From the IMG/VR virus record IMGVR_UViG_3300025009_000189, positions 1 to 43,648 of that record: 43,648 nt of DNA. The stretch is one strand, 5' to 3'. Below, piece by piece: positions 1-43,648 of this stretch. Within the stretch, counting starts at the first letter, position 1. Each line of letters opens with the position of its first letter. Position numbers and translations under genes: made by a program. This DNA is from a virus. The notes under the pieces were generated by a model. The model searched no databases. It was not told the DNA's origin and saw only the letters and a list, made by a program, of their open reading frames with translations.

Positions 1-127
1 ACTGACGAAACCCTGGATGTTGTAATTCAGGGATCTGCGGATAACAGCACTTTTGTAGACATCTGCACCTTCCCGCAGATTACCGCACTCACCGCAAAAG
101 CACAGTATATGCTTGAAGCGATCAGTG
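1..127. repeat. 127-bp terminal direct repeat, left copy
   Basis: Bases 1-127 are identical to 43522-43648. The reading frame of the gene starting at 43378 runs through the repeat and on to a stop at 234, so the two ends are one locus on a circular or circularly permuted map. The length of 127 is a common k-mer size in short-read assemblers, so I read it as an assembly overlap rather than a biological terminal repeat (inference). Confidence 0.95.
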
Positions 128-234
128 ACCTGCGTTACCGCAGAGCCAAAATGACCGTTGGCGGCACGGACTCCCCAAGTTTCCACGGCGCTATGGTTTA
201 TGTTTGCCCTGCCGGACGGTACTTGGATAAGTAA
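1..234 (+). CDS. Capsid cement/decoration-like protein, 3' part
   Basis: This is the C-terminal part of a protein whose start lies at 43378. Joined across the 127-bp overlap, the whole protein is 125 residues. It begins MAIDNDLVLRDGTVALEST and has alternating beta-strand-like segments. It lies directly after the major capsid gene. Size, position and the N-terminal pattern resemble the Bbp16-type cement proteins that sit next to capsid genes in podovirus-like phages (recognition by pattern, not by search). Its expected role is to stabilise the capsid surface. The stop codon is TAA at 232-234. Confidence 0.75.
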   Translation, partial: TDETLDVVIQGSADNSTFVDICTFPQITALTAKAQYMLEAISDLRYRRAKMTVGGTDSPSFHGAMVYVCPAGRYLDK

Positions 235-248
235 TTTCAAATAATGGG

Positions 249-274
249 ATGCCCGATCAGTAATGGTCGGGCAT
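249..274 (+). other. Intergenic hairpin
   Basis: ATGCCCGATC at 249-258 pairs with GGTCGGGCAT at 265-274 around a 6-nt loop. No T-run follows, so it is more likely an mRNA stability or processing hairpin, or a weak terminator, between the cement gene and the next gene. Confidence 0.5.
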
Positions 275-293
275 TGCCTGATGGAGTAGGTTC

Positions 294-530
294 ATGGCAA
301 ACCGCACTAACCACCCTAAAAAGAACACTGTAGTTGAAGAAGTAATTAATGAATCAATTGGAATACCTATCGAAGAATCGATCATCGTAGAAAAACCAGT
401 CGAAGTAGTGACCATTGAGAACACGATCCTGCTGGAGAATATTCAATCTCTGCGCTTTGTGGATCTGAATGGCAAACTATTCCGGCTTGAATTGAGAAGC
501 AGCGGCGTGTACTGGTTATATCCGGTGTGA
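294..530 (+). CDS. Small virion-region protein, unknown function
   Basis: 78 residues, with start ATG preceded by GGAGTAGG at the expected distance. The sequence is rich in Glu, Val and Ile, with repeated acidic/hydrophobic stretches in the first 50 residues and a C-terminal segment (SLRFVDLNGKLFRLELRSSG) that looks like beta-hairpins. It shows no signal peptide or membrane segment. It sits between the capsid cement gene and the carbohydrate-binding virion protein in an unbroken late operon, so a minor capsid or neck role is possible. I do not recognise the family. Confidence 0.7.
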   Translation: MANRTNHPKKNTVVEEVINESIGIPIEESIIVEKPVEVVTIENTILLENIQSLRFVDLNGKLFRLELRSSGVYWLYPV

Positions 531-538
531 GGTAATAC

Positions 539-620
539 CCGCGCCAGGTAAGGACATTACTTGTATCGCGGTTCATAGGGATTAACCGCCAAAACTTAAA
601 TCATTATCCGCCTGGCGCGG
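539..620 (+). other. Long inverted repeat / structured leader
   Basis: CCGCGCCAGG at 539-548 pairs perfectly with CCTGGCGCGG at 611-620. Inside the 62-nt loop, GCGGTT pairs with AACCGC (about 567-588), giving a nested hairpin. TGTTTTAC follows the outer arm, immediately before the ribosome-binding site of the next gene. It could act as a partial terminator, a processing site or a translational control element for the gene at 641. The structure is visible; the function is inference. Confidence 0.55.
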
Positions 621-640
621 TGTTTTACAAGGAGCATACT

Positions 641-1522
641 ATGTCAAAAGTATTTGATTTTTTACCTGATGGATTATTCCAAATTGCACTTCCGTTCAGC
701 TTGGCGAATCCTGCTGCCGGGACAAGCAATATCCTCACACTTGCACAGGGAAATGGCTACGTTGTTCCCCCTGAATACGTGTTCCACCCTCTTGCTTTAC
801 AAGGAAAAGTGACCGCATCCCCGGCTGCCGAGAAACTTGCCAATGGTGGATTTGAAACCGCTGGCGCGGGCGGCGCGGATGTATTCGGATCATGGACTGA
901 AACCGCTGGCAATGGCGCAATCGCTTCAGAAGCTGGTGCAGGAAACTTCCACGGTGGCGCGAAGTCTGCCAAGTTGACAACTGGCGCGGATACCCTGGTG
1001 AAGTTGGTACAGGCTATTACTGTGATCCCCGGATACACCTACGAGTTTTCATTTTGGGTAAAGGGTGATGGCGAAACCAACAAGGCGCAATACGAACTGG
1101 TTGACACCACCAATACAGCAGATATTGTGGCAAAGAAATCTGTTGCTACTGCAAGCGAAGCATTCTACAAGGTCACAGAAACATTTGAAGCCCCTGCTGA
1201 TTGTGTTGAAGTAACGATCAGCCTGTTTGGAAGCGCAACCGAAGGCGCGATATGCTACCTGGATGATGTTTCTGCGGTATGCACAATTTGCCCGGAGAAA
1301 ACTGGCGTGTTCAAGATAGCCCAGGATGGCGTAGCACTCACCGAAGGACCGCAACCAGCGATTGACGATTTTATTAGCAATGATTTTGCTGGCGCACATA
1401 TTGACTTTTACCCCATTACAGCCGGAAAAGTTATCACGATCCTGTTTGTTACAACCGCTGATTACCTGCCTGTAACCGCTGATGCTGATGCGATATTGTA
1501 TGGCGTGTTGAAACACGCATAA
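641..1522 (+). CDS. Virion protein with carbohydrate-binding-like domain
   Basis: 293 residues. I chose the ATG at 641 because CAAGGAG lies 7 nt upstream; an in-frame ATG at 620 lacks a good site. Residues of about 65-220 have the layout of CBM_4_9-like carbohydrate-binding modules: an opening NGGFE, a Trp in GSWTE, the central GYTYEFSFWVKG strand pair and a closing CYLDDVS motif. The flanks are Ala/Gly-rich and beta-structured. It lies between the capsid cement gene and the 129-residue structural gene, so it may be a head fibre or decoration protein that binds surface glycans. The binding specificity cannot be read from sequence. Confidence 0.75.
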   Translation: MSKVFDFLPDGLFQIALPFSLANPAAGTSNILTLAQGNGYVVPPEYVFHPLALQGKVTASPAAEKLANGGFETAGAGGADVFGSWTETAGNGAIASEAGAGNFHGGAKSAKLTTGADTLVKLVQAITVIPGYTYEFSFWVKGDGETNKAQYELVDTTNTADIVAKKSVATASEAFYKVTETFEAPADCVEVTISLFGSATEGAICYLDDVSAVCTICPEKTGVFKIAQDGVALTEGPQPAIDDFISNDFAGAHIDFYPITAGKVITILFVTTADYLPVTADADAILYGVLKHA

Positions 1523-1534
1523 AGGAGTACTATT

Positions 1535-1924
1535 ATGCCTACTGCACAAATCGTAACACTAACAGAACCGACCGCTAATTATAGGGATCTATTACCTGTT
1601 CAGATGATTAAGTGGGATTGGTTATGTACCGATCTTGGCGTTGTGAGCTCCCAAACACTCTCCAAATATTCGGGACTTATCTCAAAAGTGAACATCATTC
1701 CTGATGGTGGCGGTACTGCTCCCACAACCCTCTATGACATTACCATACTTGATGAAGGTGGACGGGATATTCTGGAGGGAAATGGCGCAGATTGCTCCGC
1801 TACTGCCACAGAATATTTAGATCAGTCAGATGGGTTAGGCAATGTTAGCCAAAGTAAATTAACCCTCACAATTGCCGCCGCTGGTGATGCCAAGGGCGGG
1901 ATTGTCGAACTCTACCTGGTGTAG
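1535..1924 (+). CDS. Structural protein, head/neck region
   Basis: 129 residues, with AAAGGAGTACTATT before the ATG. It is beta-rich and Thr/Gly/Asp-rich with no membrane segment. The central VNIIPDGGGTAPTTLYDITI and the C-terminal KLTLTIAAAGDAKGGIVELY segments look like a small beta-sandwich. It sits between two virion surface proteins, and its stop is followed one base later by the GTG of the next gene, so the two are translationally coupled. It is probably a minor structural protein; I do not recognise the family. Confidence 0.7.
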   Translation: MPTAQIVTLTEPTANYRDLLPVQMIKWDWLCTDLGVVSSQTLSKYSGLISKVNIIPDGGGTAPTTLYDITILDEGGRDILEGNGADCSATATEYLDQSDGLGNVSQSKLTLTIAAAGDAKGGIVELYLV

Positions 1925-1925
1925 C

Positions 1926-3425
1926 GTGAATAATACCCTGGAACAACAGGCGCGTAGACGAAGGCTTTTATTGGCAATGGGAAGTGTGTACAAGAGTTCC
2001 TACATCCCTGCGATGAAGGCTTTATTTGGCGCGAACCTTGTGCAATACCTCACTCTTGGCGACCTCTCCGGCACGGTTGCGGTGGATGAAAGCGGTAATG
2101 GGCTGAACGGTGCTTATACAGCCGTGACGTTAGGGCAGCCAGGAATTGGTGATGGGTACAAATCGGGTTATCTTGATGGTTTGACCAGCAAAGTAAATTT
2201 ATACTCGGCTGGTCTTGACGCCCCGTTTGACCCTACAGAGGGGGGCATTATTATCTGGGCGAAAATGCCTGATGCTGCATGGGATGACAACGCCACCCGC
2301 TACATTGTTTATCTTGGAAAAGATGGCAACAACTACATCACCATCAGAAAGGAAGCGACAGATAGAATCGGTTTTGAATATAAGGCAGGGGCGACAACAG
2401 AAACGAGAACATTAACCGCGGTTAAGGACACCGGATGGGTGTGTTACGGGATTACATGGTCTGTATCAAATGACAGGGTAAACACCTATCGCAAGGGTGT
2501 TCAATCTGGCGCGACAATGACGGCACTTGGAACTTGGTCAGGAGCGTTGGCAACTACGCTTTGCCTTATCGGTGGGACAAACAACTTGAAGGGCAATGCA
2601 GCCCACTATATGTTGATAAACAGAGAGGTAACCGCAGAAGAGATGCTGGCGGCAGCAAATTTTAATCCCGCGGCGGCGTTCACGCAAACCAGTTGGAATA
2701 TTCCGCAAGGCGGTGGCGTTCCGGCTGTGATGCTTACTTTTGATGATGAGTATGAATCCGTTTATACCGAAGCCTTTAAGAATGTTTTAGAACCACTTGG
2801 TATACCTGCAACTTTTTATGTGGTGACAAATGCGATTGATGGAGAAAATGACCCAACTTATGTTACGACTGCTGAATTATTGGAAATGGACGCGGCAGGG
2901 TGGTCAATCGGAAATCACACCACAGACCACACACTCTTAACCACTGTGGATATACCAACAGCAACAGCGAAAATAGCAGATGCAAAAACCGTGTTGGATG
3001 GAATGGGATTAACGAGAGCCAGTATGCACCTTTCTTACCCAAGCGGAGGACAGAATGCGGATGTACACACGGCTGCGATTGCAGCTGGAATACTGACTGG
3101 TCGTAGGGTATACGATGCACCCCCACAATTCCCTGATTACGTGGCGGCGAATAATTACGTGATTTGGTCAACAATGAGATTGGGTTCAGGAGACACAATT
3201 CAAGCAGCGCTGGCACTAATTGACCAGGCTATTGCGGAAGGAAAGACGATTCTTTTCTATGGTCACAAATTAATCGACCCTGCCACAGATACAACGATGT
3301 GGGAAACGTGGAGATTTCGGGCGTTGGTTTGGTACTGCGTGAGCAAGAACCTGCCATTTCTGACAATCAACGATTACTACGATTTGCAGAGCGCAGGTAA
3401 GACGATAACGAGAACGCCACTATAA
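1926..3425 (+). CDS. LamG-like plus polysaccharide deacetylase (NodB) virion protein
   Basis: 499 residues from a GTG one base after the previous stop (an ATG at 1977 is an alternative). Residues of about 30-250 resemble a LamG/concanavalin-like fold (VQYLTLGDLSG, GGIIIWAKMP, YGITWSVSNDRVNTYRKG). Residues of about 260-495 are a NodB polysaccharide deacetylase. Motif 1 is TFDDEY with D273 (catalytic base) and D274 (metal). Motif 2 is HTTDH with metal ligands H331 and H335. Motif 3 is YPSGG at 371-375. All key residues are present, so activity on acetylated surface glycans is expected. Its position between capsid and adaptor genes implies a virion-borne enzyme that modifies the host surface during attachment. 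Confidence 0.88.
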   Translation: MNNTLEQQARRRRLLLAMGSVYKSSYIPAMKALFGANLVQYLTLGDLSGTVAVDESGNGLNGAYTAVTLGQPGIGDGYKSGYLDGLTSKVNLYSAGLDAPFDPTEGGIIIWAKMPDAAWDDNATRYIVYLGKDGNNYITIRKEATDRIGFEYKAGATTETRTLTAVKDTGWVCYGITWSVSNDRVNTYRKGVQSGATMTALGTWSGALATTLCLIGGTNNLKGNAAHYMLINREVTAEEMLAAANFNPAAAFTQTSWNIPQGGGVPAVMLTFDDEYESVYTEAFKNVLEPLGIPATFYVVTNAIDGENDPTYVTTAELLEMDAAGWSIGNHTTDHTLLTTVDIPTATAKIADAKTVLDGMGLTRASMHLSYPSGGQNADVHTAAIAAGILTGRRVYDAPPQFPDYVAANNYVIWSTMRLGSGDTIQAALALIDQAIAEGKTILFYGHKLIDPATDTTMWETWRFRALVWYCVSKNLPFLTINDYYDLQSAGKTITRTPL

Positions 3426-3460
3426 AATAGTCATTTCAACGAGGGATGTGAAGGAGTAAC

Positions 3461-4267
3461 ATGGCAAATCAAACATTAGCAGACATTATGCTGAAACTTT
3501 CGATCATCTTGAAAGCCGCGAGGCATTCAACCTCTAATAGTACGGGCAGCACAACTACGCTGATCGATTCCAGGATGATCGGTGAGCCGGACGACTTCTT
3601 CAATGGCGGAACGATATGGTTCAAGAGTGGGACATTGGACGGAAAGACAGCGGTAATCTCTGACTTCGATGGCACTACTGGTACATTCACATTCCCCACA
3701 CAAACAGCGGTAGTTGCCAGCGGCGTGTCTTATTCTGCGGCAGGACCAATGTACTCCAGGGAAGATCTTGTTGCTTCAATCAACCAGGCATTGACCAGTA
3801 TTGGACCATTACCCACAATCTACGAGGACGCTGCTTTTATCACCGTTGCGGATCAGGAAGAATATACCCTGCCAACTGGCGTAAACAATATCAAGAAAGT
3901 GTTTATTGCCTCCAGTCTTGTTGCACCTTACGGATGGGCGGAGAACACTGGTTGGTTTGAGAACAACGGCAGTTTGTGGTTTGACATGGAAATACCCTCA
4001 ACAGCAGATATGCTCATACGGTTGTACTACGAAGAACCACACGATGAAGTAAACCTGGATGCTGATGAAATCTCTGACGCGCTTCATCCAGATTTGATTA
4101 TCTGGACAGCGGCGAATTACGAAGTATTGAACCGGGCAGGGGTAGCGGAGAACAGCGAACCATTCACGAAAGAAATGATCTCATACACCCAGCAGCAGAA
4201 AACAGCAGCGATGTTGAAATATAGACCTGTTCACTGGCAAAAAGTCAGCCGTCCTAGTGGATGGTAA
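3461..4267 (+). CDS. Head-tail adaptor-like protein
   Basis: 268 residues; GAAGGAG precedes the ATG. The C-terminal half has the pattern of connector/adaptor proteins that dock under the portal: a YSREDLVASINQAL helix, a strand block (EEYTLPTGVNNIKKVFI) and a late helix with ALHPDLIIWTAANYEVLNRAG. Between the capsid genes and the fibre and tail genes this is the usual place for the neck adaptor. The N-terminal 90 residues form a Gly/Thr-rich beta region that may be an additional domain. Assignment is by layout and pattern; a gp4/gp6-type adaptor is my best reading. Confidence 0.65.
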   Translation: MANQTLADIMLKLSIILKAARHSTSNSTGSTTTLIDSRMIGEPDDFFNGGTIWFKSGTLDGKTAVISDFDGTTGTFTFPTQTAVVASGVSYSAAGPMYSREDLVASINQALTSIGPLPTIYEDAAFITVADQEEYTLPTGVNNIKKVFIASSLVAPYGWAENTGWFENNGSLWFDMEIPSTADMLIRLYYEEPHDEVNLDADEISDALHPDLIIWTAANYEVLNRAGVAENSEPFTKEMISYTQQQKTAAMLKYRPVHWQKVSRPSGW

Positions 4268-4280
4268 AGGAGAGTAAACA

Positions 4281-5210
4281 ATGTCACTTTTTAACCTTGC
4301 AAGAGTAGTATCGGCAACAGCAGGAACGGGAACACTTACCCTGGGTGCAGCGGTATCAGGTTGTTTGACCTTTGCGGATGCCGGCGTGCCTGATGGCGCA
4401 AAAGTCAGTTACGGCATATCCGATGGTGTAAATTCAGAGGTTGGACGTGGTACTTACACTTCTGCCGGGACAACATTATCAAGGGATACGGTGCTGGCAA
4501 GCACGAACAGCGGAAATAAGATCAACTGTTCAGGCAATGAGCAGGTATTTATTACCGCATTGGCTGAAGATATTATCCCAATAGGCAGATGGATTTCTGC
4601 TTTTCAAACATGGACTTACGCATCAGCAAACTCATTTACAGTTACAGGTGACATTACCGATACTTTGTGGGTGGGTGAACCCGTGAGGTGGAAACAGGGC
4701 GGAGCGTACAAATACGCACATATCATCTCGTTTTCATACAGCTCTCCAAACACCACAGTTGTTATAGCGTGTGGAAGCGATTACTCCATAGCCAATGCTG
4801 CAATAACAGATAACGACTACGGATTGAACAGCAACCCTGTAGGATTTCCGGCTGCGTTCAACCTCACTGCACCAACATTTACCGCGAGTGGAACAGCATT
4901 TGCGAATCAGCCAGCTACAAGCCTGTGGATCATGTACATTATCGACAGGTTGGCATACGTGCGAGGGCTGATTATAAACCATGCAGCGAGTAACGCAACG
5001 GGGGATTTCACTGCCACGTTTGCAGCAGGACAATTACCACCTACTTATACTTATGCGCTTGGGGATGCGGCAAATTACACCACAAAAAAATCCGGGGCGT
5101 GCTGGGTGACAGAATCCAACGATGTTATCAACATGGCTTTATATGATGGCTCTGCGCTGGCTGGCAACAGCGAAACTTACCTGATTACACTGATCTATTT
5201 ATTGGGATAA
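4281..5210 (+). CDS. Tail fibre / receptor-binding-like protein
   Basis: 309 residues; AAAGGAGAG precedes the ATG. The N-terminal 100 residues carry a module common in phage fibre proteins: ARVVSATAGTGTLTLG, then YGISDG, EVGRGTYTSAGTTLSRDTVL and VFITALAEDI. Residues of about 105-180 form a Trp/Tyr-rich beta segment, and the C-terminal part has short repetitive strands ending in a hydrophobic tail typical of trimeric fibre tips. It lies directly upstream of the large tail protein with a 3-nt gap. A fibre attached to the neck or tail is likely; the receptor is unknown. Confidence 0.72.
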   Translation: MSLFNLARVVSATAGTGTLTLGAAVSGCLTFADAGVPDGAKVSYGISDGVNSEVGRGTYTSAGTTLSRDTVLASTNSGNKINCSGNEQVFITALAEDIIPIGRWISAFQTWTYASANSFTVTGDITDTLWVGEPVRWKQGGAYKYAHIISFSYSSPNTTVVIACGSDYSIANAAITDNDYGLNSNPVGFPAAFNLTAPTFTASGTAFANQPATSLWIMYIIDRLAYVRGLIINHAASNATGDFTATFAAGQLPPTYTYALGDAANYTTKKSGACWVTESNDVINMALYDGSALAGNSETYLITLIYLLG

Positions 5211-5213
5211 CCC

Positions 5214-7925
5214 ATGACTGACATCGTTAGATCAACGCCAACCGATACAAGGATTACCCACGATCTTTCTTTCTTCGATGGTACTACTGAAGTTGGATTG
5301 ATACTATGTAATAGTAGGGGTATTCCGGCGCAGGGTGGAACTCCGTGGACACTACGACAATCAGGGTCGATCAGAACATCACTACAAATCAGGCAGGGTG
5401 ACGCGAATTACAGCGATTACCAACTGCCTTATACCCCATATACACAAAAGGATTGGTCAGGCGGGCGCGGCAACGAGGACTTGGAGAAGGACACGACCAG
5501 ATACTTCGATGCTAATTCTCTTGATACCAAACTTGGAGACATTATCCTGGCTGGTAAACCGACCACTGTACCGCTTGTGGCGACTGATACAGACCACGAA
5601 CCATTTGCAAACGACAGCACAATGAAACACGCTGCTACTGGCGGTGTGCGTTATGCATCTTCATATACCCCAGCAATATCGGGGCAATTCAACCAGATAG
5701 ATGTACTGGTTGCCCCTGGCGTTATTTGCACAGTTGAGATAGTCGAGGATGATACTGGCGCACCTGGAACAGATTTGGTGGCATCTGCAAGCCTTCTCAT
5801 CCCTTCCCTTGTAATATCTACGTCCACTTCAGGCGCATGTTTGGGTGGCGGACAATTGGGATGCAACGAGATGGGTCGCGGCGTGAATGTGGCTAATGCC
5901 CTGGATGTGGTACTGGTTGAAGTCCCTATTGCCGGATCATTTACAAGCGGAACAACTTATTGGATTGTGATTACTACTACAGTAGTAGGTTATAACACGC
6001 TGGTGGGTACAGATGTGTTTGACGAAGATGGCGGATGGGCTTCTTTATATGCCGACCACTCACTTTATTACAACGTCAACACGGTAATCCAGGGGAAAGT
6101 GAAATACTTTGAATATAAGGGCGCGTTGTACGCGATCACGCATCAGGATAACGGGCTGCAATCCAAACTATTTATCAATGGCTATCGCTTTACCGCTGCC
6201 AGCGGGTCAAATCAGAATGTAATAAAAGTTCCTGCAACCATCACGTTGACTGCGAATGAACTGGCGGGCTGCGTTCTGCGGATAGTGGCTGGTGTTGGTT
6301 ACACAGAAGCGGAAAACTACAAAGTTATCGCATCCAATACTGCTGGCGCTGGGGCATCCATCACATTAGAGAGTGGATTCCTGAACACACCGGATAGCAC
6401 AACTGATATTGTGATACTAGGGCATGACCTGTGGACTGAAATAGACTCAACGGGAATATCCAACGGTATTTATGATGTTTGCGTAGCCAACGACATTGTT
6501 TATTTCGGGCAGGGAGAATCTTTTAACATCAGGCGCATGAGGGAATATAACAATTCAGGCACATGGACAAGAGAATTTGCTGATGATGGGACAAACAAAG
6601 CCTCGTTCCTGGAAAGTTTACCTTCTCACGATGGTAAATTACGCATCTGGAAGTTCAATAACCCTGCTTCAGGTGCGCCAACTGCGGCATATTCCGCAGT
6701 AAAGACGTGGGGAACTAATCTCGACTTCACCACAAAGCCATCTGAACTGGCAGCGACAACCGATTACCCCATTGTTATTGGAGATCCACGCAGCAAGATC
6801 ACGAATGTGCTGGGCTATGGAGAGCCTCTGATTCCTTATGTGTTCAAAGAGGACGAATTTGGGTCGATCAATGAGGGCGTGTATGCCCGATTACCCATTG
6901 ACGAACTGGCGCAGGTGAGAAGCGAAGTGAATGGCAGAACTGCTATCCAGTTTGGCGTGTACCTGTTCTTCAATGTGCTGGATGGCTGGGAAAGATATTA
7001 CGAAAACAGGCTGGATGATGTTGGACCTAACCGGGATGAAGGATTACCGGAAGAACGCAGGGGGGTTGTGTCCTGCGTAGTGTCTTATCCTGGCGGTTTG
7101 TACCTGGGGATTGATGCTGGAGTTGACGGATATTCTTCTGTGCTGTATTGGAATCAAATTGGGTATCACGAAGAATACCGCGCCCCTTATGGTGAGCGCA
7201 TCCGGGGTCTGCACATTCAAACTATCCCAGGAAGCAATGTTGGCAGGCTGTGGATAGGACTATCTTATACAACGGTATGGATTCCTGTCACGCTGAACCC
7301 CAGGAAACAGTCTGATTACGAGTACGCCAGTTCAGGATCGCTCATTTCTTCCTGGTTCAATGGCGGATTCGGGGAGATCAATAAATTCTGGAAGTCGATA
7401 CAGTTATACGCCGAAGGATTGGCAACTGGTCAGTCGATCACGATGGAATACCAGACCGATGTAAGCGAAACATGGTACGCACTACCCACAGCATTTTCGA
7501 CTTCACCAATGCAGGAAGTATTGATGGCAACAGATTATTCGGTGTATGGAAAACGCTGGCGCTACAGGATCACGATGGCGACAACGGATGAAACAAAAAC
7601 CCCCAGGGTAAAGGCAATGACCATCCCAGCAGTAACCAGGCTGCCAGCGAATAAGAGTTGGAGCATTACGGTACTGGCTGATGATGCAATGGTGGACAGG
7701 CAGGGAACGAAACAAAGCCTATCTGCGAAACAACTGATGGATCAATTACAGACCTGGGCTGACAGCGCACTCTCTCCGCTTCCATTGATTATGAGAAGTC
7801 CGGTATCCGCGTTTGACAACAAGCGCGTGTTCCTTGAACCGCCATCCATTCAACCTATCGAAGTGGTGAATAAGAATACCAAGACATTGAAAGCGCTGGT
7901 CACATTGAGTTTGTATGAGGCGTAA
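5214..7925 (+). CDS. Large tail protein, probable nozzle/tail hub
   Basis: 903 residues, with no catalytic motif seen. It is rich in beta-strand, Trp and Gly. The segment QKDWSGGRGNEDLEKD near residues 80-95 and repeated Trp/Tyr-rich blades through the middle (for example LYLGIDAGVDGYSSVLYWN) suggest a propeller-like body. Length and position after adaptor and fibre fit the nozzle or tubular protein of short-tailed phages (inference). The next gene overlaps its end as TAATG. A 16-bp operator-like palindrome lies inside the gene at 5972-5987. Confidence 0.7.
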   Translation: MTDIVRSTPTDTRITHDLSFFDGTTEVGLILCNSRGIPAQGGTPWTLRQSGSIRTSLQIRQGDANYSDYQLPYTPYTQKDWSGGRGNEDLEKDTTRYFDANSLDTKLGDIILAGKPTTVPLVATDTDHEPFANDSTMKHAATGGVRYASSYTPAISGQFNQIDVLVAPGVICTVEIVEDDTGAPGTDLVASASLLIPSLVISTSTSGACLGGGQLGCNEMGRGVNVANALDVVLVEVPIAGSFTSGTTYWIVITTTVVGYNTLVGTDVFDEDGGWASLYADHSLYYNVNTVIQGKVKYFEYKGALYAITHQDNGLQSKLFINGYRFTAASGSNQNVIKVPATITLTANELAGCVLRIVAGVGYTEAENYKVIASNTAGAGASITLESGFLNTPDSTTDIVILGHDLWTEIDSTGISNGIYDVCVANDIVYFGQGESFNIRRMREYNNSGTWTREFADDGTNKASFLESLPSHDGKLRIWKFNNPASGAPTAAYSAVKTWGTNLDFTTKPSELAATTDYPIVIGDPRSKITNVLGYGEPLIPYVFKEDEFGSINEGVYARLPIDELAQVRSEVNGRTAIQFGVYLFFNVLDGWERYYENRLDDVGPNRDEGLPEERRGVVSCVVSYPGGLYLGIDAGVDGYSSVLYWNQIGYHEEYRAPYGERIRGLHIQTIPGSNVGRLWIGLSYTTVWIPVTLNPRKQSDYEYASSGSLISSWFNGGFGEINKFWKSIQLYAEGLATGQSITMEYQTDVSETWYALPTAFSTSPMQEVLMATDYSVYGKRWRYRITMATTDETKTPRVKAMTIPAVTRLPANKSWSITVLADDAMVDRQGTKQSLSAKQLMDQLQTWADSALSPLPLIMRSPVSAFDNKRVFLEPPSIQPIEVVNKNTKTLKALVTLSLYEA
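5972..5987. promoter_or_regulatory. Third copy of late operator palindrome, inside a gene
   Basis: TACTACTACAGTAGTA is an exact 16-bp match, in reverse orientation, to the palindrome of the late divergent promoter at 23827-23842. The only -10-like hexamer nearby (TATAAC at 5991-5996) is too close to reproduce the promoter spacing, so this may be an auxiliary regulator site or coincidence driven by Thr/Val codons. Confidence 0.35.
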
Positions 7926-8323
7926 TGGCTAAAGTTGCTGCTGCACCCAAATTGAAAGTTGAGCGCAAAGACCTTGAAGATGAGATCGGTATTGTTCAGG
8001 GGCTTATGCCAGGGTCAAAGAATGAATGGTTTGTGTCACTGGCACTGGATAAATTGGAGATCGATTACCAGTTTCAAGTGCCGCTGTATGGTGGTCGTGG
8101 CGTGAGGGGTGGTCAGGTGGTTGACTTCGTTTGCTACATTCCACGCGCAACCCCTGTATTTGTGCAGGGTGAGTATTGGCATGACATCAAGAGTGAGAAC
8201 GAGGACATCTTGAAACAAGCAGCAGCAGAACAACGGTACGGAGTAAGACCTATCCTGCTGATGGGTGAGGAAACCGACAGTAAAGATCGTGCTTACAAAA
8301 CTGTAGTTGAAAAGATAAAGTAA
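7925..8323 (+). CDS. Vsr-like PD-(D/E)XK nuclease-fold protein
   Basis: 132 residues; GAGG precedes the ATG, which overlaps the previous stop (TAATG). After an N-terminal helix with E34, the sequence GGQVVDFVCYIPRATPVFVQ leads to GEYWHD at 82-87. This matches the core of very-short-patch repair (Vsr) and related DUF559-type folds: D67 on the first strand, then a hydrophobic strand ending in G-x-x-WH. The C-terminal VRPILLMGEE strand closes the fold. A repair-type nuclease among tail genes is unusual. It could be a virion-associated or late DNA-processing enzyme, or a nuclease-fold protein without activity. No search was possible. Confidence 0.6.
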   Translation: MAKVAAAPKLKVERKDLEDEIGIVQGLMPGSKNEWFVSLALDKLEIDYQFQVPLYGGRGVRGGQVVDFVCYIPRATPVFVQGEYWHDIKSENEDILKQAAAEQRYGVRPILLMGEETDSKDRAYKTVVEKIK

Positions 8324-8330
8324 TGGGAAT

Positions 8331-9023
8331 CTATTCTTTGTTATCTTTCTTTTTTGCACACCTGACTTTCGCGCTGGCAGATATATTTGCGCGAGCTTCC
8401 ATTGTAACTGGTGGCTTTCTTTTTGCAGATTCAGACATTTTAGCGCGACTTTCTTCTGAAGCTGGCGGTCTCAATTTCGCCGATGCAGACATTCTTGCAC
8501 GACTTTCAGACGAAACGGAGTGGAATTTTTGTGCAGCAGACATGTTTGCACGAGCTTCGTCTGTCGCTTTTCTGCCCTTCGAGGTCTCCGATATTTTAGC
8601 GCGAGTTTCTATTGACATGGGTGGTTTCAATTTAGCTGAAGATGACATTTTGGCACGCGCTTCAGATGAGGCAGGTGGTCTCAATTTCATTACTACGGAA
8701 AGTTTCCTACGGGTTTCTTCTGAGGCACGTAACCCTCTGCGCGAAGATCCGGCAAAGATTGCGATGTTATATTCAGGTTTTATTTCATCTATCCACGCCT
8801 GTTCTCTCCATATCAAAGAAAATACAAAACACACTTCAATGATAGAAAAAGTAAAGGCGTCTTCACCGTCTTTATTCCAGGCTCTTTGCAAGTGGCGGTT
8901 TACGTGCGTTCCAAGCCTTAAGCGCTTTCTATGTGCTCCCCATCTGTCATTAATATTACAGGAGCTTCCAATATAACAATGACCATTATTAATGTTTGTG
9001 ATTTTATAAATACCACTGATCAT
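8331..9023 (-). CDS. GIY-YIG homing endonuclease with NUMOD3 repeats
   Basis: 230 residues on the strand opposite to all neighbours. The N-terminal GIY-YIG nuclease (about 1-95) shows GIY at 4-6, YIG at 17-19, catalytic R27 and E74. From about residue 100 there are seven degenerate 17-18-residue NUMOD3 DNA-binding repeats with the core S-x-E-x-R-A-K-M-S-x-S-A-K. The start ATG is preceded by AGGTCGGA. It is a free-standing homing endonuclease gene between the Vsr-like gene and the endolysin and needs its own promoter, which I could not identify. A terminator-like hairpin lies just upstream on the same strand. The repeats also produce a long open frame on the other strand, which is not a gene. 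Confidence 0.93.
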   Translation of the reverse strand: MISGIYKITNINNGHCYIGSSCNINDRWGAHRKRLRLGTHVNRHLQRAWNKDGEDAFTFSIIEVCFVFSLIWREQAWIDEIKPEYNIAIFAGSSRRGLRASEETRRKLSVVMKLRPPASSEARAKMSSSAKLKPPMSIETRAKISETSKGRKATDEARANMSAAQKFHSVSSESRARMSASAKLRPPASEESRAKMSESAKRKPPVTMEARANISASAKVRCAKKKDNKE

Positions 9024-9033
9024 TCCGACCTAC

Positions 9034-9077
9034 AAAAATGCTCGTCATGGAATGAGTTGACCATTCCACAACGAGCA
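9034..9077 (-). terminator. Hairpin with T-run upstream of the homing endonuclease
   Basis: TGCTCGT (9039-9045) and TGGAATG (9048-9054) pair with CATTCCA (9062-9068) and ACGAGCA (9071-9077), a 14-bp stem with one 2x2 internal loop. Read on the minus strand it is followed by TTTTTG, the form of an intrinsic terminator, 11 nt before the start codon of the GIY-YIG gene. It could shield that gene from antisense read-through or limit its expression. Confidence 0.6.
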
Positions 9078-9159
9078 AGATTCATTTTAGCACAGATTCG
9101 CTTGGTCAACTCAAACGAATTATTAAGCATGATTATACCATGTTTATGGAGAAGGTGAA

Positions 9160-10503
9160 ATGATGAAATTTACAGACTATCCGATACGAGGGGTTGACAC
9201 CAGCGAGTTCAACGGCGCTGTGAATATGGCAACGCTGAAAACAACTGGAGCGTTATTCAACATTATGCGTGCTGGTTACGGAAAAACAATCGACCAGAAA
9301 TTCAAAGTAAATTGGGCGAACTGCAAGGGCGTTATGCTTCGTAGCGCCTACTGGTATCTGGATTACTACTCCAATTGGTACAATCCCAATTCGTCTGCTT
9401 ATGGAATGACCGACTTTGATTGGGGCAAACTCCAGGCACAAAACTTGTGGGCGGTTATCAAGGATGACAACGATAACCAGATTTCGTGGCTGGATATTGA
9501 AAGCGGCGGGTCAAGTTACTCCCCTGCGATAACTACTGTTTGGGCGCGTGTGGATCAGATGATCGATGGATTCCTTACTGAACTCGACAGGCTGAGCGGT
9601 AAAGTAAACGGTATTTACTGTTCACTCGGATTGCTGAATAGTTTTGCTTTGAAATATAAAACCCGTCCTTTGTGGGTTGCCTGGTACAACGAATATCAAA
9701 CACCCGAATCCGTGTTCAAAAACTGCAACACTACAAAGGGATGGGCGCTCCCTGTTATTTGGCAGTACGCCAGTCACGGGGATGTAAACGGTGACGGTGT
9801 TGCGGATGGTCTGACTTATGGCACTGGAATCGTGCAACTGGACCTGAATATTTGGCTGAGGTCCGCTGCTGATTGGGCTTCTATCAGTACAATCCCCCCG
9901 GTTATCCCTCCAACCCCCCCTGTTGAAACAGATATATTGTTGAGCGTGCAGCCAATGTCACAGAATAACCCGTTATGGGCGAATGACCAGTTGGGAATCA
10001 GCAGCAGCACAATAGGCGGATTTGGCTGTGTGGTGACTTCGGCTGCGATGATGCTGAAATACCTGGGCTTTGACACCGATCCTGGAAGGCTGAACACCTG
10101 GCTGACCAATAACAGTGGCTATCTGAATGGCAACCTGTTCGTGTGGAACTCGCTGAACCGCCTCTACCCAAAGGTGACATTCCTCTACAGGTACGATGGC
10201 GCACCACTGGATAAGATAGACGAATCCCTGGCGAAACGAATACCCGTGATTGTCAACGTGGATTATCTGCCTTCCACTGCATATATCGACCAGCATTGGG
10301 TGATTATCGTTGGGAAGAAGAATGGTCTTTACATCATCATTGACCCGAGGAATGGTCAACAGACAACGCTCAACGAAATATATGGCAGCCCTGAAACTGG
10401 CATCTATCACGTTTGCACATACGCATTTAGCGGCATCCCTGCATTTACGGACGCTGAAAAGCTGGCGAAATTATGGCTTGCACATCCTGAATTACATATT
10501 TGA
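9160..10503 (+). CDS. Endolysin: GH25 muramidase plus C39-like peptidase
   Basis: 447 residues; GGAGAAGG precedes tandem ATG codons at 9160 and 9163. Residues of about 8-240 are a glycoside hydrolase family 25 lysozyme: D13 on strand 1 (GVDTSEFNG) and the D112-x-E114 pair (SWLDIES), with the IWQYAS strand near the end. A Pro-rich linker (about 245-260) joins a papain-like C39-type peptidase domain with C290 (GFGCVVTSAAM), H379 (QHWVIIVG) and D395 (IDPRN). It should cleave both the glycan and the peptide part of peptidoglycan at lysis. No signal peptide is seen, so export should depend on the adjacent holins. Confidence 0.93.
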   Translation: MMKFTDYPIRGVDTSEFNGAVNMATLKTTGALFNIMRAGYGKTIDQKFKVNWANCKGVMLRSAYWYLDYYSNWYNPNSSAYGMTDFDWGKLQAQNLWAVIKDDNDNQISWLDIESGGSSYSPAITTVWARVDQMIDGFLTELDRLSGKVNGIYCSLGLLNSFALKYKTRPLWVAWYNEYQTPESVFKNCNTTKGWALPVIWQYASHGDVNGDGVADGLTYGTGIVQLDLNIWLRSAADWASISTIPPVIPPTPPVETDILLSVQPMSQNNPLWANDQLGISSSTIGGFGCVVTSAAMMLKYLGFDTDPGRLNTWLTNNSGYLNGNLFVWNSLNRLYPKVTFLYRYDGAPLDKIDESLAKRIPVIVNVDYLPSTAYIDQHWVIIVGKKNGLYIIIDPRNGQQTTLNEIYGSPETGIYHVCTYAFSGIPAFTDAEKLAKLWLAHPELHI

Positions 10504-10520
10504 ACACACAGAGGTGAAGT

Positions 10521-10928
10521 ATGGATATTACATTAATGACCAAACTAATAGAAGCGGGTGTGGGCGGGCTGTTAATAATCGTGATTATTATTTTTCTCAA
10601 ATTCTTGGCAGGAGAACGCGAAAAATCTACGGTGCAGCACGAATCAATGATGAGTTTCATAGCTGAACAAAGGGAATCAAATAACAAGGCAAATGTTGAC
10701 GCAGCGGCTTTGATTGCTGCTGCACAGGTCAAAGCTGCCAATCAAAACAGTGACACCTATGTTCAGGTTGCAGAGGCTATGAAGGGATTGACCGTTGAGA
10801 TCAGGGCGCTGAAAGACGCTCACCTGGTACACGATACCACAATGGTTGTTGCGCTGGACGATATGCGAAAAGCAAAGGCAAAGGCAAAAAGAAACAAAAC
10901 AGAATTGGTAGAAATAAAAGGAGAATGA
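10521..10928 (+). CDS. Single-TM coiled-coil lysis protein (holin/spanin-like)
   Basis: 135 residues; GAGGTGAAGT precedes the ATG. One membrane segment lies at about residues 12-29 (GVGGLLIIVIIIFLKFLAG). A long charged helix with coiled-coil character follows (30-110), with a Lys-rich tail (RKAKAKAKRNK). It sits between the endolysin and the LLH-type holin with a 1-nt gap to the latter. Topology and place suggest an accessory holin or lysis-regulating membrane protein. The family is not certain. Confidence 0.7.
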   Translation: MDITLMTKLIEAGVGGLLIIVIIIFLKFLAGEREKSTVQHESMMSFIAEQRESNNKANVDAAALIAAAQVKAANQNSDTYVQVAEAMKGLTVEIRALKDAHLVHDTTMVVALDDMRKAKAKAKRNKTELVEIKGE

Positions 10929-10929
10929 A

Positions 10930-11313
10930 ATGGAATGGTTACTACAAGCAGGTAAGGATTTTCTATCATCGTTTTTGCAGTTATTGACTGCGGCTCTTGT
11001 CCCGGTGTTAGTCACAGCACTTGTGGCTTATATCACGCGCAAATGGCAAGAGATCAAACTGGCGCGTCCTGATATTACCAGGGCGTTAGCGATTATGATG
11101 CCGATTTTCGTTCAAGCTGCCGAACAAGCAGCATTGGCAAAAATAATTGAATCTAAAAAAGATTATGCCATTTCGCTGGCGCAAGCATGGTTGGCTGAAA
11201 AAGGCTGGAAACTGGATTTGGCTCTTATAGATGGAATTGTGGAGCAAGCAGTTAACCAGGCAGATTTTCCTCCAGTGAAAACAGTAACAACGAAAGCAAA
11301 AAACATATCGTAG
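10930..11313 (+). CDS. Holin, LLH-type
   Basis: 127 residues; AAGGAGAATGAA precedes the ATG. One N-terminal membrane segment lies at about 15-36 (LQLLTAALVPVLVTALVAYI), then a basic loop and a soluble helical domain with EQAALAKIIESKKDYAISLAQAWLAEKG. This layout matches the LLH holin family (superfamily 6): N-terminal TM plus a C-terminal domain with a conserved LAQxWLxxKG motif. It should form the membrane lesion that releases the endolysin. It is coupled to the gene before it. Confidence 0.82.
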   Translation: MEWLLQAGKDFLSSFLQLLTAALVPVLVTALVAYITRKWQEIKLARPDITRALAIMMPIFVQAAEQAALAKIIESKKDYAISLAQAWLAEKGWKLDLALIDGIVEQAVNQADFPPVKTVTTKAKNIS

Positions 11314-11320
11314 GTAACAC

Positions 11321-11381
11321 TTGCAGCTATTCAATCTAATAAGCGTGCCTCTCTCCCACGTGACCGATTGGGTAGCTGCAA
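11321..11381 (+). other. 61-nt multi-helix stem-loop between holin and phosphoesterase genes
   Basis: Three nested helices are visible: TTGCAGCTA (11321-11329) with TAGCTGCAA (11373-11381), CAATC (11332-11336) with GATTG (11366-11370), and CGTG (11344-11347) with CACG (11357-11360). It fills the only sizable gap in this part of the operon and ends about 10 nt before the next Shine-Dalgarno. No T-run follows, so it is not a simple terminator. A processing or stability element is likely. Confidence 0.6.
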
Positions 11382-11402
11382 CTTTGCTCCGTGGAGAATG
11401 TT

Positions 11403-12257
11403 ATGAATAGAATAATCATCGCACAAGAATCTGACAGGCACGGCGGAAATCGTCTCGGACTAATGAACCCCGATGTAATCCTGGAAGATCTTCAGCAGAA
11501 CGGATCGGTAAAGTTATGGCAACCAAAACAATCTGAAAGCCAGCGAGAGTTATGGAAACTTGAATTAGAGAACGTGGATAAGTTACGTGAGCTGGCAAGG
11601 AAAGACCCTGTACATTATATTGAGGATGGCGATGCTACCCAGGGAATAAAGCACCCTGCGGAACTGGTAAGCGACAGGCTGGCTGATCAGATTACCATTG
11701 CAGTAGCCAACTCAAAGCCAATATACGGATTGAAGAATCTCAAAACTGCCAGGTACGCGGTTGGAACGGGAGCGCATAACCTGGGACAAGGATCAACTGA
11801 CATTCTTATCGTGAACCAGTTGAAAGTGATGTATCCAAAAGTTGATATTGATTTATGCTATCACGGACTGGTACATTACGGGGAATTCGTGGTCGATTTT
11901 GCTCACCACGGACCTTACACAGGATCGAGAGAATGGTTGAAAGGTAACGTGGCGCGGTACTACCTGCAATCTATGATGATTCATGCCATAAAACATGGTA
12001 GAAAACCGCCTGATCTGGTAATTAGGGGACATTACCACACTCCGGTAATTGAAACCGTCAGGCTGAATGGATTTACCAGCCACATTGTAGTCAGTCCTTC
12101 GATGTGCATGGTGGACGATTTCGCACACCAGGCGGCAAAGTCTCCAGACGATGTAACGTGCGGGATGCTGTGCTTTGAGGTAGTGGACGGAAAACTTCTG
12201 GACGTGCATCAATTCACCCGTACTTTTGACACCCGGACTGAATACTTCATTAGTTGA
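11403..12257 (+). CDS. Calcineurin-like metallophosphoesterase
   Basis: 284 residues. I chose the ATG at 11403 because GTGGAG lies 7 nt upstream; a GTG at 11391 overlaps that site. Metal-binding motifs appear in order: S-D11-R-H13-GG (motif I), DGDATQG with D77 (motif II), GTGAHN with H125/N126 (a degenerate GNH motif), FAHHG with H168/H169, and GHYH with H210/H212. This is the dinuclear metallophosphoesterase fold. The substrate could be a nucleic acid, cyclic nucleotide or phosphoprotein. Placed after the lysis genes in the late operon, its role is unclear; degradation of host nucleic acid or defence signalling nucleotides is speculation. Confidence 0.82.
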   Translation: MNRIIIAQESDRHGGNRLGLMNPDVILEDLQQNGSVKLWQPKQSESQRELWKLELENVDKLRELARKDPVHYIEDGDATQGIKHPAELVSDRLADQITIAVANSKPIYGLKNLKTARYAVGTGAHNLGQGSTDILIVNQLKVMYPKVDIDLCYHGLVHYGEFVVDFAHHGPYTGSREWLKGNVARYYLQSMMIHAIKHGRKPPDLVIRGHYHTPVIETVRLNGFTSHIVVSPSMCMVDDFAHQAAKSPDDVTCGMLCFEVVDGKLLDVHQFTRTFDTRTEYFIS

Positions 12258-12264
12258 GGAAACC

Positions 12265-12501
12265 ATGACAAAAATTGGAGAAGAGATCAATGATCTACTG
12301 GCTGAAATTGTGGCAGAAAACGCCTGGGGAGATTTAGAACCTGGCGATGTAACCATTGCGTCTGTGTCCTCTGCTCTTGGTGTGTGTGAATCAAGGGCAA
12401 GGAGCATCCTGGACACAAGGGTAAGAGAAGGCACATTGATCAAAGTAAGGGTGAAGCACAATGGCGGCGGTGGATTTATAAACGCCTACCGCCGCCCATA
12501 A
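12265..12501 (+). CDS. Small winged-helix DNA-binding protein
   Basis: 78 residues. I chose the ATG at 12265 because TTGAGGA precedes it and it follows the previous stop by 7 nt; an upstream in-frame ATG at 12226 overlaps the phosphoesterase. After an acidic N-terminal helix, the segment VTIASVSSALGVCESRARSI is a helix-turn-helix and the following LIKVRVKHNGGGGFINAYRRP forms a two-strand wing. It is the last gene of the rightward late operon, and its 3' end overlaps by 16 bp the end of another winged-helix-like gene on the opposite strand. Likely a phage transcription regulator (inference). Confidence 0.72.
   Translation: MTKIGEEINDLLAEIVAENAWGDLEPGDVTIASVSSALGVCESRARSILDTRVREGTLIKVRVKHNGGGGFINAYRRP
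12463..12496. terminator. Hairpin at the convergent operon junction
   Basis: GGCGGCGGT at 12463-12471 pairs with ACCGCCGCC at 12488-12496 around a 16-nt loop. It lies where the plus-strand late operon and the minus-strand early operon meet, and codes for the C-termini of both genes. No strong T-run follows on either strand, so a bidirectional terminator is plausible but not certain. Confidence 0.45.
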
Positions 12502-12728
12502 TAGCGATCCTGACCTCTGCGCGGATTTACGAATATGAACAGTCTGCCATCTTCATCTTCTGACAGCAGCCCGATGTGTGTTTCTACTGCGATCAGTTTG
12601 GGTTCGTTGCACCAGTGAATATCTCTGCCAAATGAGTTGGATATTTCAGCCCTGGTTATTCCGGGGCATTCTTTTATCTTGTCGTAAATTTGCAGCAGAG
12701 TACCCAGGGTGACTACTGGCATTGACAT
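12486..12728 (-). CDS. Small winged-helix-like protein
   Basis: 80 residues; GCAGGACC precedes the ATG. Residues of about 8-40 (TLLQIYDKIKECPGITRAEISNSFG) look like a helix-turn-helix, and the following LIAVETHIGLLSEDEDGRLFIF strands look like a wing. It is the last gene of the leftward early operon and overlaps the convergent plus-strand winged-helix gene by 16 bp. A DNA-binding regulator is the likely role, of no family I can name. Confidence 0.65.
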   Translation of the reverse strand: MSMPVVTLGTLLQIYDKIKECPGITRAEISNSFGRDIHWCNEPKLIAVETHIGLLSEDEDGRLFIFVNPRRGQDRYYGRR

Positions 12729-12756
12729 TGGTCCTGCACAGATAGCGGAGCGGTGG

Positions 12757-12876
12757 TCATTTGGAATTCCTACTGCTACTGGCTACCCATAGACCAACGA
12801 TATAACCAACTAGAAAACAGATGACGGGAAACAATCCTGGAATCTCAAAAAATATCATATTTAGAAGTTTCATCAT
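12757..12876 (-). CDS. Very small single-TM protein
   Basis: 39 codons starting with tandem ATGs. The first overlaps the stop of the upstream gene as ATGA, with GAGGGGGA just before it. Residues of about 13-33 are hydrophobic (GLFPVICFLVGYIVGLWVAS), so it is a one-pass membrane protein with a short Ser/Arg/Lys tail. The junctions and Shine-Dalgarno support translation despite the short length. The function is unknown; it is one of several tiny membrane proteins in this operon. Confidence 0.65.
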   Translation of the reverse strand: MMKLLNMIFFEIPGLFPVICFLVGYIVGLWVASSSRNSK

Positions 12877-13199
12877 TCCCCCTCTGGTGGTTGGGGTAAA
12901 GGTTTCCAGTGAGTAATACTGCTGAAGTGATATTCTCCTACGTCAGTTTTCCATAAGTATCTGTCATCTCTCCATTCTTGCATTGACCCATATACGCTAA
13001 ATCCAGTCTTTTTATCGAACAAACTCATGCGGGTATTTACTTCCGGCAACCTCTCACTAACAGGTATCCACCGCTCCGCTTCATGCAGACGCTTAATTTC
13101 TTCCAGTGCATTCAGATAATAGATTGAGGACACGGCCAACGCCCCGCCGGATATAATGGTCTCAATTTCCTTGTCGATATATTCTTTTGTGTATTTCAC
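12873..13199 (-). CDS. DUF551-like protein
   Basis: 108 residues from a GTG at 13199 that overlaps the previous stop as GTGA and has GGAG 7 nt upstream; ATG codons at 13211 and 13229 are alternatives without good sites. The N-terminal helix precedes a domain with the DUF551 hallmarks WIPVSERLPEVN and the terminal ITHWKPLPQPP. DUF551 proteins are small phage accessory proteins of unknown function. A second DUF551-like gene lies at 15545-15931. Confidence 0.75.
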   Translation of the reverse strand: MKYTKEYIDKEIETIISGGALAVSSIYYLNALEEIKRLHEAERWIPVSERLPEVNTRMSLFDKKTGFSVYGSMQEWRDDRYLWKTDVGEYHFSSITHWKPLPQPPEGE

Positions 13200-13567
13200 C
13201 TCTCGCTCCATTCCAGCCACGCTAGGCATATTGCCATTTGTGGGGTGTCGGCTGACGCTTTAAATGTCTTGAAATTGTCGGGGTCATCATCCCAATACGT
13301 CATGTAGCAAGTCCATTCATACGCAAGGTTGTTTTCATCGTGTTCGTCAACCTGCTCCCAAATCAATGATACGTCCCACCCCGAAGTTTTACTGACCTCT
13401 TCCAACAGCTCCCCCGCCAGTCGCCAGTCGGTTGTGTATTGGGGAGGGTCAGATTGGTTATAGTCAACTCCACCATCGGGCATTTGCCACCACTCGTGAT
13501 TACACTCACCACAAGCGTGACAAATCCATCCTTTTGACAATGCTATCCTTGCGTTTATGTCGGTCAT
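13196..13567 (-). CDS. Phage ABA-sandwich-like protein
   Basis: 123 residues from the ATG at 13567, which overlaps the stop of the 35-residue gene upstream as TAATG. The layout fits the phage ABA-sandwich family: MTDINARIALSKGW at the N-terminus, a CHAC/C zinc-like pair, a helix at TDWRLAGELLEEV, strands with YEWTCYMTYWDDD, and the closing helix TPQMAICLAWLEW. The role is unknown. It overlaps the next gene by 4 bp. Confidence 0.68.
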   Translation of the reverse strand: MTDINARIALSKGWICHACGECNHEWWQMPDGGVDYNQSDPPQYTTDWRLAGELLEEVSKTSGWDVSLIWEQVDEHDENNLAYEWTCYMTYWDDDPDNFKTFKASADTPQMAICLAWLEWSER

Positions 13568-13674
13568 TACCATCTGTGTTTTTCCTTTCCGCAAATAGAG
13601 CAAACAATTTTTATTGATTCGTGAGGATAATTTGTAAAAAATCGTTTCCATGTCCAGTTATGTATGTGTGTCAC
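13567..13674 (-). CDS. Tiny CxxC zinc-knuckle-like protein
   Basis: 35 codons from a GTG at 13674 overlapping the VRR-NUC stop (GTGA), and ending TAA within TAATG of the next gene. The C-terminal half reads KIVCSICGKEKHRW, a CxxC knuckle with nearby Lys/His, preceded by a Trp/Phe-rich basic stretch (NWTWKRFF). The double stop/start overlap is what supports it. It is a zinc- or nucleic-acid-binding candidate; no family was recognised. Confidence 0.5.
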   Translation of the reverse strand: MTHIHNWTWKRFFTNYPHESIKIVCSICGKEKHRW

Positions 13675-14069
13675 TTCTCGCTTCTCTCCAAATACTGCTC
13701 AACATAAGCATCAACCTGGTCGAACACAACGCCAAAATCCACATAGCCGTTTGTCGTAATAAACCAACCTCCAGCAGCCTCAACCCTTGCGCCAAATGCT
13801 AATTGTTTCTCAGATGGTTTTTCAGCACCATACTTCACCTCTATCGCTAGATACTGCCCTCGATAGCAGGCAATGATGTCGGATGTTCCCGCCTCTGCTA
13901 ACTTGATGCGCCCCCCTCGTTTTGAGATTGCACCACCGGAATTGACGCGCGTTGCCACTCCGCCCCTGTCGGTTATCATCTGGATAATCCGCGTCTGCAA
14001 GTCGTGTTCATTCTCGATCCCCACAGCGCGGAGTTGAAACTCTAGTGTGTCGGCAAGGTCAGGGGTCAT
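13671..14069 (-). CDS. VRR-NUC domain nuclease
   Basis: 132 residues; AAGGATTCCAA precedes the ATG, which overlaps the upstream stop as ATGA. The VRR-NUC signature of the PD-(D/E)XK superfamily is clear: EHDLQTRIIQMI helix, RVNSGG, GTSDIIA with D64, AIEVKYG with E77 and K79, then a Gln-containing helix (KPSEKQLAFG). This group includes structure-specific nucleases and phage Holliday-junction-like resolvases. In an early operon with RecT and a replication initiator it probably resolves branched DNA before packaging. Confidence 0.88.
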   Translation of the reverse strand: MTPDLADTLEFQLRAVGIENEHDLQTRIIQMITDRGGVATRVNSGGAISKRGGRIKLAEAGTSDIIACYRGQYLAIEVKYGAEKPSEKQLAFGARVEAAGGWFITTNGYVDFGVVFDQVDAYVEQYLERSEK

Positions 14070-14392
14070 TTGGAATCCTTCGCAACATTAATTGGCTGGT
14101 CTTCCAGAAAATCGCTTAGTATTTTCGCCTTGTTTATATATTTTTCTAGTTCGGCTAATTTGCCTGGTATAACTGTGCCATTCAGCCATTCAAGATTTTT
14201 TTGGCACACTTCCCGCAATTCCTTACCGTACCACCTTGACAGAATTTCAGTAGAGTAGTTGTGGTAAGTTATTCCAGTTGAGGGGTCATAAAATTGGCAA
14301 ATACCGTCTTTATATGGCTTCATATCACACTCAACTTTTTCATATTTGACGGCGCTTTCACCAAAATCAATCTTCCACAGTATTAGTTTCAT
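14066..14392 (-). CDS. Unknown early protein
   Basis: 108 residues; GAGGCAGAGG precedes the ATG, which overlaps the 23-codon ORF upstream as ATGA. Mixed alpha/beta N-terminus (LILWKIDFGESAVKYEKV), then Tyr-rich residues and a helical C-terminal half (KLAELEKYINKAKILSDF). It ends in KDSK, and the underlying bases contain the Shine-Dalgarno and start of the VRR-NUC gene. No family recognised. Confidence 0.7.
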   Translation of the reverse strand: MKLILWKIDFGESAVKYEKVECDMKPYKDGICQFYDPSTGITYHNYSTEILSRWYGKELREVCQKNLEWLNGTVIPGKLAELEKYINKAKILSDFLEDQPINVAKDSK

Positions 14393-14460
14393 CCCTCTGC
14401 CTCCTTCAACTGCCTCAACTGCTCAAATTTATACCCTTGACGCTTCGGGCAAGTTATCAT
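14389..14460 (-). CDS. Micro-ORF linking two coupled genes
   Basis: 23 codons. The start overlaps the previous stop (ATGA) with AAGGAT 6 nt upstream, and the stop overlaps the next start (ATGA). The product is basic and helical (CPKRQGYKFEQLRQLKEAEG at the C-terminus). It may be a real micropeptide or a translational relay that carries ribosomes to the next gene, whose Shine-Dalgarno lies within it. Confidence 0.4.
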   Translation of the reverse strand: MITCPKRQGYKFEQLRQLKEAEG

Positions 14461-14690
14461 TTGGAATCCTTTTTCTTGTCGTCCCACATTTCGCAACCTA
14501 TTCCATGCCGTTTATTTTCAATAACAGGAATGTCATAACTTCCCCAATCTTTTACGCCAATCCATAAAAAAGCGGTACAAACATATTTTCCAGTCCCCTT
14601 TAGGTTATTGTTTGCAATCTCTGCTTGTGAGGAGCAAACGCAACAACATTGATGGAACGGTTTTTTGTTTAGCGTACACTTATCGCTCAT
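14457..14690 (-). CDS. Cys-rich small protein, zinc-binding candidate
   Basis: 77 residues starting as ATGA over the previous stop. The N-terminus has CTLNKKPFHQCCCVCSS, then YVCTAFLW and HGIGCEMW, giving six to seven Cys/His positions able to bind zinc. The C-terminus is Lys/Asp-rich and ends KDSK. This pattern recurs in small early phage proteins of unknown function (recollection). No catalytic motif seen. Confidence 0.72.
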   Translation of the reverse strand: MSDKCTLNKKPFHQCCCVCSSQAEIANNNLKGTGKYVCTAFLWIGVKDWGSYDIPVIENKRHGIGCEMWDDKKKDSK

Positions 14691-14869
14691 TTCTTCTCCT
14701 CTTCTAATTTAGCCAACTCCGCCATAATTTCCTCGCGGTGCAACTTCCACCAGTCGCTATCATGTTTCAGTATCATATTGCGCCGGATCACGGCAATCTC
14801 ATTCGCAGTCGTGCCATTCTTGACCGCTACCGAGTAGTCTCTACGCTGTGCAGGAGTGAGGTGGGTCAT
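14687..14869 (-). CDS. Small helical protein
   Basis: 60 residues from the ATG at 14869, which overlaps the stop of the two-TM protein upstream (ATGA). An in-frame ATG at 14917 lies inside that upstream gene and is less likely. The fold appears helical: LTPAQRRDYSVAVKNGTTAN, then an Ile/Arg helix and an acidic Glu/Lys-rich C-terminal helix. Possibly a small HTH-like protein; unknown function. Confidence 0.68.
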   Translation of the reverse strand: MTHLTPAQRRDYSVAVKNGTTANEIAVIRRNMILKHDSDWWKLHREEIMAELAKLEEEKK

Positions 14870-15036
14870 TTGAAATTTCCCATAAGATATACTCCATATG
14901 CCATCAGCAACACACATAACAACATGCCAGCTAGGGCAAGTAAACCATTACGCCCTTCCGATATAACTATGTAAACAAGCAGGGCAATCAACGGGCTTAA
15001 AAGTAGCAACAATCCGGCTATGTATTTCTTGTTCAT
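14866..15036 (-). CDS. Small two-TM membrane protein
   Basis: 56 residues; AGGTGGAGAG precedes the ATG, which overlaps the homing endonuclease stop (ATGA), and the stop overlaps the next ATG. Two hydrophobic segments lie at about 6-25 (AGLLLLLSPLIALLVYIVI) and 31-51 (GLLALAGMLLCVLLMAYGVY), joined by SEGRN. Both coupled junctions make translation very likely. Function unknown; superinfection exclusion or membrane stress are possible roles for such early proteins. Confidence 0.72.
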   Translation of the reverse strand: MNKKYIAGLLLLLSPLIALLVYIVISEGRNGLLALAGMLLCVLLMAYGVYLMGNFK

Positions 15037-15548
15037 CTCTCCACCTTATCCAACGCTTCGGCTGGAAAATTCAAACACACAAACTCTCCAAACAATTCTT
15101 TTGCTTTCTTGTCGTAAATCCTTGCCACGTCTTCTTTGTTGTCGCCGCTACCAAGATAGATTGACTTTCCTTGAAAAACAATACGCGCAAAAAATTTATT
15201 CCTGTTCTTGCGATAACAAACACCCTTGAATTTCGTAGTGCTGTCTTTGCGAATTTTTTGATTTCCCTGGTTCTGGCTAGTCGTACATATTCGCAAATTA
15301 GACTTTTGATTATTCAACAAGTTGTGATCTATATGGTCTGTTTCAAGCCCTTTGGGGGTGTGCAAAATCTCTCTATGCATTGCCGTTTGTATTCCACCCA
15401 TTACAGACTGCTCTCCGTTATTCGCTTTGTTTATATATCGGTACGCATATCCATAGGTATCTTTATGCCACTTAAACTGATTTAGGTAATCAAAATCATC
15501 ATCGTCAACCAACGCTACGTCACCGGAATAAATCTTTATTTCTTTCAT
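15033..15548 (-). CDS. HNH homing endonuclease with AP2 DNA-binding domain
   Basis: 171 residues. The HNH core is at about 58-95: H58 (MHRE), D71-H72 (TDHIDHN), then NLRICTTSQNQGN. A C-terminal AP2/ERF-type DNA-binding domain spans about 103-162 (STTKFKGV, FARIVFQGK, LFGEFVCLNF). This HNH-AP2 arrangement is typical of free-standing phage homing endonucleases. The gene is inserted into the early operon, yet overlaps both neighbours by 4 bp, so it shares their translational coupling. No intron or split gene is evident next to it. Confidence 0.93.
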   Translation of the reverse strand: MKEIKIYSGDVALVDDDDFDYLNQFKWHKDTYGYAYRYINKANNGEQSVMGGIQTAMHREILHTPKGLETDHIDHNLLNNQKSNLRICTTSQNQGNQKIRKDSTTKFKGVCYRKNRNKFFARIVFQGKSIYLGSGDNKEDVARIYDKKAKELFGEFVCLNFPAEALDKVER

Positions 15549-15931
15549 TCCCCCTCCTCTGGTGCAGCGGGGAGATAGATGGTTTTATAGTTTGGCAATA
15601 AATACCATGCTTTGACGTCTCCCACTATTTGACCATTTGCGTAGAAATTGCCCCTGTAAAAAACGCAAGACACAAAGTCGCCACCTAAATCAATAGCGAT
15701 AATTTTTTTGTATGGTTCTGTTTCTTCCGGCTTCTCGTCTGGATACTTGTGCCACTCGTTCTCTGCCTTCACGCGCTCCAACTCGGAGCGGAGTGAGGTG
15801 ATTTCGTCTATAGCATCCTCAAATAGTTTTGTTGGTATTTTGTCGTATCTTGAATGCCCCTTAATCCACGCTGGCATTTTGTTGCGATATTGCCTAAATT
15901 CATCAATGTTCTCTTGCGTAAACTCGCTCAT
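15545..15931 (-). CDS. DUF551-like protein with coiled-coil N-terminus
   Basis: 128 residues, start overlapping the previous stop. The N-terminal half is helical (TSLRSELERVKAENE heptads). The C-terminal half carries the DUF551 pattern EWHKYPDEKPEETEPYKKII and DVKAWYLLP. It is a paralogue-like partner of the gene at 12873-13199 in the same operon. Function unknown. The terminal EEGE overlaps the homing endonuclease start. Confidence 0.72.
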   Translation of the reverse strand: MSEFTQENIDEFRQYRNKMPAWIKGHSRYDKIPTKLFEDAIDEITSLRSELERVKAENEWHKYPDEKPEETEPYKKIIAIDLGGDFVSCVFYRGNFYANGQIVGDVKAWYLLPNYKTIYLPAAPEEGE

Positions 15932-16293
15932 TTTCTCTCCAATTCTGATTGAACGCGGGATATAACATCATTCCAATTGTTCATCTTTTGAGACCAATGT
16001 TTATCAGTCAGTCCGCTTCGTATGGCTTCGTCATACTTCACCACCTCCCCCAGCAGTTCACGCAGGCGGGCGAGGTCGGCGCGGAGGGTGCAAATATCCC
16101 TTGCCAAATCAAGCGTGGTATCACATTGATCTTTTAGTTGCCCTTCCAACTTCGCATTCTCGGCGCGGAGGGTGATTACCTCCATTTCGATTAAATTACG
16201 GCGAATGTCCTCAATGTCTTTCGGGACTTCTTTACTTGCGTCTGTAGAATGCCCTATACCTTCTTTGTTGTAACCGTGTATGTATTCACTCAT
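15928..16293 (-). CDS. Coiled-coil early protein
   Basis: 121 residues from the ATG at 16293, preceded by GAGGAGAGAGAGA; an in-frame upstream ATG at 16308 overlaps that site. Residues of about 25-95 form a long coiled coil (IEMEVITLRAENAKLEGQLK, ICTLRADLARLRELLGEV). A Trp-containing C-terminal helix follows. Function unknown; probably an oligomeric scaffold or inhibitor-type accessory protein. Confidence 0.72.
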   Translation of the reverse strand: MSEYIHGYNKEGIGHSTDASKEVPKDIEDIRRNLIEMEVITLRAENAKLEGQLKDQCDTTLDLARDICTLRADLARLRELLGEVVKYDEAIRSGLTDKHWSQKMNNWNDVISRVQSELERK

Positions 16294-16304
16294 TCTCTCT
16301 CTCC

Positions 16305-16541
16305 TCAATCTAGCGTGGCAGATGCGCCACTAATACGATATTCCCGGATAATGGTTATCCGCTTTGCAAACTTATCCCGCGCCTGAAACTCCCACACTTT
16401 ACCGTCACGAAGTATCAGTCCGCGTCCAGGCTTACCTTTACCGAGCGCAATCATCGCGGCATCCAACTTATCCTTGTCGCCACCGAATGCGTCCAGTAAA
16501 GTTTTATGGGTCACTTTAGGATTATGGTTATGAGTTCGCAT
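16305..16541 (-). CDS. Small basic early protein
   Basis: 78 residues from the ATG at 16541 (GAAGGGG upstream, overlapping the previous stop as TGATG); an in-frame TTG at 16544 is less likely. The sequence begins with a His/Asn-rich stretch (MRTHNHNPKVTHK), then GGDKDKLDAAMIALGKGKPG, and ends in strands rich in Arg/Ile. The KGKPGRGLILRDGKVWEF segment suggests a nucleic-acid-binding or wing-like fold. No family recognised. Confidence 0.7.
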   Translation of the reverse strand: MRTHNHNPKVTHKTLLDAFGGDKDKLDAAMIALGKGKPGRGLILRDGKVWEFQARDKFAKRITIIREYRISGASATLD

Positions 16542-16771
16542 CAATGCCCCTTCGTATTCTTCTTCGATCGATTTATCTTGCGCGACTTCTCAGCCATTTT
16601 CCGGCGCATCTTGGTATGAGGATCTTCTTTGCGGTGAGAGGGAGTATCCCCAACCAGGCGCTTCCATTCGTGACCGTGCCATAGTTTTTTGATAGCCAGC
16701 GGAACTGCGGATGTTTTCTTGCCAAACAGTTTATTCCAGATGGACAGTAGCCAGATGATGATGCGTGTCAT
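16541..16771 (-). CDS. Small very basic protein with N-terminal hydrophobic helix
   Basis: 76 residues; AAAGGATAAC precedes the ATG. The first 16 residues are hydrophobic and amphipathic (IIIWLLSIWNKLFG). The rest is strongly basic with Lys/Arg/His clusters (KMRRKMAEKSRKINRSKK). It may sit at the membrane or bind nucleic acid. It overlaps or abuts both neighbours in the operon. No family recognised. Confidence 0.68.
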   Translation of the reverse strand: MTRIIIWLLSIWNKLFGKKTSAVPLAIKKLWHGHEWKRLVGDTPSHRKEDPHTKMRRKMAEKSRKINRSKKNTKGH

Positions 16772-16772
16772 G

Positions 16773-17717
16773 TTATCCTTTCAACTCCGGGTATTTTGCC
16801 AGCAGTTTGCGGTAGATGATCTCGCGTGATTCATGCTCGTAACCGAATGCAGTCAGCGCGTTCTTCAGGGATTCCATGACTGCCACTCTCGTGTTCCACT
16901 GGTCCTTCGGGTTGCGCTTGGTGTACCCGAATGACACGCTGTTCTTGCTGGTTATCTCGCACAGGGTAACGGGGTCGCCCAGGTAAATCCTCACCTGGCG
17001 TTCCTTGCCCTCGCAGAATACGCGGAAGTGGAGGGGTTTATAGGGCTGTGCTTTGGATTGGCGCTCGCTGTCAATTTTCTGTTGAAGTTTCGAAACAAGC
17101 GATGTGGTATCGCGGTAAGCACTTTGCCAATTATCAGCCAGGCATCGAAGTTCAAAAATCTCCTGACGGTGTTTCTTTTCTGACCACTGCCTGTATGCCT
17201 CAACTCCGCGATCAAAACCGAAGTTGTGTCCATTGTTACGATGTTCCTGCGCGAATTGCAACAACGCCTTTCTGGTGAGGATTAATTTGTATTTAAACTC
17301 GTATGTACTCACTTTTGTTTTTTCTAGGCGCTTCTGTTCAAGCCACCACTTCTCGGCGCGGGCTGACATTTCGCCCATTTCTTTTTCGGTTGGCGGAATG
17401 TGATCAAATATTCTACTTTGTCCAGAAAATGCTTTTTGTATTACTGCTTTCAGGTTAACATCTTCTCCGGGAGTAACAAAGTCCGACAGTTTATATTTGG
17501 TTGGCGCAGGTTGCGTCATTATTCTGGCAGCGCCCAATAATTCATTAGCCATATCTCGATTCAACGTCATCCAGTTGGGAACATCAGGAAGCGGCACAAT
17601 AAGTGAAGTCTCATTTTTAACCATTGAGATTCTGGTGTCACGACATTGGTCATAACCTTGTTTCCACATTTTTGCCGCAAATTTCTTAAGTGCTTCTACA
17701 GTCCAAAAGATTTTCAT
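16773..17717 (-). CDS. Unknown 314-residue early protein with internal duplication
   Basis: 314 residues; AGGAGAGAGA precedes the ATG. Two segments, about residues 2-30 and 143-171, share the pattern T-x-x-A-L-x-x-F-A followed by G-x-x-x-G/C-x-D, which suggests an internal duplication of a helical motif. A coiled coil lies near 190-225 (SLVSKLQQKIDSERQSK). The C-terminal 90 residues are mixed strand/helix (FRVFCEGKERQVRIYLGD). It directly follows the replication initiator gene, so a replication accessory role such as helicase loading is possible, but no motif supports it. Confidence 0.72.
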   Translation of the reverse strand: MKIFWTVEALKKFAAKMWKQGYDQCRDTRISMVKNETSLIVPLPDVPNWMTLNRDMANELLGAARIMTQPAPTKYKLSDFVTPGEDVNLKAVIQKAFSGQSRIFDHIPPTEKEMGEMSARAEKWWLEQKRLEKTKVSTYEFKYKLILTRKALLQFAQEHRNNGHNFGFDRGVEAYRQWSEKKHRQEIFELRCLADNWQSAYRDTTSLVSKLQQKIDSERQSKAQPYKPLHFRVFCEGKERQVRIYLGDPVTLCEITSKNSVSFGYTKRNPKDQWNTRVAVMESLKNALTAFGYEHESREIIYRKLLAKYPELKG

Positions 17718-17741
17718 TCTCTCTCTCCTAAACTATGATCT

Positions 17742-18494
17742 CTAATGATTGATAAACTCTGAATACTGTCCATCAGAATCGCGCTTGCGTGTTGATTCTG
17801 TTGACTTCCTGGCATTGTGTCCCAGGATAACTTGACAGGCTTTTACAATTGACTTCGGAGAAACGATCTTGTAATTCTTTTCAGTCATTTCTTGGACCGC
17901 CTGGCGCATGATCGATTCCGTGACACCGGAATCTTCCAGTTCAATCAAGGCGTTTCTCCAGCTGGCGATCTCATTAGGCACAAGTTTCAAGCCAGTGATT
18001 TCAAGAAATTGATTGATAAGTTTCGTGCCGCCGCTGACAGCTCTTGGCAACACTTCTACTTCATCTTTAACTTCACTTAACTTAACTTCACTTAACTTAA
18101 CCGGGATTTGCGCCGGAGTTTTGCCGGAGTTACGCCGGAGTTTCTCCGCAGGTATTGGTGGAATTATTGATGGAGATTCCCTGTCCTTTCGTATCCCTGA
18201 TTGGTGTTTCTCAAAGTTCAGGCATTGGATATATTTGTCTCCGTCCACTTCATACCAGACAATCATTTCTTTGTCGTGCCATTCCTTGATAAACGATTCC
18301 ATCATTTCGTCTGTAACTTCTTTTTCTCTCGGCATAATAGTTGATCTCAATACAGACGGGTCGCCATGGATTCTTCCTTCAACGTCCAAGTGAGGGATAA
18401 GCCATGACCATGCCAGTTTACAGTAAACACTTTGAAGGTCATGTACCTTCTTGTCGACTGTAATTTCTTTGGATAAGAATCTTCCTTTAGCCAT
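17742..18494 (-). CDS. Replication initiator / replisome organiser (DnaD-like)
   Basis: 250 residues; GGGAG precedes the ATG and the start overlaps the upstream gene by 8 bp. The N-terminal 100 residues match phage replisome organisers with a winged helix: MAKGRFLSKEITVDKKVHDL, WSWLIPHLDVEGRIHGD and a conserved NFEKHQSGIRKDRESPS. A hydrophilic linker (about 115-150) is encoded by DNA repeats described separately. The C-terminal DnaD-like helical part (LINQFLEITGLKL, SWRNALIELEDSGVTE) probably recruits host helicase. No phage polymerase or helicase is present, so replication must use host machinery. Confidence 0.8.
   Translation of the reverse strand: MAKGRFLSKEITVDKKVHDLQSVYCKLAWSWLIPHLDVEGRIHGDPSVLRSTIMPREKEVTDEMMESFIKEWHDKEMIVWYEVDGDKYIQCLNFEKHQSGIRKDRESPSIIPPIPAEKLRRNSGKTPAQIPVKLSEVKLSEVKDEVEVLPRAVSGGTKLINQFLEITGLKLVPNEIASWRNALIELEDSGVTESIMRQAVQEMTEKNYKIVSPKSIVKACQVILGHNARKSTESTRKRDSDGQYSEFINH
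18072..18142. other. Putative replication origin: iterons plus AT-rich repeats
   Basis: Three copies of GCCGGAGTT lie at 18112-18120, 18123-18131 and 18134-18142 with exact 11-bp spacing, one helical turn. Beside them is a perfect tandem 15-bp repeat TTCACTTAACTTAAC at 18072-18086 and 18087-18101, AT-rich and suited to unwinding. All of it lies inside the initiator gene's linker-coding part, as lambda ori lies in gene O. The repeats are seen; origin function is inference. Confidence 0.6.
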
Positions 18495-18657
18495 TGGTCA
18501 ACTCCCAATCCTTTTCATATTCTTCATCGTGGATTAGTCCTGCGTAAACCAAAAATGCGTAGTAGGGATATGGAAATTTGCTAATCCACGTCATAGCAAC
18601 ATATTCGTGGATGTCCCACTCTGGTTTTCGGTGAAACAGTTTTAGTAGCCAGCCCAT
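18487..18657 (-). CDS. Small hydrophobic/aromatic protein
   Basis: 56 residues; GAAGGGATTGTAA precedes the ATG, which is adjacent to the upstream nuclease stop, and the end overlaps the initiator start by 8 bp. It is rich in Trp, Tyr and Phe (YVAMTWISKFPYPYYAFLVY) with a basic N-terminus and an acidic C-terminus. It may be membrane-associated or a small partner of the nuclease upstream or the initiator downstream. No family recognised. Confidence 0.72.
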   Translation of the reverse strand: MGWLLKLFHRKPEWDIHEYVAMTWISKFPYPYYAFLVYAGLIHDEEYEKDWELTNG

Positions 18658-19146
18658 TTACAATCCCTTCAACAGTTCTCTAATCGGGTGCAGGTCCTTG
18701 GTGTGGATGGCGTAGCGAATGTTCCTGCCTCGCTTGTCCTTGTAGTTGGCGACAAACCAGGGGGAGTACACCAGCTCGTCACAGGTACACCAGCCGGCAA
18801 GGTGAAAATTGGTCTTGCGCGATCCGATCACAGCGACATAAACATCTGCGCGGAGTTTGCCAACGTCTACAATGACCCTGCCTGACTGCCTGGGAGTACC
18901 GTCTGCCATCATGCCGATCCACTTTGCATCTACTTTCTTGTCGCCCAGGATGAAGTCGTAGCCTGGATCTCCACCGTCATAGATACTGGAATCAAATTTG
19001 CAGCCGAAGTATTCACAGGCGTACTTCTCTGCGTAGCCTGATTCGATCTCGCTTTCAACGGATTCCATTGTTCCGCGCTTGTTCAACGGGACGCCTATCT
19101 CTCGCTTGTGCAAGTATCGCTGGGCGATCTGATCTTCAAGGGTCAT
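18658..19146 (-). CDS. PD-(D/E)XK endonuclease-like protein
   Basis: 162 residues from the ATG at 19146, which overlaps the previous stop as ATGA; an ATG at 19161 is also in frame. The restriction-endonuclease-like core is clear: helix ESGYAEKYACEYFG with E40, strand GGDPGYDFILG with D64, then KKVDAKW with D73-x-K75. After this come strands and a Cys pair (AGWCTCDELVYSPWF). It lies two genes downstream of RecT, where phages often keep a partner exonuclease, so a recombination nuclease is likely. Sequence specificity is unknown. Confidence 0.78.
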   Translation of the reverse strand: MTLEDQIAQRYLHKREIGVPLNKRGTMESVESEIESGYAEKYACEYFGCKFDSSIYDGGDPGYDFILGDKKVDAKWIGMMADGTPRQSGRVIVDVGKLRADVYVAVIGSRKTNFHLAGWCTCDELVYSPWFVANYKDKRGRNIRYAIHTKDLHPIRELLKGL

Positions 19147-19403
19147 TGTCTGTTCAACCATTCGCCATAAGTACCGCGTATACTTTCGACTTCTGGAGGT
19201 GCGTTGTGTTTTAACAAAAACATTGGTCTGTAATAATCAGGGTGTCTTGGTGCGCCACAACAGCAACAGTTACCGCGCATATCCATAAGAGAAAAACTTG
19301 TGCAGTAATCACACACAGCGCGTTCAGGTTGAGGGAGCATAGTAAGTGTTTCTCCCTGGTCAAGCGGGACAAGTCCACCTGGACAATCCATGTCTACAAT
19401 CAT
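19143..19403 (-). CDS. Small zinc-ribbon-like protein
   Basis: 86 residues; AGGAAGG lies upstream of the ATG. The central segment CDYCTSFSLMDMRGNCCCCG has CxxC and C-x-C-C-G pairs spaced as in a zinc ribbon. An N-terminal DCPGGLVPLDQGE and a C-terminal helix follow the same style as other small recombination-cassette proteins. Its place between the RecT-associated gene and the PD-(D/E)XK gene suggests a recombination accessory factor (inference). Confidence 0.72.
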   Translation of the reverse strand: MIVDMDCPGGLVPLDQGETLTMLPQPERAVCDYCTSFSLMDMRGNCCCCGAPRHPDYYRPMFLLKHNAPPEVESIRGTYGEWLNRQ

Positions 19404-19406
19404 TGG

Positions 19407-19775
19407 TTATGCCTTCCTGATTGATACTGACGGTTCGCCTTCCTTGCGGAATTTGTCGAGTTCCGGGTGATCGATGATGTAACCGTCCAGGGATTTTGTA
19501 TCCCAGGTAACGCGACCTTTGCTCCATACCGCCATGAGAAGTGATCCTTTCACTGTCTGACCGAGAGTTAAAACGTCCTGCTTTACTTCATTGGTCAGGC
19601 TTTCAATCTCCGTGGAGAACACAGATCCGTTGTTGTACTCCGCTTCAATGTCAGCGATTTTGTCTTTGATTTCCTGGGTGAGAATGGAATCAATCAGGGC
19701 TTGTTTCTCTGCATCACGCTTACCCTGTTCAAGTTGTAACTCTGCGATACGGTCTAACTTCTGTTGTGTGTTCAT
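19407..19775 (-). CDS. RecT-associated coiled-coil protein
   Basis: 122 residues; AAGGGAAGAAAGAG precedes the ATG. The N-terminal 70 residues are a long helix or coiled coil (LDRIAELQLEQGKRDAEKQA, KDKIADIEAEYN). The C-terminal part GSLLMAVWSKGRVTWDTKSL and GEPSVSIRKA is a conserved-looking block I associate with phage recombination cassettes. It directly follows recT, separated by a GC-rich hairpin. Function is not known to me; a nuclease-modulating partner, as Gam-like or Gp157-like proteins are, is a guess. Confidence 0.7.
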   Translation of the reverse strand: MNTQQKLDRIAELQLEQGKRDAEKQALIDSILTQEIKDKIADIEAEYNNGSVFSTEIESLTNEVKQDVLTLGQTVKGSLLMAVWSKGRVTWDTKSLDGYIIDHPELDKFRKEGEPSVSIRKA

Positions 19776-19797
19776 CGTTCACTCTTTCTTCCCTTTT

Positions 19798-19821
19798 GCC
19801 CCCTGAACCATATCAGGGGGC
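19798..19821. other. GC-rich hairpin between recT and next gene
   Basis: GCCCCCTGA at 19798-19806 pairs with TCAGGGGGC at 19813-19821 around a 6-nt loop. It lies in the leader of the downstream minus-strand gene and has no T-run on the minus strand. The same stem core (GCCCCCTG/CAGGGGGC) occurs at 23714-23744, also just upstream of a minus-strand ribosome-binding site. An mRNA processing or stability element is likely. Confidence 0.55.
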
Positions 19822-19844
19822 TTCAACTAGGGAGGGGAAATAGG

Positions 19845-20792
19845 CTAAAGTACCTTCATCTGCTGATAAACGGCATTGAGATCGCCGTTGTTTTTGTGCA
19901 TCAGTTCATCAACGCCGCGAGAATCAACGCCAAGACTTGTCGCCAATTCTTTGATCTGTTCTTTGGTGACTGGCTGCTGCTCTTGCTCCGGTTCTTGTTC
20001 CAATTCGGGTTCAGGTTGTGGCTCTGGTAAAGCCGCTTTCTTTTTTGGCTGGTCGTAACCAAGCGCTGCCATGTTTTCGTCAACGGTGTGCCTGGGTTCT
20101 TCTCGGATCGTGACGTTTTCAATGTCAATCTGTTCATCTGCGGTGTTCATTGCCATCAGGTCGTATGGGTCAAAGTAACCCCACCTGCTCAACCCCAGGC
20201 GCAAGACTGTCTTTCTTTGCATATCTTCAACGTTGGTTTTCCAGGGTGAATCATTGAAGCGGTAACTCTTGCTGTATTGCCTGGCGTGATCGTCAATTTC
20301 TTCCACGGTCATGTAGAATGATTTTTCAAACCCATTTACCAACCGGAAGAACAGCATATAACCGATGATCTTGTCTGACTTTTTACCACCAGCCAGGCGG
20401 TGAACACCAGTAAGGCGATCTTCTGTGATGATCTCGCCTTCGTACACTTTGGCGACATTGATAATGCGGTACTTGCCAGTACGCATTGCCATTTGATACA
20501 GTCCTTTGTACCCAACGATCAAGGTCGCCTTGTCCTTGAAAGGTACGATGTATGCCTGACCAAGACCAGGATCAACCGATAGGCGCAAAGTTGCTGCGCG
20601 TAAGGCTGAACCGATGATCGAATTGGGGTGGCATTTTTTGAGGGCATCACTGTCTGCTACTGCCAACAGGACACTGGAAATAAAACCGCCTGCCTGGGAC
20701 GACCCGACCACATCAGCAAACTTCTCTGAAATTTCCGGGCTTCTCATCAGGTTCTTAAGGGTGTTGGTTGTTGCTAAAGCATTGTCTGTCAT
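19845..20792 (-). CDS. recT: RecT-family single-strand annealing protein
   Basis: 315 residues; AAAGGAGAGATTGAA precedes the ATG. The central part has RecT hallmarks: FISSVLLAVADSDALKKCHP, SALRAATLRLSVDPGLGQAYIVPF, LIVGYKGLYQMAMRTGKY and a later MQRKTVLRLGLSRWG. A Gln/Glu/Pro-rich linker (about 250-285) precedes a C-terminal UBA-like helical domain (KEQIKELATSLGVDSRGVDE). It anneals single strands during phage recombination. The partner nuclease is probably the PD-(D/E)XK protein downstream. Confidence 0.92.
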   Translation of the reverse strand: MTDNALATTNTLKNLMRSPEISEKFADVVGSSQAGGFISSVLLAVADSDALKKCHPNSIIGSALRAATLRLSVDPGLGQAYIVPFKDKATLIVGYKGLYQMAMRTGKYRIINVAKVYEGEIITEDRLTGVHRLAGGKKSDKIIGYMLFFRLVNGFEKSFYMTVEEIDDHARQYSKSYRFNDSPWKTNVEDMQRKTVLRLGLSRWGYFDPYDLMAMNTADEQIDIENVTIREEPRHTVDENMAALGYDQPKKKAALPEPQPEPELEQEPEQEQQPVTKEQIKELATSLGVDSRGVDELMHKNNGDLNAVYQQMKVL

Positions 20793-20813
20793 TTCAATCT
20801 CTCCTTTGAATGA

Positions 20814-21083
20814 TTAATCTCTGCGACCATTTTCCAAACGATTCAAGGCGATCATGCTACTCATTCGCGCCTTGCTTACTGCCACTGTGATCCTGGCTAC
20901 CTGGCGTAATGCGTCTGGTGACATTGCCTGTTCAACCAGGTCAGCGATGAACCGTTCAGCCTCGATCAGTGACGCAACCGCATCAGCCACATCGTTGCGC
21001 GTCTTTGGACCTTCGGCTAAAACCTTATCCATTCGTTCTTTGTCTGCCATTTTCTCGTCCGATTCAGGGGAAAAGTCTGTCAT
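20814..21083 (-). CDS. Unknown helical protein upstream of recT
   Basis: 89 residues, start overlapping the previous stop as ATGA. It is acidic at the N-terminus (FSPESDEKMADKERMDK) and then almost wholly helical (VADAVASLIEAERFIADLVE, ARITVAVSKARMSSMIALNR). It contains no catalytic motif. Coupled between a zinc-binding candidate and recT, it is probably a small recombination or replication accessory protein. No family recognised. Confidence 0.7.
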   Translation of the reverse strand: MTDFSPESDEKMADKERMDKVLAEGPKTRNDVADAVASLIEAERFIADLVEQAMSPDALRQVARITVAVSKARMSSMIALNRLENGRRD

Positions 21084-21508
21084 ATTTTCATTTCTGCGAT
21101 GTTAGCTGCTATGCTTTTTCTATGAACAACTTTTCCGAAATTGATCCCGAAAGAACCCTCTGCCCCACACACCAGGCATTGATCGTGTTCGTCATAGTTC
21201 AATCCATCACCTGTGTATTGAGCAACGCCAACCGGAACAACACTGACTGGCGGGTGCTTGCAGTAGAGTTGGTCGCGGAGAAGGTCAACCTTATCCTGGA
21301 TGGGGGCAACAACGGTACGAGTGAAATTTACCCAGCCATCGTGATCGACTGTACCGCGCCAACCAAATGCAGTATCGGCAAAGCGTTGTTTCTCGACCAG
21401 TTCATCAAGGACAGATTCATATTCCCTGGCTATCTTGGGGTTGCGTTCCTTTGCTTTTTCGAGCCTGTTGAAATAATTACCGATGCCGTTGAAGTAGTGA
21501 CCCATCAT
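21080..21508 (-). CDS. Unknown early protein with C-terminal CxxC
   Basis: 142 residues from tandem ATGs at 21508/21505 with GAGAGAGGAA just upstream. The frame is open further back to 21580, but that part covers another small gene. The N-terminal two thirds are helical and charged (YFNGIGNYFNRLEKAKERNP, ESVLDELVEKQRFAD). The C-terminal part has CKHPP and later DQCLVCGAEG, a likely zinc ribbon. Its start overlaps a 31-codon membrane protein gene by 4 bp. Function unknown. Confidence 0.72.
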   Translation of the reverse strand: MMGHYFNGIGNYFNRLEKAKERNPKIAREYESVLDELVEKQRFADTAFGWRGTVDHDGWVNFTRTVVAPIQDKVDLLRDQLYCKHPPVSVVPVGVAQYTGDGLNYDEHDQCLVCGAEGSFGINFGKVVHRKSIAANIAEMKI

Positions 21509-21600
21509 TTCCTCTCTCTCATATCCCTTGCTGTCATAATGCAAGCGATTACCACCAAGACTAATATCACTGCCAACCAAACAGGATCAGGTATGTGCAT
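21505..21600 (-). CDS. Tiny single-TM protein
   Basis: 31 codons; AAAGGGAGTAAACG precedes the ATG and the stop overlaps the next start (ATGA). Residues of about 6-22 are hydrophobic (PVWLAVILVLVVIACIM), followed by a charged tail (TARDMRERK), so a one-pass membrane peptide with an N-out or N-in short head. The good Shine-Dalgarno and coupled end support it. Function unknown. Confidence 0.62.
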   Translation of the reverse strand: MHIPDPVWLAVILVLVVIACIMTARDMRERK

Positions 21601-21612
21601 CGTTTACTCCCT

Positions 21613-21807
21613 TTACTCAAACACTACTAATTCTTCGGCGCTCACAGGTGAATATTTGGTCGTTGGTGAGGATAAAAACCGTAAATCAAACTCATTCCAA
21701 ATACAGTTTCTAAGAACAGTGGACGTGCTCATCTTGAGCATTGATGCCAACGCATCGAGTTTACTTACCGTTTCCTGGTCAAATAAAAATTCAATTTTTT
21801 CTGGCAT
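21613..21807 (-). CDS. Ribbon-helix-helix-like protein
   Basis: 64 residues; GGGAGTAGGCC precedes the ATG. The first 45 residues follow the Arc/CopG plan: a short strand (EKIEFLFDQ), helix A (ETVSKLDALASMLKM), a turn with STST and helix B (VLRNCIWNEFDLRF). Such small dimers bind DNA with the strand pair. It directly follows a second RHH gene. A regulator of the phage operators is likely; which sites it binds is unknown. Confidence 0.68.
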   Translation of the reverse strand: MPEKIEFLFDQETVSKLDALASMLKMSTSTVLRNCIWNEFDLRFLSSPTTKYSPVSAEELVVFE

Positions 21808-21810
21808 GGC

Positions 21811-22047
21811 CTACTCCCTTCCGTTGTCGTGCCCGACAATCTCTACTTCACCCTCGCCATTGGTCAGGGTAATGTGACCAGTCTCACTGTTCACGCGACC
21901 AACGACAGGGATAGATAAAAATTGCTCCAGCACCAGGCGCATTGCTTTAGAGCGATCAATGCCCTTATCTTTTGCTATGGCATCCAATTTTGTGAGTGCC
22001 ATCGGGGTCAACCTTACTTTCAACACTTCAGTTTTAGTTTCCTTCAT
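21811..22047 (-). CDS. Ribbon-helix-helix regulator
   Basis: 78 residues from the ATG at 22047, preceded by AAAGGAGAGAACCCT; a further upstream start at 22095 lacks a site. The RHH fold is clear: strand EVLKVRLTPMALTKLDA, turn KDKGIDRSKAMRLVLEQFL. A Gly/Glu-rich C-terminal tail follows. Arc/CopG-type dimers bind short palindromes as pairs. This protein is a good candidate to bind either the TACTACT/AGTAGTA late operators or the TTATCAC palindromes of the control region (inference). Confidence 0.8.
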   Translation of the reverse strand: MKETKTEVLKVRLTPMALTKLDAIAKDKGIDRSKAMRLVLEQFLSIPVVGRVNSETGHITLTNGEGEVEIVGHDNGRE

Positions 22048-22098
22048 AGGGTTCTCTCCTTTGTTTGTGATTCTAGCAATAGTGTACCACAACATATG

Positions 22099-22608
22099 TC
22101 ATTTTGTTACCACGAGTTTTTTGCTTTTTCTGCCTCTGCCCTTTGTGTCCCTATCACGCATATTGTCTGCAACTGTTCCAAGAAATAAGTGATCTGGATT
22201 TACGCATGGCGGATTGTCGCATTTATGGCATACATGAAGCCCTTCTGGAATTTCACCATTTGTTATTGTCCAGGCATATCTATGTGTATAACCAGTCTTG
22301 CCATTAAAATAATTTTTTCCATAACCAGACGGGTATCTACAGCCAGTGTATTCTATACATCCATTATCGGCCATGGTTGTTTTCTTCCAAAATTCACTTA
22401 TATTTCGTTCACGCCTGATTATTGCTTTTTCTTCCAAAGTTAACCGCAGTTTATTGGGCTTTTTATATCCAAACTTTTTTACTATCTGCCTAACCCTTTC
22501 CCTGGTTATTCCGTATTTGTCGGAAACCAACTGTAATGTTCCCATAAGTTTATAGTCATTTAATATGTCTTGATTGCGCAATTCCTTTTCGTTCCACGCT
22601 ATTCCCAT
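22099..22608 (-). CDS. HNH homing endonuclease with HTH N-terminus
   Basis: 169 residues from the ATG at 22608 (AAGGGAG 5 nt upstream); a GTG at 22614 is in frame. Residues of about 22-48 form a helix-turn-helix like sigma region 4 ([20 protein letters not shown]). Residues of about 80-158 are an HNH_3-type nuclease: [14 protein letters not shown] with H109, a CHKC pair at 127-130, [10 protein letters not shown] with H140 and DNMRDRD. It is a free-standing homing endonuclease placed near the head of the early operon, expressed immediately after infection. Confidence 0.92.
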
Positions 22609-22610
22609 AT

Positions 22611-22787
22611 TCACTCCCTTATATTCACCGAATCAAACCAATCATTGATCTCTTTTTCTGTGGCAGTTAACAGCCATTCAATATGACTATCGCCTTCCGA
22701 CCAATCATAAAACACAACCTTTTTTTCTTCTTCATCGAATCCCATCTTGTCAATCCGTTGTTCTGCAAGTTCTCTTTTATCTGCCAT
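22611..22787 (-). CDS. First gene of the leftward early operon, small acidic protein
   Basis: 58 residues from the ATG at 22787, preceded by GGAGAGGAAAATACA. It is acidic and aromatic ([27 protein letters not shown]), of the size and charge of early phage host-takeover or DNA-mimic proteins (a suggestion only). It is the promoter-proximal gene of the leftward operon, downstream of an inverted-repeat operator at 22842-22868. Confidence 0.72.
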
Positions 22788-22841
22788 TGTATTTTCCTCT
22801 CCAGACAAGCGTAACCGATACCAGACTTAACCCAAAGTAAA

Positions 22842-22868
22842 GAATGTCACTAATTTAATATGACATTC
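22842..22868. promoter_or_regulatory. Inverted repeat upstream of the early operon
   Basis: GAATGTCA at 22842-22849 pairs with TGACATTC at 22861-22868 around an 11-bp AT-only-like centre (CTAATTTAATA after the C). It lies about 55 bp before the first early gene, where an operator would overlap the leftward promoter. Confidence 0.55.
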
Positions 22869-23010
22869 GTCTTAATTACCACGACACAAAAGCAACGATT
22901 GACCTACCCCCAAGAGCAGCAAGCCAATGATCTGTTCTGTGATCGTTGGATTGTTGCGACATAAAGATTGGTGAGCGCCTATAATTTAGGTCTTAATGTG
23001 AGTTTTGAAG

Positions 23011-23027
23011 GTGATACACACTATCAC
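23011..23027. promoter_or_regulatory. Operator-like palindrome O1
   Basis: GTGATA at 23011-23016 and TATCAC at 23022-23027 form a perfect 6-bp inverted repeat with a 5-bp spacer. It shares the TATCAC half-site with the neighbouring palindromes. Confidence 0.5.
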
Positions 23028-23064
23028 TCAAACGTGGACACTTATCACCTGGATTGATAATAAA
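23022..23064. repeat. 43-bp imperfect direct repeat, copy 1, with palindrome O2
   Basis: It begins TATCACT and ends in TTATCACCTGGATTGATAA (23042-23060), whose outer TTATCA/TGATAA arms are palindromic. The last 28 bp match 24 of 28 bases in the second copy at 23292-23334, exactly 270 bp away. Paired operators of one regulator are the simplest reading. Confidence 0.6.
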
Positions 23065-23075
23065 GTGTAATGGAT

Positions 23076-23100
23076 TATCATTTATCGCCTTGAAATGATA
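23076..23100. promoter_or_regulatory. Operator-like palindrome O3
   Basis: TATCATTT at 23076-23083 and AAATGATA at 23093-23100 form a perfect 8-bp inverted repeat with a 9-bp spacer. It could be a further binding site of the same protein or a small RNA hairpin. Confidence 0.45.
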
Positions 23101-23131
23101 CTAATGTATAAGATATTGATTGTTATTATCT

Positions 23132-23246
23132 TGTCGCGATTAGTGTCGTGATAACCAAATTCTCGTAAATCGTCACTTTTACGCGACACTTGTCGCGTTG
23201 CGAAAAACACAACGAAATTACTACACTTTCGCGACAACTGTAGTAA
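23132..23246. other. TGTCGCG cluster and nested palindromes
   Basis: TGTCGCG or its complement occurs at 23132, 23182, 23191 and 23230. The middle two form the perfect palindrome CGCGACACTTGTCGCG (23182-23197). The last lies inside a second inverted repeat, TTACTACA (23218-23225) and TGTAGTAA (23239-23246), whose half-site matches the late-promoter operator. Such a cluster of iterated sites suggests a replication or regulatory protein binding array. Confidence 0.5.
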
Positions 23247-23291
23247 ATATGTTGTGCAGTGCATACGGCTAATATTTGGCTGGTAATCGAC

Positions 23292-23334
23292 TATCACTTT
23301 TGGTGTGACACTTACCACTTGGAGTGATAACAAA
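23292..23334. repeat. 43-bp imperfect direct repeat, copy 2, with palindrome O4
   Basis: The second copy of the 23022-23064 repeat. Its core TTACCACTTGGAGTGATAA (23312-23330) is a near-perfect palindrome around TGG, with one mismatch in the arms. It lies immediately before a terminator-like hairpin. Confidence 0.6.
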
Positions 23335-23372
23335 ACTCCCCTCTAGTATATGCCTATACCTTAAGGGAGTTT
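23333..23372 (-). terminator. Terminator-like hairpin for the small minus-strand gene
   Basis: AAACTCCC at 23333-23340 pairs with GGGAGTTT at 23365-23372. An inner GTATA/TATAC pair extends the stem around TGCC. On the minus strand the stem is followed by TTTTG, so it would stop the transcript of the 47-residue gene before the operator cluster. On the plus strand it is followed by GTTTG, so action in both directions is possible. Confidence 0.55.
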
Positions 23373-23547
23373 GTTTGACTGTCTCTCCAATCTGTCACGT
23401 CGCATTTGTTCTGCAGAACTCTATTTGCCAACGTTAGCATGCAAAAGGTTGTAATTCATGCGTCAGGTTTCGATCCTGATAATTGACGGCAAGCCACGAA
23501 GGCTCAAGTCCCCAATGCGTGTTACCCAGCACGCCCCACATGAAATG

Positions 23548-23691
23548 TTACACTTTTCCAGTAACTGTAAACCACAAGTTGTAGAGGGCTACTTTCAAAC
23601 TCCAGCGTTTCATGTCGTAAAAGAACCAACCAAACATTGTGCGCTCACCCTCAAGAACACCTGTATCAGAATCATAAACTCTTATCTTCAT
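23548..23691 (-). CDS. Small early protein divergent from the packaging operon
   Basis: 47 residues. AAAGCAGGAGGCGTT, an excellent Shine-Dalgarno with good spacing, precedes the ATG. The product is basic and aromatic (MKIRVYDSDTGVLEGERTMF, DMKRWSLKVALYNLWF) and could be amphipathic. It has its own -10 in the divergent promoter at 23810-23856, a GC-rich leader hairpin and a downstream terminator, so it is a complete one-gene unit. Its pairing with the late promoter suggests a regulator or takeover factor, but no family is recognised. Confidence 0.72.
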   Translation of the reverse strand: MKIRVYDSDTGVLEGERTMFGWFFYDMKRWSLKVALYNLWFTVTGKV

Positions 23692-23713
23692 AACGCCTCC
23701 TGCTTTAGTTGGT

Positions 23714-23744
23714 AGCCCCCTGCCCTTTCGGGATACAGGGGGCT
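23714..23744. other. GC-rich leader hairpin
   Basis: AGCCCCCTG at 23714-23722 pairs with CAGGGGGCT at 23736-23744 around a 13-nt loop that itself contains CCC/GGG pairing. On the minus strand it lies in the leader of the 47-residue gene, about 20 nt before the ribosome-binding site, and has no T-run. Its stem matches the hairpin at 19798-19821. Confidence 0.6.
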
Positions 23745-23809
23745 TGTAAGTTGGACAGCGACATTGCGCTTTGCTTCGGGGATCAGCCGATTATGCCAAC
23801 CTGTCTTAC

Positions 23810-23856
23810 ATTATACACCTTGTTAATACTACTGTAGTAGTAGATGGTGCTATAAT
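23810..23856. promoter_or_regulatory. Divergent late promoter B with palindromic operator
   Basis: Plus strand: TATAAT at 23851-23856 preceded by TGC, an extended -10. Minus strand: TATAAT at 23815-23810. Between them is the inverted repeat TACTACT-GT-AGTAGTA (23827-23842), which covers both -35 positions; neither has a TTGACA-like -35. The 32 bp ending at the plus -10 match 28 of 32 bases at 41590-41621. Start would be near 23863, at or next to the ATG of the first gene. One protein bound at the palindrome could control both directions. Confidence 0.75.
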
Positions 23857-23861
23857 AAAGT

Positions 23862-24149
23862 ATGGCGAAGCGTGACCCTGCTCCAGAGGCATCCATTGAT
23901 TTTGAGTTCATAGTTGCAAAGATCGAATCAATGGCAGATGGTTCTCCGAGGGTCACTATTGAGTTGAAAGAATCAAACCTGCCCGAAGCGTCAATGTTAT
24001 GGGCTGCAAAGATAAGCAAAATTGTTTTACATGCGCATATAACGCAACAAAAAACAATGACAAATCAGGACAAAACGCCTTATGAAACTGGACAAACTAC
24101 AAAGACAACAAATAAAAGGGTGGGTCGTTCAAGGTTTATCGACCAGTGA
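23862..24149 (+). CDS. First gene of the packaging operon, unknown, possibly leaderless
   Basis: 95 residues. The ATG lies 5 nt after the -10 hexamer of promoter B, so the mRNA would be leaderless; a later in-frame ATG at 23931 has no Shine-Dalgarno either. Residues of about 12-60 look like a compact alpha/beta domain (DFEFIVAKIESMADGSPRVTIELK, then helix ASMLWAAKISKIVL). The C-terminal 28 residues are Thr/Lys-rich and overlap the small terminase gene by 68 bp. It may be a small DNA-binding or packaging accessory protein. Family unknown. Confidence 0.6.
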   Translation: MAKRDPAPEASIDFEFIVAKIESMADGSPRVTIELKESNLPEASMLWAAKISKIVLHAHITQQKTMTNQDKTPYETGQTTKTTNKRVGRSRFIDQ

Positions 24150-24573
24150 AATAAATAAACTGGCTGAAAAATGTGACCCGCCTTTTACTGTAGCCAGACA
24201 ACAGGTAAGCGATTACAAGAAAAGATATACCCCTGTTGTTAAGGCAATGATTGAAGCGAAACAGTCATCGCCACTCAAAGAAGGGCTGGCAATAAAAGAA
24301 AACCGTATCGCGTTGTTACAGCAATTAGCAGACGCAATGAGGCGTGACCTGATTGATAACGACAAGACTTGGATAGTTGAAAGAGTTGTTACTGTTGGCA
24401 ATCAACCAGTAGAGATCGAAGGGTTCAATCATCAGGAAATGAACCAGATGCGCGGGGTGTTGGATGACCTGGCAAAAGAAACTGGTGGGAGAACGATAAA
24501 CGCCAACCTGAACGTGAGGGAAAAGGGCGAGATTACTGTGACATTTATCAATGATCGGGAGAAGAATAAGTGA
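24082..24573 (+). CDS. terS: Terminase small subunit-like protein
   Basis: 163 residues; a weak AGGA lies upstream of the ATG, inside the preceding gene. The N-terminal helix-turn-helix (LQRQQIKGWVVQGLSTSEIN, then FTVARQQVSDYKKRY) would recognise the packaging site. The middle is a helical oligomerisation segment (ALLQQLADAMRRDLIDNDKT) and the C-terminal part (ETGGRTINANLNVREKG) is the usual tail that contacts the large subunit. The stop overlaps the GTG of the large terminase. Confidence 0.78.
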   Translation: MKLDKLQRQQIKGWVVQGLSTSEINKLAEKCDPPFTVARQQVSDYKKRYTPVVKAMIEAKQSSPLKEGLAIKENRIALLQQLADAMRRDLIDNDKTWIVERVVTVGNQPVEIEGFNHQEMNQMRGVLDDLAKETGGRTINANLNVREKGEITVTFINDREKNK

Positions 24574-25973
24574 GCGACTTCAGCGTACATTGGTTTCCAC
24601 AACCAAGACAGATGCAAGCGCTGAATGCTTGTGGTTTAGATTGGATATTCACTGGCGAAGGAACTAAAAGGGATTCCATTTGTGAAACGATAGGGTATGG
24701 GGGTGCAGCATTTGGTGGTAAATCCGATGGATTATTAGGGATTGCAATTGCCGCTGCCTTTGCTTATCCAGGAATAAGCATCGGTTATTTCAGGCGCACA
24801 TATCCTGAACTGGAAGGCGCGAAGGGTGCAATCATCCGCAGCCAGGAACTATTGGCAGGAATAACGTCTTACAACGAGCAGAAACACACACACTTATTTC
24901 CAACAGGATCGCGTCTACATTTCTGTCATTGCAATACAGAGAAAGATGTTTACGAGTATCAATCACAGGCGTTTGATATATTGCTGGTCGATGAGGCAAC
25001 CCACTTTACCTGGTCGATTATTGACTATCTGATAACCAGGAACAGGTCAACTATTGAGGGTGGTTGCAGACCATTCCGTGTGTTTGCAAGTAACCCTGGC
25101 AACGTTGGTCATTCCTGGTATTTGGGATTGTTTGATCTACTGAAAGCCCAGGGTGAACACGGGCAAGTAAAGAACGTGATGAACCAGAACAGCAAATATG
25201 AACAGACATATTTTATTCCGGCGTTCATTGCCGACAACGCGATAGGTGTTGAGCGAGATCCAGATTATGAGAATCGCTTGAAGCAGCGCGACATTATGGT
25301 TGCCAAAGCATTGCTTGATGGCGATTGGACTGTGTTCAGTGGTCAGGCATTTCCACAATGGAACTACAGCGTACACACAATTGAACCATTTGAGATACCC
25401 GATAGTTGGTCATACTGGCGCTCACTGGATTATGGATGGGATCATCCAACATACAACTATTGGTGGACGATGAACCCCAACAACAACAGGCATTATGTTA
25501 TTCGTGAATGGCACGCCAGGCAATTAACTGACCTGGAAATAGCCAATGCAATCAAGACTTCATCACTTCCGAATGAACGCTATACCTTCTTCTTTGCATC
25601 TCCTGATATGTGGAGGGCAAAGAACGTTAATGGCATAGTAACTACTGCACCGGATGAGTTTATGAGGATGGGACTGATACTCACGAAGGCAGACAATGAC
25701 CGCGTTTCAGGTAAAAGGAAGTTCAATAACTTACTTGCGCCACTGTCTGATGGTTTACCCGGGCTTCAGGTATTCCGTAGTTGCCCTGATTTGATTGCGT
25801 GCATGCCAAGTCTGGTGAAAGACATTAGAAATCCAGAGGATGTATTGAAGATCGATGGTGATGATCCTTATGATGCTGCAAGATACGGACTAACCAACAG
25901 CCTGATAACAAGACCAACAGCGCTTGAACAACAACCACGTAGAACTCGTTCCCCATTGGCGGAGGTTTTCTAA
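24570..25973 (+). CDS. terL: Terminase large subunit
   Basis: 467 residues from a GTG overlapping the previous stop, with GGGAGAAG upstream. ATPase domain: Walker A-like GGAAFGGKSDG with K51, an adenine/Arg segment GYFRRTYPELEG, Walker B DILLVDEATHF with D141-E142. RNase H-like nuclease domain: WRSLDYGWDHP with D287, later SPDMWRAK. The length and motif order are normal for packaging motors that cut and translocate concatemeric DNA into the procapsid. It is followed by a methyltransferase gene overlapping as TAATG. Confidence 0.93.
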   Translation: MSDFSVHWFPQPRQMQALNACGLDWIFTGEGTKRDSICETIGYGGAAFGGKSDGLLGIAIAAAFAYPGISIGYFRRTYPELEGAKGAIIRSQELLAGITSYNEQKHTHLFPTGSRLHFCHCNTEKDVYEYQSQAFDILLVDEATHFTWSIIDYLITRNRSTIEGGCRPFRVFASNPGNVGHSWYLGLFDLLKAQGEHGQVKNVMNQNSKYEQTYFIPAFIADNAIGVERDPDYENRLKQRDIMVAKALLDGDWTVFSGQAFPQWNYSVHTIEPFEIPDSWSYWRSLDYGWDHPTYNYWWTMNPNNNRHYVIREWHARQLTDLEIANAIKTSSLPNERYTFFFASPDMWRAKNVNGIVTTAPDEFMRMGLILTKADNDRVSGKRKFNNLLAPLSDGLPGLQVFRSCPDLIACMPSLVKDIRNPEDVLKIDGDDPYDAARYGLTNSLITRPTALEQQPRRTRSPLAEVF

Positions 25974-27106
25974 TGCCTTTTGAACTCTATCAAGGCGATT
26001 GTATTGAAATATTATCGAGTATGGATGCCAACACAATCCAATGCTGTGTTACTTCCCCGCCTTACTATGGTCTACGTGATTATGGGGTGGATGGCCAGAT
26101 CGGTTTGGAATCCACGCCTGATGAATATGTGTCAAAATTGGTACAGGTATTTCAAGAAGTAAAACGAGTGCTGAAAGATGATGGTACGCTGTGGCTAAAC
26201 TTGGGAGATAGTTATGCCAGTCTTGGTCAGAGCGCACAAACTGATGAGGCTACTGGATGGAAACATGGCCCGCTTGAAAACGAAAAGCGCAGTCGGGCAA
26301 GAGGCGCTGGAAATGGGATTAAGCCAAAGGATTTGATTGGAATTCCCTGGATGGTTGCCTTTGCCCTACGTGCCGATGGTTGGTATTTACGAAGTGACAT
26401 TATCTGGGCGAAACCTAATCCGATGCCCGAAAGCGTCAAGGATAGACCGACCAAAAGCCATGAGTATATGTTCCTGCTATCGAAGTCACAGAAATATTAC
26501 TATGACTACGAAGCAATATTAGAACCAGTAACCAACTCGACAGTTGAGAGATTGTCACAGAACATCGAGAGCCAAAAAGGATCTGACCGCGTTCCTGGAA
26601 AAAGCAACGGCAATATGAAGGCCGTGTTACCCACAAAATATGACGATTCAAATATGGGGGGCGGCGGTACAGGGTGGACACATCATAGCGGTTACTTCGG
26701 AGAGAATGGCGAGGAGCGATTTTACCGAAAACAAGATAACACTGGCAATCCAACGTATACAGGATTCAATGACCGTTACAAAGAGAATCACCCTGATGGT
26801 ATGCCAGCTCGTAACAAGCGTACCGTGTGGACTATCAAGACCCAACCATTCAAAGGCGCACACTTCGCAGTAATGCCGGAGAAGTTAGTCGAGCCGTGTA
26901 TCCTGGCAGGGAGTAAGCCAGGGGATATTGTTCTTGATCCGTTCAATGGGTCAGGGACAGTAGGGGCGGTTGCGGTAAAGAATGGCAGAAGTTACACGGG
27001 CATTGACTTGAATGGCGAATACATTGAAATGGCAAGACAACGGATATTTGAGGCACAACAACAGATGAGATTACCTCTAGAAATGGAGCAACAATATGCC
27101 AACTAA
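25973..27106 (+). CDS. Orphan DNA methyltransferase (N4/N6, beta class)
   Basis: 377 residues. The catalytic motif IV TSPPYYGLRDYG (SPPY at 28-31) precedes the SAM-binding motif I DPFNGSGTVGAV (about 322-333), the beta-class order of N6-adenine/N4-cytosine enzymes. The target-recognition region lies between, about 190-280, rich in Gly/Asn. No cognate restriction enzyme is present, so it should protect phage DNA from host restriction or mark packaging-competent DNA. Its place between terminase and portal ties methylation to late replication. Confidence 0.92.
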   Translation: MPFELYQGDCIEILSSMDANTIQCCVTSPPYYGLRDYGVDGQIGLESTPDEYVSKLVQVFQEVKRVLKDDGTLWLNLGDSYASLGQSAQTDEATGWKHGPLENEKRSRARGAGNGIKPKDLIGIPWMVAFALRADGWYLRSDIIWAKPNPMPESVKDRPTKSHEYMFLLSKSQKYYYDYEAILEPVTNSTVERLSQNIESQKGSDRVPGKSNGNMKAVLPTKYDDSNMGGGGTGWTHHSGYFGENGEERFYRKQDNTGNPTYTGFNDRYKENHPDGMPARNKRTVWTIKTQPFKGAHFAVMPEKLVEPCILAGSKPGDIVLDPFNGSGTVGAVAVKNGRSYTGIDLNGEYIEMARQRIFEAQQQMRLPLEMEQQYAN

Positions 27107-28877
27107 AACAATAAGCACACCAAAGACACCTACAAAAGGTATATCAAAAGATAAGGCTGCTGACAGCGCGATAGTCAAAGACCACGCAGCACAGATGGTA
27201 TCTGATGATTCCGCACGTAATGAGATGTTCACGCTCATTGACGAGATGTACCTGATGACGTGGAGTGGAAACGCTGGCAAGAAGTGGAAGAAAGCGGAGA
27301 TAAAGGTAAGTCCTGATGCTCGTAACGCTGCTCTTGGTGCGCTCCGGCTGATGGTTGCCACTGATCCCATATTCAACATTGTGAACGCCAAAGACAGCAA
27401 CCAGGGTAAGACCGACAAGTTGGAAACCGCGATCAATCTGATGTATGAGGCAGCCGGCAGGGCAATTGGTAATCCCATTCATTATGACGCGCTGTTATCC
27501 GCGATCCTGTATGCAGAGATGCACATTGCGATTACCTCTACCGCGTCATTGGTTGAAGCTGCAAAAGGAAACAAGTCAGGTATTGCCAGGGCTGAACGCA
27601 TGGAGATGATTACTCCCTTCCTGATGGATGTGTGGAATCCGAAAGATGGCCACGCAGAATTTGACCACCTTGGAATGACCGCATATTACCGTGAAGCAGA
27701 TACCACGATTGGCAAACTACGCAGTACCTTCGGCGCATTGATGCCTGAATCAACCGCAGGTAAGAAGGTGACAGATCCAGTAACCCTGAAAACTTATTAC
27801 GATGTGGAGAATACGGTGCAGTGGATTGACGAGGGCGAGATAGTCAACCAACCGCATCTCTTACCCTTTATCCCGGTCATGGTGCAGTACACAGAAGGCT
27901 CAAAGTTGTGGATCAAACATGAGGAAGCCAGGCAACCGTTACTGTATACCCTGATGAAGTCCGGCATGTGGACGATGCAGAACCTTGTTTATTCCGTGAT
28001 GTTTACGCTGATCAGAGATATGGGCGTTACTCCTCTTTATGCTCATACCTCACCCGGTCCGGCATCAAGTCCATTGAACATAAACTTTGACGAATACCCC
28101 GGCGTAGTTGAATTGGTGCAGAATGAAACATTTATGCCGTTGGTGAATAAGGGATTGATCGACCCGGCAGTACAGCAGGGATTACAGATAGCAACACAGA
28201 AGGGCTACGAATCAACCATACAGCCACAGGCATTAGGCGCACCAGTAGAGGGAGATTCCACCTACTCCGAATTGGCGCTGCTGTCACAGTCAGGACGATT
28301 GCCGCTGATAAGCACACAAAGACGCGGCGGCTGGGGATTAGGTCAGGCAATGGAAATGTGCCTGGCAATGATGAAGGCTGATGGTACAAGCGTGAAGGCA
28401 GCAAGCATTGACTTATCCGCGAGTGATATTCCTGATTATGTGCAGATAGATTGCAAACTGGACGTGAAACTACCGCAGGATAAATTACAGCAAGCCAATA
28501 TCGCACAGTTGATTACAAGCGGAGATAACCCATTGGTCAGTAATGAGTGGGCGCGGAAAGAAGTGTTGAACGTTGGTCAGTCTGGAGATATGGACAGGCA
28601 GATATGGACGGAAACAGCAGCCAATATGATGTTCCAGACATTCATGCAACAGCAAATCCAACAGGCTCAAATGGCACAGCAACAGGCACAGCAGGGAGCA
28701 ATGGCAGGACAACCTGGACAAATGCCACCGGGACAACAACCACCTGAAGCAATGGGAGCAGGACCGCAAATGTCCCCAGGACAAGGTGAGCAGATTCAAG
28801 GTGGACTTCCGCCTCAACAGGCAGGGATGATGCCCGGCGTTGGTCAGGCTGCTGCACCGGAAGGGATGGTGCAATGA
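27096..28877 (+). CDS. Portal protein
   Basis: 593 residues; TGGAGCAACAAT precedes the ATG, which lies 10 bp inside the methyltransferase end. The N-terminal 70 residues are Lys/Thr-rich and then helical. The central part has portal-like features: GALRLMVATDPIFNI, YAEMHIAITSTASLVE, LKTYYDVENTVQWIDEGEIV and the long WTETAANMMFQTFMQQQIQQ helix. The C-terminus is Gln/Pro/Gly/Met-rich (about 520-593), the usual flexible portal tail. It forms the dodecameric ring for DNA entry and exit. Confidence 0.85.
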   Translation: MPTKTISTPKTPTKGISKDKAADSAIVKDHAAQMVSDDSARNEMFTLIDEMYLMTWSGNAGKKWKKAEIKVSPDARNAALGALRLMVATDPIFNIVNAKDSNQGKTDKLETAINLMYEAAGRAIGNPIHYDALLSAILYAEMHIAITSTASLVEAAKGNKSGIARAERMEMITPFLMDVWNPKDGHAEFDHLGMTAYYREADTTIGKLRSTFGALMPESTAGKKVTDPVTLKTYYDVENTVQWIDEGEIVNQPHLLPFIPVMVQYTEGSKLWIKHEEARQPLLYTLMKSGMWTMQNLVYSVMFTLIRDMGVTPLYAHTSPGPASSPLNINFDEYPGVVELVQNETFMPLVNKGLIDPAVQQGLQIATQKGYESTIQPQALGAPVEGDSTYSELALLSQSGRLPLISTQRRGGWGLGQAMEMCLAMMKADGTSVKAASIDLSASDIPDYVQIDCKLDVKLPQDKLQQANIAQLITSGDNPLVSNEWARKEVLNVGQSGDMDRQIWTETAANMMFQTFMQQQIQQAQMAQQQAQQGAMAGQPGQMPPGQQPPEAMGAGPQMSPGQGEQIQGGLPPQQAGMMPGVGQAAAPEGMVQ

Positions 28878-29119
28878 CCGATCAACTAATCCCGAAGCAA
28901 CCGACAGCGACAAATGCTGATGATGCGTTTCTGGATGCAAAGGCGCGGTTCGATCAGTGGATGGCAGAGTTTGAATCCAACTGGTACAAGCCGCAGGTGC
29001 AGACAGCAGCGAAATTATTGTGGTCTAAACAACCAGAAGATGTGAAGGCAGCGGTCAGAGCAAATAAGCCTGATGCTGCAAAGAAAATGGACGATCTGCT
29101 GTCTGGAAAGGCTGGTTGA
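28874..29119 (+). CDS. Small protein after portal
   Basis: 81 residues, start overlapping the portal stop as ATGA. Helical and charged, with a Trp-rich middle (FDQWMAEFESNWYKP) and Lys/Asp/Ala-rich C-terminus (VKAAVRANKPDAAKKMDDLL). It is likely to be a small head or packaging accessory protein. No family recognised. Confidence 0.72.
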   Translation: MTDQLIPKQPTATNADDAFLDAKARFDQWMAEFESNWYKPQVQTAAKLLWSKQPEDVKAAVRANKPDAAKKMDDLLSGKAG

Positions 29120-29120
29120 T

Positions 29121-29726
29121 ATGGCTGATAAGAAAGAGACATACTTGCAAAAGATGCAGAATTACCCAAAGCGCAATCTTGTGTTTGGACGAAACATGCC
29201 AGAGCAAGGGAACGTAAGTATTGAAGATATGCTGAATTATCTCCAAAACAACTATCAGGATATGGAGCGCCCCACTTCTCCAGTTCCTAACGATATTCTA
29301 AAGCGATATGCTCCAGGGTTGTTACAAAGAAACGCTGAAGGTGTTGGTAGACCAAGATACAACGGGCAATTCAGGGACGACCTCAATAGAGATATTCTAA
29401 TGGACGTGAGGGATAAATATGTTCGTCCTCCCGCGCCTATGCCACAAGAATATTCATCGGGTTGGGGCAGGGCAATGGACGCACCAATGCAAAAGGTCAA
29501 TACTGGTGATCGCGCCGTAACTGATTATGGAACAAGAGAAAATTACTACAAACAGTTATTGCGAAATGCGCTTATGAGATCAGCCATGCCTTTATTCAAT
29601 AGGTTGATGCAGAAATACAACGTTCCCATAACGCCAGAAGATCAACAGGTTGTAGTTTATCCAGACAGACCGCATTATGACGATCCTAGCACACGACATT
29701 TTCGAAACTTTACTCCAGAATTATAG
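29121..29726 (+). CDS. Structural-region protein, unknown
   Basis: 201 residues. I chose the ATG at 29121, one base after the previous stop with GGAAAGG upstream; an in-frame ATG at 29073 lies inside the previous gene. The sequence is rich in Tyr, Pro, Asn and Arg (YLQKMQNYPKRNLVFGRNMP, YAPGLLQRNAEGVGRPRYN) with few hydrophobic stretches, like flexible internal virion proteins. The C-terminal half has a helix and NVPITPEDQQVVVYPDRPH. It lies between portal and the giant internal protein. Confidence 0.7.
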   Translation: MADKKETYLQKMQNYPKRNLVFGRNMPEQGNVSIEDMLNYLQNNYQDMERPTSPVPNDILKRYAPGLLQRNAEGVGRPRYNGQFRDDLNRDILMDVRDKYVRPPAPMPQEYSSGWGRAMDAPMQKVNTGDRAVTDYGTRENYYKQLLRNALMRSAMPLFNRLMQKYNVPITPEDQQVVVYPDRPHYDDPSTRHFRNFTPEL

Positions 29727-29741
29727 AAAGGAAGTGTAACT

Positions 29742-30494
29742 ATGGCATACGATGTTGGTAATGATAGTGGATACAAAAAAGGTAGCGGCGGTACGAGCGC
29801 AAAGACTTCTTCCCTGATGCAGAAAATGCAGGAAGAACAGAAGAAGAAACAGGCTGCGCTCCAGGCACAACAGGCGGCAGCGGCAAGGGCTCAACAAAAC
29901 CGCTGGGGCGCTACTGATGCACAGGGATTAGTCAACCAAACCGCAGCACAAAAGCAAGCGTCCGCTGCGAAATTTAATTGGGAGGGGCTATCTCCTGGTG
30001 GTTATTTCAATCAAATAGCGGACATGAAACAATCACAAGCCGCAGCAAATGCACAGTATTCTCCCCAGAAATCTTACCTGAATATGTACTCTGATTGGCA
30101 ATCTCAAGGTGCTGTGCCTGATGTCATTCCCCCATTTTACCCATACCGCGACAGTCACGGTCCGTTCCCAAACAATGTGTCGCAGCCTAATTCTGTCTTG
30201 GCTGGTTACGAACCGGGAAGTAATTTGAGTGGACGTGACCCATACTTGAACCTTTACAAAGACCCCACGAATGTAGACCTGCGTCCTGAACAGATATACC
30301 CGTATCAATCCCCTGGAATCTTACCTCCTGGTGGCGGTTCGGGTGGCGGCAATGGCGGTGGCGGTAACTATGATTACCCGTGGGAATACCCTGTATACCC
30401 CATCTATTCACAGCCTGGTGGTGGCGGAAGCAAGATAAATGAATGGTACGCGAACATGGTGCAATGGAACATCAATAGACCGAAAGGCGGCTAA
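29742..30494 (+). CDS. Gln/Ala- and Gly/Tyr/Pro-rich internal virion protein candidate
   Basis: 250 residues; AAAGGAAGTGTAACT precedes the ATG. The N-terminal third is Gln/Ala-rich helical (KMQEEQKKKQAALQAQQAAA). The C-terminal two thirds are low-complexity Tyr/Pro/Gly (YPYQSPGILPPGGGSGGG). The last 25 residues regain order (INEWYANMVQWNINRP). Such disordered proteins are common among ejected or core proteins beside portals. It ends 2 bp before the giant gene. Confidence 0.7.
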   Translation: MAYDVGNDSGYKKGSGGTSAKTSSLMQKMQEEQKKKQAALQAQQAAAARAQQNRWGATDAQGLVNQTAAQKQASAAKFNWEGLSPGGYFNQIADMKQSQAAANAQYSPQKSYLNMYSDWQSQGAVPDVIPPFYPYRDSHGPFPNNVSQPNSVLAGYEPGSNLSGRDPYLNLYKDPTNVDLRPEQIYPYQSPGILPPGGGSGGGNGGGGNYDYPWEYPVYPIYSQPGGGGSKINEWYANMVQWNINRPKGG

Positions 30495-30496
30495 CC

Positions 30497-33400
30497 ATGC
30501 CTGAACCAACCAACATCGAGCAGACCCCGATACCGGAGAAGCCTGCACCCTGGAAACCTACCTATGTAAATCCAGAGGTTCAGGCTAATCCGATACAGCA
30601 ACCGCCAACTTACTACATTCCCTTTGCTGGGCGTGGTCCTTCGCAACCGTTCAAAGGTCCGTCATGGGCGCGGCTACAATCCATGCTGGCTCATGGTCCT
30701 GCCAATAATGTCCCTGATCCTGCAAAGAATCTGACGTATTGGGAATACCCTGCCACTGTTGCGAGGTATCACAATCTTATCCGCACCGCTCCCCCAGGCT
30801 GGAAAGCGCCTGACTGGTTGAACGTGGACGAGATCAACTTTGCATACGATTACCTGAAATTGAGGAACGGCGATACTCCCTGGCAGGAATGGAAAGCGTT
30901 GAACCCTGCTGATCCTGGTGTTCAGGTGTTGCAGAGTATCAAGATGCCCCCATTTGAAGCGTTGTGGGATACCGAAAAGGCGAAGGCTGCAAACTCGATA
31001 ATGACCGATGAACAGATAAAAGAGCAGCAGCCTTATGGCGATTGGGATAACCTTGAAGGTTGGCAGAAGTGGGCGCTGGGAATATTCGCACCGCAAACAC
31101 CGTACCTGCAAGATCGACCTGAAATTACCAGATTGACCGCTTCAGCTGGACAAGCCCTGCTTATGGGCGTTGGTGTTGGTGCAGGTGTAAGCGCAATTGC
31201 AACCCCTATTGCTGGCATTATCGCAGGTCTGGCGGTTACGGCTGGACTGACCTATCAATCTTATACGGGCAATAAAGTTCCTATTATCAATGAACTCGTG
31301 CTGGCATCCAACGTGCTATCTGAAGGACTTGAACGCATGATCGGTGTTGGTAAACAGATCAGCGTAGATGGTCTTGAAGAAGTAATGGACGAGTTCCCCG
31401 CAGCGTGGAAAGCCAGCCAATCTACCTACGAAACTGGCAAGATGAACGCGCTCAACGCAATGGTTGGTATCAATAATGCCCTTGCTTCGGTTGGTATTGG
31501 AGAAGCGGACACAAAGGCTGGCAAGAATCAGGTATGGCGGCTGGAAACAGGGGAATCAGAACCAGTAACGCTCACCGATGGTGACACAAAAGGCGCTGCT
31601 CAATTGAGTAAGGCGCGTGAATGGATCAACAACGGTACGGCACAGACAGCATTTGACCGCGCAACCATTGACGGATCATTCGCTGGCACATATCAGGAAT
31701 ATATTTACACTCAACTGACAGAGAATTTCGGTATCACTGGCACAGTAAATGACCTGGTGGCGCAGACATTCCTTGATCCCCTCAACTTTGCCGGGTTTGG
31801 ATTGGGCAAGATCGGTGAAGCGACTACCAAATCCATAGCGACAAAGACTGCCAACCCCATTACTGCACGTGTGGCTGGCGACTTATCCCAGGCATTCAAG
31901 ACTGGACAGGGCAATGTCCTCATTGACGCATTGCCATTCGGTTTACAGCAGGTCGTGGCTGGGCTATTGAAGAAGAAAAGCTCACAAGGCTTGCTGGGTA
32001 CAATTGGAATCTATAAAGATTATGTGCGTACTGGCTTCCACCCATCACAACTGCTTGGTGCAAGCACAGATATGGTCACGAAGTTTGATAGCCTGGTAAA
32101 AGAGGGCGTTCCACAGCACAGCATTCATGTTCTGGACGACATCCTCACCTGGAAAGACCCGACTACTGGACTGGAACAGACATTCAAAGGTGAACACGGC
32201 AATGGATTCAAGATGCCAACCGTTGAGGAATTGTCATCGTTTGAAAAGTGGGTTGGCGGTATCGATCCTGAATTTGGCTACAAGGAATTACGACCTACAA
32301 CTGGCAAGACATTCCTACAGAAACTAACCCTGCTGACACCTGAAGCGCAGACATCGGCAATGCTGAACATCTTCCATCACAATATTGCTACGCTGATGGA
32401 TGCTGCCAGTGGAAACCCTGATGCAATGGTTGGATTGGTGCAGAAATTAGCAGGACAGGTTGAAGTAAAGCCTGGTGATATTGGTGAAGCGATACTCAAA
32501 TCCCCTGCTGCCAAAGCGGTTACAGGTGCAATGCAATACGCCATGAAAGAGGGCGACATTGCCTCGAATATGCTGGCATCCTGGGTCAGTGGAGCAGAAC
32601 GCCGGGGAATGATGGACAAGATCGCTGCTGCATTGGGAGAAACCCCCTCCAAGATCCTCGAACAATTGAAAGAGAACCCCGAAGTCATGGCTGGGCGGTT
32701 GAATAAGATCGCGCCTGAATTGAATACTACCCCTGAAGCGTTGACCGAAACAATGAAAGTATTCCTGGGTGATGATGCGTTGCCGTGGAACGTTGAACAA
32801 TTCCAGGCGACATTGGTAAACACCTTCGCTGACAAGATGGATGCCTACTTCGTGGATAAATACGGATTGAAGCCTGAAAGTTGGGTATTCCGTGTGTCAA
32901 ATGCACTCAAAGGTGTGCAGTCATTGGTCCTGCTGGGATTCAACCCTGCTTACTTTATGAATAACTGGGTCAATAATGTGATCACACGCGCTGTTGATGG
33001 CGTTGGTGGACACATGAGCGGTAAACAGATCAATGAGTTCTACACCAGGCTGGGTATATTCCCCAAAGATTCTGGATTGACCGGATTCGATGAGATAACC
33101 GGAGCGATCATCAGCAGGGCAACCAAAGCACAGAACGATATGCTAGGTAAGGTGCAGAAGGGCGTGTCGTTTGCCAATAAAGCAGGTGTATTCTCCCGAT
33201 TATCAGGCAAGATGGAGAAGTCAGAAGGCAACATGGCGCGTGCCATTGCCACTGGTCAATTCCTGGATAAGACAAAGAAAGCCGGCGTGGGTATCCGCAA
33301 GATGTCCCCTGTGTTGGAGCGCATACTTGATACCAATTACCCTGGGATGAAAGAAAGCGTGTATGGCGCTATCAATGCCGGCATGAACATGAAAGAGATC

Positions 33401-36400
33401 GAAGCATCCTTGTTCAATACGGTGCAGAGACCATACATCGAGAGCATTATTGACGTGATCGATCAGAAGTACACCCCGAATACTCCGGGTGTATCGAGGG
33501 AATTACTACGCAAGACTGGCATCATGGATCGCCTGAATGACAGGCTGAAGAATGTTGTTACTGCTGATGATGTGGATACCGCATTTGCAGGTGTAGAGGC
33601 TGACTTCCAGGATTGGATTCAGAAGCAGCACGTTGAAACCATAAAGAACCAGGCAGAGGATGCAAAGAACGCGGTGCAATCAGAACGAGTACCGTATGTC
33701 CTGCAAAAGACTGGCGAGATGGCTATTGAGAACGGGCAGCATTGGATCAATCAGCGCACCGATTGGGACAGGCTGTATTCACAGTTCGAGAATGGCGAAG
33801 TTACCAAGACACAGTTCAATAAACTTGCCAGTGAATTACAGGCAAAGCACAGCGCGGAAATGCAACGGTTCAACGAGTACCAGTTGCAAATAAACAAGGG
33901 CATCATTGAAGGGCTGGGGATTGAAACGGAATACTCCAGGGGATTTATCACTGGTCTTGCGGATATGAACGATGTGTGGAAAACCTTCTGGAAGGACAGC
34001 AATAAACTCAAAAGAGATTACTTCAGCCAGGGTGAAACGAAATCACTCACCTGGGAAGATGTTGAAACACGCACGATGGAACTGTACAACAAGGCAACGA
34101 AGGCAGAACAGGCGCTACAGGCTAACATGGATCAGATATTTGCCAAGATGTATGCCGATTACACAGGCTGGGACGTAGCGAAGGCTGCTAAATGGCGTGC
34201 TGCCCTGATGCAGATGCGTGAAAACATTGTAAAAGCACAGAATGATATGCGAATCAAGACCAGGGGAATGTCTGCAATCGAGAAATCCCTTGAATATTCG
34301 TCATTCAACCAGAAATATAACCGCATGATCGCTGATATGAAGCAGTTCGAGCATGATGGCGCGTTTGAACTGATGAATAAGCCTGTTCCAGAAGCCAAGA
34401 TTGACATTCCAGAGGTCTCCAACCCTGCCATTGACGCTGTACGCCAGGAAGAAGTAAGGGCGATGCTGCGAAATGAGGGCAGGACAGATGCAGAGATTGA
34501 CGAACTCGCTCCGAAGATGGGGAATGAGCCTGATATTACCCCGAAAGTAACTGATGAAGCCGCTGCCCAGGCAATGAACACAGAACCTGGCAGTCCTGCT
34601 GACCTTGCGGCCAAAGCAAGGAACGGACAGACGATACTTGACTACGCATCGAAATCAAAAGAGGTTGTGACCGCCAAGATCAAGGCAGAGGACATCATAG
34701 CCGAGGCTGACGAAGCAAAACGCAAGGCATTGATACATGAACAGGGTTGGATAGCCAAGTCTGAAATAGAAACACAGTTCCGTGAATCATTCAAGAACGC
34801 TACGGATGATGAAATCAACGCCGCAATGTTCCTGATGGATCAACACGCCGACACACTTTCAAAACAAAGAGGTATTGCACCAACCGAAGCCACAAAAGAT
34901 TTATGGTATGCAACCCACGTTGACGAAGTAAAGACTGGAATCATTGACGATGCCACCAGAGCGAAACTAATCCAAGACGGTATCACAGAACCAAAGGGCG
35001 GTACTTCATTTGCTGACGATGGCAGAGCAGTAGTAAGAGCCTTCAAATCTCACGACATAAGCACGATGGTACATGAGATCGGTCACATATTCTTACGTGA
35101 TTTATCCGATTCTCAATTGGATGTGGTTGCAAAATTAGGTGGACTGAAAGACGCTGCCGAATATCGCAGCCTTGAAAAGGCATTCAGGGATGGATTACTC
35201 ACAGAAGCCGACCCCAACTACAAGCGGTATGTGGATGCAGAAGAAAATTATGCCCGTGGTTGGGAACGATACCTGGCTGAAGGTGATGCCCCTACCCCTG
35301 CCCTGCGCTCCGTGTTCAAACAATTCACCAATTGGATGCTGAACATTTACAAGAAATTGTATAAGAAGAACGGACGTGTTGCAGGATTCGAGGGGACTGA
35401 ACTCAATGTTGACCTGAATCAACAGATCAATGGTGTTTCCCTGCGCGATATATTTGACCGGATGCTGACCGATGAACCCAATCGAGCCAAGACATTCGAG
35501 CAATTGGTTGGTGAACGCGCTGCTGAATTGAAGAACGAGGGACGCAATTTCAGGTTCAGTGACGAGCAGATTACCGCGATGGCACAGAAAGAGATCGCCG
35601 CGAATGTCCTGGATGGCTTGAATAATCCCGATGAAGCACGCGCCAGCCTGGATACAATGACCGACTTCAAGGTGCTGAAAGACGGTACAAAGGTTGATGA
35701 TACCGTTATCTATGACGCGCTGAATCACATTGAGCAGAACCCAGGCAGTAATCCGTGGACAGTGAGAGCGCCACAGGAAAGAGGACTGCGAACCAAAGCA
35801 CGTGGCATTGGAGATCCATCAAAGGAATACGAGTTCCAATTCAAGGTAGTTGACCTGGACGAGATACAAGCAAGTGATATGTGGGTGGGCGATAAACTTA
35901 ATCCGAATCCCAACTACAACCAGGCATTACAGCCACGCAACCGCGCAGAGAATCAGAGTGTTACGCAGGTTGATCTCATTGCGAAGGAATTGATCGCGGA
36001 CGAGTTATTGTTTGACGCGAAAGCCCTTGACCGTGGAGCAATGATCGTTGGACCTGACGACATGGTAGAAAGCGGTAATGGTCGCGCCTTATCCCTGAAA
36101 CGTGCTGCCGAAATGTATCCGGCGAAATGGCAAGCCTACCAGGAAGCATTGAAAGCACAGGCAGCAGACTTCGGTCTTGACCCTGCCACGTTTGCAGAGA
36201 TGAAGAATCCGGTATTGGTGCGAGAACGCCTTACGCCATTGACACCGGATGAGCGCATTGCATTTGTAAAGGATGCCAATACCCCCATTGCAGCAGCTAT
36301 GAACGCTGGTGAGATTGCCCGATCGGACGCTGTAAAGGTTACTGACCCGATGCTGCGAATACTGGATGTTCTGGACAACGAAGACATCTTCCAGGCGTTA

Positions 36401-39400
36401 TCTTCACCACGCAACGGTAAATTTGTGAACAGATTCCTTGAACAGTTATCCCCGAATGAGCGGACAGGGTTATCTACTGATGGTCAGATAAATCAGGCTG
36501 GTATTGCAAGGATAGTCAATGCCCTGTTTACCAAAGTATATCCGGGTGCTGAAGGTGAAAGAATGCTGACCACGTTCACACAAAGCCTGGATAGTAATAT
36601 CAAAACATTGCAGTCCGCAGTGATGGCAAGTTTGCCACAGATAGCAGTAGCAGAGGGAATGATAAAAGGCGGGATGCGTCCTGCTGACCTCTCTATCGCT
36701 GGGGATATTGCCAAGACCGTTGATATGATCTCGAACATCAGACACAATGGCATGAACGCGGATGAATACCTGGGGCAGATGAGTTTATTCGGTGAACATC
36801 CTGCCGATGCCATGACCCCGGTACAGAAAGCAATGCTGGTATTGTTTGATCAGAAACAACCTAAAAAGATACGTGAGTTCCTACGCAACTATGCAAGGTT
36901 GGTGGAGAATGAGCCAGCCATAGGACAGACAAGCGTAACCGATCTTGTGAGAACCAAACTGGAGGTAGTAAATGATGCCCTTACAAACGCAAGACAACCC
37001 GGACTTTTCGGAGCAGATGCCACAACAGGAAACGCCACCGATGTTACCGCGTCCTTACCGGATAACCAACTGGCGCAACCCATCCCCGGAGGAAATAGCC
37101 AGACTGGAACAATACCTGGCGGAAGTGAAGGCTTACCGGGACTGGTGGGCGCAGAAACTATTCCCACAGGCGCAACAGGAGTTGAGCCAGGTGCAACCGC
37201 CAGAATCAATCGAGGCGTAGAAGCACAGCAGGACTACAACGCAGGACAGCCAGTACCCATTGACCGGGCGCAGGATATTCAGGTGGTGCATGGTGAGGAA
37301 TTGCCAGTGTCCCCTGAAGTTCAGGCGATACTCAATAAGGCGAATGGGTATAAGTTTGCCAATAAAGAGGCTGCGAATACCTATCTTCAATGGGTGCTTG
37401 ATGGTGAGAAAGGCGCTCCCCCTGCCGGATTGAATAACAAAATCATCATTGACTTCATGGGCGACCTCGATGTATTGAGGGAGTATGCTGCACAGAAAGC
37501 AAGGGGAATTGAAATATCACAGGCTGTTCCCCAACCCGGCATCAACATTCAGAAGGTATTCCGCTTCAACCATGGCGATACCCCTGTTATTGCCAACGTG
37601 TACAAAGATGGGAAGTTGATCGCCTACCTCCCTGAAATGAAGTTGACCGATGCCAGGATAGACGACAGCAGCCGGATACTCGGACTTGACCCTCAATTCC
37701 CTGACCGCATTGTTTACGAGCAGGATGGCGTAATCAAGTCAGTGGATAGCAAGAAGCCTACTGTTGGGGATCAGGCACAGCTATTCCAGGAAGGTATCCG
37801 GGTTGAGAACGCTACCTGGACACAGGAAATGACAGACAATATGGCGCGGGCTACCATCCGTCAGGCAGAGAAAGAGGGAGATAGCGCCCTCTCTGATGCA
37901 ATCCTGTATGAGCCAAACAAGGGTAATAAGATTGCCTTACTGGATGCAGCCCACAAGATAAATCCTCAATTGGCTGAGCGAGTTGCCAAACAGGTACGCA
38001 ATCAGTTATTCCAGGATGCACAACCAGAACCACAATCCAACCCCAACGCGCCAATGGGTAGAGTTCCCCTGAATGGTACACCTGCAATCGAACCCTTCTC
38101 ACGTGTGCTGGATGAAGTGAACAGCGAACAGATCAGACCAATGATGGATGACATCAGGAGCGAATACAAACGCCAACTAGCTGACAAGTCCTTTAAGTGG
38201 GAAGGTGTGGCAGACGCGGATAAGAAGGCTGTGCGGAAATACCTGGATAATGACGTGAGAAATGACCTATCCAGTGTGAAACGTGCTGCTGTTACTTATG
38301 GTGACACGATGCGGAATAATGCCATGTTGGATTACTCCAGGCGGTACGGATTCGATCAGGTACTTAACACGATATTCCCGTATCAATTCTGGTACACGCG
38401 CACGATGCTGAATTGGGCGAAGCGCATGGTGGATAAGCCCGCCTGGTTTGCAATGTACGCCAGGATGCAGAAGGCACAACAGAGAATGGAACGTGAGGGA
38501 ATGCCAACCCGACTGAATGGCAAGGTAAGAATACCGATGGCATGGATGCCTGAATGGATGGGTGGCGGTTTATGGGTTGATCCGAGTTCAAAGATATTCC
38601 CATTTGAGCAGTTCGGACAACCCTTTGAGCAGTATGCAATGAACCGCAACCAGGTATTCAAACGCGCTGAACAGATCGTATCTGATATGAAAGAGGCTGA
38701 GTCCATTACCCCATCAGAAGCCAATGAAGCGATCAAGGCACAAAAAGGATCTGTGTGGGAGCGTGCAGTAGCCCAGGCTGAACAGGAACTGGATAAGAGC
38801 GCCAACCCTGCAAGTATGGCTGGAATGATGATGCAACCTGCGCTGTGGTGGCAGATACCGAAACAACTGGCAGCAGGAACGCCGGAGAAACTATCACCCC
38901 TGCCAATAACAAGGACTGGTCAGAGCATCCGTGACCTGGGAAGTGATACATTCCTTGAACCATTCACTAATTTTGTGGGTGATGCGCTGGCAGGTCCAGA
39001 AGAAACAATGCGTAAGGTTGCCGGATTATCTGAATTTGGTCAGTGGGGTGACTACTACCTTGACCGTACCCTGGCTGGCATGGCTTCTGATGGTGAAATT
39101 ACTGCTGAAACTGCCCGTATTGCCATGATCCAACGCAACGGTGCAGCCTTTGAGGAAGCCAAACGCAGAGTAACCAATGAGCAGACACTACGAACCCCTG
39201 GCGCATCTGGCATTATGGCGCTGAAAGAGGGTGCAAACTTCGGTCAGACGCTTGCTGCCACGTTGACAGGTATGTTTGGCGGGTCGTTATTCTCCGAAGG
39301 TGAGCTGAAGATGCGCGGATTGAAGCCCATCTATGACAATGCCTGGAAGAAGTTTGAGGCTGGGGACGATGAAGCGATAACCAAGTTCTTCGAGGACTAC

Positions 39401-40102
39401 CCGGAGTATTCCGCACGGCTGGCATTGTACGATAAACCAGAAGAAAGGTTGCATCAGTTCCTTGTGGATTCCATTTGGAAGAAATACATGGCGCTGGACG
39501 ATGCCAATAAGACAGTAGTATCAAATGTGCTGGGTGACGACTTCCGCACCACGTTCCTGAACAAAGAAACCAGGGATTATGAGGCGGTTGACGATCAAAC
39601 ACTGGCTTACTGGTCACAAACCATCAAGAAAGCCGATATGCCAGCGCAGGTAGCCGACATCCAGGGACAACAGCCCAAGTATTTCGATGATCCCATGCTG
39701 CAAAAGGTGGCAGAGTACAAGGCGGAGAAAGACAAGTTGTTTCCTGGCATTGGAAAGTTTCAATCCATGTACTTTGACATTCCGGCAGGAGCGCAGCGCA
39801 AAGTATTCCTGAACCAATACCCGAACCTGGTGAAGTATTGGAACTGGAAGGACCAGTATGCCTTAAAACACCCGGAGATCGTGCCTTACTACGATGAATT
39901 GAAGCAAAGCAGCACCGGAGATGTGGCAAGCAGCGAACTCACCTCACCTCTCATCAGGCAACTACTTGAATATGGGACTGGTGGAAACTTGAGTGCGGGG
40001 GCTAAAGCAGAGCTAGAGCGGATTCGTAAATCGGTAGCAGCGGACATGAGCGAAGCAGACTTCTTAAAAATGGCATTGAGCCTGGTTCTCAACGGTTACT
40101 AA
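30497..40102 (+). CDS. Giant polyvalent internal virion protein
   Basis: 3,201 residues, 22% of the genome. Features by residue: a Gly/Ala hydrophobic segment (about 215-255, VGVGAGVSAIATPIAGIIAG) that may insert in the host membrane; a conserved NPAYFMNNWVNN block near 815; coiled-coil regions near 1050-1350; a zinc metallopeptidase-like motif HEIGH at 1526-1530 preceded by DDGRAVV; a ddrB-like ParB-superfamily domain at about 1775-2000 with VESGNGRALSLKRA (SGNGR at 1859); a low-complexity linker at 2158-2242; and a C-terminal FPYQFWYTRTMLNWAK block near 2625. This domain style matches the polyvalent proteins described by Iyer and Aravind, which are injected with DNA. It probably forms the internal core and enters the cell. 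Confidence 0.88.
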   Translation: MPEPTNIEQTPIPEKPAPWKPTYVNPEVQANPIQQPPTYYIPFAGRGPSQPFKGPSWARLQSMLAHGPANNVPDPAKNLTYWEYPATVARYHNLIRTAPPGWKAPDWLNVDEINFAYDYLKLRNGDTPWQEWKALNPADPGVQVLQSIKMPPFEALWDTEKAKAANSIMTDEQIKEQQPYGDWDNLEGWQKWALGIFAPQTPYLQDRPEITRLTASAGQALLMGVGVGAGVSAIATPIAGIIAGLAVTAGLTYQSYTGNKVPIINELVLASNVLSEGLERMIGVGKQISVDGLEEVMDEFPAAWKASQSTYETGKMNALNAMVGINNALASVGIGEADTKAGKNQVWRLETGESEPVTLTDGDTKGAAQLSKAREWINNGTAQTAFDRATIDGSFAGTYQEYIYTQLTENFGITGTVNDLVAQTFLDPLNFAGFGLGKIGEATTKSIATKTANPITARVAGDLSQAFKTGQGNVLIDALPFGLQQVVAGLLKKKSSQGLLGTIGIYKDYVRTGFHPSQLLGASTDMVTKFDSLVKEGVPQHSIHVLDDILTWKDPTTGLEQTFKGEHGNGFKMPTVEELSSFEKWVGGIDPEFGYKELRPTTGKTFLQKLTLLTPEAQTSAMLNIFHHNIATLMDAASGNPDAMVGLVQKLAGQVEVKPGDIGEAILKSPAAKAVTGAMQYAMKEGDIASNMLASWVSGAERRGMMDKIAAALGETPSKILEQLKENPEVMAGRLNKIAPELNTTPEALTETMKVFLGDDALPWNVEQFQATLVNTFADKMDAYFVDKYGLKPESWVFRVSNALKGVQSLVLLGFNPAYFMNNWVNNVITRAVDGVGGHMSGKQINEFYTRLGIFPKDSGLTGFDEITGAIISRATKAQNDMLGKVQKGVSFANKAGVFSRLSGKMEKSEGNMARAIATGQFLDKTKKAGVGIRKMSPVLERILDTNYPGMKESVYGAINAGMNMKEIEASLFNTVQRPYIESIIDVIDQKYTPNTPGVSRELLRKTGIMDRLNDRLKNVVTADDVDTAFAGVEADFQDWIQKQHVETIKNQAEDAKNAVQSERVPYVLQKTGEMAIENGQHWINQRTDWDRLYSQFENGEVTKTQFNKLASELQAKHSAEMQRFNEYQLQINKGIIEGLGIETEYSRGFITGLADMNDVWKTFWKDSNKLKRDYFSQGETKSLTWEDVETRTMELYNKATKAEQALQANMDQIFAKMYADYTGWDVAKAAKWRAALMQMRENIVKAQNDMRIKTRGMSAIEKSLEYSSFNQKYNRMIADMKQFEHDGAFELMNKPVPEAKIDIPEVSNPAIDAVRQEEVRAMLRNEGRTDAEIDELAPKMGNEPDITPKVTDEAAAQAMNTEPGSPADLAAKARNGQTILDYASKSKEVVTAKIKAEDIIAEADEAKRKALIHEQGWIAKSEIETQFRESFKNATDDEINAAMFLMDQHADTLSKQRGIAPTEATKDLWYATHVDEVKTGIIDDATRAKLIQDGITEPKGGTSFADDGRAVVRAFKSHDISTMVHEIGHIFLRDLSDSQLDVVAKLGGLKDAAEYRSLEKAFRDGLLTEADPNYKRYVDAEENYARGWERYLAEGDAPTPALRSVFKQFTNWMLNIYKKLYKKNGRVAGFEGTELNVDLNQQINGVSLRDIFDRMLTDEPNRAKTFEQLVGERAAELKNEGRNFRFSDEQITAMAQKEIAANVLDGLNNPDEARASLDTMTDFKVLKDGTKVDDTVIYDALNHIEQNPGSNPWTVRAPQERGLRTKARGIGDPSKEYEFQFKVVDLDEIQASDMWVGDKLNPNPNYNQALQPRNRAENQSVTQVDLIAKELIADELLFDAKALDRGAMIVGPDDMVESGNGRALSLKRAAEMYPAKWQAYQEALKAQAADFGLDPATFAEMKNPVLVRERLTPLTPDERIAFVKDANTPIAAAMNAGEIARSDAVKVTDPMLRILDVLDNEDIFQALSSPRNGKFVNRFLEQLSPNERTGLSTDGQINQAGIARIVNALFTKVYPGAEGERMLTTFTQSLDSNIKTLQSAVMASLPQIAVAEGMIKGGMRPADLSIAGDIAKTVDMISNIRHNGMNADEYLGQMSLFGEHPADAMTPVQKAMLVLFDQKQPKKIREFLRNYARLVENEPAIGQTSVTDLVRTKLEVVNDALTNARQPGLFGADATTGNATDVTASLPDNQLAQPIPGGNSQTGTIPGGSEGLPGLVGAETIPTGATGVEPGATARINRGVEAQQDYNAGQPVPIDRAQDIQVVHGEELPVSPEVQAILNKANGYKFANKEAANTYLQWVLDGEKGAPPAGLNNKIIIDFMGDLDVLREYAAQKARGIEISQAVPQPGINIQKVFRFNHGDTPVIANVYKDGKLIAYLPEMKLTDARIDDSSRILGLDPQFPDRIVYEQDGVIKSVDSKKPTVGDQAQLFQEGIRVENATWTQEMTDNMARATIRQAEKEGDSALSDAILYEPNKGNKIALLDAAHKINPQLAERVAKQVRNQLFQDAQPEPQSNPNAPMGRVPLNGTPAIEPFSRVLDEVNSEQIRPMMDDIRSEYKRQLADKSFKWEGVADADKKAVRKYLDNDVRNDLSSVKRAAVTYGDTMRNNAMLDYSRRYGFDQVLNTIFPYQFWYTRTMLNWAKRMVDKPAWFAMYARMQKAQQRMEREGMPTRLNGKVRIPMAWMPEWMGGGLWVDPSSKIFPFEQFGQPFEQYAMNRNQVFKRAEQIVSDMKEAESITPSEANEAIKAQKGSVWERAVAQAEQELDKSANPASMAGMMMQPALWWQIPKQLAAGTPEKLSPLPITRTGQSIRDLGSDTFLEPFTNFVGDALAGPEETMRKVAGLSEFGQWGDYYLDRTLAGMASDGEITAETARIAMIQRNGAAFEEAKRRVTNEQTLRTPGASGIMALKEGANFGQTLAATLTGMFGGSLFSEGELKMRGLKPIYDNAWKKFEAGDDEAITKFFEDYPEYSARLALYDKPEERLHQFLVDSIWKKYMALDDANKTVVSNVLGDDFRTTFLNKETRDYEAVDDQTLAYWSQTIKKADMPAQVADIQGQQPKYFDDPMLQKVAEYKAEKDKLFPGIGKFQSMYFDIPAGAQRKVFLNQYPNLVKYWNWKDQYALKHPEIVPYYDELKQSSTGDVASSELTSPLIRQLLEYGTGGNLSAGAKAELERIRKSVAADMSEADFLKMALSLVLNGY
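36972..37220 (+). CDS. Small gene overprinted inside the giant gene (+1 frame)
   Basis: 82 residues in the frame +1 relative to the giant protein. GGAGGT lies 5 nt before the tandem ATG at 36972/36975, a perfect Shine-Dalgarno. The product looks like a real protein: Pro/Gln-rich N-terminus, then WRNPSPEEIARLEQYLAEVK and AYRDWWAQKLFPQAQQEL, a charged amphipathic helix. In the same stretch the giant protein is a Gly/Thr/Ala/Pro-rich linker, as expected where one frame is constrained by another. Function unknown. The alternative is chance, which the ribosome-binding site argues against. Confidence 0.6.
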   Translation: MMPLQTQDNPDFSEQMPQQETPPMLPRPYRITNWRNPSPEEIARLEQYLAEVKAYRDWWAQKLFPQAQQELSQVQPPESIEA

Positions 40103-40114
40103 AGGATATGACTT

Positions 40115-40225
40115 ATGAGTGATAAAGTGTTTTGGGAGTTGATTTGCAGAGGGATGTTGATGATTGTTCACGCGATCATACGCAAATACGATTTGAATAT
40201 TCGTTTAGACAAAGGGCAGAGTTAA
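40115..40225 (+). CDS. Small protein after the giant gene
   Basis: 36 residues; AAAGGATATGACTT precedes the ATG. A hydrophobic/aromatic middle (FWELICRGMLMIVHAIIRKY) could be an amphipathic or short membrane helix, followed by a basic tail (RLDKGQS). Its stop codon lies in the loop of the strong hairpin at 40207-40240, so the terminator overlaps the gene end. It is the last gene of this operon. Function unknown. Confidence 0.65.
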   Translation: MSDKVFWELICRGMLMIVHAIIRKYDLNIRLDKGQS

Positions 40226-40240
40226 ATCTGCCCTTTGTCT
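40207..40240 (+). terminator. Strong hairpin at the end of the packaging/giant operon
   Basis: AGACAAAGGGCAGA (40207-40220) pairs with TCTGCCCTTTGTCT (40227-40240), a perfect 14-bp stem with a 6-nt loop, followed by TTGACTC. It spans the stop of the 36-residue gene. The T-rich end is short, but stem strength and position fit an intrinsic terminator. Confidence 0.7.
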
Positions 40241-40247
40241 TTGACTC

Positions 40248-40336
40248 TCCATACCTTACAACGCCTTACCATACCGAGCCTAGCCAGACCGTACCGGACA
40301 GGAACTCACCTTATCTCACCGCGGCGGACCGCAACC
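40248..40336. repeat. Degenerate pentanucleotide tract, left part
   Basis: Read in steps of five on the plus strand, the sequence is mostly CCNNN words such as CCATA, CCTTA, CCGAG, CCTAG and CCGTA, with CC recurring every 5 bp and drifting by indels. The same pattern resumes after the HNH gene at 40605. It has no ribosome-binding sites or convincing genes. Confidence 0.6.
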
Positions 40337-40609
40337 TCATAATTTATCACGGGCATCCTTCATAAAGGGATGCCTGTTTTTATGACACTTTTTGCATAAT
40401 GTTTTCAGATTTGACGGATGATTAGTACCACCCTGGTTCAACTCGAATACATGATGTATATTACACTTGTTCAGTTCAACAGACGCACCGCAATACTGAC
40501 ATAAACCCTTGTCGCGTTCATACACGAATTGACGAATGATACGCCATTGATTTTCGGGCATTCTCTTGAACCATTGATACTGTTTACCGCCTATGCAAAA
40601 AGTAACCAT
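40337..40609 (-). CDS. HNH endonuclease
   Basis: 90 residues. CAGGT lies just before the ATG at 40609; an internal ATG (residue 17) is possible but the segment FCIGGKQYQWFKR before it looks conserved in style. The HNH core has CQYC at 37-40, IHHVFELNQGG with H52-H53, NLKTLC, and CKKCH at 72-76. It is a compact zinc-HNH enzyme of homing or packaging type. The gene splits the pentanucleotide tract in two, and its 3' end contains the plus-strand terminator at 40351-40381. Confidence 0.88.
   Translation of the reverse strand: MVTFCIGGKQYQWFKRMPENQWRIIRQFVYERDKGLCQYCGASVELNKCNIHHVFELNQGGTNHPSNLKTLCKKCHKNRHPFMKDARDKL
40351..40383 (+). terminator. Intrinsic terminator, plus strand
   Basis: GGCATCC (40352-40358) pairs with GGATGCC (40368-40374) around a 9-nt loop, followed by TGTTTTTAT. 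A backup terminator for the packaging/giant operon. It lies inside the 3' coding end of the opposite-strand HNH gene, in codons for its last residues. Confidence 0.7.
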
Positions 40610-40862
40610 ACCTGACCCTGCCTCGCCCCACCAGAACTAACGCTGCCTCGCAGTACCGTACAGTTCCACAACCACAAAGCAATTCCCATACCTCACCTTG
40701 CCAGACCGTTCCCGACCATGCAGCACCTTGCCGCGCCATGCATCGCCGCACAACGGCTCGAACGACCTCAACCACAAATACAAACTCTATGTCATACCTC
40801 GCCAAACCTCGCCATTCCAGACAGAACCATACACGACCGCGTCTCGCCTCTCCTAGTCTCAA
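40605..40862. repeat. Degenerate pentanucleotide tract, right part
   Basis: About 260 bp without a gene. Words such as CCATA, CCTGA, CCTCG, CCAGA, CCGTA, CCTCA and CCTTG recur on a 5-bp step over most of its length, interrupted by short indels and ACCACAAA-like breaks. An open frame on the minus strand (40584-40868) merely translates the repeat into Arg/Gly/Val/Trp-rich sequence and lacks coding features. Confidence 0.6.
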
Positions 40863-40869
40863 CCTCAAA

Positions 40870-41445
40870 TTATTTCACCAATTCAAACTTGGTGACAATG
40901 AACCTACCAAACTTCGGGCGATAATCGCCAATTCCAACTGCCTTACCAGCTTGTAAAAGTACATCGCTGACGATCTCAAAAGGAACTTCATCATCCAAAA
41001 CATTGATGGCAAATGACAATTCCCACCCTGCTTTGAATGTTGGGCGTAAACGAACCACGCGGGAACGGTTGATGATTACCGGGCGCATATCCAGGTAAAG
41101 AACCCTATCTGCATCACAATCAAGTTCTTCTGGAACTGGCACATTATGGGGAATGTCGATTGGGTCAATAACGATGTTAGCCTGGAAAAGGTCTTTATAG
41201 GTTTTGCCCCTTTTTCCTGTTACCTTGAAGCCGGTTGCACCTTTGACCATTGCACCTTCAATGTGGCACGAAGGCTGAACGATCATCCCATCTTTGACAT
41301 AAAGATAATCGTGCCATTCCTGGGAATAATCAATCGCTCCGGTTGATTTCTTCCCGCCCTTTGATAGACTTCCAAAGTCAGGCATTGGGAAACGATGTTG
41401 CATGAGTGGTGCTATTCCTTTGATAGTGCAATTTATCTGATACAT
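40870..41445 (-). CDS. RAMP/Cas7-like phage protein
   Basis: 191 residues; AGGAAAGGAATCAAG precedes the ATG. The N-terminal strand YQINCTIKGIAPLMQHRF has the hxhxhxGxxPLhhH form of the first strand of RAMP/Cas7-type ferredoxin folds. The C-terminal GKAVGIGDYRPKFGRF resembles their glycine-rich loop. The middle contains IVQPSCHIEGAMVKGATGFK, also reminiscent of a Cas7 core. No CRISPR array or other cas gene is present. It is transcribed away from the capsid operon from a shared promoter. A single-strand nucleic-acid-binding role is the best guess; the fold assignment needs structure prediction. Confidence 0.55.
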   Translation of the reverse strand: MYQINCTIKGIAPLMQHRFPMPDFGSLSKGGKKSTGAIDYSQEWHDYLYVKDGMIVQPSCHIEGAMVKGATGFKVTGKRGKTYKDLFQANIVIDPIDIPHNVPVPEELDCDADRVLYLDMRPVIINRSRVVRLRPTFKAGWELSFAINVLDDEVPFEIVSDVLLQAGKAVGIGDYRPKFGRFIVTKFELVK

Positions 41446-41466
41446 CTTGATTCCTTTCCTACCTTA

Positions 41467-41572
41467 CAAAAGAGCCGTTGTCCTGCATTCGCCTTATCTG
41501 TCACAACAAGGAAGTTTATGCAAAACAACGGCTCTTTTGAGGCGAAATAAAAACTTCCCTTCTGTTGTGACA
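41467..41572. other. Interleaved inverted repeats in the leader of the RAMP-like gene
   Basis: Three segments are each followed by their reverse complement in the same order, so the pairs cross. CAAAAGAGCCGTTGT (41467-41481) pairs with 41525-41539, 15 of 15. TTCGCCT (41488-41494) pairs with AGGCGAA (41540-41546). TGTCACAACA...GGAAGTTT (41499-41517) pairs with 41551-41572 (10 plus 8 bp). The pairs cannot nest, so the RNA must choose between helices or form a pseudoknot. The first pair, read on the minus strand, ends in CTCTTTTG and resembles a terminator. Confidence 0.7.
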
Positions 41573-41577
41573 ATACT

Positions 41578-41621
41578 ATTATAACATACAATACTACTGT
41601 TGTAGTAGAGCGTGGTATAAT
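41578..41621. promoter_or_regulatory. Divergent late promoter A with operator
   Basis: Plus strand: TATAAT at 41616-41621 preceded by TGG (extended -10), toward the scaffold and capsid genes. Minus strand: TATAAT at 41583-41578 preceded by TGT (also extended -10), toward the RAMP-like gene. Between them lies TACTACTGTTGTAGTAG, a variant of the operator in promoter B; 28 of the 32 bp at 41590-41621 are identical to 23825-23856. Neither direction has a TTGACA-like -35, so an activator at the motif, or reliance on the extended -10, is likely. Confidence 0.75.
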
Positions 41622-41667
41622 TTAATGGTAATAACAATTGAATAGTAACAAGCCCCGTCAGTAGACC

Positions 41668-41709
41668 GCGCTTGCAGATTCCCAAGAGGAATTGCAGGCG
41701 CTTTTATTT
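41668..41709 (+). terminator. Attenuator-like terminator in the capsid operon leader
   Basis: GCGCTTGCAGATTCC (41668-41682) pairs with GGAATTGCAGGCGC (41688-41701) with one bulged G and one G-U, around a 5-nt loop, followed by TTTTATTT. This is a strong intrinsic terminator. It lies about 80 nt after the expected start of promoter A and 21 nt before the scaffold ATG, so late transcripts must read through it or end as a short RNA. Confidence 0.75.
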
Positions 41710-41729
41710 ACCAACCAAAGGAGATAGAC

Positions 41730-42350
41730 ATGGAACAAACAAACGCAGAATTTCAACTGGAGCAGGTTGGCACACCTGTTACCACGCCGAACCCGGTGGA
41801 TTCAGTTGGAACAACGCCAGTAGTTCAACCAGATGCTGATGTGGTGGCTGCCGCAGAAGCGATTCGCAGAAAGAACCAAAGCGAATTAGACAAGGAAGCA
41901 GCTGGGATCGCCAGGGAATATAAGGAATGGAAAGCCAAAGGAAATTCTGGAACAGTCGAGCAGATGTTACAGCAGTCCCAGGTAATTCAACCCCCAATTC
42001 CACAACAAATTCAAGCCGGATCAGCGCAAGCCAACACTGGTCCTGGTGCTGGAGAAGTTACCGATCCTGTAATCCGCAAGGCGTTCAGCATCATGGAAAC
42101 CGAAGGCGGTAAACGCCTGGAAGCCTCTGATCCTGAATTTGCCATCATCGACAGCAAAACGGACGACCCGGAATTATTTCTGGCAAGCGTCCACAAAGCA
42201 GCAGAGGCATACGCCAAGCGTACTGGAAACCTTTCAAATCCTGCCCGAATACCGACCCTGGCAGGTGGGGCTAGTCCGCACACGCCGAACTATGCCAACG
42301 TACCTGGCGTGGATATTTTAGAGGAATACAACAAGGCACATCCTCTATGA
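41730..42350 (+). CDS. Scaffold-like capsid assembly protein
   Basis: 206 residues; AAAGGAGATAGAC precedes the ATG. It is acidic, Gln/Pro/Thr-rich and mostly helical (ADVVAAAEAIRRKNQSELDK, GTVEQMLQQSQVI) with low-complexity spacers and a basic-then-Pro C-terminus ending ILEEYNKAHPL. It lies immediately upstream of the major capsid gene, the standard place for scaffolding proteins, which guide procapsid assembly and leave before DNA entry. Assignment is from position and composition. Confidence 0.75.
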   Translation: MEQTNAEFQLEQVGTPVTTPNPVDSVGTTPVVQPDADVVAAAEAIRRKNQSELDKEAAGIAREYKEWKAKGNSGTVEQMLQQSQVIQPPIPQQIQAGSAQANTGPGAGEVTDPVIRKAFSIMETEGGKRLEASDPEFAIIDSKTDDPELFLASVHKAAEAYAKRTGNLSNPARIPTLAGGASPHTPNYANVPGVDILEEYNKAHPL

Positions 42351-42366
42351 GCAAGGAGATTAGGAA

Positions 42367-43344
42367 ATGACAACTTTACCTTTAATGCTTTCCGATTACG
42401 CATCTGAACCAAAACCCCTGGTAGCAGGTGTTGTGAATATTCTGCGTAAGGAAAGTAAGATCATGGACATTCTACCCTTCGTTGATGTTGGTGCGTTGAG
42501 CATCAAGGTCATCCGTGAAGGGAATATGCCAGCAATTTCATGGCGTAATATTGGCGCGGATCACGGTTCTGCGAAGGCAACCAAGCCTGACGAAGTTACC
42601 GAGAACGCATTTTCAATCGGTAATGAAGTGGACGTTGATAAAGTGTACGTGAAGGACAAGAGCGCACGGCTCTATGATCCCCGTACCTATCAACAGGCAA
42701 TGGTTGTAAAAAGCATCGCCCGTAACTTCACCAATGCTTTCATCAATGGCGTTCCAGGCGATCAGAAAAACCCCGTTGGTTTGTGGCATCGCACCCTGAA
42801 TGATCTGGCTTCAACACAGCGTATCAACGCCAATGTTGACATCAGCGCGGATAGCGGTGCTGTTGCAACTGCAACCCAAACCATGATTGACGCACTGGAT
42901 GCCCTTCTGTATTCAGTGACCGACAACCTGGAAAGCACCGATAAGGTCTTTGTTGTGGGTAACGACACAACCCTACTGCGGATCAATTCACTGTTCCGCC
43001 AGTCCGGTTTGCTGTCAAGCAATCAGGATGCGTTGGGTCGTACCTTCATGTCATACAAGGGCGCAACCTTCATTGACGCTGGCTTGAAATATGACGAAGC
43101 CACCCGGATCATCACCAATGCGGAAAGCGGAACTGCCCTGACTGGTGGAGGCACAACATCCCTCTATGCGTTCAAAGTTGGCAAAGAGTTCCTCACTGGA
43201 TGGCAGGAATACGGTCTGGAAGTTTCAGATTGGGTGCTGCAATCCAACCAGGTTACTTACAAACAGGTCATTGACTGGATGGTTGGCATCGCCGTATCTC
43301 ATCCTCGCAGTGTTTCACGCCTGTATGGAATCACCGCTGCATAA
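42367..43344 (+). CDS. Major capsid protein
   Basis: 325 residues; GCAAGGAGATTAGGAA precedes the ATG. The protein fits an HK97-fold capsid subunit: N-terminal helix (MLSDYASEPKPLVAGVVNIL), extended E-loop-like strands (LPFVDVGALSIKVIREGNMP), a spine-helix region (RTYQQAMVVKSIARNFTNAF) and P-domain-like segments (TQTMIDALDALLYSV, KVFVVGNDTTLLRI). A C-terminal VTYKQVIDWMVGIAVSHPRS closes the A-domain. It follows the scaffold and precedes the cement gene. Confidence 0.83.
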   Translation: MTTLPLMLSDYASEPKPLVAGVVNILRKESKIMDILPFVDVGALSIKVIREGNMPAISWRNIGADHGSAKATKPDEVTENAFSIGNEVDVDKVYVKDKSARLYDPRTYQQAMVVKSIARNFTNAFINGVPGDQKNPVGLWHRTLNDLASTQRINANVDISADSGAVATATQTMIDALDALLYSVTDNLESTDKVFVVGNDTTLLRINSLFRQSGLLSSNQDALGRTFMSYKGATFIDAGLKYDEATRIITNAESGTALTGGGTTSLYAFKVGKEFLTGWQEYGLEVSDWVLQSNQVTYKQVIDWMVGIAVSHPRSVSRLYGITAA

Positions 43345-43377
43345 GCGGAGTGAAGCCAAAGAGAAAGGATACTCAAA

Positions 43378-43648
43378 ATGGCTATTGATAATGATCTCGT
43401 TTTACGCGATGGAACTGTGGCTCTGGAATCAACAGAAGCCACTCCAACAGCGGTTGACTTCGGCGGTCCAGACCTTGTACCCCTGACCTACGTTGTTGAT
43501 ATTCTGGAAGCCACTGATGGTACTGACGAAACCCTGGATGTTGTAATTCAGGGATCTGCGGATAACAGCACTTTTGTAGACATCTGCACCTTCCCGCAGA
43601 TTACCGCACTCACCGCAAAAGCACAGTATATGCTTGAAGCGATCAGTG
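43378..43648 (+). CDS. Capsid cement/decoration-like protein, 5' part
   Basis: This is the start of the protein that continues at base 1. GAGAAAGGATACTCAAA precedes the ATG. Visible here is MAIDNDLVLRDGTVALEST followed by a beta-rich body up to the window end. It lies 33 bp after the capsid gene. The 3' part and role are described at 1-234. Confidence 0.78.
   Translation, partial: MAIDNDLVLRDGTVALESTEATPTAVDFGGPDLVPLTYVVDILEATDGTDETLDVVIQGSADNSTFVDICTFPQITALTAKAQYMLEAIS
43522..43648. repeat. 127-bp terminal direct repeat, right copy
   Basis: Identical to bases 1-127. See the left copy for interpretation. Confidence 0.95.

Follow-up and report, generated by a model that had tools for sequence, protein, structure and literature searches.

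The vipr gene of the phage DNA analysed here (the window, i.e. the whole stretch of 43,648 nt, IMG/VR record IMGVR_UViG_3300025009_000189) is preceded on the minus strand, at 41572-41466, by a leader in which six segments follow one another in the order c1-b1-a1-c2-b2-a2, each arm being complementary to its namesake. Comparison of the leader sequences among five phages makes it nearly certain that this is a real RNA structure of the gene-sense strand. Our main reading, to which we assign a probability of roughly 0.55, is that this 5' leader of a phage VIPR operon switches between two folded states and acts in cis; we infer that it controls vipr, as well as the direction and the trigger of that control.

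On the plus strand the arms at the vipr leader stand in the order A (41467-41488), B (41488-41494), C (41499-41517), A' (41518-41539), B' (41540-41546) and C' (41551-41572). Because this order is repeated and not mirrored, all three helices, A, B and C, cross one another. Along the minus strand, the outer arm of c1 (TGTCACAACA, 41563-41572) pairs in 10 of 10 positions with the outer arm of c2 (TGTTGTGACA, 41499-41508), with compensatory changes in all relatives, and the inner arm of c1 (GGAAGTTT, 41551-41558), separated from the outer one by gaag, pairs in 8 of 8 positions with the inner arm of c2 (AAACTTCC, 41510-41517), after which a single t precedes the outer arm. The linker L1 (41547-41550), which is U-rich in all five leaders, connects c1 to b1 (TTCGCCT, 41540-41546), whose seven bases all pair with b2 (AGGCGAA, 41488-41494). 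The a1 arm (CAAAAGAGCCGTTGTTTTGCAT, 41518-41539) abuts c2 and forms 22 pairs, including two G-U, with a2 (ATGCAGGACAACGGCTCTTTTG, 41467-41488), which has one base in common with b2 and runs into a U-rich tract; the Shine-Dalgarno region of vipr (AAGGTAGGAAAGGAA) lies at 41451-41465. A crossing-triple detector gave this leader a score of 93.0. When the entire window was dinucleotide-shuffled 12 times, the best scores were 59-71.5; when only the 250 nt of the upstream region were shuffled, 200 times, the highest score was 66.5. The earlier note had described three segments and their complements in the same order, with crossing helices, and its coordinates proved right to the base.

The gene behind the leader, called "RAMP-like" in that note, is vipr according to its modelled Csm3/Cas7 fold and its sequence context of GGYNN guide arrays and an HNH gene. 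It encodes 191 aa (40870-41445, minus strand), matches PHROG 4652 (E 9e-17) and has the RAMP fold, as expected of Vipr, a small RAMP with an RRM core and a G-loop; the AlphaFold2 model of Vipr has a pLDDT of 85.6, its top Foldseek matches in the PDB are Csm3/Cas7-type subunits (E down to 3e-6), and the protein has a conserved GIGDYRPKFGRF near the C-terminus. VIPR, the proposed ancestor of class 1 CRISPR effectors, comprises Vipr and vrRNA and was described in a 2026 preprint (PMC13142463, bioRxiv 10.64898/2026.04.26.720920), whose main text presents vrRNAs as guiding Vipr to double-stranded DNA and deals with pseudoknotted vrRNA tails, staggered arrays and arrays interspersed with hammerheads. 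Expression of vrRNAs and 1-nt-skip DNA targeting belong to the characters of VIPR. Like the systems described there, the window possesses a phage RAMP gene, adjoining degenerate GGYNN arrays and a probable accessory gene in the same operon. On the minus strand, vipr is followed by a first vrRNA array of degenerate GGYNN pentads (40797-40856), with an architecture as in PMC13142463, a second one (40676-40755), the gene for an HNH protein (40337-40609, PHROGs HNH, E 2e-17), a further array (40239-40323), and an inverted repeat, AGACAAAGGGCAGA...TCTGCCCTTTGTCT (40240-40207), which is probably the operon terminator. Tandem YNNGG/GGYNN arrays adjoin vipr in nearly all loci of our first scans; within the leader itself (41466-41572) no pentad array was found.

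Scanning IMG/VR with the Vipr protein and alignments, plus one genome-contig scan, yielded about 80 loci, several of them repeats of each other. The leader is present also in four independent relatives, L004, L005, L007 and L057/L058, in which Vipr is 75%, 69%, 62% and 58% identical, respectively, to the protein of the window, so that the comparison comprises only five independent leaders. Among these the letters of the arms are almost wholly different, while their arrangement and place are unchanged. A tight-geometry scan of both strands of about 1.2 Mb of vipr loci placed the five carriers at ranks 1-4 and 6, and in shuffle tests carried out separately for L004, L005, L007 and L057, the real score was reached in 0 of 200 cases each.

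The helices were compared arm by arm, the MAFFT alignment of the leaders being out of register. When all 5' arms of the five phages were set against all 3' arms, the identity pairing was the unique best of 120 permutations, and this holds alike for outer C, inner C, B and A. Double changes with respect to the window that keep the pairing affect 5-8 of 10 pairs in outer C and 7-11 in A. Helix B has mostly identical letters in three phages and two double changes in L007, and is weak in L057, with 4 bp; inner C comprises 8 bp in all five leaders (with one mismatch in L004) and is bulged on its 5' side. Since arm boundaries were set by hand, pairing within each single phage is favoured, a bias that affects neither the permutation test, nor the G-U count, nor the automatic detector. 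The pairing cells of the five leaders contain 210 Watson-Crick pairs, 14 G-U, 0 A-C and 2 others, and the presence of G-U together with the absence of A-C implies that selection acts on the gene-sense RNA. The covariation that the earlier note had suggested looking for in relatives is therefore present: the arms change with compensation in all three helices, and uncompensated change was not found in the five leaders.

The distribution of the leader is patchy. Near relatives without it include L006, L056, L078, L079, L080 and L042, and since carriers and non-carriers are interspersed within one vipr clade, the sequences suggest that gain or loss probably occurred repeatedly. L008 is a doubtful candidate for a sixth carrier: 2 of 200 shuffles equal its score, its third arm lies inside a pentad array, it has no clear promoter, and the non-carrier L079 scores equally well. 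A DNA-pattern search for further leaders returned only the carriers already known, and a DNA similarity search in phage records gave a single chance match (E 0.4). In Rfam no match was found at gathering scores, and the loose threshold added only sub-threshold matches to miRNA-like hairpins, so that no known RNA family is a credible assignment at either setting; a self-cleaving ribozyme was discarded on inspection, as the five leaders have no conserved unpaired core.

The placement of the leader is constant as well. In the window, a -10 box TATAAT (41578-41583, minus strand), extended as TGTTATAAT, stands directly upstream, and in all five leaders the -10 box ends 4-5 nt before c1, from which it follows that the RNA should begin at c1. 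The -10 sequences are TATAAT/GATAAT in L004, L007 and L057, and TAGACT in L005; TTGACA is found 17 nt further upstream in L005, L007 and L057, while the window has the extended -10. The -10 boxes are of the sigma70 type, and the predicted start in the window coincides with c1 or lies a few bases from it. At the other end, a2 terminates 22-31 nt before the vipr start codon in all five phages. The attribution of the element in the earlier note to a minus-strand RNA belonging to the RAMP-like gene is supported by all these features, i.e. the compensatory changes, the occurrence of G-U without A-C, the abutting promoter and the constant distance of 22-31 nt. The same features bear on a reading in which the element is an independent trans-acting small RNA, ending at the U-rich tract after A, with vipr merely downstream; it has its own promoter, a length of about 107 nt and the U-rich tract in its favour, but in view of the fixed distance from vipr, the lack of a conserved unpaired seed and the weakness of the U tract, we regard it as very improbable.

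The lengths of the linkers restrict which helices can coexist. C measures 18-26 bp in the five leaders, and A 18-22 bp in four and 13 bp in L057. In the window, L004, L005 and L007, the b1-a1 and b2-a2 linkers are 0-3 nt long, too short to span the 18-22 bp of helix A; hence B and a complete A are mutually exclusive in four of the five leaders, and a fold with all three helices complete at once is ruled out there. The c2-a2 linker, which has to run alongside C, counts 8 nt in L007, where C has 22 bp, and 9 nt in L057, where C has 26 bp, too short for a complete C and a complete A to coexist in these two; in the window, L004 and L005 it has 10-13 nt for a C of 18 bp, which is marginal. From these lengths (in the argument headed "WHY ALTERNATIVES") it follows that the helices alternate or form only partly together, and a simple pseudoknot with all three helices formed simultaneously becomes unlikely.

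The same geometry bears on the alternative that survives best, namely a constitutive H-type pseudoknot in which C and A are coaxially stacked, b1 and b2 lie in the two crossing loops, and no switching takes place; placed at the start of the vipr mRNA, it would serve as a static road-block, a stability cap or a site for protein binding. The spacing between a1 and c2, 0-1 nt in the window, L004, L005 and L007 (6 nt in L057), is as expected of H-type pseudoknots, and loops of 12-15 and 10-13 nt in the window, L004 and L005 could just span the helices. However, in L007 and L057 a loop of 8-9 nt faces a C helix of 22-26 bp, and B is conserved too, yet cannot form in such a fold. We therefore consider the coaxial fold unlikely, although it stands ahead of all other alternatives to the two-state switch.

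Growing transcripts were folded by nested energy models. The predicted fold of the nascent RNA is C at about 76-100 nt (about 116-132 nt in L057), the last lengths with C being about 92-100 nt (132 nt in L057), while the full leaders are predicted in all five cases as A, with an extension in which L1 and b1 pair with the Shine-Dalgarno region. Compared with shuffles, this extension is matched in only 0.2% for L007 and 0% for L057, but in 68% for the window, 19% for L004 and 13% for L005, where it is no better than expected from composition. Forcing C raises the predicted openness of the Shine-Dalgarno region from 0.27 to 0.30, 0.15 to 0.29, 0.23 to 0.41, 0.35 to 0.38 and 0.24 to 0.49 in the five leaders, the window and L007 gaining little. 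When each helix is taken alone, C is stronger than A in L007 (-35.4 vs -32.2 kcal/mol) and in L057 (-36.2 vs -23.8 kcal/mol). The nested refolding path from C to A meets a barrier of 26-42 kcal/mol, which argues that C, once formed, is a trap, and that the order of transcription or a bound factor decides; with such a modelled barrier, a self-acting timer would be too slow unless pseudoknotted paths or a factor help. Taken together, linker geometry and modelled folds indicate that the leader likely shows two-state behaviour. The idea of an RNA choosing between two folds, put forward in the earlier note, thus gains indirect support from the linker exclusion and from the predicted change of fold with growth, whereas the pairing of the Shine-Dalgarno region exceeds chance only in L007 and L057. 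A second suggestion made there, that the final pair resembles a terminator on the minus strand, is correct inasmuch as the GC-rich helix A is followed by a U-rich tract, CUCUUUUGU, but the resemblance is weak: the tracts after A are interrupted, that of the window is short, and a consensus terminator scan limited to loops of at most 8 nt did not call helix A, whose loop is longer.

In the mechanism that we propose for the switch, c2 would emerge first during transcription and lock c1 into C, whereupon b2 would pair with b1 inside the loop of C; the resulting C+B pseudoknot would leave the Shine-Dalgarno region free (the early, ON state). Synthesis of a2 would then make A possible, which is part of the more stable fold according to the nested energy models. 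Formation of A would free c1, would put a GC-rich stem in front of the U-rich tract and so could cause attenuation, and would make L1 and b1 available for pairing with the Shine-Dalgarno region (the late, OFF state). Kinetic competition, or a factor binding c1 or C (Vipr itself being a candidate), would determine how much Vipr and guide RNA is obtained from the common transcript. That C+B is permissive and A repressive has, in our estimate, somewhat less than even odds.

A related alternative makes Vipr the principal agent: by analogy with the T4 gp32 protein acting at its own leader pseudoknot, Vipr might bind the GGYNN-like motif of c1 and/or the G-rich Shine-Dalgarno region, change the fold and stop its own synthesis. 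The inner arm of c1 reads GGYNN-UU in L004, L005, L007 and L057 and GGANN in the window, and the preprint reports that Vipr co-purifies with GGYNN RNA (PMC13142463). On the other hand, the leader has no array-like run of pentads, the motif in c1 is short and was noticed post hoc, and the vrRNAs of the window match the leader and promoter at chance level; autogenous control of this kind seems to us slightly less probable than even the coaxial pseudoknot. Self-targeting of the leader or promoter by VIPR was considered separately and rejected because the decoded vrRNAs score at shuffle level, and no decoded vrRNA had a match inside the window clearly above chance. We likewise rejected the idea that the leader pairs with the arrays that follow vipr: the window contains a 10-nt identity, GAGCCGTTGT, which we treat as chance because it is absent from the other four phages. 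Cleavage by RNase III offers a further explanation, in which the long helices are substrates of a processing or stability element and the transcript is trimmed upstream of vipr. RNase III sites are well known in phage leaders, and the lengths of C and A given above correspond to about two turns; a single hairpin would suffice, however, leaving three crossing helices in a constant order unexplained, which makes this explanation improbable.

Among known systems, the proposed switch resembles the metastable co-transcriptional leaders of the MS2 maturation gene and of the plasmid R1 hok mRNA, where a long-range helix takes the place of an early hairpin and closes the start site; the vipr leader would likewise exchange an early hairpin for a long-range helix at the start site. 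In MS2 and hok, however, the alternative helices have sequence in common, whereas C and A of the vipr leader have none, and their exclusion stems from topology and linker length instead of overlap. The riboswitches SAM-II and preQ1 are H-type pseudoknots with crossing helices and a U-rich loop near the ribosome-binding site, all of which the vipr leader has as well; unlike them, it lacks a conserved ligand core and has no Rfam match at curated thresholds. The T4 gene 32 leader contains a pseudoknot to which the single-strand-binding protein encoded by that gene binds (e.g. PMC535899), and here too a pseudoknotted leader stands upstream of a gene for a nucleic-acid-coating protein, but the helices of the vipr leader are far longer, three of them cross, and binding by Vipr is only putative. 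RNA knots are built from mutually crossing helices of more than one turn (PMC5381007, PMC11218946); such helices are present in the vipr leader, whose linkers are too short for three complete helices at once.

Judged by its sequences, the leader is a new leader-RNA family and not a new class of regulation. It is so far undescribed as far as the main text of the VIPR preprint is concerned, which mentions no leader, untranslated region, autoregulation or riboswitch, in contrast to the structured vipr leader found here. How phages regulate VIPR is a subject absent from that text, and the leader presents a concrete candidate control element at the head of the operon. If the switch is real, its design is unusual, with exclusion by topology between helices that have no sequence in common. 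More tentative still than the assignment of the two states is the proposition that leader RNAs of this type form a new class, with two long helices that have no common sequence and exclude each other purely by topology, and are used by phages to set the dose of a CRISPR-ancestral system, perhaps read by Vipr. Topological exclusion is not representable in standard searches by nested folding or covariance models, and similar leaders may be widely missed.

The operons behind the leader and their relatives exhibit several further features. A small HNH gene stands behind the arrays in the window, L004-L007, L056, L057, L078, L080 and L042, with an HNH motif 167-551 nt past the vipr stop codon in 10 of 11 members of the clade; HNH is not mentioned in the main text of the preprint (PMC13142463), and the sequences suggest that the gene is probably a VIPR accessory gene and a candidate nuclease. 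A UUUGUGG motif precedes most arrays in the window's clade (L004, L005, L007, L057) and, by its position in the sequence, apparently forms a 5' handle, as opposed to the 3' tail of the preprint. In phages of the Felixounavirus type, L041 (3514-3901) and L040 (3633-3898), we found units of a hairpin, a GGTNN array and an H-type pseudoknot upstream of vipr; these units, whose pseudoknot consists of GTAG..CTAC and a variable second helix crossing it, resemble the SUSP1-type vrRNA tail. In L012-L022 the arrays, each ending in TGCGG...CCGCA, form long series that continue unbroken for up to about 700 bases, and L039 (5728-6674) has the array consensus AGCNN instead of GGYNN.

In the window, a single ORF of 3201 aa (30497-40102, plus strand) lies directly upstream and is convergent with the vipr operon. 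A palindrome, TACTACTGNNGTAGTA, combined with an extended -10 box, occurs on the plus strand at 41592-41621, before head genes, and again at 23827-23856, before the terminase region; both copies match the shared 30-nt pattern with 0 mismatches, with 0 such copies expected. The palindrome at 41592 has its centre 16.5 nt away from each of two -10 boxes, those of the vipr (minus) and head (plus) promoters, and from its sequence this palindrome is a putative symmetric operator shared by the two divergent promoters. A further exact palindrome, TACTACNNNNGTAGTA, lies within a long ORF at 5972-5987.
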